The notes under the pieces are model-generated. The model did no database searches. It had not been told where the DNA came from and was given only the letters and a program-made list of their open reading frames with translations. A stretch of 64,000 nt of DNA from Siphonodentalium dalli. Taxonomy: Eukaryota; Mollusca; Scaphopoda; Gadilida; Siphonodentaliidae. Shown here in pieces: positions 1 through 64,000 of this stretch. Made by a program: the position numbers and the translations under genes. The stretch's first letter is position 1. Every line of letters starts with the position of its first letter. Location of the stretch: NCBI GenBank assembly GCA_032622095.1, contig CP136067.1, forward strand, positions 200,842,052 to 200,906,051, read 5' to 3'.

Positions 1-563
1 TATTTTGTCATAGGTGACCATTTTCTGACACACCTACAGCATTATATATGTATATAATTTTCTCTGTCGTTCCACCACTCACTGCGTGCTGGACAATAAC
101 CATATTACTGGGCAAACCTAAAACAGATAATATGTACCTCTCCATTTGTCCGGAATCTTTGGTTCAGTGTGGAATTCTAAATTCCTATCTCCAAAAATGA
201 CTCAAAAACTCGGAGTGCCTCGTTGACTGGTCGGGGCGGCCTCCGATTGCTCCGAGCGGCCTCCGATCGATTCCCCCGTGTGTACCTCAAAATTCATGTT
301 AGAACAAGGAGCAATTTGTCTGAGAAATTGGGACCTTTGTCATCGTCATATTTGGCCTCGATTCTTCTTTAATATGCCCAGCAGACATCCGCCCCTTTCT
401 TTTGACATAACATACATTTATGTACTACATGTACCTTCATAATGTGGGGAAATTATATTACAGATAGGTTGTAAGCCATTATTTCTTTCACTATGCTTGT
501 GTTGACAAATGGAAAGGCTGTATGGTCCGTCAGCCAGTGCTCCATTCTGACTTGTTATTGTCA
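1..563. other. Cathepsin D intron sequence, no exon seen
   Basis: No exon with cathepsin D character was found here. The region is AT-rich intron-like sequence with a short GC-rich duplicated phrase near 225-275. The exons preceding 797 (signal peptide, propeptide and first catalytic Asp) must lie before the window. Confidence 0.5.
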
Positions 564-746
564 TTTCGGAGGGCGAGGTGTGATTTTCATTCCAGAGGGC
601 GAGGTGTGATTTTCATTCCGGAGGGCGAGGTGTGATTTTCATTCCGGAGGGCGAGGTGTTATTTTCATTCCGGAGGGCGAGGTGTGATTATCATTCCGGA
701 GGGCGAGGTGTGATTTTCGTTCCGGAGGGCTAGGTGTGATTTTCGT
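564..746. repeat. 26-bp minisatellite, about 7 copies
   Basis: The unit contains GGAGGGCGAGGTGTGATTTT and recurs every 26 bp with few differences. It ends about 50 bp before the splice acceptor of the next cathepsin D exon. Confidence 0.9.
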
Positions 747-796
747 TCACCTGGACAGATGTGTTACCTATAAACAACCACTTACCTTTATTTTAG

Positions 797-919
797 AATT
801 CCATCCGGAAAGGAAGGAGGTGAGCTGCTTCTGGGAGGAAGTGACCCCGCCCACTACGAAGGCAACTTCACATATGTTCCTGTTACCAAACAAGGATATT
901 GGCAAATTAAGATGGATGG
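797..919 (+). CDS. CTSD: Cathepsin D-like aspartic protease, internal exon (first exon in window)
   Basis: Lysosomal aspartic endopeptidase of family A1 (pepsin fold), which cleaves proteins at acid pH in lysosomes. This exon lies between a polypyrimidine/TTTTAG acceptor and a GTAAGG donor. It reads [17 protein letters not shown], then [20 protein letters not shown], then MDG: the end of the N-terminal lobe and the start of the C-terminal lobe of cathepsin D. The GGELLLGG(S/T)DP and YWQI motifs are hallmarks of the family. NFT is a possible N-glycosylation site near the one used in vertebrate cathepsin D. The exon starts in phase 2 and its last two bases (GG) join G at 2918 to make Gly. The N-terminal exons, with the signal peptide and first catalytic DTG, are outside the window. 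Another A1 lysosomal protease is possible, but the later exons favour cathepsin D. Confidence 0.93.
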
Positions 920-1029
920 GTAAGGCTAGACAAGCATGTCATAAACAAAGTGCAATGATATCATATTGTGATTTCTAAGGGCTTTCAAGTGCTAATCCCA
1001 TTGCTTTTTGTGAGCATCAAGAACATTTA

Positions 1030-1851
1030 ATCTGTGCAGAAAAAAAGAATGATTTTGGCTGATTTTGTCTGCATTAAAAAATTATTTTGGCTAAATATAA
1101 CACTGATTTTGGCAGAATTTAAAAATGATTGGCTGAATTTAACAGATATTTTGGCTGAATTTAACAGATATTTTGACTGAATTTAACAACGATTTTGGCT
1201 GAATTTAACAATGACTTAGGCTGACTTTAACAATGATTTGGGCTGACTTTAACAATGATTTTAGCTGAATTTAACAATGATTTGGGCCGACTTTAACAAT
1301 TATTTAGGCTGAATTTAACAATGATTTTAGCTGAATTTAACAATGATTTTGGCTGAATTCAACAATGATTTTAGCTGAATTTAACAATGATTTGGGCCGA
1401 CTTTAACAATTATTTAGGCTGAATTTAACAATGATTTTAGCTGAATTTAACAATGATTTTGGCTGAATTTAACAATGATTTTAGCTGAATTTAACAATGA
1501 TTTGGGCTGACTTTAACAATTATTTTGGCTGAATTTAACAATTATTTTGGCTGAATTTAACAATGATTTTGGCTGAATTTAACAATGATTTTGGCTGAAT
1601 TTAACAACGATTTTGACTGAATTTAACAACGATTTTGGCTGAATTTAACAATGATTTTAGCTGAATTTAACAATGATTTGGGCTGACTTTAACAATTATT
1701 TAGGCTGAATTTAACAACGATTTTGACTGAATTTAACAATGATTTTGGCTGAATTTAACAATGATTTTGGCTGAATTTAACAATGATTTGGGCTGACTTT
1801 AACAATTATTTAGGCTGAATTTAACAACGATTTTGGCTGAATTTAACAATG
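1030..1851. repeat. 22-bp minisatellite, about 37 copies, in cathepsin D intron
   Basis: The unit is close to GATTTTGGCTGAATTTAACA plus two bases and varies at a few positions (TTTTGG/TTTAGG/TTGGGC). Variant units recur in the same order, for example around 1270-1340 and 1390-1440, which indicates higher-order duplication of blocks. Confidence 0.93.
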
Positions 1852-2330
1852 TAGTCTCTTCTCGGATAATATCTCCAACAACAAATTTTCATTAAGCTTG
1901 TTTTATCAACACTGTTGTACTAATATATCCGACTTAAAAGTGATTTAAATGACAGGATTTCAACTGAAAACCTTGCACCGATAAACAGTATTGTCTTCTA
2001 AATCATCAGTAATATTTGCTGGCTGCCCATAATCTAAATTTTTTAGTGAAAATTGAAATAAAGATAAATATCAAGTAACAAAAGCTACTTTTGACTGGTG
2101 TCAATCACTCAGCAAAACTGCTTGTTATCATCCTAGCTTAAGCCATTAAAATTATTTTATCTTGTGTTCTCAGGCAATTAGATCTGTTTTGAGATGAGTG
2201 ATAATTAATTTGATCTTTTTCTCAAAATTAGGAAAATAAAACATACAACAGACAAAAACAATTCATTTTCGTTGTTCAAACCAATATTTCAACAGAAAAT
2301 ATTGAAAAAATGTTTGACAAGGCATTTTAA

Positions 2331-2784
2331 TCCTTTACCCAACAGAACAGCCCTGTGCCAATGCATTCTCTTATATATGCGAGTCGACCATAGGTCGCCT
2401 CGCATATATAAGAGAATGCATTGGCTTAACACATATTAAAAATGATAAAATTGTCAAAGAATGTAGAAAAATATTATAAAAATTGTTAAAAAATGTAAGA
2501 AAAAATTATAAAATTGTTAAAGAATGTAAGAAAAAAAGGTAAAAAGTGATAAAAAATTTTGTTTAGGCCAATGCATTCTCTTATATATGCGAGGCGACCT
2601 ATGGTCGACTCGCATATATAAGAGAATGCATTGGCACAGAGCATAACTGTAACCATCACAATGTGGTCAATGAACCGGTTCCAATGATGTCCATATTTGT
2701 ATGGTGTTATTGAGACAGACCGAAGATATTTTAGGCTGTTGCAGCTTTATTTGGGCGTTTTTGGCTGTTTTGTTGGGTAAAGGG
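2331..2784. mobile_element. TTAA-flanked piggyBac-like MITE, family A (454 bp)
   Basis: The element is flanked by TTAA at 2327-2330 and 2785-2788. Its ends are inverted copies of CCCTTTACCCAACA (the left end is mutated to TCC). Each end carries the palindrome with CCAATGCATTCTCTTATATA arms, and the AT-rich centre has A-tracts. The right arm also has a subterminal stretch ending in GGCTGTTTTG. CCC-type ends next to TTAA are typical of piggyBac-derived elements. There is no coding capacity, so it is non-autonomous. Confidence 0.88.
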
Positions 2785-2917
2785 TTAAAAGAAAATTTTT
2801 GTGACAAAGGAGGTGCCTGAGTAAACTATTATTTTTCCAGTTGTTGGTATTTGATCACAAATGCAATAATTTTCAAAATGTAATCTGTGATTAATTTGAA
2901 AATAAATTTCCCTTTAG

Positions 2918-3065
2918 GATCAATATGGGTGGGAAGCCGAGTCAATTTTGCAAAGGAGGGTGTCAGGCCATCGCCGATACCGGAACCTCACTGATAGCTG
3001 GCCCCAGCGCCGAGGTAAAAAAACTCAACAAGCTGATAGGAGCTACGCCGCTAATAAAAGGAGAG
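2918..3065 (+). CDS. CTSD: Cathepsin D-like aspartic protease, exon with second catalytic Asp
   Basis: The exon lies between a CCCTTTAG acceptor and a GTAAGA donor. After completing the split Gly codon it encodes 49 residues: [20 protein letters not shown], then [20 protein letters not shown], then GATPLIKGE. It carries DTGTS, the second catalytic aspartate of the pepsin fold, preceded by CKGGC, the small disulfide loop conserved in cathepsin [10 protein letters not shown] corresponds to GAVPLIQGE of the human enzyme. The exon ends in phase 0 and splices in frame to YMIDC at 7083. A (TA)n microsatellite begins 16 bp past the donor. Confidence 0.96.
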
Positions 3066-3077
3066 GTAAGAACTCTA

Positions 3078-3081
<4 letters not shown>

Positions 3082-3112
<31 letters not shown>
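3082..3112. repeat. (TA)n microsatellite next to splice donor
   Basis: About 15 uninterrupted TA units begin 16 bp downstream of the cathepsin D exon donor. Confidence 0.95.
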
Positions 3113-3117
<5 letters not shown>

Positions 3118-3169
3118 GTGGTACTTGGTACATTCAGCCCAATATTAACAAGAACTAACTCTCGTTTCG

Positions 3170-3436
3170 ATTAAGTTTATTAACCCATCCATGACCCACA
3201 GATAGCCCCATATAGACTGGAGCAGACAACACTATGTAGTGCATGCTTCCATCTGTTTGAGGCTCCCTCTGGGTTAAACATTATTAAACTTTAGATATCG
3301 CCTTGGTTATTATCCCTTCCTTGACCCCCAGAGAGCCCCATATAGACTGGAGCAGATCACACTTTTTAGTGCATGCTTCCATCTGTGTGAGGCTCCCTGT
3401 GGGTTAAACATTAAACTTTAGATATCGCCTTGGTTA
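3170..3436. repeat. Tandem duplication, about 130 bp x 2
   Basis: Two adjacent copies contain CCCCATATAGACTGGAGCAG, GTGCATGCTTCCATCTGT and GGGTTAAACATT in the same order. The second runs straight into the TTAA-flanked MITE at 3441. Related phrases (GAGCAGACGACAC, GGCTCCCTGCAGGG) recur near 18290-18620. Confidence 0.8.
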
Positions 3437-3440
3437 TTAA

Positions 3441-3586
3441 CCCTTCCATGATTGGAGCTTCCTGAAATTTTTGCGAAAACCCTGTGCCATTGCATTCTCT
3501 TATATATGGGAGACTCGCATATATAAGAGAATGCACTGGCACAGGATCTTTAATGCTGCACCAGCGCAGCTCCCATCATGAAAGGG
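3441..3586. mobile_element. TTAA-flanked MITE, family B, short form (146 bp)
   Basis: Flanked by TTAA at 3437-3440 and 3587-3590. The right end reads CAGCTCCCATCATGAAAGGG and the left end is a diverged inverted copy starting CCCTTCCATG. It has a single palindrome with the same arms as family A but a shortened centre. Non-coding. Confidence 0.82.
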
Positions 3587-4128
3587 TTAAAGATGGTCTA
3601 TCTCTTACCAGAAAGTTTTATACAAAGTTTTATTTATTATATTTTTCTGCACATAATAAGCATGGACAATGATGTGTAGTAACAAGAAAACCAATGTCAG
3701 AAATGGTAACACGCCCAAGATCTTATATTATATACCCATGATTGTAAGTATAGAATATAAAATATATTGGTTTCGCAAATGACCAACTCAGAATTCCGTT
3801 AAAATAACAATAACAACCAGCACCTAATTAACGAACCGACGGCCGACTCGGGCCGTCTCCGACCACAACCCTCGGTGGGTTGCAGAACGAAAAATGTCTA
3901 TAAAAATTGAAATATAAGACTTACAAATTATCTTTTTCGTTTCTTTTATTTGTAATTGACATAGCTTGTCACAAACCAAAAATCAACATTATTGACATAA
4001 TAATGTAAAGGACAATAAACGAACTACACAAACTACGGAGCGCGAATTAACCAGAAATCAGCCTTCTTAATTCAGATTGTTTGGCTTGGCAATCCACTAC
4101 GGCATCCTTTTATCATGGCCCAGTTTGC

Positions 4129-6388
4129 TAGAGGTGGGCCGATAATCGGTATCGGTATCGGTATCTGGCCGATAACTTTGTTATCGGTAACATATCGGTA
4201 TCGGCAAAATATCACAAACTTGCCAATATCATCGCCGATATAGAAGACGTTGCACAGATTACTACAGAACTGTTACAAATTCGTATGGATGACGGCAAAA
4301 CGATGTAACACTTAACTTAAAGGTGTCATATTTGTGTATAAAGTACATCATTTTGGATAAAAATCGCTCACTGGTAGGCCTAAGCATAATTACATGTAAT
4401 TAATGCAGACATAGTATATCTTTTTATGGATACTTGCAATGGGCTACAGTGTACTGTCAGTGACACAAAAACAAATCGGGATCGCAAACATCTATTAGCA
4501 CTGAGCAGTGAGCAATAGGGTACCCTGATTGACAGAGTGAAAGCTCAAATAAACATGTGTTGAATAGTGTCGGGATGAACGGCCTTTGAAATTCAGGCTG
4601 AGCAACTTCAATGACCGTGTGTAAAAACTTTCTAATTAGGCCTACAAGCATCACACGTCGCATATATTTTGCGTATAATGCAACACTCAAGTACAAATGC
4701 TCATCGAGTCATCATGTTCACAAACATGTCAATTCCATGCTTTCATCACTCAAATGTTTAGCGGCAACATCAAACAGACACGTGCAGTCCATGCCATGAA
4801 GTCACACATCCGGTGACTGCATTGTGCTTTGATCATGCACACCGATCATTGGCTTCCAAAAGAGCTCAATTGCGCGCGCACGAGGTGTGAGATGGTCTGC
4901 CAAGTTGAGCACGTACCGAGTCGTACTCAGTAACCCCTGCTGATCCGGTCTTAGACTCTGTCGTAATGATGTACATGAATGTACAAATATAGCCCGGAAA
5001 TAACCGGTATTAATTGTGTTTTGTCTATACTCTATAGAAACCAATTTATGTGGTGTCCCGACATTTAGTGAATTTGAATGGATGTGAATAAGATGATGAA
5101 CAAATAATCCCTCTGTACACAGGGTCGTGAAAAAATCGTCACGTGACCGTGCAGTCTTAGTAAACCTCGACCAAGTTTAGTATAAACAATATTTTATTCC
5201 TCGATTAATAATAATGTGTACATAATATATTGAACAAATATCCTGCCTAGACACTCATGGTAAATTTTATTTCCGTATCGGTGGGAATTCCCCGAGCTGC
5301 GAAAGGTAATTAATATTCATGTTTCCAATATAGCATAGCGTCCCGTGACTCCTTATCTATCGATATAATTTGTGGGCGGGGACCAGGCTAATATAGCCAT
5401 GTTTACAGTTTGATTGACGTGCGACACCAGCCTTCCGCAAATTGGGCGGATTTTTTTTAGAATCTTCTGTGTTGCATGAAGTTATTGATTGGTTGGAAGA
5501 GTTTTTAAGCGCCGCATTGGCTGGATTCCTCCCGTTTGAAATATAATTTAACATGAGTATCTCGAGATCCAGTTGATTATGATGAAACAATGGTCGAGGT
5601 TTACTAAGACTGGTGACCAACGTATTTCGTTGACAAATTTTCCGTTTTTACACCAGCAGTAGGCCAATGTACGATTTCACAGGGCGTCAAGAATGAACAA
5701 AGTTAAACACCTCTGTGATGCCACAAGCTTTGCGACATGAAAAATACTTGATGTATACAACGTTACGTGCTGGCGGCTTAGAACAAAGCGAGCTTTCACT
5801 CAACACTGATTGATATCATTCACGGACAATTTAGCCACGCAAGACTCCGTGTTTTTATTTGTAGCATTTATTTCTGACGACTGAATTGGAATTTATTTTC
5901 AATGTATATATGACAAAATGTTTGTCCAGATTCCAATGTGTATGCGGAAGTTCTTTGATCGTCAATAAAGACTGCCATTAACTCGAAAGATTTTTAATTT
6001 ATGCGTGCACAATATTCTGACATTGATGCCGCGTGCAGCCCAAACTTTAAACATAATTATTTCCGTGGGCAATCCTGATGTCATGCCATCGTTCCCCAAG
6101 TATATACTTACCGTCGGGAATTCACTTACTAGTAATGTCCAGTATACTTCCCATGTTCACAATGTATATATACTTGTAGGCTACGTGTCGTCCCCGATTT
6201 CTATGTCGACATCCGCCGATATATATCCTTACACAGTATACACGGATGTTTCAGTTTACTTAAATTGTATTCATATTATTGGGATATATACAGGTCTGTA
6301 TAATATATCGGTATCGGTATCTGCCGATAACAAAACGTAATTTATCGGTATCGGCGTTACCGATAACACCAGTATCGGCCCATCTCTA
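4129..6388. mobile_element. Non-autonomous hAT transposon with perfect 8-bp target duplication (2260 bp)
   Basis: The element is bounded by identical 8-bp duplications CAGTTTGC at 4121-4128 and 6389-6396. The inverted ends are TAGAGGTGGGCCGATA and its complement (TATCGGCCCATCTCTA, with one G/A difference). Runs of CGGTAT hexamers just inside both ends act as subterminal repeats. TAGAG..TGGGC ends and an 8-bp duplication are the signature of the hAT superfamily. No transposase reading frame is recognisable. It lies in the cathepsin D intron between 3065 and 7083 and contains a further inverted-repeat element at 5152-5612. Confidence 0.95.
5152..5612. mobile_element. Inverted-repeat element nested in the hAT (461 bp)
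   Basis: The ends are inverted copies of CAGTCTTAGTAAACCTCGAC. GTGACC occurs beside both ends (5143-5148 and 5612-5617), suggesting an imperfect target duplication. The superfamily is undetermined. Confidence 0.65.
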
Positions 6389-6440
6389 CAGTTTGCTTCA
6401 GCATTGCTGATTGCCGTAGCAAATTATGAGGTCTGAGAAA

Positions 6441-6510
6441 TGTAGAGGTAGATGTTATGTAGAGGTAGATGTTATGTAGAGGTAGATGTTATGTAGAGGT
6501 AGATGTTATG
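6441..6510. repeat. 17-bp tandem repeat, about 4 copies
   Basis: The unit TGTAGAGGTAGATGTTA is repeated immediately right of the hAT target duplication, followed by a short inverted copy (AGCTACCTCTACAT). Confidence 0.9.
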
Positions 6511-6840
6511 CATATAACAGCTACCTCTACATTTATTTACAAATACACCCAACTTTTTCAGAAAAATGGGGCGGGGGGGGGGGGGGTATTTTTATAATGT
6601 TCTCTTCCTAATATAAATGGATAAATGGTCATGGACAGTTCTAGATATTGAAGCAGCATCCTTTCTTGTAATACAAAGTGATTTAGATCAACCAATTTGA
6701 TCAAAATAGACTGATCAATGAGTAATTGAAACATAATTTGATGCTTAAGGCACGAGAAACAAGTTTACATCAAAATTATCGTACTAGTAATAACAAAATA
6801 TTCAGGATTGGACTGAAAATAGGGTCAGGAGGGGATGTTT

Positions 6841-6923
6841 ATTAAACTCTTCACGATGGGAGCTGCGCTGGTGCCACATTGAAGATCCTGTGCCAGTGCA
6901 TAATCTTATATATGCGAGTCTAT
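6841..6923. mobile_element. Truncated family B MITE fragment
   Basis: Left-end sequence related to CTTCACGATGGGAGCTGCGC, followed by one palindrome arm (GTGCATAATCTTATATATGC). The element then stops in unrelated sequence. The partner arm is absent. Confidence 0.7.
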
Positions 6924-7082
6924 GCGTGATAGCGCCCTAAACTCAGGTTTGTCTGTGACTGTTGATTGTTAACCAATGAGCTTATAGCTCTCAATGGAAA
7001 TTTCAGTTATGAACTCCTGGGTATACGATGAATCTGTTATGAACTCCTGGGTATACGATGAATCTGTTCATTTCTTTTTCAG

Positions 7083-7181
7083 TACATGATTGATTGCAAG
7101 AAAATCCCAACCTTACCAACAATTTCATTCGTCCTAGGCGGAAAGGTCTTCACTCTTGAAGGAAAAGATTACGTTCTTGCT
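7083..7181 (+). CDS. CTSD: Cathepsin D-like aspartic protease, internal exon
   Basis: This 99-bp phase-0 exon lies between a pyrimidine-rich TTTTTCAG acceptor and a GTAAGT donor. It encodes 33 residues beginning [20 protein letters not shown] and ending DYVLA. It matches the segment of cathepsin D with the first Cys of the C-lobe disulfide (human ..YMIPCEKVSTLP..); the partner Cys is in MCLSG of the last exon. In family members this segment is core beta-sheet of the C-terminal lobe. It joins VHEMG at 10454 without loss of frame. Confidence 0.95.
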
Positions 7182-7564
7182 GTAAGTATTTTAAAGTTTA
7201 TACTAGTTCTGAAACCGTACACCATTTTTTGTAATCGCTAAATTGGAGGTATTACCGACTGATAACCAGATATCTTATATTATTTACACTCATAGTTTAA
7301 ACTACACCTGTACAGAGATATCTCTGAAAATTAAGCTATAATTCGATAGCAAACTCCCTTGATGTTTACGCAGATAAAACACACACAAAATAATAGTATT
7401 CATGGCTAAAATGAATGGAAAGCGCCAAATGCGAACGGTAATATAATGTGTTGACCCAGTGAAATGAACAGGGTTCGTGCTGTTAGTTGCCAAATTTACC
7501 AATGGCAAAAATAGTTAACACTTGGCAGATCACTTTATAATTCCTCAAGAAAGTTGAAAAATAA

Positions 7565-8535
7565 GGCCAAAAACAAAAAGGGTTTTGATTCTCAGGCAAT
7601 TTTTTTTGAGAATCGATGAGGGAGCGAGCGTTTTATTTTAATTTTTTATTTTTGTTATGGGGATAATGCCCATAATTAGCATGGGTTATTATACCTTCCC
7701 AGGTTAAGAAAATGTAAGGAGAACATTGTTTTGATATAAACTAATGTATTCCACTATAAAGAATGACCAATTATCACATTTTCTCAGTGGGTTCCTCATC
7801 CCCCAGTTCGCCGATAAACAGCTTTTTCCTGAGCTGGCCTAGGGTAAGATCGTTCTCAACGTTGTAGATGGACCAGTCTACTAACGTTTTATCACCTGTT
7901 GTCACATTTAATGGCATGAGCATATGTGCATTTCTAATATTGTTTCGTAACAAGCATGTTTAATAACAACAAACAGAACTAAATATCCGATTCAATTACT
8001 CAAATAAAAATACGGAACTTGAATACAATCGAAATGATAAGATATAGTGATCTTCATAGAAAGTCTAGAATGACTTATTCTGCCGTATCTGAATAAGTAT
8101 TATGTACCTCAATACATGCTAGCCATAAAAACTTCAAATACTATTATATTAAACCAGCATACACATCGCCAATACGCACCATATTACTTTCTGGTTTGCA
8201 TTCCCAAAATTGGAAATCTCAGAATTGTTTACCGCACGAAAAGTGGGTTATCTACCTTTTCGAATTGATAAAATGCTGAAATATTTGAACACATTTGTCT
8301 TAATAAACTTGGGTTTTTGGACAGCTTGTGGTGACAATATACCTGGTAGTTATCGTTGCCTAGTGTCTGTTTTTGAATACCAACACATACACCATTGTAT
8401 GTCTATCATATTCGATGTTTGAAACATAACTAATTTGTTTTCTAGTTTCATATTTTCGTGTTATCATTTGACAGCTTCAGCCTTTTTTCCAGACGTGGCT
8501 ATGCCCGAGAATCAAAACCCTTTTTTTTTTTGGCC
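7565..8535. mobile_element. PIF/Harbinger-like MITE with TAA target duplication (971 bp)
   Basis: The ends are inverted copies of GGCCAAAAAMAAAAAGGG continuing into TTTTGATTCTC. TAA is duplicated at 7562-7564 and 8536-8538. A TWA duplication with GGC/GGG-type ends fits PIF/Harbinger. It splits the hAT at 7469-9745, and the intact copy at 18704-19274 shows the uninterrupted site. No transposase frame seen. Confidence 0.82.
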
Positions 8536-8723
8536 TAATGGTGAATCAATACCATTCATTTCATGAAAATCTTACATTATAATTGTATTAGTGGGGTTTT
8601 ATTAGGTTTAGGAAATGTTAAAACCTATCAATATGCAGTTAATCTGATAGCATTAGTCCTAATCTGAGTGACATAATTTTGGGTGGTGTTTACGCAGCTA
8701 ATCCTCTTTTGATGAGCCCTTCT

Positions 8724-8970
8724 CAAGCCTTGAAATAGTGTGTCATTTGCAGAATCAGGTCCCCAGAGGGTGAATTTAGTGATGCTACCCCGCATAGCGG
8801 GCTAGCATCACCAAATTCACTTCTGGGAACCTCATTCTGCCGAGGTGTAAGCAGAATGAGGTCCCCAGAGGGTGAATTTGGTGATGCTAGCCCGCTATGC
8901 GGGGTAGCATCACTCAATTCACCCTCTGGGGACCTCATTCTGCAAATGACAGACACTATTTCAAGGCTTG
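8724..8970. mobile_element. Nested palindromic MITE, CAAGCCTTG family (247 bp)
   Basis: The ends are CAAGCCTTGAAATAGTGTGT and its complement. Inside are two hairpin arms carrying GCAGAATGAGGTCCCCAGAG and a reversed copy, so the whole forms nested inverted repeats. It is inserted in the hAT between CCCTTCT and CCCTTTT, a probable 7-bp duplication with one difference. Related copies are at 22634 and 23905. Confidence 0.82.
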
Positions 8971-9029
8971 ACCCTTTTGATGAAGCAACCCTTCTTAAAT
9001 GTTACTGTTCAGTTCTTGATTTATTGTTG

Positions 9030-9625
9030 TACTAGCATTGGAGCCCTTTGTGCATTAGCAGCTTTTGGCCCCTGTATGCGCTTCACGCACATGACAGACA
9101 GGTCCTATTCTATTAATACATGGAGATAATATTTATTATCCTACTTTAACATATCCTTGTGTAGATAGGTTCATATTGGACCTAAATATTGACATTGGTT
9201 CATGTAATACTGGACTTATTTGATTCTGGAATAAGTCAGTAGTGGAACTTATACCCGTTATTCCGTTGGATGGCGCAGGCCACAGTGAAAACACATATAT
9301 AAAGAGCTTACATCTGGTGCTGCAACATATCCTCGTGCAAATAGATTCATATTGAACCTACATATTCACATAGGTTCATATTGAACTTATTTGATTCTGA
9401 AATAGACCCACAGTGCAGCACAGTGAGCTTATTTTAAAACAATTTTTTTTATTTATTTAATTAAATTTTTTAATCAAAATTTTGAAAAACTAACACCATT
9501 AGGGTACTGCTGCCAGGGTACCCTGAGTCAGCACACCAAATTGAAATCGGACCAGCAGTCTGGGAGAAAAACCATACAGAAGGACAGATCCTCCTCTGTT
9601 ACCGTTATATATATATATAGATATA
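9030..9625. repeat. Interspersed repeat inserted in hAT (unclassified)
   Basis: This contains CAGGCCACAGTGAAAACACA and TTCATATTGAACCTA, which recur near 31755-31860; degenerate relatives occur near 63180-63350. Its 3' part (GCACACCAAATTGAAATCGG...) resembles the segment at 27290-27380. It could be the tail of a retrotransposon. The limits come from comparison with the intact hAT at 18704. Confidence 0.6.
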
Positions 9626-10453
9626 GATGATAAACCACAATGGAGAGGCGAAAATAATTAACAACTGTCTGTCAAATAGCGATTGTCGAAATATAGCTCA
9701 ATTTTTTAGAAACTGATACCATCTGTGATAGCATTTGGCAATTTCTAAAAGAATTTGTTACACATGACGTTATACTGACACAGAATGCGATATTAGTTGT
9801 TACTTAGAAATAACTTAAATTGATGAAACAAATATTCATTTTTGGCTTAATCTGACCAAGTCAAGTTTGAGATATTGCCATGGGTTGGTGTCCGTCCATC
9901 TGTGCATTTGTCAACAATTAATCCCTCAACCGATCATCACCAATACAGATCTTCGGTGTGACCGTAAGTGGCCACTGCCTGCAGCCCACACACATTTATT
10001 GGAGAAATTTTTTTAAATTCACAGGCATGCTCAGTATCACTTCTATATGGGAGTTTTCGAATTTGGAACGATTTTCGATAAAAAACATGGCTATGACCAC
10101 CCACTTTGATTTTCTCTTTGCATGACTGAATACTTCATCATGCCATAAAGCCCTCTGGTATTATTTAAACATTTCAACTTTCTGTATTTCTTATTGCTGC
10201 ATGGATTGTAATGTATGACAATGTTCCCTCTCCAATTTGATCTACAGGGTCATTGACACTTTCGTTGTTATATGCAACAGAATAATGAGGACATGGTGTT
10301 TAATTTTGTATACTTTGATAAGTATTTCCAAGGGATAAAATATCTATTAATGTGAATAATAAACCTCAGTAAAGTAAGTTGCACTTGATGTAATACACTG
10401 TATATCCTATGTTAATTAATCCAGTTCACCTAACTGCTTTGATTTTCTCCTAG

Positions 10454-10660
10454 GTTCATGAGATGGGTGTGACGATGTGTCTGAGTGGTTTCATTGGCCT
10501 TGACATTCCTGCACCGATGGGACCTTTATGGATCCTCGGAGATGTCTTCATCGGACCTTACTACACAGAGTTCGACATGGCCAAGAACAGAGTAGGATTC
10601 GCCAAAACTAAAAGTGGAGGAAAACAAAAAGGATTCTTAGCTTCTATTTTCAGGAACTGA
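10454..10660 (+). CDS. CTSD: Cathepsin D-like aspartic protease, terminal exon with stop codon
   Basis: The acceptor is TTTTCTCCTAG. 69 codons include the TGA stop. The protein starts [20 protein letters not shown] and continues with [20 protein letters not shown] and [29 protein letters not shown]....RVGFA is the C-terminal signature of cathepsin D. Cys in MCLSG should pair with the Cys of YMIDC in the previous exon. The protein ends with a short lysine-rich tail ([15 protein letters not shown]) after the usual end of the fold at VGFAKTK. The human protein stops about there, so this tail is a lineage-specific extension. Confidence 0.97.
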
Positions 10661-10672
10661 GAGAACATTGAA

Positions 10673-10678
10673 AATAAA
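10673..10678 (+). promoter_or_regulatory. AATAAA polyadenylation signal of cathepsin D
   Basis: Canonical AATAAA lies 13 bp after the stop codon. A family B MITE begins 14 bp further on, so the mature 3' UTR may end inside or just before the transposon. Later signals cannot be excluded. Confidence 0.7.
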
Positions 10679-10691
10679 CCAATCTAGTTAA

Positions 10692-11103
10692 CCCTTTCAT
10701 GGCAGGAGCTGTGCTTGTGCAGCATTAAAGACCCTGTGCCAATGCATTCTCTTATATATGCAAGTCGACCATAGGTCGCCTCACATATATAAGAGAATGC
10801 ATTGGCCTAAACAAAATTATATTATTTTTTACAATTGTTAAAAAATTTAAGAGAAAATGATTTTTTTTTTTAAAGAATGTAAGAAATAATGATAAAAAAA
10901 TGATAAAATTGTTATAGAATGTAATACAAATTTATAAAAATTGTTAAAGAATGTAAGAAATATTTATTAAAAATGACAACAAATTGTTAGGCCAATGCAT
11001 TCTCTTATATATGCGAGGCGACCTATGGCTGACTCGCATATAAGATAATGCACTGGCACAGGATCTTTAATGTTGCGCCAGCGCAACTCCCGTCATGAAA
11101 GTG
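10692..11103. mobile_element. TTAA-flanked MITE, family B, long form (412 bp)
   Basis: TTAA occurs at 10688-10691 and 11104-11107. The ends are inverted copies of CCCTTTCATGGCAGGAGCTG (right end diverged). A complete palindrome with CCAATGCATTCTCTTATATA arms lies near each end, separated by an A/T-rich spacer with repeated TTGTTAAAGAATGTAAGAAA units. It lies directly after the cathepsin D polyadenylation signal. Confidence 0.87.
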
Positions 11104-11327
11104 TTAAGGCAACACCAATTTTAAAGTCTGATTTACGAATATCTGGTCAGAAAAAAGTAGATGCAGGCTGATGCAGGAGGAAATAAAACAAAAATAAAAA
11201 AGTTTCTGATCAACCAATGATCAGAAAATTGTAAATTTTACATGATTTGTTAAATAAGTTTTCCGACAATATCCTGTAGGTTGTTAATTTCTTTATTACC
11301 GATACCTCGGTTTTTGTTCCAAGTTAA

Positions 11328-11687
11328 CCCTATACCCAACAAACCGGCCACAACCGGCCAAATAAAGCTTCAACAGACTAAAATATCTTCGGTCTGTCTC
11401 AATAAAACCATACAAATATGGATATCATTGGAACCGGCTCCTTGACCACATTGTGATAGTTACAGTTATGCCGTGTGCCAATGCATTCTCTTATATATGC
11501 GAGTCGACCATAGGTCGCCTCGCATATATAAGAGAATGCATTGGCCTAAAAAAAAAAAATTCTTACATTTGTTAACAATTAATATGTGTTAAGCCAATGC
11601 ATTCTCTTATATATGCGAGGCGACCTATGGTCGACTCGCATATATAAGAGAATGCATTGGCACAGGGCCGTTCTGTTGGGTAAAGGG
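11328..11687. mobile_element. TTAA-flanked piggyBac-like MITE, family A (360 bp)
   Basis: TTAA at 11324-11327 and 11688-11691; ends CCCTATACCCAACA and TGTTGGGTAAAGGG. Orientation is opposite to the copy at 12534: the arm with ACCGGCCAAATAAAGCTTCA is on the left here. Two hairpins and a short A-rich spacer. Confidence 0.9.
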
Positions 11688-12533
11688 TTAAAGATAAAGA
11701 TATCATAGTGGTAATGGCTGCTTTAGAATTATTGAAAGAGACTGAAAGAGTTAGTGACAAATAGTTAGAATGTCTACATTTTTGAATATTTTTTTCAGAT
11801 AAGCACAGTGATAAGCATACTATTAAATGGTTTTTTTTTCAACTTTGTGAAAAAAGTTGTAGGCGATGTTCGTAAACCAGACATTAACTAAATACTCATT
11901 AACGAGAAGTTCTCCAAGGAAATTTCAACAAACAGCCACAGCATATTATCTGTTGTCTGCTTATATTTGCTGAATCTCCCTCCAAACGAATAATAGACCA
12001 TTCCAGTCTATTCTTTTATAACTGAGTGGGAGAATCCATTTAGTAAAGAAAGGGTTAAATACGTATCTAGGGTTCCAGAGCCTCGATACAACATACAAAA
12101 TCTTAATCTAGGGTTCCAGAGCCTCGATACAACATATAACATCTTAATGTAACACCACTAATTATTCAATATCAATAGTGTTGAAACGACTCTGAGATTC
12201 TGGAGTCGACCAAGTAGTCAACACAACAGGTATAAAAAAAATTGTATCAGCTTTTTCGCATTCTACTAAACACGCCTTTGAAACTATGAGTCCCGAATGT
12301 CAATTTCACCGTAATGGAACTTGGAACACCTGGTGAACCAGTTATTCACGGTTAGTGCAAGACTCAGGTGATACATTTTAACATACATGTACTGACTACG
12401 TTGAGTTTTTAACACTGTCCCATCCGTGGCAAGTGTTTGATCAACTTGACATGTACTAGACCAAGTCTTCTCTGTCCACAACAGTTTGGGATATCGGTTG
12501 GTCTAGCCATGTACCTACATTATAGTCCTTTAA

Positions 12534-12926
12534 CCCTTTACCCAACAGAAGGGCCCTGTGCCAATGCATTCTCTTATATATGCGAGTCGTCCATAGGTCG
12601 CCTCGCATATATAAGAGAATGCTTTGGCTTAACACATTAAAAATTATAAAATTGTTAAAGAATGTAAGAAAAAATGGTAAAAAGTGTTGAAAAAAAGAGT
12701 TTTTTTAGGCCAATGCATTCTCTTATATATGCGAGGCGACCTATGGTCAACTCACATATATAAGAGAATGCATTGGCACAGGGCATAACTGTAACTATCA
12801 CAATGTGGTCAAGGAGCCGGTTCCAATGATATCCATATTTGTATGGTTCTATTGAGACAGACCGAAGATATTTTAGGCTGTTGAAGCTTTATTTGGCCGG
12901 TTTTGGCCGGTTTGTTGGGTAAAGGG
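12534..12926. mobile_element. TTAA-flanked piggyBac-like MITE, family A (393 bp)
   Basis: TTAA at 12530-12533 and 12927-12930; ends CCCTTTACCCAACA / TGTTGGGTAAAGGG are perfect inverted copies. This is one of the best preserved family A copies, with two palindromes and a subterminal GGCCGGTTTTGGCCGGTTTG. Confidence 0.92.
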
Positions 12927-12930
12927 TTAA

Positions 12931-14450
12931 CTCTTATTAAGTATATACAATATTCCGAGTAGTTGACAGCAAAATACAAAGTCGACAGTAGGAGCTATCG
13001 CCGTCGACGTTAGATAGTCGACTATTTGTTTCAACACTAAATATCAAACAAGTCATGTTATTATATATACCAGCAAAAAAAAATTAAGATTTGTTATATA
13101 ATACTCCGATATGGAGCCTCACACACTCAATTAGATGTCAGTCATCAGTGCATTGTTCTGTCTGTCTGGGGCTCCATTGGCCTGGAACCCGGAATGTCTT
13201 TAATGCTCATGCAGTATATATATGCAGTGTATGGAATAATTATGATCTGATTTCATTTACGACACAACTGTTGCAATTTGAATTTTGTCAGATTTGTTTC
13301 TCCAGATATCCCCGTCCATGAACTTGGACTCTAAACAAATTTTCAAATAACAAATACTGAGTGTATGCATGTCGATCTATAAAAATTTACAAATCCAGTG
13401 TTGACAGCAATTAGGCAGGAACCAGCCTAGATGGCGACTTGGGAGACAGACCAGCCTGGAGTGCAACTTTGGGGACATCTTCTCCTTAAAATGTGCCACT
13501 TCTTCTTATTTCTGTACAGGGAGTCATTTCTCTCTCGTATAACAGTTTGCATATGTCCCAACACCATATTTAAGTACATTTACCGAGTATGGTGTTCTTC
13601 ATTTATGTAATGGTTTAAAAACAGGCTCTTTAGTTGCATACTTATTGAATCATAGAAGAATGATGTTGGGGTGTAAATTCGACTTCAGCCATTGTTACTT
13701 CTCCCTGATAACAGTCCACTTCTGCCTAATAACCAAACAGGGAGAACCAACTCCATGCATGGTTTACCTCCCTTGATGACTGTAAGACCGCTGCTACCGG
13801 CAACATTTTACCCTCATTTGGTGGACTTCCGCAATATCAAGATATATACTCTAAGAAGCGGACATACATGCAGCAACATTCTGTCCTTGTTGCAAAATAT
13901 CGGACAAAATGTGTGAAATTTCTTACCTTAAGTTTGGAAAGTCCCACTAGAACCAAAGAACTATATTGTGAAACGGTGTGATGTGGTTCTCTTATTATTT
14001 TATCAACACAAAAGTATAAATGCACATGGACGAGTAGCTTGCACAAATCTCAATAAAACTACCGCTCTGATTCTCCATTCTGTCATTAAGTTTTTAGTGC
14101 GGGAATTGTTCTCAACCCGCATAGGAAATATGACTGGGGGGGATCGGTTTTCGCCATTTTGGCTGGAAAACCCCATACTAAATACTGACTTCTCCCAATT
14201 TTAAACCTCTGGGCTGGTCCATGTCGTGAGTAGAATCAAGTCGTCGGGTATGTCCAAAAACCAAGTGGCTATTAATGTATTACAGCAAGATGACAAATGA
14301 TTCATACATCATCTCAAACCTGGGCCTGAGCATGACTGAAATCAGATGATAATTATACTAGTTTTTTGCTTTGTGTTTACTCATTGGGAGCCTCAGACAG
14401 ATATGATGAGACAACACTTCACAATACATGGTTCTATCTGTTAACTAGTC
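12931..14450. other. Intergenic, no supported feature
   Basis: AT-rich sequence without recognisable exons, transposon ends or tandem repeats. GGAGCCTCACAC...GGGGCTCC near 13110-13170 weakly resembles the repeat at 3170-3436. Confidence 0.5.
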
Positions 14451-14454
14451 CTGG

Positions 14455-15100
14455 TAATTTACTCTGATGTTGGTGGGTCCTGCTAATTTACTGTGATGTT
14501 GGTGGGTCCTGTTGAATTGCTGATGCTGGTTGGGCAAAGGGACAGTGTTAAGAAGTAGTACCTTTATTTTTTCTCAAGTTCGTGATGTTTGACTAATCCG
14601 AGCGAGTTGAGAAAAAGCCATGGTCTGCATGAAACATTCAACATGTAGACAGATATTTTAAAGTATTTTAATAATGGTTGTGCTAGTATTTGCCATAAAA
14701 TGACAGGAATAGTAATCTTGATCACGATTGCTTTGCAACAGCCAACAGCCATTACAGTAAAACCTCTCCAAATGCACTTGGGTGAAATCGGGACCGGACA
14801 AAATGTTCGGTATGGAGAGGGATTCGGTTTATAGAGGGTCCGGTTTGGAGAGGTTTTGCTGTATTAAAATGGTTATTATATGTTCTTGAATGCTTAATAG
14901 GGATAATGTAATTTATTTTTGATTTGTTTGGCTTAGCCAAAACTGACAGAATGTTTTCTAAACTGCATAATTTTGCCTCGCCCACATCATAGCTAAATCA
15001 GCAGGACCCACCAACATCATAGCTAAATCAGCAGGACCCACCAACATCATAGCTAAATCAGCAGGACCCACCAACATATTAAATTAGCAGGACCACTTGT
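14455..15100. repeat. 30-bp tandem repeats in inverted arrangement around a pogo-like MITE
   Basis: Near 14455-14530 two or three units carry GATGTTGGTGGGTCCTGCTA. At 14985-15095 four units carry its complement (GCAGGACCCACCAACATCAT), so the arrays face each other about 0.5 kb apart. A small pogo-like MITE lies between them. The arrays may be the ends of a larger decayed element. Confidence 0.75.
14755..14861. mobile_element. pogo/Tigger-like MITE (107 bp)
   Basis: Flanked by TA at 14753-14754 and 14862-14863. The ends are inverted copies, CAGTAAAACCTCTCCAAATG and CGGTTTGGAGAGGTTTTGCTG (trimmed to its first 20). CAGT(N)AAACCTC ends with a TA duplication are characteristic of pogo-type Tc1/mariner elements. 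Non-coding. Confidence 0.85.
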
Positions 15101-15279
15101 AGCCTACCAAGTCAAAAACACTCAACTTCAACGAATCAAATCAATTTTCAAAAGATTCACCCCTAAATATTGAGGTGTTTTTGCCAGTGGCAACATGATG
15201 CTACATATTAAAGTTTGTTAGTTTTGTATGTTTCAAGTCGTAACAATTTTGATAAATATTATTGTTTATATGTCCCTGT

Positions 15280-15357
15280 GATCAGTGTTGAGATCTGGAT
15301 ATGTCCCTGTGAGCAGTGTTGATATCTGGATATGTCTCGGCAAGCGGTGATGAGATC
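15280..15357. repeat. 31-bp tandem repeat, about 3 copies
   Basis: The unit contains ATATGTCCCTGTGATCAGTG followed by TTGAGATCTGG; three adjacent copies. Confidence 0.8.
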
Positions 15358-15549
15358 TGATCACAATTTCACCCTGCCATGATTTAATTCTCAACATGTA
15401 TGTACATGATTATTGTTTGATTTACTATCATAATTTTTCAATCATTCCTTGTCCATGGGACGTTTGTGATCTGACATGATCTGTAAACCGGTGTCTGAAG
15501 TATCATCTCTCCACAAATGTATTGACTATGTACACATTATCATTTGATA

Positions 15550-15877
15550 TAGTCAATTTCGTTAACTGCACAGCATCGGTGCATGGCTTTTCTTATGCAA
15601 TTAAACAAATATGCATAAAGCCAAAATAACGTATACCCATTCAATTTCATCAACAAATTAAGTTTGTTTAAAAATAATGTCTATATAGAGCTTTATCTAT
15701 AATAAAATATTTTTGCAATTTTCGTATGCATAAAAATGAAATACAGTGGACCCTATATGTAAATAAACGATTAAAAAATAGTCTTTTTTTCTATGAGAAA
15801 ATGGTTTGTGCATGCACATTTTATGCAAATATCTGAATTATGCATTTAAGCAGTATGCAATTAAGTGAAATTGACTG
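15550..15877. mobile_element. Probable mariner-type MITE, AGTCAATTTC ends (about 328 bp)
   Basis: Left AGTCAATTTCGTTAACTGCA and right TGCAATTAAGTGAAATTGACTG are imperfect inverted copies (right trimmed here conceptually at 20). TA follows the right end and TAT precedes the left. The interior is AT-rich with several TATGCA words. Confidence 0.6.
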
Positions 15878-16175
15878 TACATGTATTATACATTGACTGT
15901 GTACAAATTATCATTGTGTATATTTTGCATTGACTCTACAATTTAGCATGTATTTTGCTTCATGAACCAAATGACCTAAAAATCAACTTTGAAATCCTAT
16001 GATGAATGTTTTTACATATGCTGCACATTTAATTGCTTATACCAGAATCATGCTTCAATATTTGCAATCACAGCACTTGATGTTTTGTTGCATGAGAAAA
16101 TATATGCTCATATGCATATGTAAGGTATGCATTACATTGAAAATAGTATCTGTTGGGTGCGTTAGTGGATAAAAC

Positions 16176-17782
16176 TAGGGATCTGCGAATCGGTGATTTT
16201 GCATCGAATCGAATCTCAATATCGAATCTCCTTCCTGATATCGACATCGAATCGAATCTCGAATCGAATCGGCTATTGATTGACATTGTTTACCAGTGTT
16301 TATTTTGGTGTCTTGTGACAACAAAACTACAAAATTTACTAGATACTGTATAACAATGTTAATCTCCTTAAACAGTGTTGGAATTTGTATTTTCTTCAGG
16401 GAAATCATAACATAGGCAAGTCGCTCTCAGTCTCATGGAGGGTTTTGGATATAATTTCTATCTAAATGTATCCTGGCGAACATGACAGTAAGACACTTAA
16501 AGACAGTTCAATCATCAACGTATCACAAACCCCATGGAATGGAAGTCACTTGTCTTCATTATTTAATAAAGATTTGACACACTTGGGACATGTGTACACC
16601 GTTTAGCTATATAATTGTTGTAGTCCGATACCAATGGTAGTTATCTGTTAAATGTTTCACTCCACAATAGATCAAACACCTCTTTGGTAATTGTCATCAT
16701 GGAGGGGGGGGGGGGGTCCCAGAAAACAGACATAAATTACAAGTGTTAACCCTTTACCCAACAAACCGGCCAAATAATGCTTCAACAGCCTAAAATATCT
16801 TCGGTCTGTCTCAATAGAACCATACAAATATGGATATCATTGGAACCGGCTCATTGACCACATTGTGATAGTTACAGTTATGCCCTGTGCCAATGCATTC
16901 TCTTATATATGCGAGTCGACCATAGGTCGCCTCGCATATATAAGAGAATGCATTGGCCTAAAAAAATCTTTTTTAACACTTTTTACCATTTTTTCTTACA
17001 TTCTTTAACAATTTTATAATTTTTAATGTGTTAAGCCAATGCATTCTCTTATATATGCGAGGCGACCTATGGTCGACTCGCATATATAAGAGAATGCATT
17101 GGCACAGGGCCCTTCTGTTGGGTAAAGGGTTAAATGTTATAAACATTCGATTCAACAGATCGAAAGTTTGAAACTTGGTGCAATGCACTCAATTTCCCTG
17201 GAACAGAAACTGAAAGTATGAAATTGCTAGGAATTCTGTCGGCAGCACTGTTGAGTGGAAGATAACTGGTCACACTTAATGACGTCCATTTAAAATGTAA
17301 TAGACCGATTGTTCTAATGTTTTTGTTCATTCCAAACTAGGTTTTGTCGCGCATAAACGTGGCTGACATTGAATTATATTCATATAATCTGAATTGGATG
17401 TCTGAAGTTCTAAACATAAGGTAATAAATTGAGTTGCGCATCTGGCGATCACGCACAGTGTAGACAATTTATATGGTGTAGATACAGATTACAAATATAT
17501 GCGGCGATTGATCACCGTCATGGGTTGCGATCGAAATACAAAATTTGCATAATACACGTCTATTCTGAATTGCATACGTTCAATATTACCTACGTTGGCT
17601 AACTTGGCAACATTGTGCTTCATTTTTTGTGATTTCATGTCATTTGACATGTGCTGTCTGGACACAAATAACGAGACTACATCGAAATAACACCGATTCG
17701 AAAATATCCAAATCAGCGGACCAATTCGGTGTCTATCTCGAATCGGGTGCCTGACATCGACTCGAATATTCGCAGGTCCCTA
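16176..17782. mobile_element. Non-autonomous hAT transposon with perfect 8-bp target duplication (1607 bp)
   Basis: GATAAAAC is duplicated exactly at 16168-16175 and 17783-17790. The ends are TAGGGATCTGCGAAT and its near-complement ATTCGCAGGTCCCTA. Inside the ends are repeated ATCGAATCGAAT-type words, again subterminal. It carries a family A TTAA MITE at 16750-17129. No transposase frame. Confidence 0.95.
16750..17129. mobile_element. TTAA-flanked piggyBac-like MITE, family A, nested in hAT (380 bp)
   Basis: TTAA at 16746-16749 and 17130-17133; ends CCCTTTACCCAACA / TGTTGGGTAAAGGG. The two palindromes are complete. It inserted after the surrounding hAT. Confidence 0.93.
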
Positions 17783-18249
17783 GATAAAACAGATAAAAAA
17801 TAAAAGATGCATTGCAGCCATCTCAATGGCTTAGTGTGATTGTCTGTAATCCAATTTATACACATCGCACACATCTTAAAACCACTTAAGATGCTCCACA
17901 CAATGTGTCTGAATATGTGTACAATGTATATATATATATGCCAATTTCAATTAAGGGAATGTGCCAGAGGTGTGCTAGGCTTAAATAGTCCTTGAATAGT
18001 GCTTAAAATCCCCCCACCCAAATTCTTACGAGCTTATGTTAGTTTCAAATGTCGCAGATCACATGGTCTCAAAGTGAAATAATTTATATTTCGACTATGT
18101 TAGTATGCAAACGTTTTCTCCGACATTATTACAAAAGTTTCCAATCAAAGGATGACTACACAAATTATAAAAAATCCTTTGAATGGAAACTTTGGTATCA
18201 TGTTGGAGAAAACTATGGAGCATATCCATACTAAAAACTCAGCCTCTTT

Positions 18250-18634
18250 TTTCTTGTATTCTTTAACAATTTTATAATTTCACCCATACAGTGCCCCAGA
18301 CAAACATGAGCAGACGACACTCTTCTATATGCTTCTATATATGTGTGGGGCTCCCTGCAGGGTATTGGATGTTTTTTATTTTATGTCCTAAAAATTGTAA
18401 GAAACATTTATTTAAAAAAAATGATAAAAAATTGTTAGGCCAATGCATTCTCTTATATATGCGAGGCGACAAGAGAATGCATTGACAGCGGGTTTTGCAC
18501 GAATTCAGGAAGCTCCAGTCATGGAAGGTTTACACTACCTTTATGGAGCCCCTCACATATGTGAGCAGACGACTCGGCAATACAAGCTGCCACCTGTAGG
18601 GGGCTCCCTGCAGGAAGCTCCAGTCATGGAAGGG
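18250..18634. mobile_element. Decayed family B-like element
   Basis: The right end CTCCAGTCATGGAAGGG is followed by TTAA (18635-18638). It contains one shortened palindrome (18438-18484), an A-rich spacer and GGCTCCCTGCAGG repeats. The left end is not clear. Confidence 0.55.
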
Positions 18635-18703
18635 TTAACCCTGACAGATGTGTTATCAGTCTATTCAGAATAATATTGGGCACTAAAATTACTGTACAAT
18701 GGG

Positions 18704-19274
18704 CAGGGTTCGCGCTGCCACTTGCCAAAGGCAAAAATAATTCACATTTGGCAAAAAATATTTTCATTTGGCGAAAGTTTTGGCAGGTCACTTTTTAATT
18801 CAAGCAATTTGAAAAAATATTGGGTCAATCAATACCATTCATTTTAGGAAACTACTACAATAGAATTATATTAGTGGCGGTTCCGTAAACCTTATAAAAG
18901 TTAACACCTATTAAGATGCAGTTAATCTCATAGCATTAGTACTGATGTTGGAGTGATTACTAATCCTCCTGTGATGCGCCCCTCTGCTGAAGCAACCGTT
19001 CTACCATTGTATTGTTCGGTGATTGGCTTTGTTGTTGTATGATAAACCACAATAGAGATGCGAGTATAATTAATTATTAACTAACTGCTTTTCTATCGAT
19101 ATCAAATGTCGTTCAAATCGAAACATAAGACTTAAAGTTGCAGAAAATTATACTATCAGAGATAGCATTTGGCAAATGGATAGCATTTGGCAAATGCTAA
19201 GATAATTTGGCAAAAAATATTTTCATTTGGCAAATTATTTGGCAAAAGTAAAATTCGGTCCAACGTTGACCCTG
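18704..19274. mobile_element. Short hAT element, CAGGGTTCGCGCTG ends (571 bp)
   Basis: The left end is CAGGGTTCGCGCTGCCAC and the right end is its diverged complement, GTTGACCCTG. Flanks ACAATGGG (18696-18703) and GCAATGGG (19275-19282) match at 7 of 8 positions. Subterminal TTTGGCAAA words repeat at both ends. This copy shows the uninterrupted form of the element at 7469. Confidence 0.85.
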
Positions 19275-19539
19275 GCAATGGGCCTTTAATGAAATGTCTT
19301 AACTCTATTTTTCAAAATTGACCATAATTATTGCAAATTGAGACCATGTAATTCCTAACTTGATGTGTAGAGTGACTGATGTCAGCTTGTGGTTGTTTTT
19401 TTTGTTGTTGTTACGAGATTCTATTCTTGGAAAGATTCACTGCTCTATATTTTGGAAATTTGTTAATGTATGTTTATTTTGTGAAAATTCACTAAATATT
19501 TATTCAATCTCATCTCTTGTCATGTATTTAATTCACCTA

Positions 19540-19714
19540 CAGAAATGCCAAAAGTAATTCAACACTTAACCACAGCAGAATTATGTGTAATTTTTCAGGA
19601 TTTAGTCGGAAATATGGCTTGTTGCCATTCATCGGAAAGCTCTCACAGAGCTTTCCGATGAATGGCAACAAGCCATATTTCCGATTAAGTGGTCAATTAC
19701 TTTGGGCATTACTG
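19540..19714. mobile_element. mariner-type palindromic MITE (175 bp)
   Basis: Flanked by TA (19538-19539, 19715-19716) with ends CAGAAATGCC and GGGCATTACTG. The centre, 19607-19683, is a near-perfect 77-bp palindrome with arms CGGAAATATGGCTTGTTGCC and a loop of a few bases, so almost the whole element can fold as one hairpin. Confidence 0.85.
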
Positions 19715-19874
19715 TATGTCCAGAAAGGAGTCCAGCGGAATGGTAAGGGGTGATATGATGGAAGAACAAAGTTTAATTCAAAGTAATTTATCTCTAAATA
19801 AATACACATAAAATAAAACTAATTTGTATGCGACCCGGAACTCACTAATTCGACAACAATGTATCCAATTCTAA

Positions 19875-20146
19875 ACCTTTTCATGACGGGAGCTACGCTG
19901 GTGCAGCATTAAAATCCTGTGCTGCCAGTGCATTCTCTTATAAATGCGGGTCTCCCATAGGGAGCCTCAAAAAAATATAAGAGAATGCACTGGCTTACAA
20001 GATCAAGGTTAATATTGTTAGGCCAATGCATTCTTTTATATACAACTGTATGTGAGGAGCCCTATGGGCGACTTGCATATATATACTAGTAAGACATTGC
20101 ATTGGCATACTTTTCGTAAAAAAAAAAAAGTTCCAGTCATACAAGG
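19875..20146. mobile_element. Diverged family B MITE (about 272 bp)
   Basis: The left end is CCTTTTCATGACGGGAGCTA and the right end is AGTTCCAGTCATACAAGG. Two degenerated palindromes lie inside. The TTAA flanks are mutated (CTAAA / TTTAA). Confidence 0.7.
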
Positions 20147-21220
20147 TTTAAATTGAAGCACCAAAATTTGGTACACCATGGTATTATTGGTACACCGTGG
20201 TATTATACCAATAGTTTTTCGTGATTCGCAGTAGTAGCAAAAAACATCTTGCGAGACGGTTTAATAAATGAGTACAGTGCCGAGCATGGCAGTGTAGCTT
20301 GTTAGTACACAAATGTGTTGTCATGGAGACATTGTGAAGTGGTCACTTTTGGCTTTGTCTCGGTCGCAAACTTCCATTGAGTTTTACTTCACTTGAGATT
20401 CCTAGGTTTCCAATCAAAAGCAACTGTCACCATGGCATTTTCGAGAGAAAACCACACAAGTCTCCAATCCAACGTTGATGCCAGTAAAATACTTTTGTGA
20501 AGGTTTACTGGCAATATAACCAAGCGCTATCTGCCGGCAACATCAATATCAACTTCACTCCATCACGGGAAATAAACAGTATCTTGTCTCCCAAGGTGAG
20601 ACGCACCGACACATTTTTGATGTCCTAAATGATAAAATACCATTAAAGCAGCACAAAATATTCAACCCTCTAATCAAACCTAGTAATTACTCTTATTCCA
20701 GGGATCAAAATACTTTGGTGTTCCAAATAGCAGACAGATAATGGAAATCTGGTTACTTTATTCTATGAAACAGAGAATATATTTGAGTGCAGTCTCCCTT
20801 TAAGGTTTTATCAACCTATTTTTATATCTGAAGCATGACAAAATCAAGCAATTGCTAGCTTTAAAGGCTTTCATGGTGGGTATTGCCGTTAAAGCTACAA
20901 TATACAGAAAGAATATTAAAATATAGACACCCTTTGTTCTTATAACAATCATAAATACCATGTAAATAGTATGTTATTGTCGAGATCGTACTCTTTCTTA
21001 TGTAAACAGCAAAAAATGTTACAGAACCTGGCTTTTGTTTACATAACACAGTGTACAAACTTTACAATAACATACCGTACTATTTACGCGATATTTATGT
21101 CTATATTTTAATATTCTTTCTGTTTGTGGCAGTTTTAACAGGTGTGACTATTTTAACATAGCCACTGCCTTTAATGTGAGGTATGACTTATATGTTGCTT
21201 TAATGAGTATATTGAACTAA

Positions 21221-21333
21221 TCAGCCGTACAGTCCTGGCATGCTTAGTCGGACTTCTCGGTCTTTATTTGTGGTGTGTTCCTTCAGCATTTTCATGATGT
21301 CAGATTCGTATTCCTCAGGCGTCGGCCTTGCTC
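21221..21333 (-). CDS. SDHAF2: SDHAF2, terminal exon with stop codon
   Basis: On the minus strand this exon follows a TTTATTTTTGACAG acceptor. After completing a split Gly codon it encodes ARPTPEEYESDIMKMLKEHT and TNKDREVRLSMPGLYG, then TGA. It matches the C-terminus of SDHAF2/Sdh5 (human ..[20 protein letters not shown].., then ..NKEQRLRAPDLEYLF). The final residues LYG are shorter than the human YLFEKPR. The nearest poly(A)-like hexamer, ATTAAA, is only 17 bp past the stop; an AATAAA occurs about 460 bp further on (20757-20762 on + as TTTATT). Confidence 0.93.
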
Positions 21334-21407
21334 CTGTCAAAAATAAATAAATGATTTTGTGAACTTAGTAGCTTTAGATGCAAGTGTCTCATCATGTTGA
21401 GTGCAGC

Positions 21408-21520
21408 ATACGTGTCTCGGAAGCTGTTGCAATTATACGTGTCTCGGAAGCTGTTGCAATTATACGTGTCTCGGAAGCTGTTGCAATTATACGTGTCTCG
21501 GAAGCTGTTGCAATTGCTTT
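21408..21520. repeat. 27-bp tandem repeat, about 4 copies, in SDHAF2 last intron
   Basis: The unit ACGTGTCTCGGAAGCTGTTG plus CAATTAT is repeated with almost no divergence, so it is recent. Confidence 0.95.
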
Positions 21521-21671
21521 TTCGAACAAAGCCATGAGATGAACCACGCCAGTGGCGGGCTAACCTGCTAGTAGTATATAATGTAGAATAGGTTTAGTTG
21601 TGTATTTGGGCATTCGAAAATTAAGTGGGCCTCTATGTGCGAAATACCCCACTGATCAAGATAATTTATCA

Positions 21672-21870
21672 AGAGTTATTATGTACTTGTTTGGGTGCGT
21701 TAAACTGATGAGTTAGTGTTCAGGCGCCGTGCCAACTGGATGAATTTAACATTCTACTAACATTGCCGAAAATCTGAAGCAAATCGATCGTACCACTCCA
21801 TAGAAAACATTGTCTGAACTACGCTCAATTGTAAATATTTACTACTCGATTTGGGATGCATCTATCACCG
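21672..21870 (+). repeat. Interspersed repeat S1, about 200 bp (copy 1 of 5)
   Basis: Contains, in order, ATGTACTTGTTTGGGTGCGT, AACTGATGAGTTAGTGTTCA, the CCAACTGGATGAAT box, CCACTCCATAGAAAACATTG and ACGCTCAATTGTAAATATTT. The same order recurs at 24385-24590 and 45070-45262 (same strand) and at 32095-32310 and 39160-39340 (opposite strand). No tRNA-like B box was recognised, so SINE status is unproven. Confidence 0.8.
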
Positions 21871-21962
21871 ATAAACTAACGAAACACATTTTGCCATCAC
21901 TTTTAAATTCTAGTTCTCAGTTATCTGCGACTATAAATTATAAACCTAATAAAAATCTTAGG

Positions 21963-22129
21963 TCACATAAATCCCATTCGTTTGAAGGAGCGTTAATTAT
22001 ATTATCGTAGGTGTTGAGCTGACCGTCACAGTAATATTACTTGTTGCCCAGTAATATAAATCCCATTCGTTTGAAGGAGCATTAATTAGATTATCATAGG
22101 TGTTGAGCTGACCGCCGCAGTAATCTTAC
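21963..22129 (-). pseudogene. Two truncated tandem copies of SDHAF2 exon 3
   Basis: Directly downstream of exon 3 in gene direction, an 89-bp unit is repeated twice more. It consists of the last two-thirds of exon 3 (from GTCAGCTCRACAC to TGGGCAACA) and about 22 bp of intron. The copies lack the exon 3 acceptor and 5' part, and the donor GGTAAGAT is altered to AGTAATAT in the first extra copy. 89 is not a multiple of three, so inclusion would shift the frame. The second extra copy is cut at CATAAATCCC. Apparently non-functional. Confidence 0.9.
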
Positions 22130-22239
22130 CTGTTGCCCAGTAATATAAATCCCATTCATTTGAAGGAGCGTTAATTAGATTATCGTATGTGTCGAGCTGA
22201 CTTTCTGTGAATCCAGACAGGTGTTTAGCAGCGAATGTG
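22130..22239 (-). CDS. SDHAF2: SDHAF2, internal exon
   Basis: The exon lies between a TATTTACAG acceptor and a GTAAGA donor on the minus strand. With the AG carried over from 24913 it encodes S then TFAAKHLSGFTESQLDTYDN and [16 protein letters not shown], ending in the first base of Gly. This matches the conserved core of SDHAF2 (human [20 protein letters not shown], then LINEPSNDWDIYYWAT). LIN.PSN.WD.YYWAT is the most conserved block of the family. The protein acts in the mitochondrial matrix, binding SDHA and promoting covalent FAD attachment. The phases fit both flanking exons exactly. Confidence 0.96.
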
Positions 22240-22258
22240 CTGTAAATAGAAGAATTAA

Positions 22259-22634
22259 CCCTTTACCCAACAGAACGGCCCTGTGCCAATGCATTCTCTT
22301 ATATATGCGAGTCGACCATAGGTCGCCTCTCATATATAAGAGAATGCATTGGCTTAACACATATTAAAAATGATAAAATTGTCAAAGAATGTAGAAAAAT
22401 ATTATAAATTGTTTTTTTAAATGTAAGAAAAAATTATAAAATTGTTAAAGAATGAATTTTTTTAGGCCAATGCATTCTCTTATATATGCGAGGCGACCTA
22501 TGGTCGACTCGCATATATAAAAGAATGCATCGGCACAGGGCATAACTGTAACTATCACAATGTGGTCAATGAGCCGGTTCCAATGATATCCATATTTGTA
22601 TGGTGTTATTGAGACAGACCGAAGATATTTTAGG
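22259..22634. mobile_element. Family A TTAA MITE, right end replaced (chimera)
   Basis: TTAA at 22255-22258 precedes CCCTTTACCCAACA. Both palindromes are present, but the right arm stops at GATATTTTAGG and runs into another MITE family at 22634. The expected TGTTGGGTAAAGGG end is missing. Lies in SDHAF2 intron, 20 bp from the acceptor of exon 3. Confidence 0.85.
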
Positions 22635-22716
22635 TCCACAGAGGATGAATTTAGTGATGCTATCCTACACAGTGGGCTAGGATCACCAATTTCACCATCT
22701 GGGAACCTCATTCTGC
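22634..22716. mobile_element. Fragment of CAAGCCTTG-family palindromic MITE
   Basis: Carries CCACAGAGGATGAATTTAGT, then the GTGATGCTA / TAGGATCAC hairpin and GGGAACCTCATTCTGCTTA, as in the full element at 8724-8970. Ends of that family are absent. Confidence 0.75.
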
Positions 22717-22880
22717 TTAGTCCTCATCTTCTGGGAAGTATCTATAGTTTCAAATTAGCAGTACTTTTAGTTACTTTTTCCCTTCTGGGAAGTTTGTATA
22801 TCCCCATAACAGAGAAACTGTCAAAACAAACATTCAAAATTGAAAACGGAAATCTTTTTCAATTATGAAAGACAAATTAA

Positions 22881-23356
22881 AGGTACTCAATCCAATCAGA
22901 GGGTCCCCATCTCAACAGATTCCAACAACAACAATCCGATCAGAGGGTCCTATGTTACTATTTCTTTGGCTTTGGGGTAAACAATATTTGATTCGAGTCG
23001 AGGAACCCATCAAACAAAGCTCAGAGTTATTAGATATTGATTTTTGAAATTTGTTATTTTCTCGAGATGAGTACTAATAATTGCATTCAATTTCGTAATC
23101 TGCTCGAGATGTGTACACCAAAACACTATTCAAACAGACAAGGATGGATAACTCTAAAATCAACTGGTAATAATAACGCAATTTTGACTGTTCTGGGCCC
23201 AGAAAGTATTCCCGATAATGAAAAATAATAGATTTCTAAAATCGATATCTAACAAATCTGAGCTTTGATGGGTGACTTCCTCGACTCGAATCAAATAATT
23301 TTGACCCCCGAAGCCATTGAAATAGTAATTGAGGAGTTTTATCGGATTGAGTACCT
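22881..23356. mobile_element. TTAA-flanked Kolobok-like MITE, AGGTACTCAAT family (476 bp)
   Basis: TTAA at 22877-22880 and 23357-23360. The ends are inverted copies of AGGTACTCAATCCGAT; subterminal GAGTCGAGGAACCCATCA and its complement form a second inverted pair. TTAAAGG-type ends are known from Kolobok (T2) elements, so this class is favoured over piggyBac. A second copy is at 55410-55847. Non-coding. Confidence 0.88.
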
Positions 23357-23399
23357 TTAATTATTGGGACATAAAATTAATGTAAAGGTTAATACAAAT

Positions 23400-23805
23400 T
23401 ATGGGGGTGGGGGGGGGGGGGGCTGTGAGTCTGATTGAGGGGGGCTGTGAGTCTGATTGAGGGAGGGGGCTAAGAGTCTGATTGAGGGGGGCTATGAGTG
23501 ATTAAGGGAGTGGGTTGAGAGTCTGATTGGGCGGGCTATGAGTCTGATTGGGCGGGCTATGAGTCTGATTGAGGGGGGCTATCAGTGATTAAGGGAGTGG
23601 GTTGAGAGTCTGATTGGATTGAGGGCTGCCTATGAGTCTGATTGAGGGGGGCTATGAGTCTGATTGGATTGAAGGCGGCCTATGAGTCTGATTGGGGGGG
23701 GGGGGGCCTATGAGTCTGATTGAGGGGGGCTATGAGTCTGATTGAGGAGGGCTATGAGTCTGATTGGGGGGGGGGGCTATGAGTCTGATTGGGGGGCGTG
23801 ACTAA
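23400..23805. repeat. G-rich minisatellite, GAGTCTGATTG unit, in SDHAF2 intron
   Basis: Roughly 20 variable units of GGGGGGCTATGAGTCTGATT are interrupted by runs of 6-13 G. Many G runs sit close together on the + strand, which is the template strand of SDHAF2; the transcript would carry C runs. Confidence 0.9.
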
Positions 23806-23904
23806 TTGAGTCTCATTGACTTTTCCCTTCAATAAATATGATAGATAAAAGAGTAGGATCTGTCACCTGGACCCCTGGACCCACATCAACCAACTTTTGT
23901 GTAG

Positions 23905-24089
23905 TGACTCAGGCTACCCCGAATCACCAAATTCACCCTCTGGGAACCTCATTCTGCTGAGTTGTAAGCAGAATGAGGTTCCCAGAGGGTGAATTTGGTG
24001 ATGCTAGCCTGCTATGCGGGTTAGCATCACTAAATTCACCCTCTGGGGACCTCATTCTGCAATTGACAGACACCCTATTTCAAGGCTTG
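23905..24089. mobile_element. CAAGCCTTG-family palindromic MITE, left end lost
   Basis: The right end ...CCTATTTCAAGGCTTG and both inner hairpins match the copy at 8724-8970. The left terminus is absent. Confidence 0.78.
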
Positions 24090-24384
24090 CTTTCTTCTGT
24101 GTTATGCCATTACATGGCTATTGTTTGTTTGGGTTTGGCAGAGAGCATTCCGTGTTAGTCATTTCCTGATACCGTATGTTTGTTCGATAAATTGAAAACA
24201 GCTGGAAAATGGCTGCGACTATGGCAAGTATGTTTCAGAACATATGAAGCTGGCATATCAATATTTCGTGTATATAACAACCTATTTTATGCTTCCTTCC
24301 AAATTACATATGTCCATTTAAATGTTTTTGTTTGTTTAAAATGAAAAAGGCTCCCAAATGGAGCCTGTCTCAACTAGTTTAAAG

Positions 24385-24590
24385 ACATGTTATGTACTTG
24401 TTCGGGTGCGTAAAACTGATAAGTTAGTATTCAGTCACTATGCCAACTGGAGGAATGTAACATTCTACTAATCTGAAGCTAAATGACCCTACCACTCCAT
24501 AGAAAACATCGTCTGAACTACGCTCAATTGTATATATTTACTACTCGACTCGGGACGCATCTATCGGCGATAAACTAATGAAAACGAGTT
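24385..24590 (+). repeat. Interspersed repeat S1 (copy 2)
   Basis: Same ordered blocks as 21672-21870, extending to GGACGCATCTATCGGCGATA. It lies in the SDHAF2 intron between the exons at 22239 and 24913. Confidence 0.78.
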
Positions 24591-24912
24591 CCCATCAAGA
24601 GTCACTGCATTTAATTACTATATAAGAATGATGGTGTGTATAAATTTGTAAAAATTACTACTTTGAACAAGATTATTCTCTATTTCTAATCGATCACATT
24701 GCTGTAATGTTTCTCATCACTTTAATAATATTTGAATAGATTATCTTGATGCTGATAAAGTGGGAGTAAAGTAGTCGTACTTGGTTAATAACAATAAAAG
24801 TTAATTTCAATGTTATAGAAGGCAATGACTCGACCTCGGTGTTAACAGAAAGAGACAATCCAAGTCAGTGAGAACATCCAAGGGATCGAAATATAATTAA
24901 ATTAACACAGAC

Positions 24913-25100
24913 CTGAACAGGAGACCACTTTCAGTTGTTCCTCTTTTTCTACTCTGATACAGAAGTCTAGCCCGCTTCACATCTATACTCTCTCCTTGCC
25001 TAATCTTAAATGCTGGCGGTGGTGCGAATTCGCCATCTCGATCTGTACAAAATGCTCTCTGTATGGGAACTATCTTCCTCAAATGTGATCTTAATACATG
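24913..25100 (-). CDS. SDHAF2: SDHAF2, second coding exon (first one found)
   Basis: On the minus strand, a TTTATCTTTTCAG acceptor precedes 62 codons starting HVLRSHLRKIVPIQRAFCTD and ending VKRARLLYQSRKRGTTESGL then LF, plus AG carried to the next exon; the donor is GTCTGT. (E/V)xKRARLLYxSRKRG is the signature of SDHAF2/Sdh5. The basic N-terminal part (RSHLRK, IQRAF) fits the end of a mitochondrial targeting sequence. The exon is in phase 0 at its start, so a first exon with the initiator Met must lie at higher coordinates. I could not identify it with confidence. Intron 1 begins with a 1-kb minisatellite only 25 bp from this acceptor. Confidence 0.94.
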
Positions 25101-25124
25101 CTGAAAAGATAAATAAAAGTTGAA

Positions 25125-26190
25125 GCCAGGGATATGGTTAGAGGGTCAGGGATATGGTTAGATGGCCAAGGATATGGTTTGTGGGCCATGAATATGGTTA
25201 GAGGGTCAGTGAGGAAGCCAGGGATATGGTTAGATGGCCAGGGATATGGTCAGAGGGACAAGGATATGGTTTGTGGGCCATGAATATGGTTAGAGGGTCA
25301 GTGAGGAAGCCAGGGATATGGTTAGATGGCCACGAATATGGTTAGAGGGTCAGTGAGGAAGCCAGGGATATGGTTAGATGGCCAAGGATATGGTTTGTGG
25401 GCCATGAATATGGTTAGAGGGTCAGTGAGGAAGCCAGGGATATGGTTAGAGGGTCGGGGATATGGTTAGATGGCCAAGGATATGCTTTGTGGGCCATGAA
25501 TATGGTTAGAGGGTCAGTGAGGAAGCCAGGGATATGGTTAGATGGCCAGGGATATGGTTAGATGGCCAATGATATGGTTTGTGGGCCATGAATATGGTTA
25601 GAGGGTCAGTGAGGAAGCCAGGGATATTGTTAGATGGCCAAGGATATGGTTTGTGGGCCATGAATATGGTTAGAGGGTCAGTGAGGAAGCCAGGGATATG
25701 GTTAGATGGCCAGGGATATGGTTAGATGGCCAGGGATATGGTTTGTGGGCCATGAATATGGTTAGAGGGTCAGTGAGGAAGCCAGGGATATGGTTAGATG
25801 GCCAGGGATATGGTCAGAGGGCCAGGGATATGGTTTGTGGGCCATGAATGTGGTTAGAGGGTCAGTGAGGAAGCAAGGGATATGGTTAGAGGGCCAGGGA
25901 AAGAGTTAGTGGGTCAGGGATATGGTTAGAGGGCCAGGGATATGGTTAGAAGGCCAGGGAGGAAGCGAGGGATATGGTTAGAGGGCCAGTGATATGTTTA
26001 GAGGGTCAAGGAGAAAGCGAGGGATATGTTTAGAGGGTCAAGGAGGAAGCGAGGGATATGGTTAGATGACCAGGGATATGGTTAGATGGCCAGGGATATG
26101 GTTAGAGGGTCAGGGATAGGGTCAGGGATATGGTTAGATGGCGAGGGATATGGTTAGAGGGCCAGGAATAGGGTTAGAGGGCCCATATGC
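25125..26190. repeat. 20-bp minisatellite with higher-order units, about 1 kb
   Basis: The basic unit is GGGATATGGTTAGATGGCCA. Units alternate in a recurring order (…GATGGCCAAGGATATGG, TTTGTGGGCCATGAATATGG, TTAGAGGGTCAGTGAGGAAG…), forming blocks of 70-90 bp repeated about eight times. It lies in SDHAF2 intron 1. Confidence 0.93.
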
Positions 26191-26814
26191 TAATAGGTTG
26201 AAGTATTACTAAATTAGCTCTCATAAAGCTTTAATAAAAACCGCTGCAATGATACATGTAAGCCTATACTTGTCAGTATCCCAATTCATTACACAATGGG
26301 ACAATATGTACCGGGTAGCATATGCATACCCTATCATATTTTTATAGCAGCCATTGTCCTCCAGATCAGGGACGTTATCATAATAAACTGTAACATTATA
26401 ACTCTTTAATGTCAAGCTTTCGGCCCGAGAAATTTTTACCAGTAAATTTTCTGGGTGAGGAAAAATTTCTTCAATACTCAAGTCAATATTGCTGTTTCGC
26501 AGTCTGGACAAGTCAAAATTTATCCATAATAGAATTTTGCCATGCTAACTAATTAGTTGCCTTTACCAGAAGCCAATTGTATTGGTGTTGATTACTATTC
26601 ATGCATGCATAATTATAATTAAACCAGCGACACCTGATAAAAAGAGTTATCGAAAAGTTCCAACGTTTTGTACTGGTGGAATATGATCTCTACGGGAGTT
26701 AGCCAGAATAGAGATTCATCGTATGATCTAAGACAGATAATGAAACCATCTGTTCATTGTTCATCTATAGGGTTCTGGTGTTTGCGGCGAAGGTTTCCGG
26801 CAGATTACCGCGAT

Positions 26815-27710
26815 AATGGAGCTTTCCACAGAGGCCACACCCACAGCGGTAGTCCCGCCCACTTCCAAAGTGAACACATCAGCACTTGCCCTTATGTTAA
26901 CTAGCTGAAACAGACTCATGTATATGATTCGTTCAAATTTGATCTTTTAACCAGTTTGATTTAAAAAAAATTATTTAGATTCCATTTTTTTTTTTTTTTA
27001 GATTGAACTTTTATCTGCTGTTGAAAAAAAATAAATAATAATTTTTTTTTTAAATTAAAAAAAAAAATCAATTTTTTTATTTTCTTTTTAGATTTTTAGA
27101 TTGAATCTTTAAAATTTGTTTAAATTTTTTTTTTACTTAATTAAATTTGTTTTTTTATTTATTTTAAAAATTTACTTTTTATATTGAAACTTCTTGCTAA
27201 AAAAATTCAAAAATTTGAAAAACAAATTAAAATGTGTTTTATTTGTTTAAATTTTTTTATTTAAAATATAAGTTCGTTATAACATCTGCCGTGGTACCCC
27301 GAGGCACCACACCAAATTTGGTTAAAATCGATCAAGGGCTCTGGAAGAAAAATTGCATACAGACCAGAACAGACAGACAGATCACTGAACTCTAATATAT
27401 CTAAACCAGAGAACATACATTCGTTTTGCCATTAAATGTGAAAATTATGACAAGCTAAACGAAAAACATTGTTATAATCACAGATAAATTTATAACATCA
27501 TGCCGCAAATATAAATCTCAGTATATTATGATTTGACAACAAAAAAGTTGTTTGAATATAGCCAATTTAACACTGAATGTATGCATGGATATCAAATTAG
27601 GGTGAATAAAGATGGCGTCGAAAAAATCTCCGCAGCCAGCATCTGATTGCTCGAATATATTCTAATAAATTGCCATTGGGCGGGACTACGCTGTGGAAAG
27701 CTCCATTATA
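26815..27710. repeat. Inverted repeat around AT-rich block
   Basis: ATAATGGAGCTTTCCACAG followed by a GGTAGTCCCGCCCA block at 26813-26862 has an inverted counterpart at 27676-27708 (GGGCGGGACTACGCTGTGGA then AAGCTCCATTAT). Between them lies a 350-bp A/T-only tract (26940-27290) and a retrotransposon-tail-like segment. It may be a decayed inverted-repeat transposon; no target duplication was found. Confidence 0.55.
26940..27290. repeat. A/T homopolymer-rich low-complexity tract
   Basis: Dominated by runs of A and T with almost no G or C. It is followed by CACCACACCAAATTTGGTTA, a phrase shared with about 9525. Confidence 0.9.
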
Positions 27711-28101
27711 CAAACTCTCAACGCCTGCTATTAAATCCACGTTGTTTCAAATTTCAATGAAATTTATTTTTCAATATTTTACAGTAGATCTATATAACAA
27801 CAGGACCCCACAAAAATCGCGGCGGAAAAATGAATGTCAGCGTTTCACTTAAAATGACCTGCCGCGATGAGCGGAATGAGGCTTCTGCGTCTTGGGGGTA
27901 CTGTAAGTCTACTTTGGTGGAGTAGCCTAGGCCTAGTCTTGCCGAATTCTAGTCCAAAATTGACTATACATTGAATGTATAGTCCAACTTTCCCCACCGC
28001 TGGCAACGGAGGGTTTTGTTCAAGTATGGAAAGGAAGAATATGACACAAGACACGACCAAACCGTGATTTTCCTGGACAACACATATAATAATCCGTCAC
28101 A

Positions 28102-28363
28102 TTGACATACCATTAATTACCTTCCTTTTCCAAAAAGAGAAATTTAATGAAGCTTTTTCTCGATCAGGCGAATGACCAATTTTCGATCGAGCACTGACTC
28201 TGAGCATATTTTCCACTCTATACTGCGCGGTATGCCAGGAACTCGAATTGAACAGACACGAAAAATGGCCACCTACTTCACGGGTCATTTTTCTGATCGA
28301 GAAAAAGGCTCGTTAAATGTCTCTTCTTCTTTTTTGGAAAAGGAAGGTAACTGGTATGTCAAG
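28102..28363. mobile_element. Inverted-repeat MITE, TTGACATACCA ends (about 262 bp)
   Basis: The left arm contains TTGACATACCATTA and ACCTTCCTTTTCCAAAAAG, and the right arm contains their complements with small gaps. The inner arm TTTTTCTCGATCAG is also inverted. About 65 bp of each side can pair. The superfamily is unknown. Confidence 0.75.
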
Positions 28364-28479
28364 CCTCAATGTGACGCATTAGTATACCGGTCGTATTATT
28401 ATTAGTATTGTCATCGAACATTGGTGTTTGATCATGTCTAGTGTCTTATTGTTCCTTTCCGGACTTAAAGCGACCTCTC

Positions 28480-29038
28480 CCATTACAGGCATCGCGAAAT
28501 TTCGACGGGATATCTTTATCCGTGATATAAATAAAATTGTCAAAAGAGCCAACAGCACCCTGGGATTCCTTAAAAGAAACATCAGCAAAGCCGATAAAAA
28601 ACACAAGAAGCTGGCTTACGAGTCCATGGTAAGATCTACACTCGAATACGGGGCAGAAATATGGGATCCATACTTGCAGAAGGACATCGACAACATCGAA
28701 AGAGTACAGAAAAGAGCTGCAAGATTCATCACCAGCAATTACAAAAACAGAGAAAAAGATGCAGTCACCGAAATGATGGAAATAGAGAAGAGAAGAGAAA
28801 AGGATGACACTGTTTAGGAAGATAGTAGAGGGGTTGGTTCCGGCTATACATACACATGACCTACATGTAGTACTAGTAACACCAAGGAGCAAGGACAAAC
28901 GAAAAATAACTGCCAAACAATTCCCAGCATTTGAAACAACAAAGATTATTGAGTGTACCAACTCACTTTCTTATGAAATAATAAGGACAAATACGGCTCA
29001 ATATATTATAAGAACTCATTCTTTGTGAAAACAATCAT
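28480..29038 (+). pseudogene. LINE reverse transcriptase C-terminal relic, 5' part
   Basis: Encodes the C-terminal domain typical of non-LTR retrotransposon reverse transcriptases: INKIVKRANSTLGFLKRNIS, then YESMVRSTLEYGAEIWDPYL, then IERVQKRAARFITSNY. After a frameshift near 28790 it continues as MTLFRKIVEGLVPAI and later KNSFFVKT. The 5' end of the element, with endonuclease and polymerase domains, is missing, as usual for truncated LINE insertions. At 29038 the reading is cut by a 1.2-kb transposon and resumes at 30263. Non-functional; the clade (CR1/L2-like or related) is not resolved. Confidence 0.9.
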
Positions 29039-30262
29039 CAGGTCTGGCAAATGTGAGAATACAGCTACAATAGCTGTATTCAGCTAACATAGCTGTATTC
29101 AGCTATAAATTATACTCTCAAACCAGCTGTTTTTCGATAATAAACTAGAAGCGCTAATTTGCGCATCAAAATTAGGCTACCATATTCTCCGGTCACCCTC
29201 AACCAAATCAAAATCGTCGCTTGTGTTCTGACAAAGTGTTGGCTTTTGTCGACACGGCAATTCTGATTTTGTGTGAAAACTTACTATGGTGGTCGATGTC
29301 AGTAAATATTCTGGGGACTATTTTCTGCAAATGCATTCATTAACTAACTTATAAAATAAAGATCAAATTCATCCCAAACACTCGTTTACTTCTTCCCGAT
29401 GCTAAACCGGTAGGGGGCGTTAGAATGGTGTACCTATATCGAGCATTTAGAATTACATACCACTAGCGGTTTGTGAGCGATACTGGTAACTATTCATAAC
29501 AGTATATACAGATATTGTGCGGCATATTGCAAATGTATGGCACAACATAGGGACAACTGAAATGAAAATGCGACTTATATAATTTCTGAAGTATTTCAAA
29601 CATGAAGTCCTGGTCGTTAGCGAGTCAGAACTATTCAATCTGTTTTGGCGGGAAAATATATAATGTGTGAAAACTTACTAAACATAACATTGGTATTTGT
29701 ATTTTCGCGATTCGACATACATGTATGCGTTTCCGTATTTTTGGAGAGAATCAGCTCAAGCAGTGAGTGGAACTCGCTCGGTTAAACTCTGGCTAGAGAT
29801 GTTCCCCTTTTTACCTGTTGTAACGCACCAACCAAACTGAGTTTTAGCAGCATCATATTGATACTTCCGGAATGATTAAGATGTTCCATCTTCGGTGATA
29901 AATATTGTTAATGTATTTTTCAAGGTATTCCGCATTGCATAAGAGAGTTATTAACCGTTATGACCGACATCGACCGCCGTAGTAAGTTTTCACACATAAT
30001 CACCATCGTCGTGCCGACAAAAGGCCGAGGCAACACTTTGTCAGAACACAAGCGACAATTTTGATTTGGTTGAGGGTGACCGGAGAATAGGGTAGCCTAA
30101 TTTTGATGCGCAAATTAGCGCTTCTAGTTTATTATCGAAAAACAGCCGCTTTGAGAGTATAATATATAGCTGAATACAGCTAGGTTAGCTGAATACAGCG
30201 ATTGGCAGTGAGTGAGTGAGTGAAGTAGTATTGTAGCTGTATTCTCACATTTGCCAGACCTG
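29039..30262. mobile_element. Long inverted-repeat DNA transposon with 5-bp target duplication ATCAT (1224 bp)
   Basis: The inverted ends start CAGGTCTGGCAAATGTGAG. The arms extend with gaps for about 250-300 bp: left 29039-29305, right about 29965-30262, including GTGTGAAAACTTACTA pairs. ATCAT is present at 29034-29038 and 30263-30267. Removing the element and one ATCAT rejoins the LINE reading (SFFVKT, then IIEWNHLED), which proves the borders. No transposase frame is recognisable in the roughly 650-bp centre. A 5-bp duplication with long arms does not match a common superfamily clearly. Confidence 0.93.
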
Positions 30263-30330
30263 ATCATCGAATGGAACCACCTGGAGGATACGGACAGCGC
30301 ATGTGATTCAACATCGATACCAACATTAAC
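30263..30330 (+). pseudogene. LINE reverse transcriptase C-terminal relic, 3' part
   Basis: Continues the reading from 29038 with IIEWNHLEDTDSACDSTS, the conserved (I/V)xWNxL motif near the end of many LINE proteins. After that only short frames remain. Confidence 0.85.
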
Positions 30331-30959
30331 AGATGATTAAGTCGTCCAACGGTGCACCTACAGCCAAATCAAGGCTACTACACCGAACTACATACAGATA
30401 CAGATATCCTCCAGATTTTCGACCAGCCGAATTCAGAATTATTTACCGCGAAAATAGGCGTGTCATTGACGGAAAATCATGCAAAACAACAGAAAACGAC
30501 AACTAACTAAATTGTAGGGCTATCTGACTGTAAATCGTGACTTAAATACCAAATAAGTACATTCAATTGGATTGAACCTACGTTTGAAAAGACAGAAAAA
30601 GCCGACTCAAAAATTCTGACATTCATTTTTGTGACACTCATATTAAATGTACTGGGTGAATTTCGTACCGAAAACGCGACTTTTTTCAAAGTGACATGTC
30701 ATGTGAATTCACTGATTTATAACACTTACTTCTGTCATGGACGTAAATTATATAGATCGCTGCTTCTAAGCATGCTCATGGTGTGGATCGCTATCACCAC
30801 ACAATATGGGATTAAACACTATATATACTTCTGAGGACGTTCCTCCCTACACAATTCGATTTGATCGTCAGAATTACGTGCACCGGTAGGCAAATACACA
30901 AATACACAAAATATCGATATATATATATACTAGCCGATGAGCCCGACGTTGTCCGGGCT

Positions 30960-31492
30960 ATTCAAAAACCAAATTTCAAGTCGATAGCTCTACCCGTTTC
31001 CGGGATCTGGTCTGCGCATGCGCGAAGCTGGCGTCGCACGGGCTCGGCGACCTGATAAAATTCGTATCCGGGGCAAGATACATTCACATACCAAATTTCA
31101 AGTCGATAGCTCCACCCGTTTCCGAGATTTGGTCTGCGTATGCGCGAAGATGGCGTCGCACGGGCTCGGCGACCCGATACAATTCGTATCCGGGGCAAGA
31201 TACATTCACATAGAAAATTTCAAGTCGATAGCTCCACCCGTTTCCGAGATCTGGTCTGCGCATGCGCGAAGCTGGCGTCGCACGGGCTCGGAGACCCGAT
31301 GAAATTCGTATCCGGGGCATGATACATTCACATACCAAATTTCAAGTCGATAGCTCCACCCGTTTCCGAGATCTCGTCTGCGCATGCGCGAAGCTGGCGT
31401 CGCATGGGCTCGGCGACCCGATAAAATTCGTATCCGGGGCAAGATACATTCACATACCAAATTTCAAGTCGATAGCTCCACCCGTTTCCGCC
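30960..31492. repeat. 122-bp GC-rich satellite, 4.4 copies
   Basis: The unit carries AATTTCAAGTCGATAGCTCC, GTCTGCGCATGCGCGAAGCT and GGCGTCGCACGGGCTCGGCG. The marker GTCGATAG occurs at 30980, 31102, 31224, 31346 and 31468, exactly 122 bp apart. Because 122 is not a multiple of three, and stops are rare in the unit, long frames are open on both strands and look like proteins; I regard these as chance. It is much richer in GC than its surroundings. Confidence 0.95.
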
Positions 31493-31739
31493 CGACCCAT
31501 ATACTCCAATATTAGCGATGTATAGGGTATGTTTCGTCAGCTTAGGCGCACAAACTACTGTATAAATTGATGGGAATATTGCATATATAAATTCATATAG
31601 TACCCATCTATCAGAATCGGTGCGACTAATTTTTATATATGCAAACCAGGCTCTGTGAAAAAAAAACGCAATTTCCTGCTATTTTTTTTTTCGCACGGAA
31701 AGTTAGTATATACGCTCTTTATTTTCGGGACTACAGTAT

Positions 31740-31920
31740 ATAATTTATACTGGCAAGCCCTAAACGCGGGCCACAGTGAAAACACATTAATAAAGAACGT
31801 ACATCTGGTCTGCAAATAGGTTCACGTTGAACCTAAATATTCTCATTTATTTGATTATGAAATAGGCCGATAGTGAGCTTAATTTAATTTGTGTGTTTTT
31901 TATTTATTTATTTAATTATG
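31740..31920. repeat. Interspersed repeat related to 9270-9490
   Basis: GGCCACAGTGAAAACACATTA, the TAAAGAACGTACATCTGGT box and AATAGGTTCACGTTGAACCT follow the same order as at 9270-9420, and both copies end in a T/A-rich tail. Possibly a retrotransposon 3' end. (First box cited from its first 20 bases.). Confidence 0.65.
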
Positions 31921-32094
31921 TTTTTTAGATCGAAATTTTGAAAACTAGACATATTAAAAAAATATAAGGGATCTGACTTTATATGGACTTTATGAAAGCG
32001 CATTTGGGTCATCCGAAACACCATGCACCGCACCCCAAATATACAAATACACAACTCGTTATAATTAAATGCAATGACTCTCGATGGCGAAATC

Positions 32095-32310
32095 ATTTGT
32101 GTTCGTTTATCGCCGATAGTTGCGTCCCGATTGAGATGTAAATATTTACAATTGAGCGCAATTCAGACAATGTTTTCTATGGAGTGGTGTGGTCAATTTC
32201 TTTGAAATTTTCGGCGATGTTAGTAGAATGCTACATTCCCCAGGTTGGCATAGCGCCGGAGTACAAACTTATCAATTTCACGCACCGAACAAGTCCATAA
32301 TATGTCTTTA
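32095..32310 (-). repeat. Interspersed repeat S1 (copy 3, reverse)
   Basis: Reverse complement of the S1 order. On the minus strand it begins TTAAAGACATATTATGGACT and ends near CTATCGGCGATAAACGAACA. This is the longest copy and probably near full length. Confidence 0.78.
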
Positions 32311-32579
32311 AATATTGTTAAGATTTCAATAATTCGATTTCGTGATATTATGAATTCATTTTGTGATATCATAAAATTGAATTTGTGATATCACTAATTC
32401 ATTTTGTGATATCAAAAAATAGAAAATGGCATCTTCTACATTTGGGATTTTAGCGTCATTTTGCGAGATAAACTAAAAAACCAAACAGTCGATGAGTATA
32501 TATACTATATTCAAAGTGTCCTCTACAATCTACTTCTTTCTCAGCTTTGGTGACTTGCTGATAGGGATCACAATACGTG

Positions 32580-33030
32580 ATCTTCCCAGTCAGTTCGCCA
32601 CTTCTCAATATGGTTAGTCAATTCACAAACTCAGCGAACACATTGGCGTACCTGGACAACTTCGGTAGGGGTTCGAAGGTTGCTAACTTTACATTTGAAG
32701 GATGCCTCTCTCCTAAGGTCGTAGAAGGCCATAATTTAACCACGTTTCTTGACCATTGACATAAGCAATCTGTGTGACGTCCAGTAGTCGTCTCACCGAA
32801 GAGCTCACAGCAGATGAGAACAATATACGTGGTGCTAGTTTGTGGGCATGCGTCGTGATAGTGGAAATGAAATGGGATCATGAACTTCACCGCCCCTACA
32901 TCAGGATTATGTTTCAGATATAGGCAGGATCTCATGCGTGGCGTTGTTCTCTTTATTTGCTAAGATTGTATTTTCACACCCGTTTGGAAGCCGTTATGAA
33001 TCGACTGCACCAGGCATGTGGTCTTAAAGG
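32580..33030 (-). repeat. Diverged inverted duplication, left arm
   Basis: The minus strand aligns along its length with the + strand at 33545-33960. Shared landmarks are GAAAATACAATCTTA, CACAAACTAGC and CTACTGGACGTCACA. It is open for about 105 codons on the minus strand; the other arm has stops. Possibly an exon of a decayed gene or transposon. The product was not recognised. Confidence 0.7.
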
Positions 33031-33544
33031 CCTTTGATCTTTGGTGATGTCATTCAAAGAAATAAGGTATGCGTTGTTAATATCCTCGAGCTGGGTAGTG
33101 TTCAATGTGGTTCACGGAAATCTGAAAAACATTTTCAACGCGACGAATAGCTAGTATATATAGAGGAATGTGATGAAATTTTACAATTGGGTACACCGAG
33201 TGGTTTCTTGACAGCACCATTCCGACAATTTGTCTTAGACATAGTTAACAACAATCGTCTAAGCTTTTCTTCTTGCAGAATCATAATGACGTTTCACGTT
33301 CGACATTTGAATAATTTCAACCAACGTCCACAGGCATTGCCGTCAAGAATATAATTTGTTCGTAAAACAAACACAGTGAAATAAATTCATCACATTTTCT
33401 GCCATTTTCTTGAATCATACCGCCCACGCATACCCGCATTCTTGAATGACATACCACAAAACTATCAAAGACATCGTCTTTAAGACTATATACACCAGTT
33501 CTGGGAAAGGTTAATTAGCATAGTACCGTATTACCCAGGCAAAA

Positions 33545-33960
33545 ATATACACATAATCCAGTTGATTCCGAACGGCTTTGAAACGGTTGTGGAAATACAA
33601 TCTTACCACACAAACGCAGACACACACGAGATTCTACATCTGAAGCATAAACCTTGTATATTGTGGCGGTGTAGATTTTGGCCCACTATCATGGCGCATG
33701 TCCACAAACTAGCCCCACGTGTAATGTTCTTCTCTGCTGGGAGCTATTCTACAAGACAACTGCTGGACGTCACATGCATAGACTGAATATGATCACGGTC
33801 AAGAAGTGTGCACGGGCATATATCATGGTTTTTCTACTGCCCTAGCAGAGAGGAACCACTCTAAGGGAATGGGAAAGCTAGCAACCTTCGAAACAATGCC
33901 GGAGTTGTCCAGTTACGCCAATATGTTCATTGAGGTTGTGTATTATTGACAAACCATCTA
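33545..33960 (+). repeat. Diverged inverted duplication, right arm
   Basis: The plus-strand counterpart of 32580-33030, with roughly three-quarters of bases agreeing by eye. The 515 bp between the arms holds no recognised feature. Confidence 0.7.
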
Positions 33961-34619
33961 TTAAGAAGACTTTTAGTGGCTAGGTAATGTGAAGATTACC
34001 ATGCGTACATGTGGTTAGCCCCGTGAGGTCTGTGAAAGACGTAGATCCAGATGACTTAATGCAAGCTAATACACTTATCGGCCGTGTGTATTTCTAGTTC
34101 AAGATGACGCACAAATTCCATATTTAGAAGATTAATTATACCATACGCTACCACAGGAAAAACTCGCAAAACAAATAACGAATCCGCCGCTTTTGGTGCA
34201 AAATTGTCAGCTAGACAATGGCAAATGGATTGTTTTAAACGTTCTTATTAGAGGGACCCTTCATTCAGGAAGTGTTGTGTACTCTGTTGGTGTAATCGAG
34301 CTAGAATAATCAGACAAAGAGACGGAAGTTGGTCCAGATAGATCTGAATGTGGCAAATCAGAATCAGTTCGCATGTAATTGTTCTGAATCTTGCAAGTAA
34401 TAATATGGCTATTCGGCGCATCTACGGTTACGGCCATTATCGACGCTTAATGTAGACTGGATTGCGAATTGCCACATCTCGATTATTAATTGTGGGTTTT
34501 CGTCCTTTCAGATGGCTACTAGGCTATGTAGTACTAGCTATGTTATGCGTTTGAAGACATTTTAAGTATGAACCGATAGATGATGTATGTACCGTTTCCT
34601 CTATACATACAGATATTAT

Positions 34620-35260
34620 GACAAAAGTGAAAATTAAATATGAAAATATCGACAACTTTTTAATTTCTGGCCACCAGTTTGGCTGCCATCTTAGCTGCGA
34701 GTATAAAAAATTATTGCCCAACTCAAATGAATACTTCGTATCAATGGAATGTTACCTACCCACATGAAAATTGGTAGCATTCGCGTAAAGATAACTCCCA
34801 TTAATTGTCAGAAAGGAAAGGAATTTAGGAGGGTTTTCAAATTTCGGTCACCATTTTAGCCGTTATCTCGATTTGGGAAACAATTTCTTGCAAGGTAATT
34901 ACTTCGCCTCAATATTCCCAACTCAACTGTAAGCATGGATGGATTTGTAATGACAATAACGCCCACTAAAGTGAATATGAGGGATTTTCGGTGATTTTTA
35001 AAAATCTGTTCACCTTTTTAGCCGCCATTTTGTATTTGGAAAACATTTTCTTGCAAGGTAATTACTTCGCCTTAGTATTCCCAATTACCCAACTAAATTG
35101 TAAGCATGGATGGAGTTGACATGACAATAACGTTCACCGGAGTGAAAATCGGCGATATTCGGTGATATTTTTCAATTTCTGGTCGCCATTTTGGCAGCCA
35201 TCTTGATTTGGATAAATCATAGCCGGGGTATTTTCTGCACATATCTATGCAAGGGTGGAA
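34620..35260. repeat. Degenerate tandem array, units of about 160-190 bp
   Basis: Successive units share TTGCAAGGTAATTACTTCGC, CTGTAAGCATGGATGGA and a GGTC(G/A)CCATTTT.GC.GCCAT block. At least three units are clear, and a related phrase occurs again near 35570 (CATTTTGGCCGTCATATTGG). Confidence 0.75.
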
Positions 35261-36172
35261 TTATAATAACAATAACGCTGAACTGATTCGAAGCAGATAT
35301 TACTATTACGTTATTAGCCTCGATTCGGCGTGGACCGGATAAAACCGACATTTGGGAAAACATGATAATGGGCAAAAATATCCAACCAGGAATAAAACTT
35401 TTATAAAAGCTATGGTCTCATTGTGTGCTTAAAGATACAATATACTAGAACTTTGTGTGCGTAAATGACTGTTCTATAAGATAGATGTATGATATCACGT
35501 TAAGTTACCCTATATGTTCACCCATACAGACAAACGATAGATGGTGAAATGTCGAAAATGTAGCAAATTTTCACATTTTGGCCGTCATATTGGATTTTGG
35601 TGTCTGATTTTTATTAATTTGTAAACGTAGTATATTAGCATAACGAATCGAGCTGAAAATAAAACCGCATGTGATATTATATTTACTATAATGGCGATAA
35701 AATAGGCATGGTGCATATCGCATATCAAGCAAAATGGCCTCCTTGATGGACGCCATCTTGACTGGAGTTTCTGCGGAACAGAAGAGCCGCGACCACACTA
35801 ACGGCAACAGTAACAACATTATCCGCAGCATTTCCAACAGAAACAACACAATAGAAAACAACAACAGCAGCAACAAAAACGACAACACTATAACAACATC
35901 GACAGCAGTAGCAAACATGAGAGATATCTTTATTACCTCCAAGTATAGGAAAGATCGATATACATGACATATAATTACAGTTGGATTAAAGTGGGCTCCC
36001 CTGGTCAGTGTGGTGGGCCGTTATGTACAAGTATGGAGAGGTGTTGGAAACCACGAGAGTGAAGCATATATGCACTTGAATGCTCAGTACAGCTTTTGTT
36101 GCAGGGAAATCTGATTTGTCCAATATATATGAAAGTTAGTCGTTACAACATGCGTGGGTATTGAGAAGATAA

Positions 36173-38005
36173 TTACAATGGACGTGACACGGGTTGCTGT
36201 ACGCCATTCCTGATCATTGTGCTGAGAACGTACAGGAACTTGGCAGAATATAGTACTAGTTCCTTGAGGCAGTGGGATATGTGTTCTGTTAGAGTTTCCA
36301 GAGAACTTCCGAGGAGGGTTGCTACCAAGTCATCTTTGGCTAACGACGTAAGGTAAAAATATTCGGGTATGCCGCAACGAGAGATAATCACTTCCCAAAA
36401 AGAGTTTCTGATGATGAAAGCGGCCAGAGAAGAGCATACGAACAGGACGTGGTCGATTTCGTTCGAGTATATACACTTCGCTGCAGAGATGACACACTAA
36501 ATTGTTGGCAGAAGTTGTCCTGTTGAGAAGCAGTACTAAGTTTTCGAGATATTTCGACATGTAAGCGTTTCTACGGAGAAGTTTCCAGACTGTCCAGTTT
36601 GATTGGGGATTATAGGGTGAACGTTCCACAGAATTCACAAGGATGGATCGGACGAAACGTGGGTCTGCCACGAGGAAATGAACGTTCCCCTGACAGCTGT
36701 CTTCAAAAGAGTTATCCACGTTGACAGTTTTGGGAAGACCCCATGGTACAGGTAGTCGATCAAATAGTCAAAAAGATCGTATTTGGCTAATATGGAGAAC
36801 ATTTCCTGGACAAAAACCACTGGAGCGATATTATAGTATGTACATGTGTGCTTTCAGGAGAAACAGTCGTAATGGTAATTGATGGTCGAACGATTGATGG
36901 ATAAAACGTCACAGGAAGCAAAGTTTTTTTTATATGCAGTTGATATTCAATTGGTAGAAATCCAAGAAGACCTAGCGATAGCCTAGTTGACGCTCGTTTT
37001 GGGAGGGATTATGCGTATTTGAGGCATGTTCTGGCGGCTTTGTTCATAATGGTGATGGCGGAACTTTGATCAAAAGGAACCACCTCGACACCGTAAAGAG
37101 ATCTCGGTAGAACAACAGTTTTGAGGACATTTGTCATGGTGATTGGTGCAGTGGATTTCATAAGTTTGTTACCCATGATATTGAAAAAGTTATTCCTCAT
37201 TTTTGTCGACACAGACGAGGCGGGGTTGACCTGCTTCGCAAACTTGTCCTGAATTAAACCAAGATGGGCACATTCTGTAACTTCCTGAATAGTTTGATTG
37301 CCCAACCTCCATATCCTTCCCGAGCGGTCATATTATTTTTTATTCTCGTTGAATACAACGATTTTGCTCTTCGTGGAGGAGAATTCGAATCGCCACCGCC
37401 TACTATATTGCACACATAATTATGTTCAACAAGGAGTCGAGACCGGATTCGATAGCGACAGAAGGGCGATGTCGTCGGCAGTAGTAGGAGCGCCACATGG
37501 GATATTACTGATTCTTAGTTCGTATGGAGAAGTTGCTAGATCGTTAAGTAGGTCGTCTATGAAGACGAGATAGCAGAGAGGCGACAGAATGCCACCTTGT
37601 CCAGTAGATTGCAGTATTTTGAAACTTTGCGACATGCGGCCGTCATATAGTACTTTGCTAGTCACATCCGAATGGATTTTCTCCAACAAACAGACAAGGT
37701 GTGGCGAAAATCCGAGCTGAATGAATTTGTATAGGAGGCCAGTGTGCCATACTTTATCAAAAGCTTTCTTGGAGTCAAGGAAGGCAACATATAAATTGGA
37801 GTTATTGTCTTTGGCATATGATACAGATTCCGTGAGCATGAATGACGTCATCGAACAGCTGATACCTTTCTGAAAACCCATCTGTTGTGCATTCGGAAAT
37901 CGTTTCATTTGGTGACTTTGAAGAAGGCGAGTCAACAGCATGGACTCTAATAGTTTGTATAGGACCGATAGAAGTGTTATAGCACGGTAACTATCAGGAG
38001 AAGTA
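36173..38005 (-). pseudogene. LINE reverse transcriptase, C-terminal half
   Basis: Minus-strand non-LTR retrotransposon coding region. It starts SPDSYRAITLLSVLYKLLES, the entry of the polymerase domain. Motif A follows (AFLDSKKAFDKVWH), then GQGGILSPL and the active-site motif, here TADDIALL where YADD is usual. After frame changes near 37440 and 37250 it continues with a connection region (AARTCLKYA) and a C-terminal Cys-rich motif, CHLCSEVY, near 36480. Stops and frameshifts between 36820 and 37010 show it is dead. The reading breaks at 38005, where the 10.5-kb insertion begins; the upstream part of the protein is at 48520-49020. Confidence 0.93.
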
Positions 38006-38399
38006 CAGTACAAAGCCCGTGGTTTTTTCAAAACCACGCGTGGCCAACATTTTAACACGGAAAAAACACGGTAAAATCGCGCGTGGTCTTAGCGTGGTCA
38101 ACTTCAGAAAAATGACCAGCGTGTTCAAACACGGCGTGTACATGCCGTGGTCATCCGAGTTCACGCCGTGGTCATCCGTGTTGAAGTCGTGTTCTTAGCG
38201 TGATCAATTTCGGCAAAATGGCCAGCGTGTTCAAAAACGGTCTGAACACGGCGTGTACATGCCGTGGTCATCTGAGTGCACGCCGTGGTCATCCGTGTTG
38301 AAGTCATGTTCATGCCGTGTTAATAGCGTGGTCAGTCGTGTTTACGGCGTGGTCTGCATCCCAGTCAGGGACAGTGCGGGAGGTGTGAATAATCCGCGA

Positions 38400-41290
38400 C
38401 ATCAAAGAGTTGCCGCAGTATTACTTGCGGTAGGATTTTTTCGGGTATATTTGGCCCGGATTGATTTCGTCAATGAATAAAGAATTGTCAGATAAAATCT
38501 TTTATAATAAAAAACAATTTCATATATTGAATTATATATATATATATGCATATTTGTTAATCCGTGTCAATGGCCTTTATATCCGTGTCATGTTTTGTTG
38601 TCGCATTTTATTTTAGTTGGCATTAATATTTTCTTGTGTTTCCCGGCCATAGCTAACAGACAGACAAACAAACAGAAGTCCCAAACTATATATTAGATCA
38701 TTTGTGGGTACCTGTTTCAAGGTGAAGGTCACCTCGGGCGGAAAAACTGACCCGATGAAAATCTCCCCAATTTCCCAGGAACCCCTAAGTACGAACACAG
38801 ACTTAAGAATCACACAACACGCTCATGTCTGTACACAGGCACAGCACGCTCATGTCTGGACACATACACGCTCTTTATCAACGACACTGCGGATACGAAC
38901 GCTCTTTAACTATCACGCAATTAACCCATGAATTCCCATTGCGGTGGCGGGGGGTTGGAGAATGAGTGCTCTGACGTTCTCAGAAGCGGTCCGATGACCA
39001 TTCCCGCGGTTTTTACCCTCAGATAGCAAGTTTGGGCTAAATCCGCCCGGCAGTTTTCCCGGCCATAGCTAACAGACAAACAACAAACAAACAAACAGAA
39101 GTCCTAAAATATAAAGTAGATTAAATGCAGATATTCTCGAATGTGAAACCGGTTTCGTTAGTTTACCGTAGACAGTTGCGTCCCGAATTGAGAAGTAATT
39201 AATTACAATTGAGCTTAGTTTAGACGGTACTTTTGATTTGTTTGAGATTTTCGGCGATGCTACATTTCCCCAGTTGGCATAGCACCTGAATACTGACTTA
39301 TCAGGTTATACGCAACAGAACAAGTCCATAATATAAGTTAGCCTGTGCCACCGCTAACAAGATATCATATTTGTAGTTTGAGATCGGTTATCATTGCTTT
39401 AACAGTGATCTAGAACATTCTTAACCATGCTAAATGAACAATAACTCTTAAAATGACTTAAATGTTCTGCAGTTTCGTCAAAGGTCACAATATTGAAAAT
39501 AAAATAAAAGTTACCTAATTATGAATTTTATCAAGAATATACTAAAAGTATAGTATAATGATAATATGAAAGTGATATTACCCACAAAACACTTTGTGTG
39601 AACCGAGAATTTAATTCAACGCAGAAGTCTTGTTAAAGTAAACTTATCGGGGACTCCTCTGTGTTGAGTGCTTTGCGTATAGCACACTTTACTCACTCTA
39701 CTGTATCATAATATGGATTTTTGTTTATTAACAAACCGTACGGTCTTGACAATAACATGCTATTTATGATTTTACACAATATGTCTATAAATTTATATTC
39801 GTTCTGTTTATGGCGGTCTTAACCGATGCCACATTTTAAAAGAGCAACACCCATCGCGATGACAATACTTATATTTAAGTGTCAATCGTATATACCACAC
39901 TATAACAGGTTGCTGAACGTTCTAGCATTCCATGAAGCAACAAAGAGGTGAGGTCGGTACAACCAATCTAGATCTATATTAAGTTCATTCGTTGTGTGTT
40001 CTTAGTGTTTCAGCCATGTGTATTGGCTACTATGCAAACTGAATCTATAGAAGGTGTTAAAGATAACGTACCGTTTGATGCGTTTCATTTCAGACTGAAG
40101 TGGCACCACGCCATTAAAAACCCATATCGATAAATATTTAATGCATGCACTGATCGAGACAAAAGGACAAAATTTCACGCTCGGAGTTCAGCCATTGTCT
40201 TGTTGTCGCATATGACGTCGGTGATAGCCTATATTTTTGTAGTTCATCAATAGATGGATGGATCGATAAATGCCACTCAAAAAGACGACAATTTCCCCGT
40301 CAATTAAATGACCCGATATATCAACCAGCAATTAACACGTTCTTCAAGTAACCTTCAAGTAATGATTAGTGTCGATTAGTGAAATACCATTGTCTTTTAA
40401 CATCTATCGGATTCGTTTTACCGTGAAAGAACTATAGTTTGAAAGGGAATAAAGGTAATCGAAATGATGATTCGGGATCGTTTTGCAGACAACTATTGTT
40501 TTCGGTATGTTGTGGTTCTATCTTACCACACAACAAAAAAAACTCCTGGCATGTGGTAGAAAACTAAGAGAAGTTATATTGAGCACTACAGCTACCCGGA
40601 TATCGAATTAGTTCATCGCAAAAAAAGTTGTATGAGGGTTAATTATTGCAAGCAGATACTGTCTATACGGTTTAAATATGATATGGTGTCGGCTTCGAAC
40701 ATATTTTACATCCATATTGTTCCATGTGGCAAGAAGACTTATATACAAAGAATGATTCAGACATTGTCAATATTGAAATAGAACAAGATGGTACTAAAAA
40801 ATTATGTCCACATGCGTTATTGACCACTATGGTTCCGGTCCCCAATGTGCACGAAAGCAGATGGAACATGTCAGTTCTTAACACACCTCGCTTTCGCGTA
40901 CTTCGGACAATAAATAACTGTGGTTTACGGTATTATTGTTCGATATATCGCTTCGGTGTTGCGATCATCCTGTAGAGAATTTAATTCCGGTTCCAACAGT
41001 ACCCCAACGGACTATTCGTATCCGAATCCGGGAATGATCTGATCTAAACATCAACATCTATAACCTAGTTCCACGCGACTCAGTTTACATTTTTTGTATT
41101 AAATAAGCATTACTTTATAAGAAGAAAAATCCTGACCCGGGCATAATCTGTACCTTTAAATATTATCAGTAAATACGTGGAAATTAAGTCGGTTCCGCAC
41201 ATGGTGTGTACCTTTAAATGCGATAATTATTCCGTGAAATCAATCCAACAGCCTAGTATAACGTCTCAAAATCAACTTATAACTTTGTTC
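38400..41290. other. Interior of the giant insertion, left part: no gene recognised
   Basis: Contains a direct repeat (CCCGGCCATAGCTAACAGAC at about 38640 and 39058), an S1 repeat in reverse (39160-39340) and AT-rich sequence. An 83-codon open frame at 40724-40975 (starts MWQEDLYTKND) has no recognisable domain. Confidence 0.5.
39160..39340 (-). repeat. Interspersed repeat S1 (copy 4, reverse)
   Basis: Minus strand: ATGGACTTGTTCTGTTGCGT, CCAACTGGGGAAATGTAGCA and GCTCAATTGTAATTAATTAC in S1 order, diverged. Confidence 0.7.
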
Positions 41291-41300
41291 CACGTGACAT

Positions 41301-42267
41301 CAGTGTTCGCGCTGGACCGAAACAAACTTTAGCCAAAAGTTTAGCCAAATGAAAATTTTATTAGCCAAATGAAAAAAACTTTAGCCAAATGTTTTTTAGC
41401 CAAATTAAAAAAAAATATGGCCAAATTAAATCATCGTTTTCTGGTCGGTTCACAATTAATGACTAAAACGTCAAATCTAACAGGCACAGGTAAAATACAC
41501 AATAATTTAACTAATTTTGATGAACTAGAAATATTTGTTTATCTATCATTTATTAAAAATTTATCAATCTTTATGTGAAAGAGTGATTGGGGGGGGGGGG
41601 GTTAACCCGGGATTGTCCTTCTTATAATGTCATTAATTTTTTTTTTTATATCAATATCTTTTTTAAAATCATTAAATGTTAATTATCCTTGCGAAAATAT
41701 TTAAGTGACATCTGGAAACTAATAACTTAATATTGTTACGCCATTATCAAATTGCAATCTGTCATAAAAGCATGCATATTATTTTGAATGTATCGGTATT
41801 GACGACAAATAGCCACAAAATATCTGTCGTGATTCACATTTGGCTGATTAAGCTATTGTCTTACACTTGGTGCTCATAAACCTTGGCCGTCATAAATACA
41901 ATGTCATCATAAACATGCATTGTGCAGGAGTCCCGTGAGTGACCAGACAGACAATGGGGGATTAGCGGATTAAATGTAAAATAATGATTTTTTTGCTGTT
42001 TCGTGCAGAGTGACGGGTTTCCCTTTGTACTGTCCGCGATCGGGTTTCCCTTTGTACAGTCGGCGATATATTCCCACTTACGATGTTTTCGGACTAGATC
42101 GTTCACATCACAAAATTGAAAACCCACTTGCCAAAAATTCATGCTTTCAGTCTCCATTTGGGGTCAAAAAATGTTTAGCCAAAAGTTTAGCCAAATGAAA
42201 TTTTTATTAGCCAAATTCAAAAAAGATTAGCCATTGGCTAATTTGGCTACCGACAGCGCGAACACTG
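41301..42267. mobile_element. hAT element with perfect 8-bp target duplication, CAGTGTTCGCGCTG ends (967 bp)
   Basis: CGTGACAT is duplicated at 41293-41300 and 42268-42275. The ends CAGTGTTCGCGCTG / CAGCGCGAACACTG are perfect inverted copies. TTAGCCAAA words repeat just inside both ends. These termini are close to those at 7469 and 18704, so the three form one related group. No transposase frame. It lies within the giant insertion. Confidence 0.95.
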
Positions 42268-42679
42268 CGTGACATTTAATATATCAAAATGACGATAATT
42301 TATATAGAAAAAAAAGAGAGAGAAAAAAAAACCGGATCCGGACATGATATCTACCTTTAAATATGATCAATAATTACGAGATAATTAATTCGGATCCGGA
42401 TATGGTGTGTTCCCTTAAATGCCATCATGGTCACGTAAAATCAATCCAACCACCGTGTCTATATGAAAATATAAGAAGTATGCTGATCCGGGCACGATAT
42501 GCACCTTTAAATACGATTAATCGGGTTTTAATGAGCACGACAGCCCTATTTTGGTTTAATCTCACCTCCTAACCAGTTTCCGCGTGTCAAACGGCTTTTA
42601 ATGGGTTAAATGTGTGATAAAACAAGCATGAAATTCATACCCGGGATCCGGAATCCGGTAAAAAGACACACCCATGTTA

Positions 42680-44120
42680 TGGTCATCAATAACAGTAAAT
42701 ACCCTAAATGTCCCGTCAAGATATTTTCGATCTAACAACAGGAAGATGTAAATCTACAAGATTCAATAAATATATATAGTCATATGTTCCTGTCAAAATA
42801 TTCGATTTATTTAGTATTAAGTTAGCAATCTTCTTGAAATAATGCACGTGTATCGGTACCATTGCGACTCCCATATATAAGTTATTTTTATGAATAATCG
42901 CGGTGTGGTGGTATCTTTACTTTTTCTGGGCCAATTTTCACAATCGACGGGTTGAATTTCGATGAAATTTCCGTTAAATAAAATGTTGCTGCTCATTTGC
43001 CAATTTTAGCAGCAATTTCGAGAATATAATTTGGACTATGGAGGTGATAATTAATTACGTAACGCACACACCACGAGCTCCTCTTCCAATATAAATATAT
43101 ATTTCATTGTACGCGAGGGTGGTTTTGATGCCACATACCCAATGGACAGGCGGGGAACAATCCCCTTCTTGGTACGACCGAACCTGACATCGAATGAGTT
43201 AATTTAGTGCAAATGTCCATATCTCATATAAAAAAAATCGACGGTTTCCTTTTCACTGACTTCACCCATCGCCGCTTTTTGAAACGCATAGCAGGAAATG
43301 GCACCCTTTTGATAATCTCTAGACAATGGCTTGATTAGCCCATTGTCTCATTTTTGTCCGTCCGTTATTAATTTCCGGGTGCCTGAGGAATATATAATAA
43401 CAGTGATAACTGAACAGGGCTACATGCATTGCATGATTTGTACAAAACATAGACTCCACGTCCTACGCCCATACATACTTGATGCATTGTATATCGGAGA
43501 GACAATTTCACACAGTTTACGGATATGGGACATCGGTTACAGAGTACAGTTTCTAATCGGGGGATACGGACGATTGCACAACAGAGATAACAAGTGGAGA
43601 ATTTGTTTTGTACAGGGCCAGTATGGCCAGGATTGGTCGTATTCCTACTGATCTTGTTTTACTTACCATTATAGTTGTATTGATGTGTATAACTTTCCAA
43701 AAAATAAAATTTAATTTTAGTCTCTTTATTGAATTTACCAGGACTATTTCATTTGCATTGGTGAAAAATCATTTTAAAATTTTTTAATTTAAATTAAAAA
43801 AACTAAATTTTGCAATACCACACTAAGCCCCAAAACTAACCTTATCTACACTATTTGTCTAATTGTACTTAATTTAGCTGACCTCTTTGTTTTCGATGGT
43901 GTCTGCAAAACACTGGTGTTTCATAATCAGCTGACCAACTAATCACTGGCCACTGTGTTTTAAAAGTTGAAACTTGAATTGACCCATACGTTAATTAATT
44001 TCAATAAAGTATATCAAAATAAATATTATCGTAAAACTTATGGGAGGGCACTTGACATGAGGTCGAATGTACACACGCAGGTTAGGGTGCATTTACATTG
44101 CTACATAAATGTACACAGAT
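42680..44120 (+). repeat. Segmental copy A within the giant insertion
   Basis: Shares AAATAATGCACGTGTATCGG, GGTTGAATTTCGATGAAATT, GGAGGTGATAATTAATTACG, then GCTTTTTGAAACGCATAGCA through to GGTTAGGGTGCATTTACATT with copy B, in the same order. It has a 278-bp block at 43311-43588 that is absent from copy B. Its first 150 bp match copy C. Confidence 0.9.
43311..43588 (+). other. 278-bp insertion/deletion block in copy A, with a possible GIY-YIG-like peptide
   Basis: Copy B reads straight from CACCCTTTT to AACAAGTGG; copy A has 278 bp between. It contains part of a 106-codon open frame including CMICTKHRL and ALYIGETISHSLRI. LYIGET is the kind of motif seen in GIY-YIG-like endonuclease domains of retroelements (C..C....LYIGET..LR.R). 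The rest of the domain is not convincing and the likeness is short. Confidence 0.35.
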
Positions 44121-45069
44121 CTACATGTCGCCCTCTGCACATTCGAACAATGAGTCTACCAAGCTCTACCAGCGACGTTCGATCTCTCAAGGATGTATCT
44201 ACCTGTGAATGTCTTGTCAGTGTTGATCTTTACTCAACACGCAGTGTTATATTTTACATGTTAAGACACAAGTCCACTTGATAACTTAATGAATAACCCA
44301 TCTCAACAGCCATGATTGTTCTTACTAATGAAATTAATATAAGTAGATAAACATGCATGCATTGAGATCATATAAAAAAAACTTACCACAATAATGATAT
44401 GTGAGTCAATGAGGATTTACAACCAGGCCACGGTCAAACACAATTCTGGACGATATATCGTGCAATTATATATAGCATCGTGAATACAATTTAGCAAAAC
44501 TTAATGAGTAGATATCAACCTTTGCGAAAAGCAATGGTCAATTGGCCCAGTCGACTCATTGTGAGGAAAATCAGCGGGCGACATGCATGGATAGCTATGG
44601 CACAGAATTATGACGAACCAATTGTCACAAAATTCCACCATCACAAATTGTCACACCTACTATGCCATCGCTACTGTGGTACGTGTGTCCGCAGCCAATA
44701 CATCGACATCTGTAATGTTCTTTCTGAGTATGGTCGATCGTTTTACTAAACATCGTTTCGATTGAACCGGATACATTCATCGGACTCTTTCTCGTGTTAT
44801 ATTGGACCGTGACATGTTTGTCATTGTCTTCAATGTATCTTATCACATATCAATAGTATTGACGTGATCAGGCACTGAAAACTAAGGAATGGAAACAAAT
44901 GTTTTTTAATAACTTTGGTTATATGGATATTCGCATTTCAATTAACACGCGCTGAACACCCGCGTCTATAACAAAACGAGGAAGGTTACTGAAGTGCGAA
45001 CCGTTCATTTATGCCATAGCGCTCAAGTACTTCGTTAGTATGTCATATTTTTGATGCCCCGAGACGATA

Positions 45070-45262
45070 CCGTTAAAGACATATTATGGACAACTTTCGG
45101 GGGCGTTAAACTGATAAGTTAGCATTCAGGTGCTATGTCAACTGGATGAATGTAACATTATACTAACATCACCGAAAATCTGAATCAAATCGACCGTAAC
45201 ACTACATAGAAAACATCGTCTGAACTACGCTCAATTGTAAATATTTACATCTCGGTACCATA
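45070..45262 (+). repeat. Interspersed repeat S1 (copy 5)
   Basis: From AAAGACATATTATGGACAAC to GCTCAATTGTAAATATTTAC in full S1 order. It abuts the start of segmental copy B. Confidence 0.8.
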
Positions 45263-45264
45263 TA

Positions 45265-46350
45265 TTCGATTTATTTAGTATTAAGTTAGCACCCTTCTTG
45301 AAATAATGAACGTGTATCGGTACCATTCCGACTCCCATATATAAGTTATTTTTTATGAATAATCGCGGTGTGGTGGTGTCTTTACTTTTTCTGGGCCAAT
45401 TTTCACAATCGACGGGTTGAATTTCGATGAAATTTCCGTTAAATAAAATGTTGCTGCTCATTTGCCATTTGAGCAGCAATTTCGAGAATATAATTTGGAC
45501 TATGGAGGTGATAATTAATTACGTAACGCACACACCACGAGCTCCTCCTCCAATATAAATATATATTTCATTGTAAGCGCGGGTGGTTGTGATGCCACAT
45601 ACCCAATGCACAGGCGGGGAACAATCCTCTTCTTGGTACGACCGAACCTGACATCGAATGAGTTAATTTAGTACAAATGTCCATATCTCATATAAAAAAA
45701 ATCGGCGGTTTCCTTTTCGCTGACTTCACCCATCGCCGCTTTTTGAAACGCATAGCAGGAAATGGCACCCTTTTAACAAGTGGAGAATTTGTTTTGTACA
45801 GGGCCAGTATGGCCAGGATTGGTCGTCTTCCTACTGATCTTGTTTTACTTACCGTTATAGTTGTATTGATGTATATAACTTTCCAAAAAATAAAATTTAA
45901 TTTTAGTCTCTTTTTTGAATTTCCAGGACTATTTCATTTGCATTGGTGAAAAATCATTTAAAAAAATTTAAATTTAAATTAAAAAAACTAAATTTTGCAA
46001 TACCACACTAAGCCACAATACGAACCTTATCTACACTATTTGTCTAATTGTACTTAATTTAGCTGACCTCTTTGTTTTCGATGGTGTCTGCATGGTGTTA
46101 TATCATAATGCTATGAAGAAGCCAATGTGTTTTCAAAACACTGGTGTTTCATAATCAGCTGACCAACTAATCACTGGCCACTGTGTTTTAAAAGTTGAAA
46201 CTTGAATTGACCCATACGTTAATTAATTTCAATAAAGTATATAAAAATAAATATTATCGTAAAACTTATGGGAGGGCACTTGACATTAGGTCGAATGTAC
46301 ACACGCAGGTTAGGGTGCATTTACATTGCTATAGAAATGTACACAGATCT
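45265..46350 (+). repeat. Segmental copy B within the giant insertion
   Basis: Closely matches copy A from ATTCGATTTATTTAGTATTA onward, lacking the 278-bp block and having a short extra segment near 46095-46135. By eye it differs from copy A by a few percent. Confidence 0.9.
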
Positions 46351-47296
46351 ACACGCAGACTAGTGTAAACAGGTTGATATAGAAATTCCCACAGAAAGAA
46401 AACGGTATTAGTTCGTGTGAGCAAAAATCGTGTCCGCTAACGTCACGGTAAACGCCGAAGCATTGCGACAGGCAAATCAGTTTTGATTAATTGTTACTCG
46501 GGCTTGGCGAATGTTTTCGTTGTCATTTCAACCCGTGTATTTCGAATATTGAACACGGACAGGGACGTGGCAACTTGTTCAACGGTTGGAAATTTCATAC
46601 CTTACACAACATTAGTTGTAATTTCCAAACCAACAATAGATTGAAAATGATCTTGTAGTTTGATTTTCAAACATTTTATTTGGGGGGGGGGGGGGGGGGT
46701 ATTGTTTTCGGACCAATATTTGCATAATTTCCTACTTTTTATCAAAATTTTGGGCTGGAATGGCCATCAGCTGGAAATTTTCCAACCTTATCATAGGGGC
46801 GGGTGTCATGTTGAAAATGTCCAACACTTGGAAAGATTGCGTCCTGGTCCCTCCCCGTGGCCAGTCATCATCATCATATTTATTGTCTAACAGCTATATA
46901 TAAAAACTGCATGTAATTTAAGAAAACAATATTGTCCTAAATTGGTCAACATTGTCATTGGAATTGTCATCAGTTGGAAATTTTACTACATTTGGTCAAA
47001 TAAAGGGTGTTGTAGGGTAACTGCATGATTTTCATTCTTTCTTCGAACCATTATCAAGTGGTATAAGGGTACACTTTAAATACATGCGGCACATACCAAA
47101 TCGCTGTTATCTGCTGATAGTTGATACATGTTTATGTCTGGCATAAACTGACACGACTCGCAGTGAATTGTCAATTACCAGAGTACTGATCAGCGAGCGT
47201 TCAATATTAGTAATCATGTTGTGATCACAGTAATGCGCGACACGTGACTTCATACAGATCTGTATACATTTCTACAGCAGTATAAACGCAGCCTTA
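46308..47296. mobile_element. Possible inverted-repeat element with about 40-bp imperfect ends
   Basis: The left end TTAGGGTGCATTTACATTGC and the complement of the right end, TAAGGCTGCGTTTATACTGC, agree and continue through a shared GTAGAAATGTA-ACAGATCT-type stretch. No target duplication was found. It contains a G homopolymer near 46682-46699. Confidence 0.5.
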
Positions 47297-48150
47297 TGGT
47301 CATCAATAACAGTAAATACCCTAACCCCACCCACATCATGTAGGTTAACAAAACTGACAATAAATAAGTTTCCGTGGACATAATTGCCATGCTTGAAACG
47401 ACCGATTATCAGTTTGAATATTTTAGTCGTTTAATATATATAAAACATAATAAGATATTTCTGTAAACAAAATATTGCAGTAAAATCAAATTTAAAATAG
47501 GGACATTTTGAGCTGAAACCCTCTGCGCTGTTTACGGATATCGATTATAATAATTAGCAAAACGAAGCCATCCATCCATCGAAATAGTTTCTATGAAGCG
47601 AATTATATCAGGTCAGAATATATTATTATTTTAATACATATTAAATATTCATATGTTCGTGTAAATATATTGGAGAAAGGTTCTAATCCGACACAACGTT
47701 CGAAGGTTTGTTTAAAACTAAACGGACATTGATACCAGACAAATTCTAAATTGAAACTAAATTGAACATTTATCAAAGGTCCCGTCAAGATATTTTCGAT
47801 CTAACAACAGGAAGATGTAAATCTATAAGATTCAATAAATATATATAGTCATATGTTCCTGTCAAAATATTAGAGTTTAGTATTAAGTTAGCACCCTTCT
47901 TGAAATAATGCATGTGTATCGGTACCATTCCGACTCCCTCCGACTCCCATATATTAGTTATTTTTTATGAGTAATCGCGGTATATTGGTAGCTTTACTTT
48001 CTCTTGGCCAATTTTTACAATCGACGGGTTGAATTTCGATAAAATTTCGGTTAAATAAAATGATGCTGCTCATTTGCCAATTTGAGCAGCAATTTCGAGA
48101 ATATATTTTGGACTAGGGAGGTGATAATTAATTACGTAACGGACACCGCG
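47297..48150 (+). repeat. Segmental copy C within the giant insertion
   Basis: Begins ATGGTCATCAATAACAGTAA as in copy A. It is interrupted at about 47324-47778 by unrelated sequence, then resumes GTCCCGTCAAGATATTTTCG and continues to GGTGATAATTAATTACGTAA. The remainder of copy A is absent. Confidence 0.85.
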
Positions 48151-48521
48151 AGCTCTGCCACCGCGGCTTGCCAAGCTCCGGCCGCCAGCGATGTTTCCGT
48201 GTTCAGCCATGTTCCTCCGTGTTCATGTCGCGGTCACCTGTGGTATGGCCGTGGTCACCCGTGGTCATAGCGTGGATTTCCGTGTTCAAACGTGATCATT
48301 TGGCCGTGGTCACCCGTTCGTCGTACCGTGATCATAGCGTGGATGTTCCGTGTTCAAACGTGATCAGAGCGTGTTCAAACGTGATCAGAGCGTGTTCAAA
48401 ATCTGAACACGATTGAACACGTTTACCCAGACCGTGTTCTTGGCGAGTTTAGATTTTGAACACGGAAAAATCGCGCGGGGTCTTCCGTGGACATGTAAAA
48501 AACCACGGGCCTTGTACTGTA

Positions 48522-49020
48522 CATGTAGGTGGTTTAGGCGGTACTTTGTATAACAGAATGACTATTCCTTCTTTCATCGTTGGTGGGATCCACCCCATGC
48601 GGAATATACCGTCATATAGTCTTTTGATGCATTCTATGAATTAAGGAAGTCGGAGCGTGCAACAAATGTTCATTCGATAAGTTATCTGCTCCACCCGCTT
48701 TGTTCTTTTTCAGTTCCTCACATGAAGAACGATTTCGGTGAGCTCGACTGGTTGACATTGCGGGCAGTTCGGTTGCACGGGATCTTTAGCAAGGGGAACA
48801 TAGCTATCAACTTCTCTGGTAACGTGGTCCTCAAACTCAGAGGCTTAGAATGGGGTGGTGGATTGAACAATTCTCTGAAGTACTCAGACCAGCCAGAAAG
48901 TGTTTCATCCGCGTCACGTGTCAGAGACCCGTTGACTTCCATAACCGATCCGATTTGAGAGACACGCGAACGGTTTTGGTTGATAGACCGCCAGAAGGAC
49001 GTTTGGTTGGAGGCAGAGTC
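48522..49020 (-). pseudogene. LINE protein, region before the polymerase motifs (upstream part of split LINE)
   Basis: On the minus strand it encodes SASNQTSFWRSINQNRSRVS, then VMEVNGSLTRDADETLSGWS and EYFRELFNPP: the linker between endonuclease and polymerase in many LINE ORF2 proteins (FW..IN…G.l..d…..W..YF..L). It then passes through MKEGIVILLYKVPPKPP towards the polymerase. The reading stops at 48522 and resumes at 38005 across the giant insertion. Upstream it is cut by the GC-rich palindrome at 49022. Contains stops; non-functional. Confidence 0.88.
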
Positions 49021-49021
49021 G

Positions 49022-49262
49022 CACTCAAGCGAAAGCGACAAAAAGTGCGCCATTAGTAACGCGTCGAAAGCGCCGAAAGCGCCGAAAGCGAAAAAATGTG
49101 CGCCGTAACGGCGCACTTTTTGTCGCTTTCGGCGCGCCGAAACATGCGCTAATATCGAACATTTTGTCGCTTTCGGTGCGCGCGCCGCGTTACTAATGGC
49201 GCACTTTTTGTCGCTTTCGGCGCTCGCCGAAAGCGCCATTAGCAAGTGGCCCTAATAGGATT
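49022..49262. mobile_element. GC-rich palindromic MITE, GCGAAAGCGACAAAAAGTGC family (about 241 bp)
   Basis: Built of inverted copies of GGCGCACTTTTTGTCGCTTT and CGGCG. There are at least four such arms, alternating in direction, with a central GTGCGCCGTAACGGCGCAC palindrome. It is strongly CpG-rich against an AT-rich background. It sits at the upstream edge of the LINE reading. Exact ends and target duplication are unclear. Confidence 0.75.
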
Positions 49263-50024
49263 CCATACAATAAGAACAACTTCACCACGGATGGCTTCAA
49301 TTCGCCGTAAACGGATGCCACATCACAAATATGGTATGTCAACTCGACCGATAAAAAGAATACATTATATTTAACGAACAATAACCAACCAATACTAATT
49401 ATCATAGAGACCACTATACATGATATGTAACCAACCCATAATAATAATCGTATAGAGGGCACTACAAACAGCAGGCAACGGGAACCGAAAGTAGGACGCA
49501 TTATATCCTCAACTAATTGATATGAATGACACGTCATAATGTTCTTTCTTATTCATATTGTTCGGAGCGAATGGTCCTCAATTCTGGGAAGAGGTGATCA
49601 AATAGCGTCACTGTGCACGTATGGGTCAGGGAGTGTAGTAGGTGTACTGGGTGAGAATATAGTATTGATATTAACTGTCGGCTGGTGGTACTCATTTCAT
49701 GGCTTAGTTTTACGGTCGGATAGTGGATAACCGAGGTAAGCCAATTAAGGTACACACATAAACGCTGAAGGGGTCACTCTCACCAACAAAAGTGCTGTAG
49801 GTTACACAGATTTTGAAAATGTGCTAAAGGGTTTGTGATCGGCAATATTTTATTACTTCAACTGTATTTTCTTGAAAGTCTGGCACCCATCAGCAATTTG
49901 TTTTCCGTTCATTTTAATTTTCATTGGAACGTAAAAAATTATTCGCTAACATGCAGAAATCATGGCAGACACCAAAACTAAACGTCATTTAGAACGATAT
50001 GTCAAAACATGTCTACCCTTCAGC
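49263..50024. other. No supported feature
   Basis: AT-rich. Open frames up to about 70 codons occur but show no recognisable protein or splice structure. Confidence 0.45.
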
Positions 50025-50625
50025 ACATTTTCAAAACCTGTGTACCCTTCAGCACTGTTTTTGGTGAGAGTGACCCCTTCAGCACTGTTTTTGGTGATAT
50101 TCACCCCTTCAGCACTGTTTTGGTGAGAGTGACCCCTTCAGCACTATTTTTGGTGTGAGTTACCCCTTCAGCACTTTTTTTGGTGAGAGTGACCCCTTCA
50201 GCACTGTTTTGGTGATATTGACCCCTTCAGCACTGTTTTGGTGATATTGACCCCTTCAGCACTGTTTTTGGTGTGAGTGACCCCTTCAGTACTGTTTTTG
50301 GTGAGAGTGACCCCCTTCAGCACTGTTTTGGTGATATTGACCCCTTCAGCACTGTTTTGGTGAGATTGACCCCTTCAGCACTATTTTTGGTGTGAGTGAC
50401 CCCTTCAGCACTGTTTTTGGTGAGAGTGACTTCTTCAGCACTGTTTTTGGTGAGAGTGACCCCTTCAGCACTGTTTTTGGTGTGAGTGACCCCATTCAGC
50501 ACTGTTTTTGGTGAGATTGGCCCCTTCAGCGCTGTTTTTGGTGTGAGTGACCCCTTCAGCACTGTTTTTGGTGTGGTCACTCAGCACTGTTTTTGATGAG
50601 AGTGACCCCCTTCAGCCACATTAAC
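50025..50625. repeat. About 30-bp minisatellite, about 20 copies
   Basis: The unit GACCCCTTCAGCACTGTTTT plus TGGTGAGAGT varies in its last bases (GAGAGT/GATATT/GTGTGAGT). A 30-bp period keeps one minus-strand frame open as a ten-residue repeat (TKNSAEGVTL-like); this reflects the period and is not evidence of a gene. A single diverged unit already occurs near 49775. Confidence 0.93.
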
Positions 50626-50692
50626 GTAGCGTGACGACATTCGAAATTTTCCAAAAATAGATTGAAATTGTTCTGATAGTTCGATTTTTCAA

Positions 50693-50783
50693 TGGTACGG
50701 TGTTCACCGGAGGTGTGTATATTGGTACGGTGTTCACCGGAGGTGTGTATATTGGTACGGTGTTCACCGAAGGTGTGCATGTC
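50693..50783. repeat. 33-bp tandem repeat, about 3 copies
   Basis: Units carry GGTACGGTGTTCACCGGAGG then TGTGTATATT. Two are nearly identical and the third is diverged. Confidence 0.88.
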
Positions 50784-51180
50784 GGTTCTGTATTGGAACG
50801 CGTATATATAAATTATAACTGTTTTGTGCAATGACATGGTGCCTACGTGAAGGGGAGATGATGTCGCTTACCGCGTTGTCCATGAGTAGAGCTACTCACG
50901 TCTACAAGACTACATTTGTATCCTAAAATGTGCACTTTGTTTCTGAAAATCCTTATTGTACCGAATAACGCGAGGATTATCCCAATTTCACATGGCAAGT
51001 CGCGTGTGAGTGTGTGACACGATTGCCAAACAATAGCAAAAATAGTAAAGTGAATCGTGAATTGCGTACGGATGACCTCTTTGACCTATTGACCTGGCAC
51101 CACGTGATTTGCGGTATACGTTATGTTTTTTGTTCTGGACCCCATGGACTGACATTTTTAGGACATATGTGAACATTTAA

Positions 51181-51413
51181 CCCTTTGATTACTGGCGCTT
51201 CCTTAATTTTTGCCAATGTATTCTCTTTCATGTATATATGCGAGTCGCCCATATGGCGCCTCACATATATAAGATAATGCATTGGCATAACAACATTTAC
51301 CTTGACAGTGCAAGCCAGTGTATTCTCTTGTATATGCGAGGCGACATATGTAAGATACTTCATTGGAACATGGTCATTAATGCTGCACCAGCGAAGCTCC
51401 CGTCATGAAAGGG
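51181..51413. mobile_element. TTAA-flanked MITE, family B, diverged (233 bp)
   Basis: TTAA at 51177-51180 and 51414-51417. The right end CGAAGCTCCCGTCATGAAAGGG matches family B (first 20 bases considered); the left end CCCTTTGATTACTGGCGCTT is diverged. Two degraded palindromes. Confidence 0.82.
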
Positions 51414-51417
51414 TTAA

Positions 51418-53170
51418 CTATATTTTAACGGATTGCTCGATGCCAAGTGAGAATCACGTAATTGTAACCCTCCCCAACAGGGGGGTGGTTGTAGCCCCTG
51501 ACCGCCCCGAATCTGGTGCCACCCCTACATAAAACATGTGCCGGTAATAAATTGATTTAAAAAGACCAAAAATCAAACTCAAGCATGTGCAACGTTGCTC
51601 AAGCCCGCCCGTGCGAACTGTGTATATAACTTTTGAAGCCAAGCATGATTTAGTGCAAAGTTTGTCCGTTTGACATGGATCACTATCTATAAACGAACTT
51701 TCTCCCGCCACCAGAATTATTATAGCGAAAACACTGAGTCCACAACCAGCATTATACAAGCGACAACACTAGGAGTGTATTGTAGCAGGGGTTGCACTTA
51801 AAAGCCAAGTGTAAGCGACCGCATGTGGTCTGTGAAATGCATCAACGTCAGCAGCTTAAGTGTTTGGGAACACATTGCACCCACGCTGGGAGCCAGATTA
51901 ATAGAAAGTACATCGTTCTGAGATACACCGGTTTATCGAGAAGTCTTCAACATGCGAGAGTGTATCGGGATGGCGTAATAACCGACGACCTTCACTCACC
52001 GAGTTTCTAGTGGCACAAACAGGGAATGAATGAACTCAATGAGGAATATCAAAATAAAAACAACTGGCTGGCATTATGACAGAAGTATTACAAACAACCA
52101 GCAGCAAAACATTGCATCATCGCGCGGATGTGTGAGAACGCTGCAGAGCTAACGTATTGGCGCTTGTTTTAGAATTTCGTACTTAATTGAATACGAGGTT
52201 CATATAGTGTAATTATTTATTACATACATCTGGAGTTTGTAGAGAATATATAGGTTTCTTGTTGCACACATCTTCGTTTTTTAAAGTTTTAAAGTGATTG
52301 AAGTATCGTTTACAGGTTGTGTTCTTTGTGTGTCGTTCTATCTGTCGATTTCAAGTGCGGGTTGATATGGATACAGTCTCACCAAATAAGGATGGAATTT
52401 TCGAAAACGGGTAAGTAAAATATACACTACTATAGGGGATTGTACACGGGTAAGTAAAGTATATACTACCAGGAGATTGCCCGCCAACATGACGGGTATA
52501 TAAATGTTCTTCGTTACTTTCTGGTCTCCGCGTTCATGAACACATTCTAATTTCAATATTAGCAATGGATTGGTCAAGCTCTTTCGCTGGAGGCGCGTTG
52601 GAACATTTTACTGATCTAAAACTGTATTTTTTCTTATTAGTCGGATTCCAGTCATTTTGCAATTTTGGATTGTTAAAAGCGATCTGAAAACGGATTATGT
52701 ATGCCTAGTAGGTGCGTTTTTGGGATTGACTTGTTTCCTTTCTTGAATTTTGGCGGGTCTGGCCTAAATCGAGGTCAACATAATTTAGAGAGCGTTTCGT
52801 ATTTACAGAAAACGATTGATGGTGCCATCTGATGTTCGGTGATCGGTGCGATTTGAAATTTCTCAAAACTACTAGCTATGAACATTAGACGTATTTTTGG
52901 AAAATTGGATGTGATCAGTTCTTGCTGGCTACAGTTGCGATCAAAATTTAACGCTGAACCCTGAGTCTATTCCACATACAGTGGGAGATTCTATGTTTTT
53001 GCAGGATTTGTTTCCACTAAAATGTCAGACTGTAAACAGGTAGACTCTGAACGTAGACCGCCATATTTGATACTTTTGGCAAATTTCAACTCGCGCAGTC
53101 AGCCAGAAGGCTAATTCTGATGATTAATATTTGTGTAATAAGTAAAACGTAAGGTCCAAAAAACTTTTTT
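51418..53170. other. No recognised gene
   Basis: AT-rich sequence. A phrase (CCACTAAAATGTCAGACTGT then AACAGGTAGA) near 53010 recurs diverged at about 53990 (ACTAAAATGTCAAGCTGGAA), suggesting a dispersed repeat. Otherwise nothing supportable. Confidence 0.45.
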
Positions 53171-53177
53171 CCATTAA

Positions 53178-53462
53178 CACTTTACCCAACAAACCGGCCA
53201 AAACCGGCCAAATAAAGCTTCAACAGCCTAAATTATCTTGGGTCTGTCTCAATAAAACCATACAAATATGGATATCATTGGAACCGGCTCCTTGACCACA
53301 TTGTGATAGTTACAGTTATGCCCTGTGCCAATGCATTCTCTTATATATGCGAGTCGACCATGCATTGGCCAATGCATTCTCTTATATATGCGAGGCGACC
53401 TATGGTCGACTCGCATATATAAGAGAATGCATTGGCACAGGGCCGTTCTGTTGGGTAAAGGG
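53178..53462. mobile_element. Family A TTAA MITE with internal deletion (285 bp)
   Basis: TTAA at 53174-53177 and 53463-53466. The left end is CACTTTACCCAACA (one substitution) and the right end TGTTGGGTAAAGGG. The left palindrome is cut after GCGAGTCGACCAT and joined directly to the right one, with the A-rich spacer lost. Confidence 0.9.
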
Positions 53463-54251
53463 TTAAAATTTCATCTGGTCACAGGTATACTTGACAGTAG
53501 ACATGCTATTGATAAATAAACCGTTGGCGTGTTGTGTTTAACATTCCGAAATTTCGAGACCATTTTTTAAAACCACAGTAATCTGACTTATCGTGAAATC
53601 AGCGAGGGTGGGGGTAGGGTTAGCTTTTCTGCGATATCTTTACCAACAATCAATGTTTCGGAGTTGTTTGTGGCATATGATCAAGACATCATTGTAGTTT
53701 ATTCATGTTCGTGTATATGTGAGGTAGCTGATTTTAAGAATATTCAATATCTTAATAGTTGGGAAAGAAAATTGAAAATGCAGTCATAAATACAATTCAT
53801 TTGATGATTTTATGAAAAGGTGTCACATTAAGATATGCAATTATGCAATTTGTGACAACATCTCTCCATGTTTTTCAATTTCCAGGAACAAAGAAAGCCA
53901 TTAACCGAAATTGCTATGCATAATAGCATGTTTTTTTTATCGCCATGTGGACGATAACAAAATAGAGGGCTACACAAATAAAAACCTCACTAAAATGTCA
54001 AGCTGGAAACAGGTAGATTCTGAAAATAGACACACTGGTGGTATAGAATCCATTCTCAGATCGCTTTTAACATTCAGAAAACGCGCGACCATTTTTTTTT
54101 CGACATAATGAATCCGACTACATGTATACTTCTGGACAGCTTCACATTCAGTGCTGGTCATTCCAATGAGGAAACAATCTAATCACTTGTATGGTATATG
54201 ACGCGACTAATAACTCATCCAGTGTAACCCGAGCGCCAGGTGGACATAAAC

Positions 54252-54325
54252 ACACCAACGCTAACTTTGACTACACCTACGCTAACTTTGACTACACCTA
54301 CGCTAACTTTGACTACACCTACGCG
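54252..54325. repeat. 21-bp tandem repeat, 3-4 copies
   Basis: The unit CGCTAACTTTGACTACACCT plus A is repeated without differences. Confidence 0.92.
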
Positions 54326-54450
54326 GTTCGCTCAACTTCCATGTAGAGAAAATTATATCGCCATGGGTGGGTTATTCGGTCGCTAGATCTACAATTGTAT
54401 GATTTATGCTTTTTTCTTTCTTTGAACTGTGTATATATTACATTCATTAA

Positions 54451-54970
54451 AGATGGATTATCTCTTTAAATAACAAATTTTAAATAGTTGCGTGGGTATA
54501 AAATAATAGATATGAACTGAAGACCTATGTCCGGAAAAGCTTCTATCAATTAATATTGATTTTATTTCGAATATTAAATCGGGCCCGTTTATGTTACTAT
54601 TTTTAGAACCGACCATACGGATGAGACCGCATTGCGATATAGAGCACTGGGTTGTTCCTATGGCTACGCAACGAATGTCAAATATCACAGATTGGTTGTT
54701 TGTATTGTTTTGTTCCACAGATATAAGCGATAATGAGTATAATTAACGGTTATTTGTGAAAAAATTGCACAATATAATTTCTGGTCTCTGTTAACAGTAA
54801 CCACTATTGTTCGTTAGCTAAACAAACACACCTTTTTAGACCAGAAAATATTCGAAATAAAATTAATATTAATCGATAGAAGCATTTCCGGACAGGAGTC
54901 TTCGATTCAAATCTAATATTTTATACCCCGGTAACTGTATAATACATGTTTACAAAGAGATAATCCACCT
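54451..54970. mobile_element. TTAA-flanked Kolobok-like MITE, AGRTGGATTATC family (520 bp)
   Basis: TTAA at 54447-54450 and 54971-54974. The ends are inverted copies of AGRTGGATTATCTCTTT. Inner inverted pairs (TCCGGAAAAGCTTCTATCAA against TTGATAGAAGC-type complement, TATTTCGAATATT) extend the arms to about 150 bp. Non-coding. Confidence 0.87.
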
Positions 54971-55409
54971 TTAATGGAGGAAAAAAAGAAATATATATAA
55001 TTCTACAGCTGTCCCACAGACTTGATATCGACATATTTAGGGTATAGGTCAGCTGTTGGCCGAAGAATGAAACGTTTCGTGTCCGGTGAGGTTGATATAT
55101 TTGGTTGGGGCGAATATCGAGCTTTCGTTATACACCACAAATGAGCCCTATATACATGCTATATTCTTCGAGATATCGGCCGCCCCACGCAATTACAAAT
55201 CCTGTTCCGTAGTTTTTCATTTTGTCCCCCAATCCCGTCCCATTCCACAGTTTGTAATGTTCCAAAGAATGGATGTTAATGTTGTAAACTTTCAAGAATG
55301 ACAATAGTCTGGTCGAAGTCTTTTGAAATTTATATTCATTGAATGACTTAAATCAAACATCAGTTATCATATTTAAGGATCACTCGTATGTTTCCCGAGT
55401 GTTTTTTAA

Positions 55410-55847
55410 AGGTACTCAATTCGATCAGAGGGTCCCCATATCATCACATTCCAACAACAACAACATTTTTTGAAATGCCGCTTCAGTTATCAGAATCTAA
55501 TAATTGCCCAAAAATAATAAAAAGCACAATCAACTATAGTATAAAACTGCACAAAACCTGTTATTTATCAACATTTTTGTTCATCGAAATTTTGCCGGTT
55601 TGTCAAATATCTGACACAAAAAGCCACTTGATTTTAGAGTTATCCATCTTTACCAGCAATTTGGTCAATGAAATTCTTCTCGTTGACTGTCTATTGGGCC
55701 AGTTAAAATTAAAATAATAGATTTCAAACATCGATATCTGATCACTCTGAGCTGTGAAGGGTGGGTTCCTCGACTCGAATCAAACATTTTTTACCACCGA
55801 AGCCAAGGAAATAGTAATTTGCGAGCGTTCATTCGGATTGAGTACCT
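55410..55847. mobile_element. TTAA-flanked Kolobok-like MITE, AGGTACTCAAT family (438 bp)
   Basis: TTAA at 55406-55409 and 55848-55851. The ends match the copy at 22881-23356, including CAGAGGGTCCCCAT and TCCTCGACTCGAATCAAA. An open frame of 109 codons across its left half has no recognisable content. Confidence 0.9.
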
Positions 55848-56023
55848 TTAAGTTGCTCATGAATTTGATACTCGAAACTCAACTCCTACCTTTAAGTTAA
55901 CTTATCAAATGTAGCTCATCCCGTCATAATGACAGACAACACTTTATTATTGATTTATGCCTCTAATGTGAGCAAACTCTCAGTATAAGTAACAGTACAA
56001 TGGCGCAAGAGTCAGTTATTTAA

Positions 56024-56235
56024 CCCTTTCAGTGCCAAGTCCGATTTTTGTATCAACCCATATTTCCTTGATCATTTTTCAAATTTATTGAAAATAATAA
56101 TGTGATACATTGATGGAAAGAGCTCTTTCCATCAATGTATCACATTATTATAATCAATAAATTTGAAATTTGAAATTTGAAAAATGGTCAAGGAAATATG
56201 GGTTGATACAAAAATCGGACTTGGCACTGAAAGGG
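56024..56235. mobile_element. Palindromic TTAA-type MITE, CCCTTTCAGTGCCAAG family (212 bp)
   Basis: Left TTAA at 56020-56023; right flank TAAA (one base lost). The two halves are almost perfect complements: CCCTTTCAGTGCCAAGTCCG at the ends and GAAAGAGCTCTTTC at the centre, so the entire element can fold into one hairpin of about 100 bp per arm. Confidence 0.88.
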
Positions 56236-57899
56236 TAAAAACACAAAGACACATCGGAAGCTCATCTGGGTAAAATGAACACAATAGAAAGAAAAATGAT
56301 CAGAAATATGTGCGACAAAGACATCCATAATTGGCGGAATGGAATGTCATCACACAGACCAAACGTCTGCATATCTATGCACTATTGTTGCCATTGGCTA
56401 TATATTAGTAAACAGTTAATAACGGCTCTAACACCATTGAGAAAGAAATGGCTACACCACCAGACACAGACCCCCTGGGGTGAAATACCAGATATTCCAA
56501 TATATTATACAATTTTTGGAAAACACACCATCTATATATCATATTCCAATAGATTATCAAAAATCGTTCATCTCCGTCACAATATATTACAATACATGTC
56601 TTATTGGCCATGGAATTCTATTGGACATATTTGGGAGTAAAACGTCCCTATAAACAAAGTAAAATACAAGTTCCTTTCGTTTGATATATAACTTGAAAGA
56701 TTCAATTGAAGGGAAGTCGACATATCGTGTATACATGGAATTCGTAAGTTTGGCACTTGTAAAATAAATCTAATGATCGGTGTATATTCGAGCACAACTT
56801 ACCGGGCACGCAGTCTTACGATCGCTTTTTGTGGGTAGGTTGCGCCAGCCTTCGACCAAGCTCCATGAAGAATTCACCCCCCTACGCAAGACATAGCGTA
56901 GAGAGGGGACCGAACTCTGTTTTGCAGTTTGGCTTTTTATACGATATCTCGACTATAGGAATCAGGGGACTAAATGTGTTCCAGAGTCGGGGAGCGAGTG
57001 CACCGTGGAATGCTAGAGGTGAAGGTAACCGAAGAATGGCCTTCACCTGATACATGTGACACGTTATTAAAGGATGACATCTTGTTTATTTGATATATAC
57101 ATAATATATAAATAATTTAAACGGGTGAATTAATGGATTTTTGTGAGTGGAAAAATTATTTAACTAGCTGCTGTAGTTAGGGTTTTTTTCAGGAAAAATT
57201 TGGCTGTGGGATAGCCCTGTCGTACACTTGGGGATTTATTTAAAAAAGTATTTTCGTGATCAACTGATGTCAATCTAGCTGGGCAAATAGCACTGTAGTG
57301 GCCTGCATGCTTCATTTCGATGAATTTAGCTGAAACGTTAACACTGTCGTCTATGTAAACAATTTAGTTCAATGATTCCTATAAGATAGATGTTGTTTTT
57401 CCCGGAAATCGGACTTGTGAATCTTGTCACTGCATGGTACAGTATATATTGGGTGTATCTGGTATTTTTCCTCAGGGGCCCGTGCCACCAGATGGAGAAA
57501 TCCATAAATATACAGATCTTTAGTCTTTAAACACTCATAAAAAAAACATAAAAAGTGTAAATTTTCCAGCTGCTTTCAAGTTCGCACACAATTGAGACTG
57601 AATGTTCCGAGTATTTGAAATACTTATGCAAATTGTAAGAAAATCGATAGTGTGAAGTACTCTGTCGGTTAACTTATTCGCCATGGGGTGATTTAAACCT
57701 CCTCCCCGTGGCTAGAAATACTCATATTATATTGATACGATATAGCCGATCACACATATGTTGCAAAATGGTTCAGTGTAAACAATGGAGCAGTTAGTAA
57801 GTTATGTGAAATGCGGTCGTATTGGTTGTTAATGAATTGAGAACACTCGCATATTAAAACAATATGTCGACACATCGAACAAGGCATTACATTCAACAG
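56236..57899. other. No recognised gene
   Basis: A 121-codon open frame at 56275-56640 (begins MNTIERKMIRNMCDKD) starts just after the MITE. It has no recognisable domain and codon content typical of AT-rich noncoding DNA, so I do not call it a gene. The remainder holds nothing supportable. Confidence 0.45.
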
Positions 57900-57903
57900 T
57901 TAA

Positions 57904-58128
57904 TGAGGCGCCTCATTCGTGAATTTCAAAACAAATCTAGATAATGCAATGCGTTTGTTGGAAATATTTCCTGTTAAACTCTCCAATGACCTGCCTTGAA
58001 AATTGTTTTTATTTTGTTTAAACCACTTTTTAAAATAATTAGAACGGATCTCTCATATTGTGATGGTGAACAGGTGATTGATACTTTAAAATTGAGATTT
58101 TATGAAAATTCACGAATGGGGCGCCTCC
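57904..58128. mobile_element. TTAA-flanked MITE, KGAGGCGCC family (225 bp)
   Basis: TTAA at 57900-57903 and 58129-58132. The ends are TGAGGCGCCTCATTCGTGAA and the complement of GGAGGCGCCCCATTCGTGAA, agreeing at 18 of 20 positions. A 14-bp phrase (TATGTCGACACA) lies outside both ends at 57862 and 58157, so it predates or neighbours the insertion. Confidence 0.82.
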
Positions 58129-58539
58129 TTAAAGACTGTGGCGGTTAATACACAGTATGTCGACACACAATGTCTAGCATGCTTTATACCACAAGTCGGC
58201 ATCCGTAATCTAGAACGTCCACGTCCCCAAATGTATGCACAATAATATCCCCAATGGGGCCTCTTATCAAGAAATAGTTTTTTTTGCTACATCTGCCCCA
58301 ATACTAAACATGTGCATATTGCTTATGAACCCCACGTAATTCAATTACTTGCCCGTCGATGTGTGTGTAGTTCATATATATATATATATACCAAGGGTAT
58401 ATATATCACATTGAAACCTAAATTAAGCATAAATGGTGTTACTGTTCTTTTCAGGACCCAACAATATCCTGACAATATGAGAATGCATTGTTCGAGACAA
58501 ACATATATTTATATGCATACACGTGACAAAAAATACATA

Positions 58540-59162
58540 TTTAATTGCGTGGATAGTACATAGTATATACGTATATATACATATTTAATTGCGTGGACAG
58601 TACATAGTATATACGTATATATACATATTTAATTGCGTGGACAGTACATAGTATATACGTATATATATATACATATTTAATTGCGTGGATAGTACATAGT
58701 ATATACGTATATATACATATTTAATTGCGTGGACAGTACATAGTATATACGTATATATACATATTTAATTGCGTGGACAGTACATAGTATATACGTATAT
58801 ATACATATTTAATTGCGTGGACAGTACATAGTATATACGTATATATATACATATTTAATTGCGTGGATAGTACATAGTATATACGTATATATACATATTT
58901 AATTGCGTGGACAGTACATAGTATATACGTATATATACATATTTAATTGCGTGGACAGTACATAGTATATACGTATATAGACATATTCAATTGCGTGGAC
59001 AGTACATAGTATATACGTATATATACATATTTAATTGCGTGGACAATACATAGTATATACGTATATATATACACATTGAATTGCGTGGACAGTACATAGT
59101 ATATACGTATATATACATATTTAATTGCGTGGACAGTACATAGTATATACGTATATATATAC
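58540..59162. repeat. 44-bp minisatellite, about 14 copies
   Basis: The unit TTAATTGCGTGGACAGTACA then TAGTATATACGTATATATACATAT recurs every 44 bp (some units 46-48 through extra AT). Units alternate GGATAG/GGACAG in a pattern implying block duplication. TATACGTATA in each unit is self-complementary. Confidence 0.95.
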
Positions 59163-59454
59163 TACTCTATGCTCAGCCCAAAACAAATATTTTATTAACG
59201 TTTTCGCACATCGACCTTTATTTTCGAACAAAGTTGTACCGCGTGGTATTGTCACATTGTGTTCACGGCATAGTCCACAATCAATTTCAACTCATACGAG
59301 CCGTGTCAAGGGTCGTGGTTTTGTTGTCAGCGAAGAACTATTTTTCTCCCAGAAAAACGTTCGTAAACGTCTTATTAATCGAGATTTATCGGCATTGTTA
59401 TCGGTATAAATGTAATTTCTACTTGTATATTATACACCTGAGTTTTTAATTAGG

Positions 59455-59456
<2 letters not shown>

Positions 59457-59533
<77 letters not shown>
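59457..59533. repeat. (TA)n microsatellite, about 38 units
   Basis: An uninterrupted TA run of about 76 bp. Confidence 0.97.
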
Positions 59534-59535
<2 letters not shown>

Positions 59536-59744
59536 TTATTTCCTCCTCATGGGAGATCATTGATACATATACAATTAAATCACACAAAAACAAATAAATC
59601 AACGAACACAAATGGCAGTATACACACATAGGACATAACGCCATATATAATATATTTACAATGAAGTAATAAAAATATAGCAATACTGTAACATTCTTAC
59701 TTCAAAGCGTGTCTGACATATAGTCACACACGCACCCGTACACA

Positions 59745-59915
<171 letters not shown>

Positions 59916-60093
59916 GAATACTACTACACATGCATGGATGCTGCTCCGATCTAGCACAGTTTAGGCCAAAATGACAAGATGATATCATGCGGACATCTAC
60001 AATCAGAGTGCAAGCAAAATGTAAGACATACATAACCAGATTCGAAATTTACACACGATATATGTTAAGGATACAATGCAAGTAGAACATTGG

Positions 60094-60160
60094 CACGGTC
60101 ATAATCGATTACATACACGGTCATAATCGATTACATACACGGTCATAATCGATTACATAC
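60094..60160. repeat. 22-bp tandem repeat, 3 copies
   Basis: The unit CACGGTCATAATCGATTACA plus TA is repeated exactly three times. Confidence 0.93.
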
Positions 60161-60858
60161 ACATCAGTCATGCATGCACCATGTGAGTTTACGCGAACCA
60201 ATAATGCGTGATCTACATGTACATAGACATAAAACGCTTGTAAATGTAATCCAAGCATTATCGGGTAAATCTATCCCGAAAACAACCTCAATTTTCAGCG
60301 ACCATTTGGTGTCATGAGTGTGTGTTATTAGCGAATAACGCCCACCCGAGCATAGCTGTTACATGTATATTTCCTTTACTTATATATCAACGCATTCTCA
60401 GATAATGTTATTAAGTCAACATAGCGTTTCCATAGACCAGCCGACTTTTTAACAAAGAAATTAATTGGGTCTTCCGTATATTCCTGCATCAAATTTGTTC
60501 ACCTATATATATGTTAGATACTTTAATATGGAGTTTATATATGCCACAATAAGACTCATTCAAACATGGCTTTTATAGCAAATTCGGGTCCCGACGTTTC
60601 TTTAGCATTGGACAATAAAGAGCGTTTATTTTAAGTCCATTTTATATGGTAAATATGAAGAGCGTATATGACTCACTTCTGTGCGAAAGATTGAAAAACA
60701 GAAATGGAAAAATGCAATATTACTTTGACAAGCTTTTGTGGGAGTATACCGCTGCAGATCTCTGGATAGATAGGCATTTTGTGTATTTGTCAATCCATAT
60801 ATTATCACTCAACCCATCCAAATTACGTAGACAAAATTGAGAAGCTCTACCAGGTTAA

Positions 60859-61450
60859 AGGGGTACTGTACGCCATTTTCAATAAATTCCCGGTGATAAC
60901 AACGATCTATTATCGATACTATATAGAAATATAAGTAATTTGAGTCGAAGATGTATTCTGTAAACGCTCAGGTTAATAGGCTATCTTAAAATTTAATAAT
61001 TTAAAAGTTAATAATTTAATATAAATTGATTTTATGGCTCCAGCCATAAAATGGCGTCTCTTAAAATTCGAATTTCCGTGTACAAAACGTAATCAAATTA
61101 TAATTGAGGGATACTGGATTAGGAAAACAATTGCACACACGATCGTTTGAAACATTATGCTTATACGGGGAGAAAACCCAAGCCACTCATTGACTAGCGA
61201 CGGTACACTAACTTAAATGAGTATATGGGACTACTAAGCATATAATATAATGTTTATTTGATTCATTTGGTTGAAAACTTTACAAAAATTACTCGACAAC
61301 GACAATTTGTATTTTTGCATTCCGGTAAATTTGCCATCCGTAACAATACTTCGTACTCAACAGACTTTCAAAAAATGGAAAAGTTGTTACCTTATTCTCC
61401 GACTCGGGGATTATAGAAACCAACAACAACATCTTGGGTACAGTACCCCT
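60859..61450. mobile_element. TTAA-flanked Kolobok-like MITE, AGGGGTACTGTAC family (592 bp)
   Basis: TTAA at 60855-60858 and 61451-61454. The ends AGGGGTACTGTACGCC and GGGTACAGTACCCCT are inverted copies. No recognisable transposase. Confidence 0.87.
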
Positions 61451-61854
61451 TTAAGCTATGTGATTGAGCTAAACGAAATATCTATCTGCAGATTGTATAT
61501 ATGTATATTATACGATCAAATACAAGTGGTTTACGAGAATTACAGCAGCTGCCAATCTAACTCAGCTACACGAATACCATTATAAACGCATTTTCACGGT
61601 ACAAACATCCTTGATTATGAGAGAATGGAGGTACAAACACCCTTGATTATGAGAGAATGGAGCAGTTGGACAGCGTATGATGCCATAATCTATATTCCTG
61701 TTCCTTACTGGCGGAAAAAATAACGGAAAAAAAACCCGGACGTCACAATATAGGTCCATGCATTCACGAAACACTTATACTAATTACGGAATATGACTGT
61801 CTTGTATACTACTACCACGTTAAGAGAAGAGAAGAAACAGCACACACCGAGCCG

Positions 61855-62690
61855 TTCTATGTTAGTCTCTTGAAACTCTCTTCCTGATATGGTTCGCACA
61901 AAGAGCGTTCTCTGTCTGTCTGGCTCTTCCCGAGATGGGTTATAACATGAACGTTCTCTGTTAGTGTCTTCTCGATATGGTTTACACAAAGAGCGGCATT
62001 TGTTAGTATCTTCCTGATATGGTCAAACAAAGAGCGTTCTCTGTTTGTCTCTTCTCGATATGGTTTACACAAAGAGCGGCATTTGTTAGTATCTTCCTGA
62101 TATGGTCAAACAAAGAGCGTTCTCTGTTTGTCTCTTCTCGATATGGTTTACACAAAGAGCGGCCTTTGTTAGTATCTTCCCGATATGGTTTGCACAAAGA
62201 GCGTTATTTGTTGGTCTCTTCTCGATATGGTTAATATATAACGAGCGTTATCTGTTAGTGTCTTCTCGATATGGTTTGCACAAAGACCGTTATGTGTTAG
62301 TCTCTTCTCGGTATCGTTAATATAAAGGACGTTATTTGTTAGTCTAGATATGGTTCACACAAAGAAAAGAACTTACTCTCTTAGTCATTCCAGATATGGT
62401 ATCGTTTATTCTGGATATGGTATGCACAAGGAGTTGGCGTTCGTAGCTTCTTCCGATTTGGTACGCACAAAGCGCGTTATATGTTAGTTTCTTCATGATG
62501 TGGAATACATAAAGGGTGTCCCTAGTCTCTACCTACTAAGCCACATATAAAGAGCGTTATATGTTACTTTCTTCGTCATATGACACACATAAAGAGCGTT
62601 CTATGTTACTTTCTTCACAATATGGCACACATTAAGAGCGTTATATGTTACTTTCTTCCTGATAAGGCACACACACATATCGTAATATAT
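61855..62690. repeat. 37-40-bp minisatellite, about 20 diverged copies
   Basis: Units contain GTCTCTTCTCGATATGGTTT and ACACAAAGAGCG. The central block (about 61970-62170) is an 83-bp double unit repeated almost exactly; the distal units toward 62690 are strongly diverged. Open frames on both strands read as repeated peptides (minus: CKPYREETNRERS); I treat these as a consequence of the repeat. Confidence 0.9.
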
Positions 62691-64000
62691 AATTTTCTTC
62701 CAGATATGTCACCCATAGAATGCGTTCGTCTCACGTATATGTGAGATATTAAAGAACAACTAACGCATTTCCATGACTTCACTAAGATTTGGGAACTTAG
62801 AATAAAACCCAGTATATTATAGCCGCGTTTCTGCATCGAAATATGCACATATATTTCCGAAATACTTATACCAAGACTTTAACTGAAGTCATACAAAACA
62901 TAATCAACTGCTTAACGTTTCGCTCAGGGGTTATTATACGAACGCTCTTTATTTTTCTCTAATTAAGATAATGACTAACACCAACTGAGCTGGTTTGACA
63001 TACATTTGCCCTCTCTCTTGCGGTGACAATTATCGCTATATCTAGTCGAAACCCAAACTATAATGAATACATCGCGGGCATAACTTGTAAGTCTTGCATC
63101 CGTATCCGGAATGACGATGAGTCTTCTCATAGAGTATACAACCTCTAGTTTAGAAGGTCATTTAATTTTATATTGTGGACCATAAGCACATTGTGAACCT
63201 AGTTTGAGGTCGAAATAGGTTTAATATGAACGTATTTAATAAAAACAACAACAACGGTGTAAGTTCACTATGGGCTTGTTTCTAATCAAATCAGCCCAAT
63301 ATGAATCTTTGTGAATATTTAGGATCAATGTGAACCTATTTGCATGAAAATTTGTTGATATATTTGCCCATTTCAACAGCCCGAATACGGCACGTTAGAA
63401 CAATTACCATTACATATATTTGAGGCTTGAATTTTAAGATTATGATTCGCTATAACACATGGTCCCGTGGTCTTTGACACCAGGTTAGTGGCTGTGTTAA
63501 CGAGATGGTTGTCTCTTTCGTCCTCACAGCCTGCATCATCGAAAACGTTTTACCGCATGTTTTAAATCATTGAACTCATAATAATACTATGAACGAAATG
63601 TGCAGGATTAGAAGGATCGCGACAGGTTTTCATAGCTATGATATTAAAATTATATGATTCTCATAACAATTATATAACTCACCCGATCAAATAACCCAGG
63701 ACATTAAAGGGACATATATTAATCAGTCCTCAAATTCAAGCTGGTAACTACATTTTGTTATGTTTCGGGGATCAAATGAAAGACGGCAAACCCTAGACAT
63801 GCATATATGCGAATTATGTAGACCATCAAATAATATATATCCCGTCTCTTTTTACTGTTTGTCCTTCAAAATTATCGGATTCATGATATTTGTCGGTGAC
63901 ATGTCTCCTGATATACATGCGTGTATGCACACAAGTGCACGTCTACCATCGGTGACTATACACCAGTATATGTGCATGCATGTGCATGAACACGCAACAA
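62691..64000. other. No recognised gene
   Basis: AT-rich. 63180-63360 contains short phrases (TAGGTTTAATATGAACG, TTAGGATCAATGTGAACCTA) related to the dispersed repeat at 9130-9400. Nothing else supportable. Confidence 0.45.

Follow-up and report, generated by a model that had tools for sequence, protein, structure and literature searches.

Introduction

Transposons of the Tc1/mariner/pogo (IS630) group are usually 1-3 kb long, and MITEs are short, under about 0.8 kb. Non-autonomous DNA transposons in general are usually short, and movement of the Tc1/mariner type is thought to drop with length. The target-site duplication of hAT elements is 8 bp, while CACTA/CMC elements have CACTA/G termini, many subterminal repeats, a large size and a duplication of 2-3 bp. 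Helitrons have no terminal inverted repeat (TIR) and no target duplication and form head-to-tail arrays with exactly joined ends, and Polinton/Maverick elements have a 6-bp duplication and carry polymerase B and integrase genes.

The element described here lies in the genome of Siphonodentalium dalli (Mollusca; Scaphopoda; assembly GCA_032622095.1, contig CP136067.1, positions 200,842,052-200,906,051); the window is the whole 64,000-nt stretch of DNA that was analyzed. Its family resembles Tc1/mariner/pogo-type MITEs in the TA duplication, the short TIR beginning CAG, the lack of any coding found and the many near-identical copies, but differs from them in a size of 9.5 kb versus under about 1 kb, in 300-bp phased CGTG arrays and in end fusions. 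The TA duplication of the IS630 group was present at both borders in 15 of 15 cases in which both outer ends were read (the window element, nine copies, relatives and a six-unit array), whereas the 1-3 kb size of that group is not shared. Likewise, a TIR and a target duplication without coding capacity agree with the definition of a MITE, but the length, 2.4 to 12.4 kb in complete forms, does not. Subterminal repeats, large size and a 2-3 bp duplication recall CACTA/CMC, but the termini read CAGTACAA and CAGTACAARGCC rather than CACTA, and the window element holds no Pfam domain. The 8-bp duplication of hAT elements was not seen, as the 25-bp flanks of nine complete copies, compared by eye, share TA and no 8-bp repeat. 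End-joined head-to-tail arrays are shared with Helitrons, which have neither the TIR nor the target duplication of this family, and a Polinton/Maverick is contradicted by the TA-only duplication and by a six-frame Pfam search that gave nothing at E up to 1. In the literature, judged mainly from the openings of abstracts, no description of this transposon family was found.

Borders and architecture of the insertion

The element occupies window positions 38006-48519, has inverted ends and is inserted in a LINE with TA on either side. The two TIRs are 22/23 identical in inverted orientation with TA outside both, and the LINE reading frame is restored once the flanks are joined with a single TA, which bears out the original prediction of exact limits and of a TA-duplicating TIR element. 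The end pattern, with up to three mismatches, occurs twice in the window versus a mean of 0.11 in shuffles, two being reached in 1 of 100 shuffles. The restored frame, together with the TA-free fusions described below, points to a 2-bp TA target duplication. The features of the locus are as follows.

37324-38005, minus strand: host LINE reverse transcriptase, downstream part, broken by the insertion (RVT_1 Pfam profile, 5.2e-23)
38004-38005, no strand: left TA target-site copy (TA on both sides in 15/15 elements or arrays)
38006-38028, plus strand: left terminal inverted repeat, CAGTACAAAGCCCGTGGTTTTTT, from end comparison
38018-38038, plus strand: left terminal hairpin from predicted folding, 9-bp stem and 3-nt loop
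38065-38090, plus strand: 26-bp block with a direct repeat near the right end (24/26 identical)
38082-38354, plus strand: left subterminal array of CGTGGTC/CGTGTTC motifs with a phase of about 10.65 bp, from motif counts and phasing
38639-39121, plus strand: interior repeat pair 38639-38698 / 39055-39121, its start lying near the divergence point of relatives
41293-41300, no strand: left copy of the nested MITE's 8-bp duplication, CGTGACAT
41301-42267, no strand: nested 967-bp hAT-like MITE, ends CAGTGTTCGCGCTG, missing in the nine other complete copies
42268-42275, no strand: right copy of the same 8-bp duplication, CGTGACAT
42706-43310, plus strand: right-interior segment, copy one, from self-comparison
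45262-46353, plus strand: right-interior segment, copy two, plus a duplicate of 43588-44125 (89.8%), from self-comparison
47775-48155, plus strand: right-interior segment, copy three, adjoining the right subterminal region, from self-comparison
48198-48445, plus strand: CGTG array of the right subterminal region, with a phase of about 10.8 bp and most motifs oriented as in the left array
48459-48484, plus strand: direct copy of the block at 38065-38090 (24/26 identical)
48497-48519, minus strand: right terminal inverted repeat, CAGTACAAGGCCCGTGGTTTTTT read inward, from end comparison
48520-48521, no strand: right TA target-site copy
48522-48640, minus strand: upstream part of the host LINE, in frame with the downstream part once the flanks are joined with one TA

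The length of 10.5 kb originally proposed holds for the insertion in the LINE (10,514 bases) but not for the mobile unit. Because the 967 bases flanked by an 8-bp duplication are a separate later insertion, the unit that moves measures about 9.54 kb, the window copy being otherwise 9,539 bp long. Duplicated segments had also been proposed for the interior and were recovered by self-comparison, with 96.7% identity between 42798-43310 and 45262-45774 and 89.4% between 42706-43080 and 47775-48155, in addition to the pair listed above. Relative to the 6.1-kb relative introduced below, the interior is a mosaic.

Repeats of the CGTGGTC type inside each end, another feature noted at the outset, were found to be strongly concentrated there. 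Counting both strands, CGTG[GT]TC is present in 12 copies in the left 350 bp of the element and in 13 in its right 340 bp, versus at most one in any of 5,279 overlapping 350-bp intervals outside it. The arrays at both ends are phased near 10.7 bp, and for each end 0 of 1000 random placements were equally regular. The left 60-nt end folds into its predicted hairpin at -10.9 kcal/mol (z -2.23; 5 of 200 shuffles fold as well or better), and the fold of the right end was not significant (z -0.76; 40 of 200 shuffles).

Distribution of the family in the genome

A genome search allowing at most one mismatch to the end pattern identified 197 left ends of the wider family (control 0), 100 of which were itemised, and the TA-plus-TIR pattern gave 222 matches (control 0). 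Among the 82 left ends itemised on C1-C5, 76 are preceded by TA, and the remaining six are right-to-left fusions on C3 and C5. The subfamily of the window element, told apart by base 9, accounts for 17 of these 82. Lists of left ends, right ends, fusions and candidate genes were paired by eye; on this comparison, 13 of the 17 have an inverted right end 9.1-19.2 kb off (10 of them at 9.5-9.6 kb), and the other four have no right end nearby in the exact-match list. The expectation that paired inverted ends would be found elsewhere in the genome was thus confirmed, and a chance composite was not upheld.

Ten copies were fetched, nine of which are complete (9,520-9,593 bp, exceeding the usual size of the mariner group, as had been anticipated), with TA at both borders and differing 25-bp flanks; the tenth, at C7:128322745, retains the first 2,129 bp only. 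When the nine complete copies were aligned with the window copy, any pair among the ten differed by 3-40 substitutions, with indels left out of the count (0-84 gap columns versus the majority). Complete relatives of 2.4, 6.1 and 12.4 kb share their ends with the window element, and one form reaches 19.1 kb with an insertion. Judged from the sequences of these copies, the recent and repeated movement was that of the 9.5-kb form itself, which is therefore not a one-off grown MITE. Of the earlier choice between a new large element and a MITE of about 0.75 kb grown inside, the part concerning insertion and duplication in the interior stands, while one-off growth and the exclusiveness of the two alternatives do not. 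Nor is it established that the element is of a categorically new kind, since no transposase was tied to the ends.

End-to-end fusions

A search for a right end followed by a left end, with a spacer of 0-12 bp permitted, returned seven fusions at three loci (C3, C5 and C9), all with a 0-bp spacer and without TA (control 0). The C5 locus consists of six head-to-tail units with TA only at the outer borders of the array, and the unit ends sampled there differ by 0-1 in 350 bp. At the C3 and C9 junctions, the left end belongs to the 9.5-kb group and the right end fused to it to a different subfamily. In the alternative transposition of maize Ac/Ds and Drosophila P, the transposase can use the ends of two separate copies together, giving rise to tandem structures, and the paired ends insert at a target site (PMC3744419). 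The S. dalli ends, by contrast, are joined directly with no target DNA between them.

Searches for genes and a transposase

Six-frame Pfam searches of the window element, read with X at stops, detected no domain at E up to 1; the same X-at-stop reading recovered RVT_1 of the host LINE at 5.2e-23, which served as positive comparison. The longest open reading frame has 116 aa; among 100 first-order Markov sequences the mean was 125 aa, and 58 of them had a frame as long or longer. These two results agree with the first reading, in which no transposase was recognized. Rfam gave 0 matches over the window. For the 6.1-kb form (H), scanned from 1.3 kb inward, Pfam gave no match with E of 0.1 or lower, and the parts of the 12.4-kb form that were scanned (L058, 800-4800 and 5383-9961; 8.6 kb) gave four matches, all below curated cut-offs: FERM_C1_MyoVII (E 1.7e-4), ZapC_N (0.034), TSTD2_N (0.082) and C2_C2CD3_N (0.12). 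The FERM_C1_MyoVII match was set aside, as it falls in a self-repeating stretch.

Transposase genes elsewhere in the genome were sought with Pfam models, a search that a spliced gene outside these models would escape. No DDE_1 (pogo) or DDE_3 (Tc1-like) gene among those scored (150 of 415 and 150 of 191 candidates, respectively) lies inside the itemised elements, for which 100 of the 197 left ends were compared; by eye, the closest is about 37-39 kb from any itemised left end. Pogo-like genes are numerous in the genome, and some of them form sets in which the frames are intact and the scores equal. One young pogo family was considered as partner and rejected on the basis of its right end, which reads TACCGTAAATTTC inward, not CAGTACAA.

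One member of the wider family, copy F (C2:82154742), contains a broken hAT-like gene starting 1.7 kb inside its left end, with signals for zf-C17orf113 (E 0.0082) and Dimer_Tnp_hAT (E 2.6e-4) that are both below curated cut-offs. Within 12 kb, copy F shows no right end. Of 265 hAT-like candidates 150 were scored, and the 149 matches other than copy F all lie, by eye, farther than about 40 kb from any itemised left end; three of these loci contain no CGTG[GT]TC motif. The gene was accordingly rejected as partner. A comparison of its broken frame with the PDB gave a single match at E 0.68, which was not used. Searches of bacterial contigs with a 17-base end matched 29 loci once each, taken as chance, and 23 bases of the end gave 0 matches in viral contigs.

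Origin and mobilization

Altogether, we consider it probable that the insertion is a copy of a very young, large, apparently gene-less and non-autonomous TIR transposon family that is served by a transposase in trans, inserts at TA and occasionally undergoes end joining. As no gene was found in a 9.5-kb family that spread very recently, something else probably moves the copies. A transposase made elsewhere would use the helically phased arrays as a platform for cooperative binding, cut precisely at the boundary between element and TA, and paste the element into a TA. Occasionally, two copies may become linked, right end to left end, yielding fused dimers and, once, the six-unit array. The interior would be passenger DNA, built through nested insertions and duplications.

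Several other explanations were considered. Membership of the Tc1/mariner/pogo group, with movement by a pogo or Tc1-like transposase of the S. dalli genome, is possible but doubtful. The TA target, the CAGT... termini (which resemble the ends of that group) and the abundance of pogo-like genes with intact, equally scoring sets all agree with it, but the right end of the pogo family examined does not match, no scored DDE_1 or DDE_3 gene falls within the itemised elements, and the group does not usually show a length of 9.5 kb, dense arrays or exact fusions of ends. It is very improbable that the hAT-like (C17orf113-type) transposase of copy F represents the autonomous partner: the broken gene with its weak signals suggests it, but the missing right end, the distance of the other matches from left ends, the motif-free loci and the 8-bp duplication of hAT elements argue against it. 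An ordinary small MITE enlarged as one chance composite, or a segmental duplication, would fit the mosaic of duplicated and nested segments, but this account is refuted by the abundance of nearly identical full-length copies, which sit at different TA sites, and has a negligible probability.

A circle or rolling-circle route, in which an exactly end-joined circle gives a multimer whose outer ends insert into TA, is also unlikely as the source of the arrays. Consistent with it are the C5 array, whose six head-to-tail units meet at zero-spacer junctions lacking TA and have a single outer TA pair, the nearly identical unit ends sampled there, and the identical zero-spacer junction at two further loci. 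Against this, the C3 and C9 junctions mix two subfamilies, which a circle of one element leaves unexplained, only three loci are involved in a family of 197 left ends, and unequal exchange repeated after one fusion could also yield the array.

Compared with the trans-mobilized family favored above, a broader reading is put forward only tentatively and at low probability, namely that these elements represent a TA-duplicating TIR lineage that may move very large gene-less DNA (at least 9.5 kb) efficiently via phased end arrays, at times via an end-joined circular or multimeric stage able to insert as a multimer. The many nearly identical copies of a gene-less element 9.5 kb long imply that its end structure and transposase tolerate long cargo, a property relevant to transposon biology and to large-insert vectors. 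The TA-free end fusions, in turn, raise the testable question of whether the ends of two copies are cut bluntly and joined or whether the elements pass through circles.

The insertion and its copies

The assembly amounts to 2.23 Gb in nine contigs, in which the window occupies C7:200842052-200906051. The original prediction of an insertion with inverted ends and a TA duplication that splits a LINE was borne out. The following features are needed here:

Window 38006-48519: insertion with terminal inverted repeats (TIRs) of 23 bp, 22/23 identical, and TA outside each; the site is a minus-strand LINE reverse transcriptase, whose reading frame is continuous once one TA is retained.
Window 41301-42267: nested hAT-like MITE of 967 bp with CAGTGTTCGCGCTG inverted ends and the 8-bp duplication CGTGACAT.
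Window 49040-49200: low-complexity repeats in inverted orientation (GCGCCGAAA / AAAGTGCGCC) within the upstream portion of the LINE; they may represent a further small repeat insertion.

A genome search with the left 495 bp of the element gave 41 match rows (best 40 of 525 candidates scored). Among the matches listed, 15 rows were full length with the best score and 100% identity (the window itself counted), 25 further rows were 95-100% identical and one was a 50-bp piece. Ten loci were fetched for full-copy comparison, nine of which held complete copies of 9,520-9,593 bp, each bordered by TA on either side, with 25-bp flanks that were all different; the tenth, C7:128322745, retained only the first 2,129 bp. 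The nested MITE was missing from all nine other complete copies, and without it the window copy measures 9,539 bp. Pairwise substitutions among ten aligned copies numbered 3-40 (0.03-0.42%, indels left out of the count), a divergence so small that, judged from raw substitution counts, it points to a recent burst.

Related forms and interior structure

Genome-wide, a TA-plus-TIR pattern had 222 matches and a longer left-end pattern (up to one mismatch) 197, with none in either control. Positions were available for 100 places per end-pattern search, including 82 left ends on contigs C1-C5. Among these listed matches, 17 of the 82 carried the A at base 9 that marks the window subfamily, and 13 of the 17 had an inverted right end 9.1-19.2 kb away, so that the pairing of both ends proposed as a check was found at other loci. 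A 19.1-kb copy of the window subfamily, at C1:246517896-246537042 (L070, L071), has ~12.8 kb of other sequence inserted, which contains tandem repeats. At C3:272142531 and C3:272151467, two left ends lie 8.9 kb apart in the same orientation, each preceded by TA, and are possibly neighbouring insertions.

Relatives have ~636 bp of the left side in common, together with 0.5-1 kb of the right side in those whose right end was read, but their interiors differ:

L067: relative of 2,385 bp.
H: relative of 6,104 bp.
C3:137282642: relative of 12.4 kb.

Set against H, the interior of the 9.5-kb form is a mosaic, with parts of the right region present in three copies, in agreement with the duplicated interior segments noticed originally. 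Related inverted segments also occur within the element at window 39110-39334 and 45073-45254; these match three other window places, near 21.7, 24.5 and 32.2 kb, and it seems that a further small repeat family is nested here. Parts of the nested MITE match window 18745-18784 and 19167-19265.

End architecture

The motif CGTG[GT]TC, counted on either strand, occurs 12 times in the left 350 bp and 13 times in the right 340 bp of the window element, and at most once in any of 5,279 overlapping 350-bp windows outside it. CGTG is spaced at 10.65 bp on the left, where positions are not all independent because that end holds a ~0.13-kb direct repeat, and at 10.8 bp on the right; for each end, none of 1000 random placements was equally regular. 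Most motifs share one strand direction across the two arrays (11 vs 1 and 10 vs 3), and a 26-bp block is found at both ends in direct orientation. Folding predicts a left-end hairpin (z -2.23), the right end being not significant (z -0.76). The phasing suggests that many protein molecules could line up along one helix face.

End-to-end fusions

Among the 82 left ends with listed positions on C1-C5, 76 follow a TA, and the remaining six were joined straight onto a right end. A genome-wide search for right-to-left junctions, allowing 0-12 bases between the ends, found seven places at three loci, all with 0 bases, and none in the control. At C5:129565584-129601675 (L086-L089), six units of a related element form a head-to-tail array with five left-end-to-left-end spacings of 5,227-5,239 bp. 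All five junctions lack TA, which is found only at the outer borders, and sampled unit ends showed 0-1 differences in 350 bp. The last unit differs from H by a ~4.2-kb gap, read here as a putative insertion.

The other two junctions combine subfamilies. Their right ends were 95.5% identical to H and 93.8% to the window family at C3:189273523, and 93.5% and 92.9%, respectively, at C9:14496639. Because window-family copies differ among themselves by less than 0.5% in substitutions, right ends at only 92.9-93.8% belong to another subfamily, the C9 one not clearly H. The left ends at C3 and C9 were identical to the window family over 55 and 49 bp and one base off H. The C3 downstream element matched the window family at 98% over the left 495 bp and 100% over the last 145 bp, with TA after the outer right end (the one outer end read in the two dimers); the C9 downstream element was 97.5% identical to window-family interior bases 2177-2737.

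Simple reinsertion into TA would be expected to leave TA between copies, and therefore the TA-free junctions were probably made by joining of ends. The family is most likely moved in trans, with exactly cut ends of two copies being ligated now and then. A circular or rolling-circle stage would account directly for the six-unit array, but it fits the mixed-subfamily dimers at C3 and C9 less well; the array could also have been lengthened by unequal exchange following one fusion. Such ligation of cut ends would resemble alternative transposition, described for Ac/Ds and P in PMC3744419, in that the ends of two elements are used together. In that description the paired ends insert at a target, whereas in the window family they are joined to each other.

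Coding capacity and transposase candidates

No open frame in a complete copy exceeds 116 aa, a length reached by 58 of 100 first-order Markov sequences. As in the original reading, no transposase was recognised: a six-frame Pfam scan of the window element gave no match at E up to 1, and H, from 1.3 kb inward, none at E up to 0.1. These scans are meaningful for known domains, since the same X-at-stop reading recovered RVT_1 in the LINE at 5.2e-23. The 12.4-kb form gave four Pfam matches in the 8.6 kb scanned, all under curated cut-offs; the best, FERM-type (E 1.7e-4), sits in a self-repeating stretch.

In one truncated copy, a broken hAT-like gene lies next to the left end. Among other matches to the N-terminal part of this protein (best 150 of 265 candidates scored), 0 of 149 lay within ~40 kb of listed left ends, by eye, and the end motif was absent from three of their loci. 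Dozens were short matches to the zinc-finger N-terminal part, often 71-aa frames covering query residues 15-69 with near-equal scores, as if a repeated element carries that piece only. The closest DDE_1 and DDE_3 matches lay ~37-39 kb from left ends, by eye, among the matches listed (best 150 of 415 and of 191 scored, respectively; 100 of 197 left ends listed). A young-looking pogo-like family has intact 486-487-aa frames at C3:201062828, C6:133915852, C1:231244793 and others; the one young pogo family examined, it was rejected as a partner, its right end being different (TACCGTAAATTTCGGTGTATAAGTCG inward).

Altogether, the window family is a real, recent and large TIR transposon family in which the searches made found no gene; it reads as a variant of familiar TIR transposons, unusual in its size, its end architecture and its recurrent exact end fusions.
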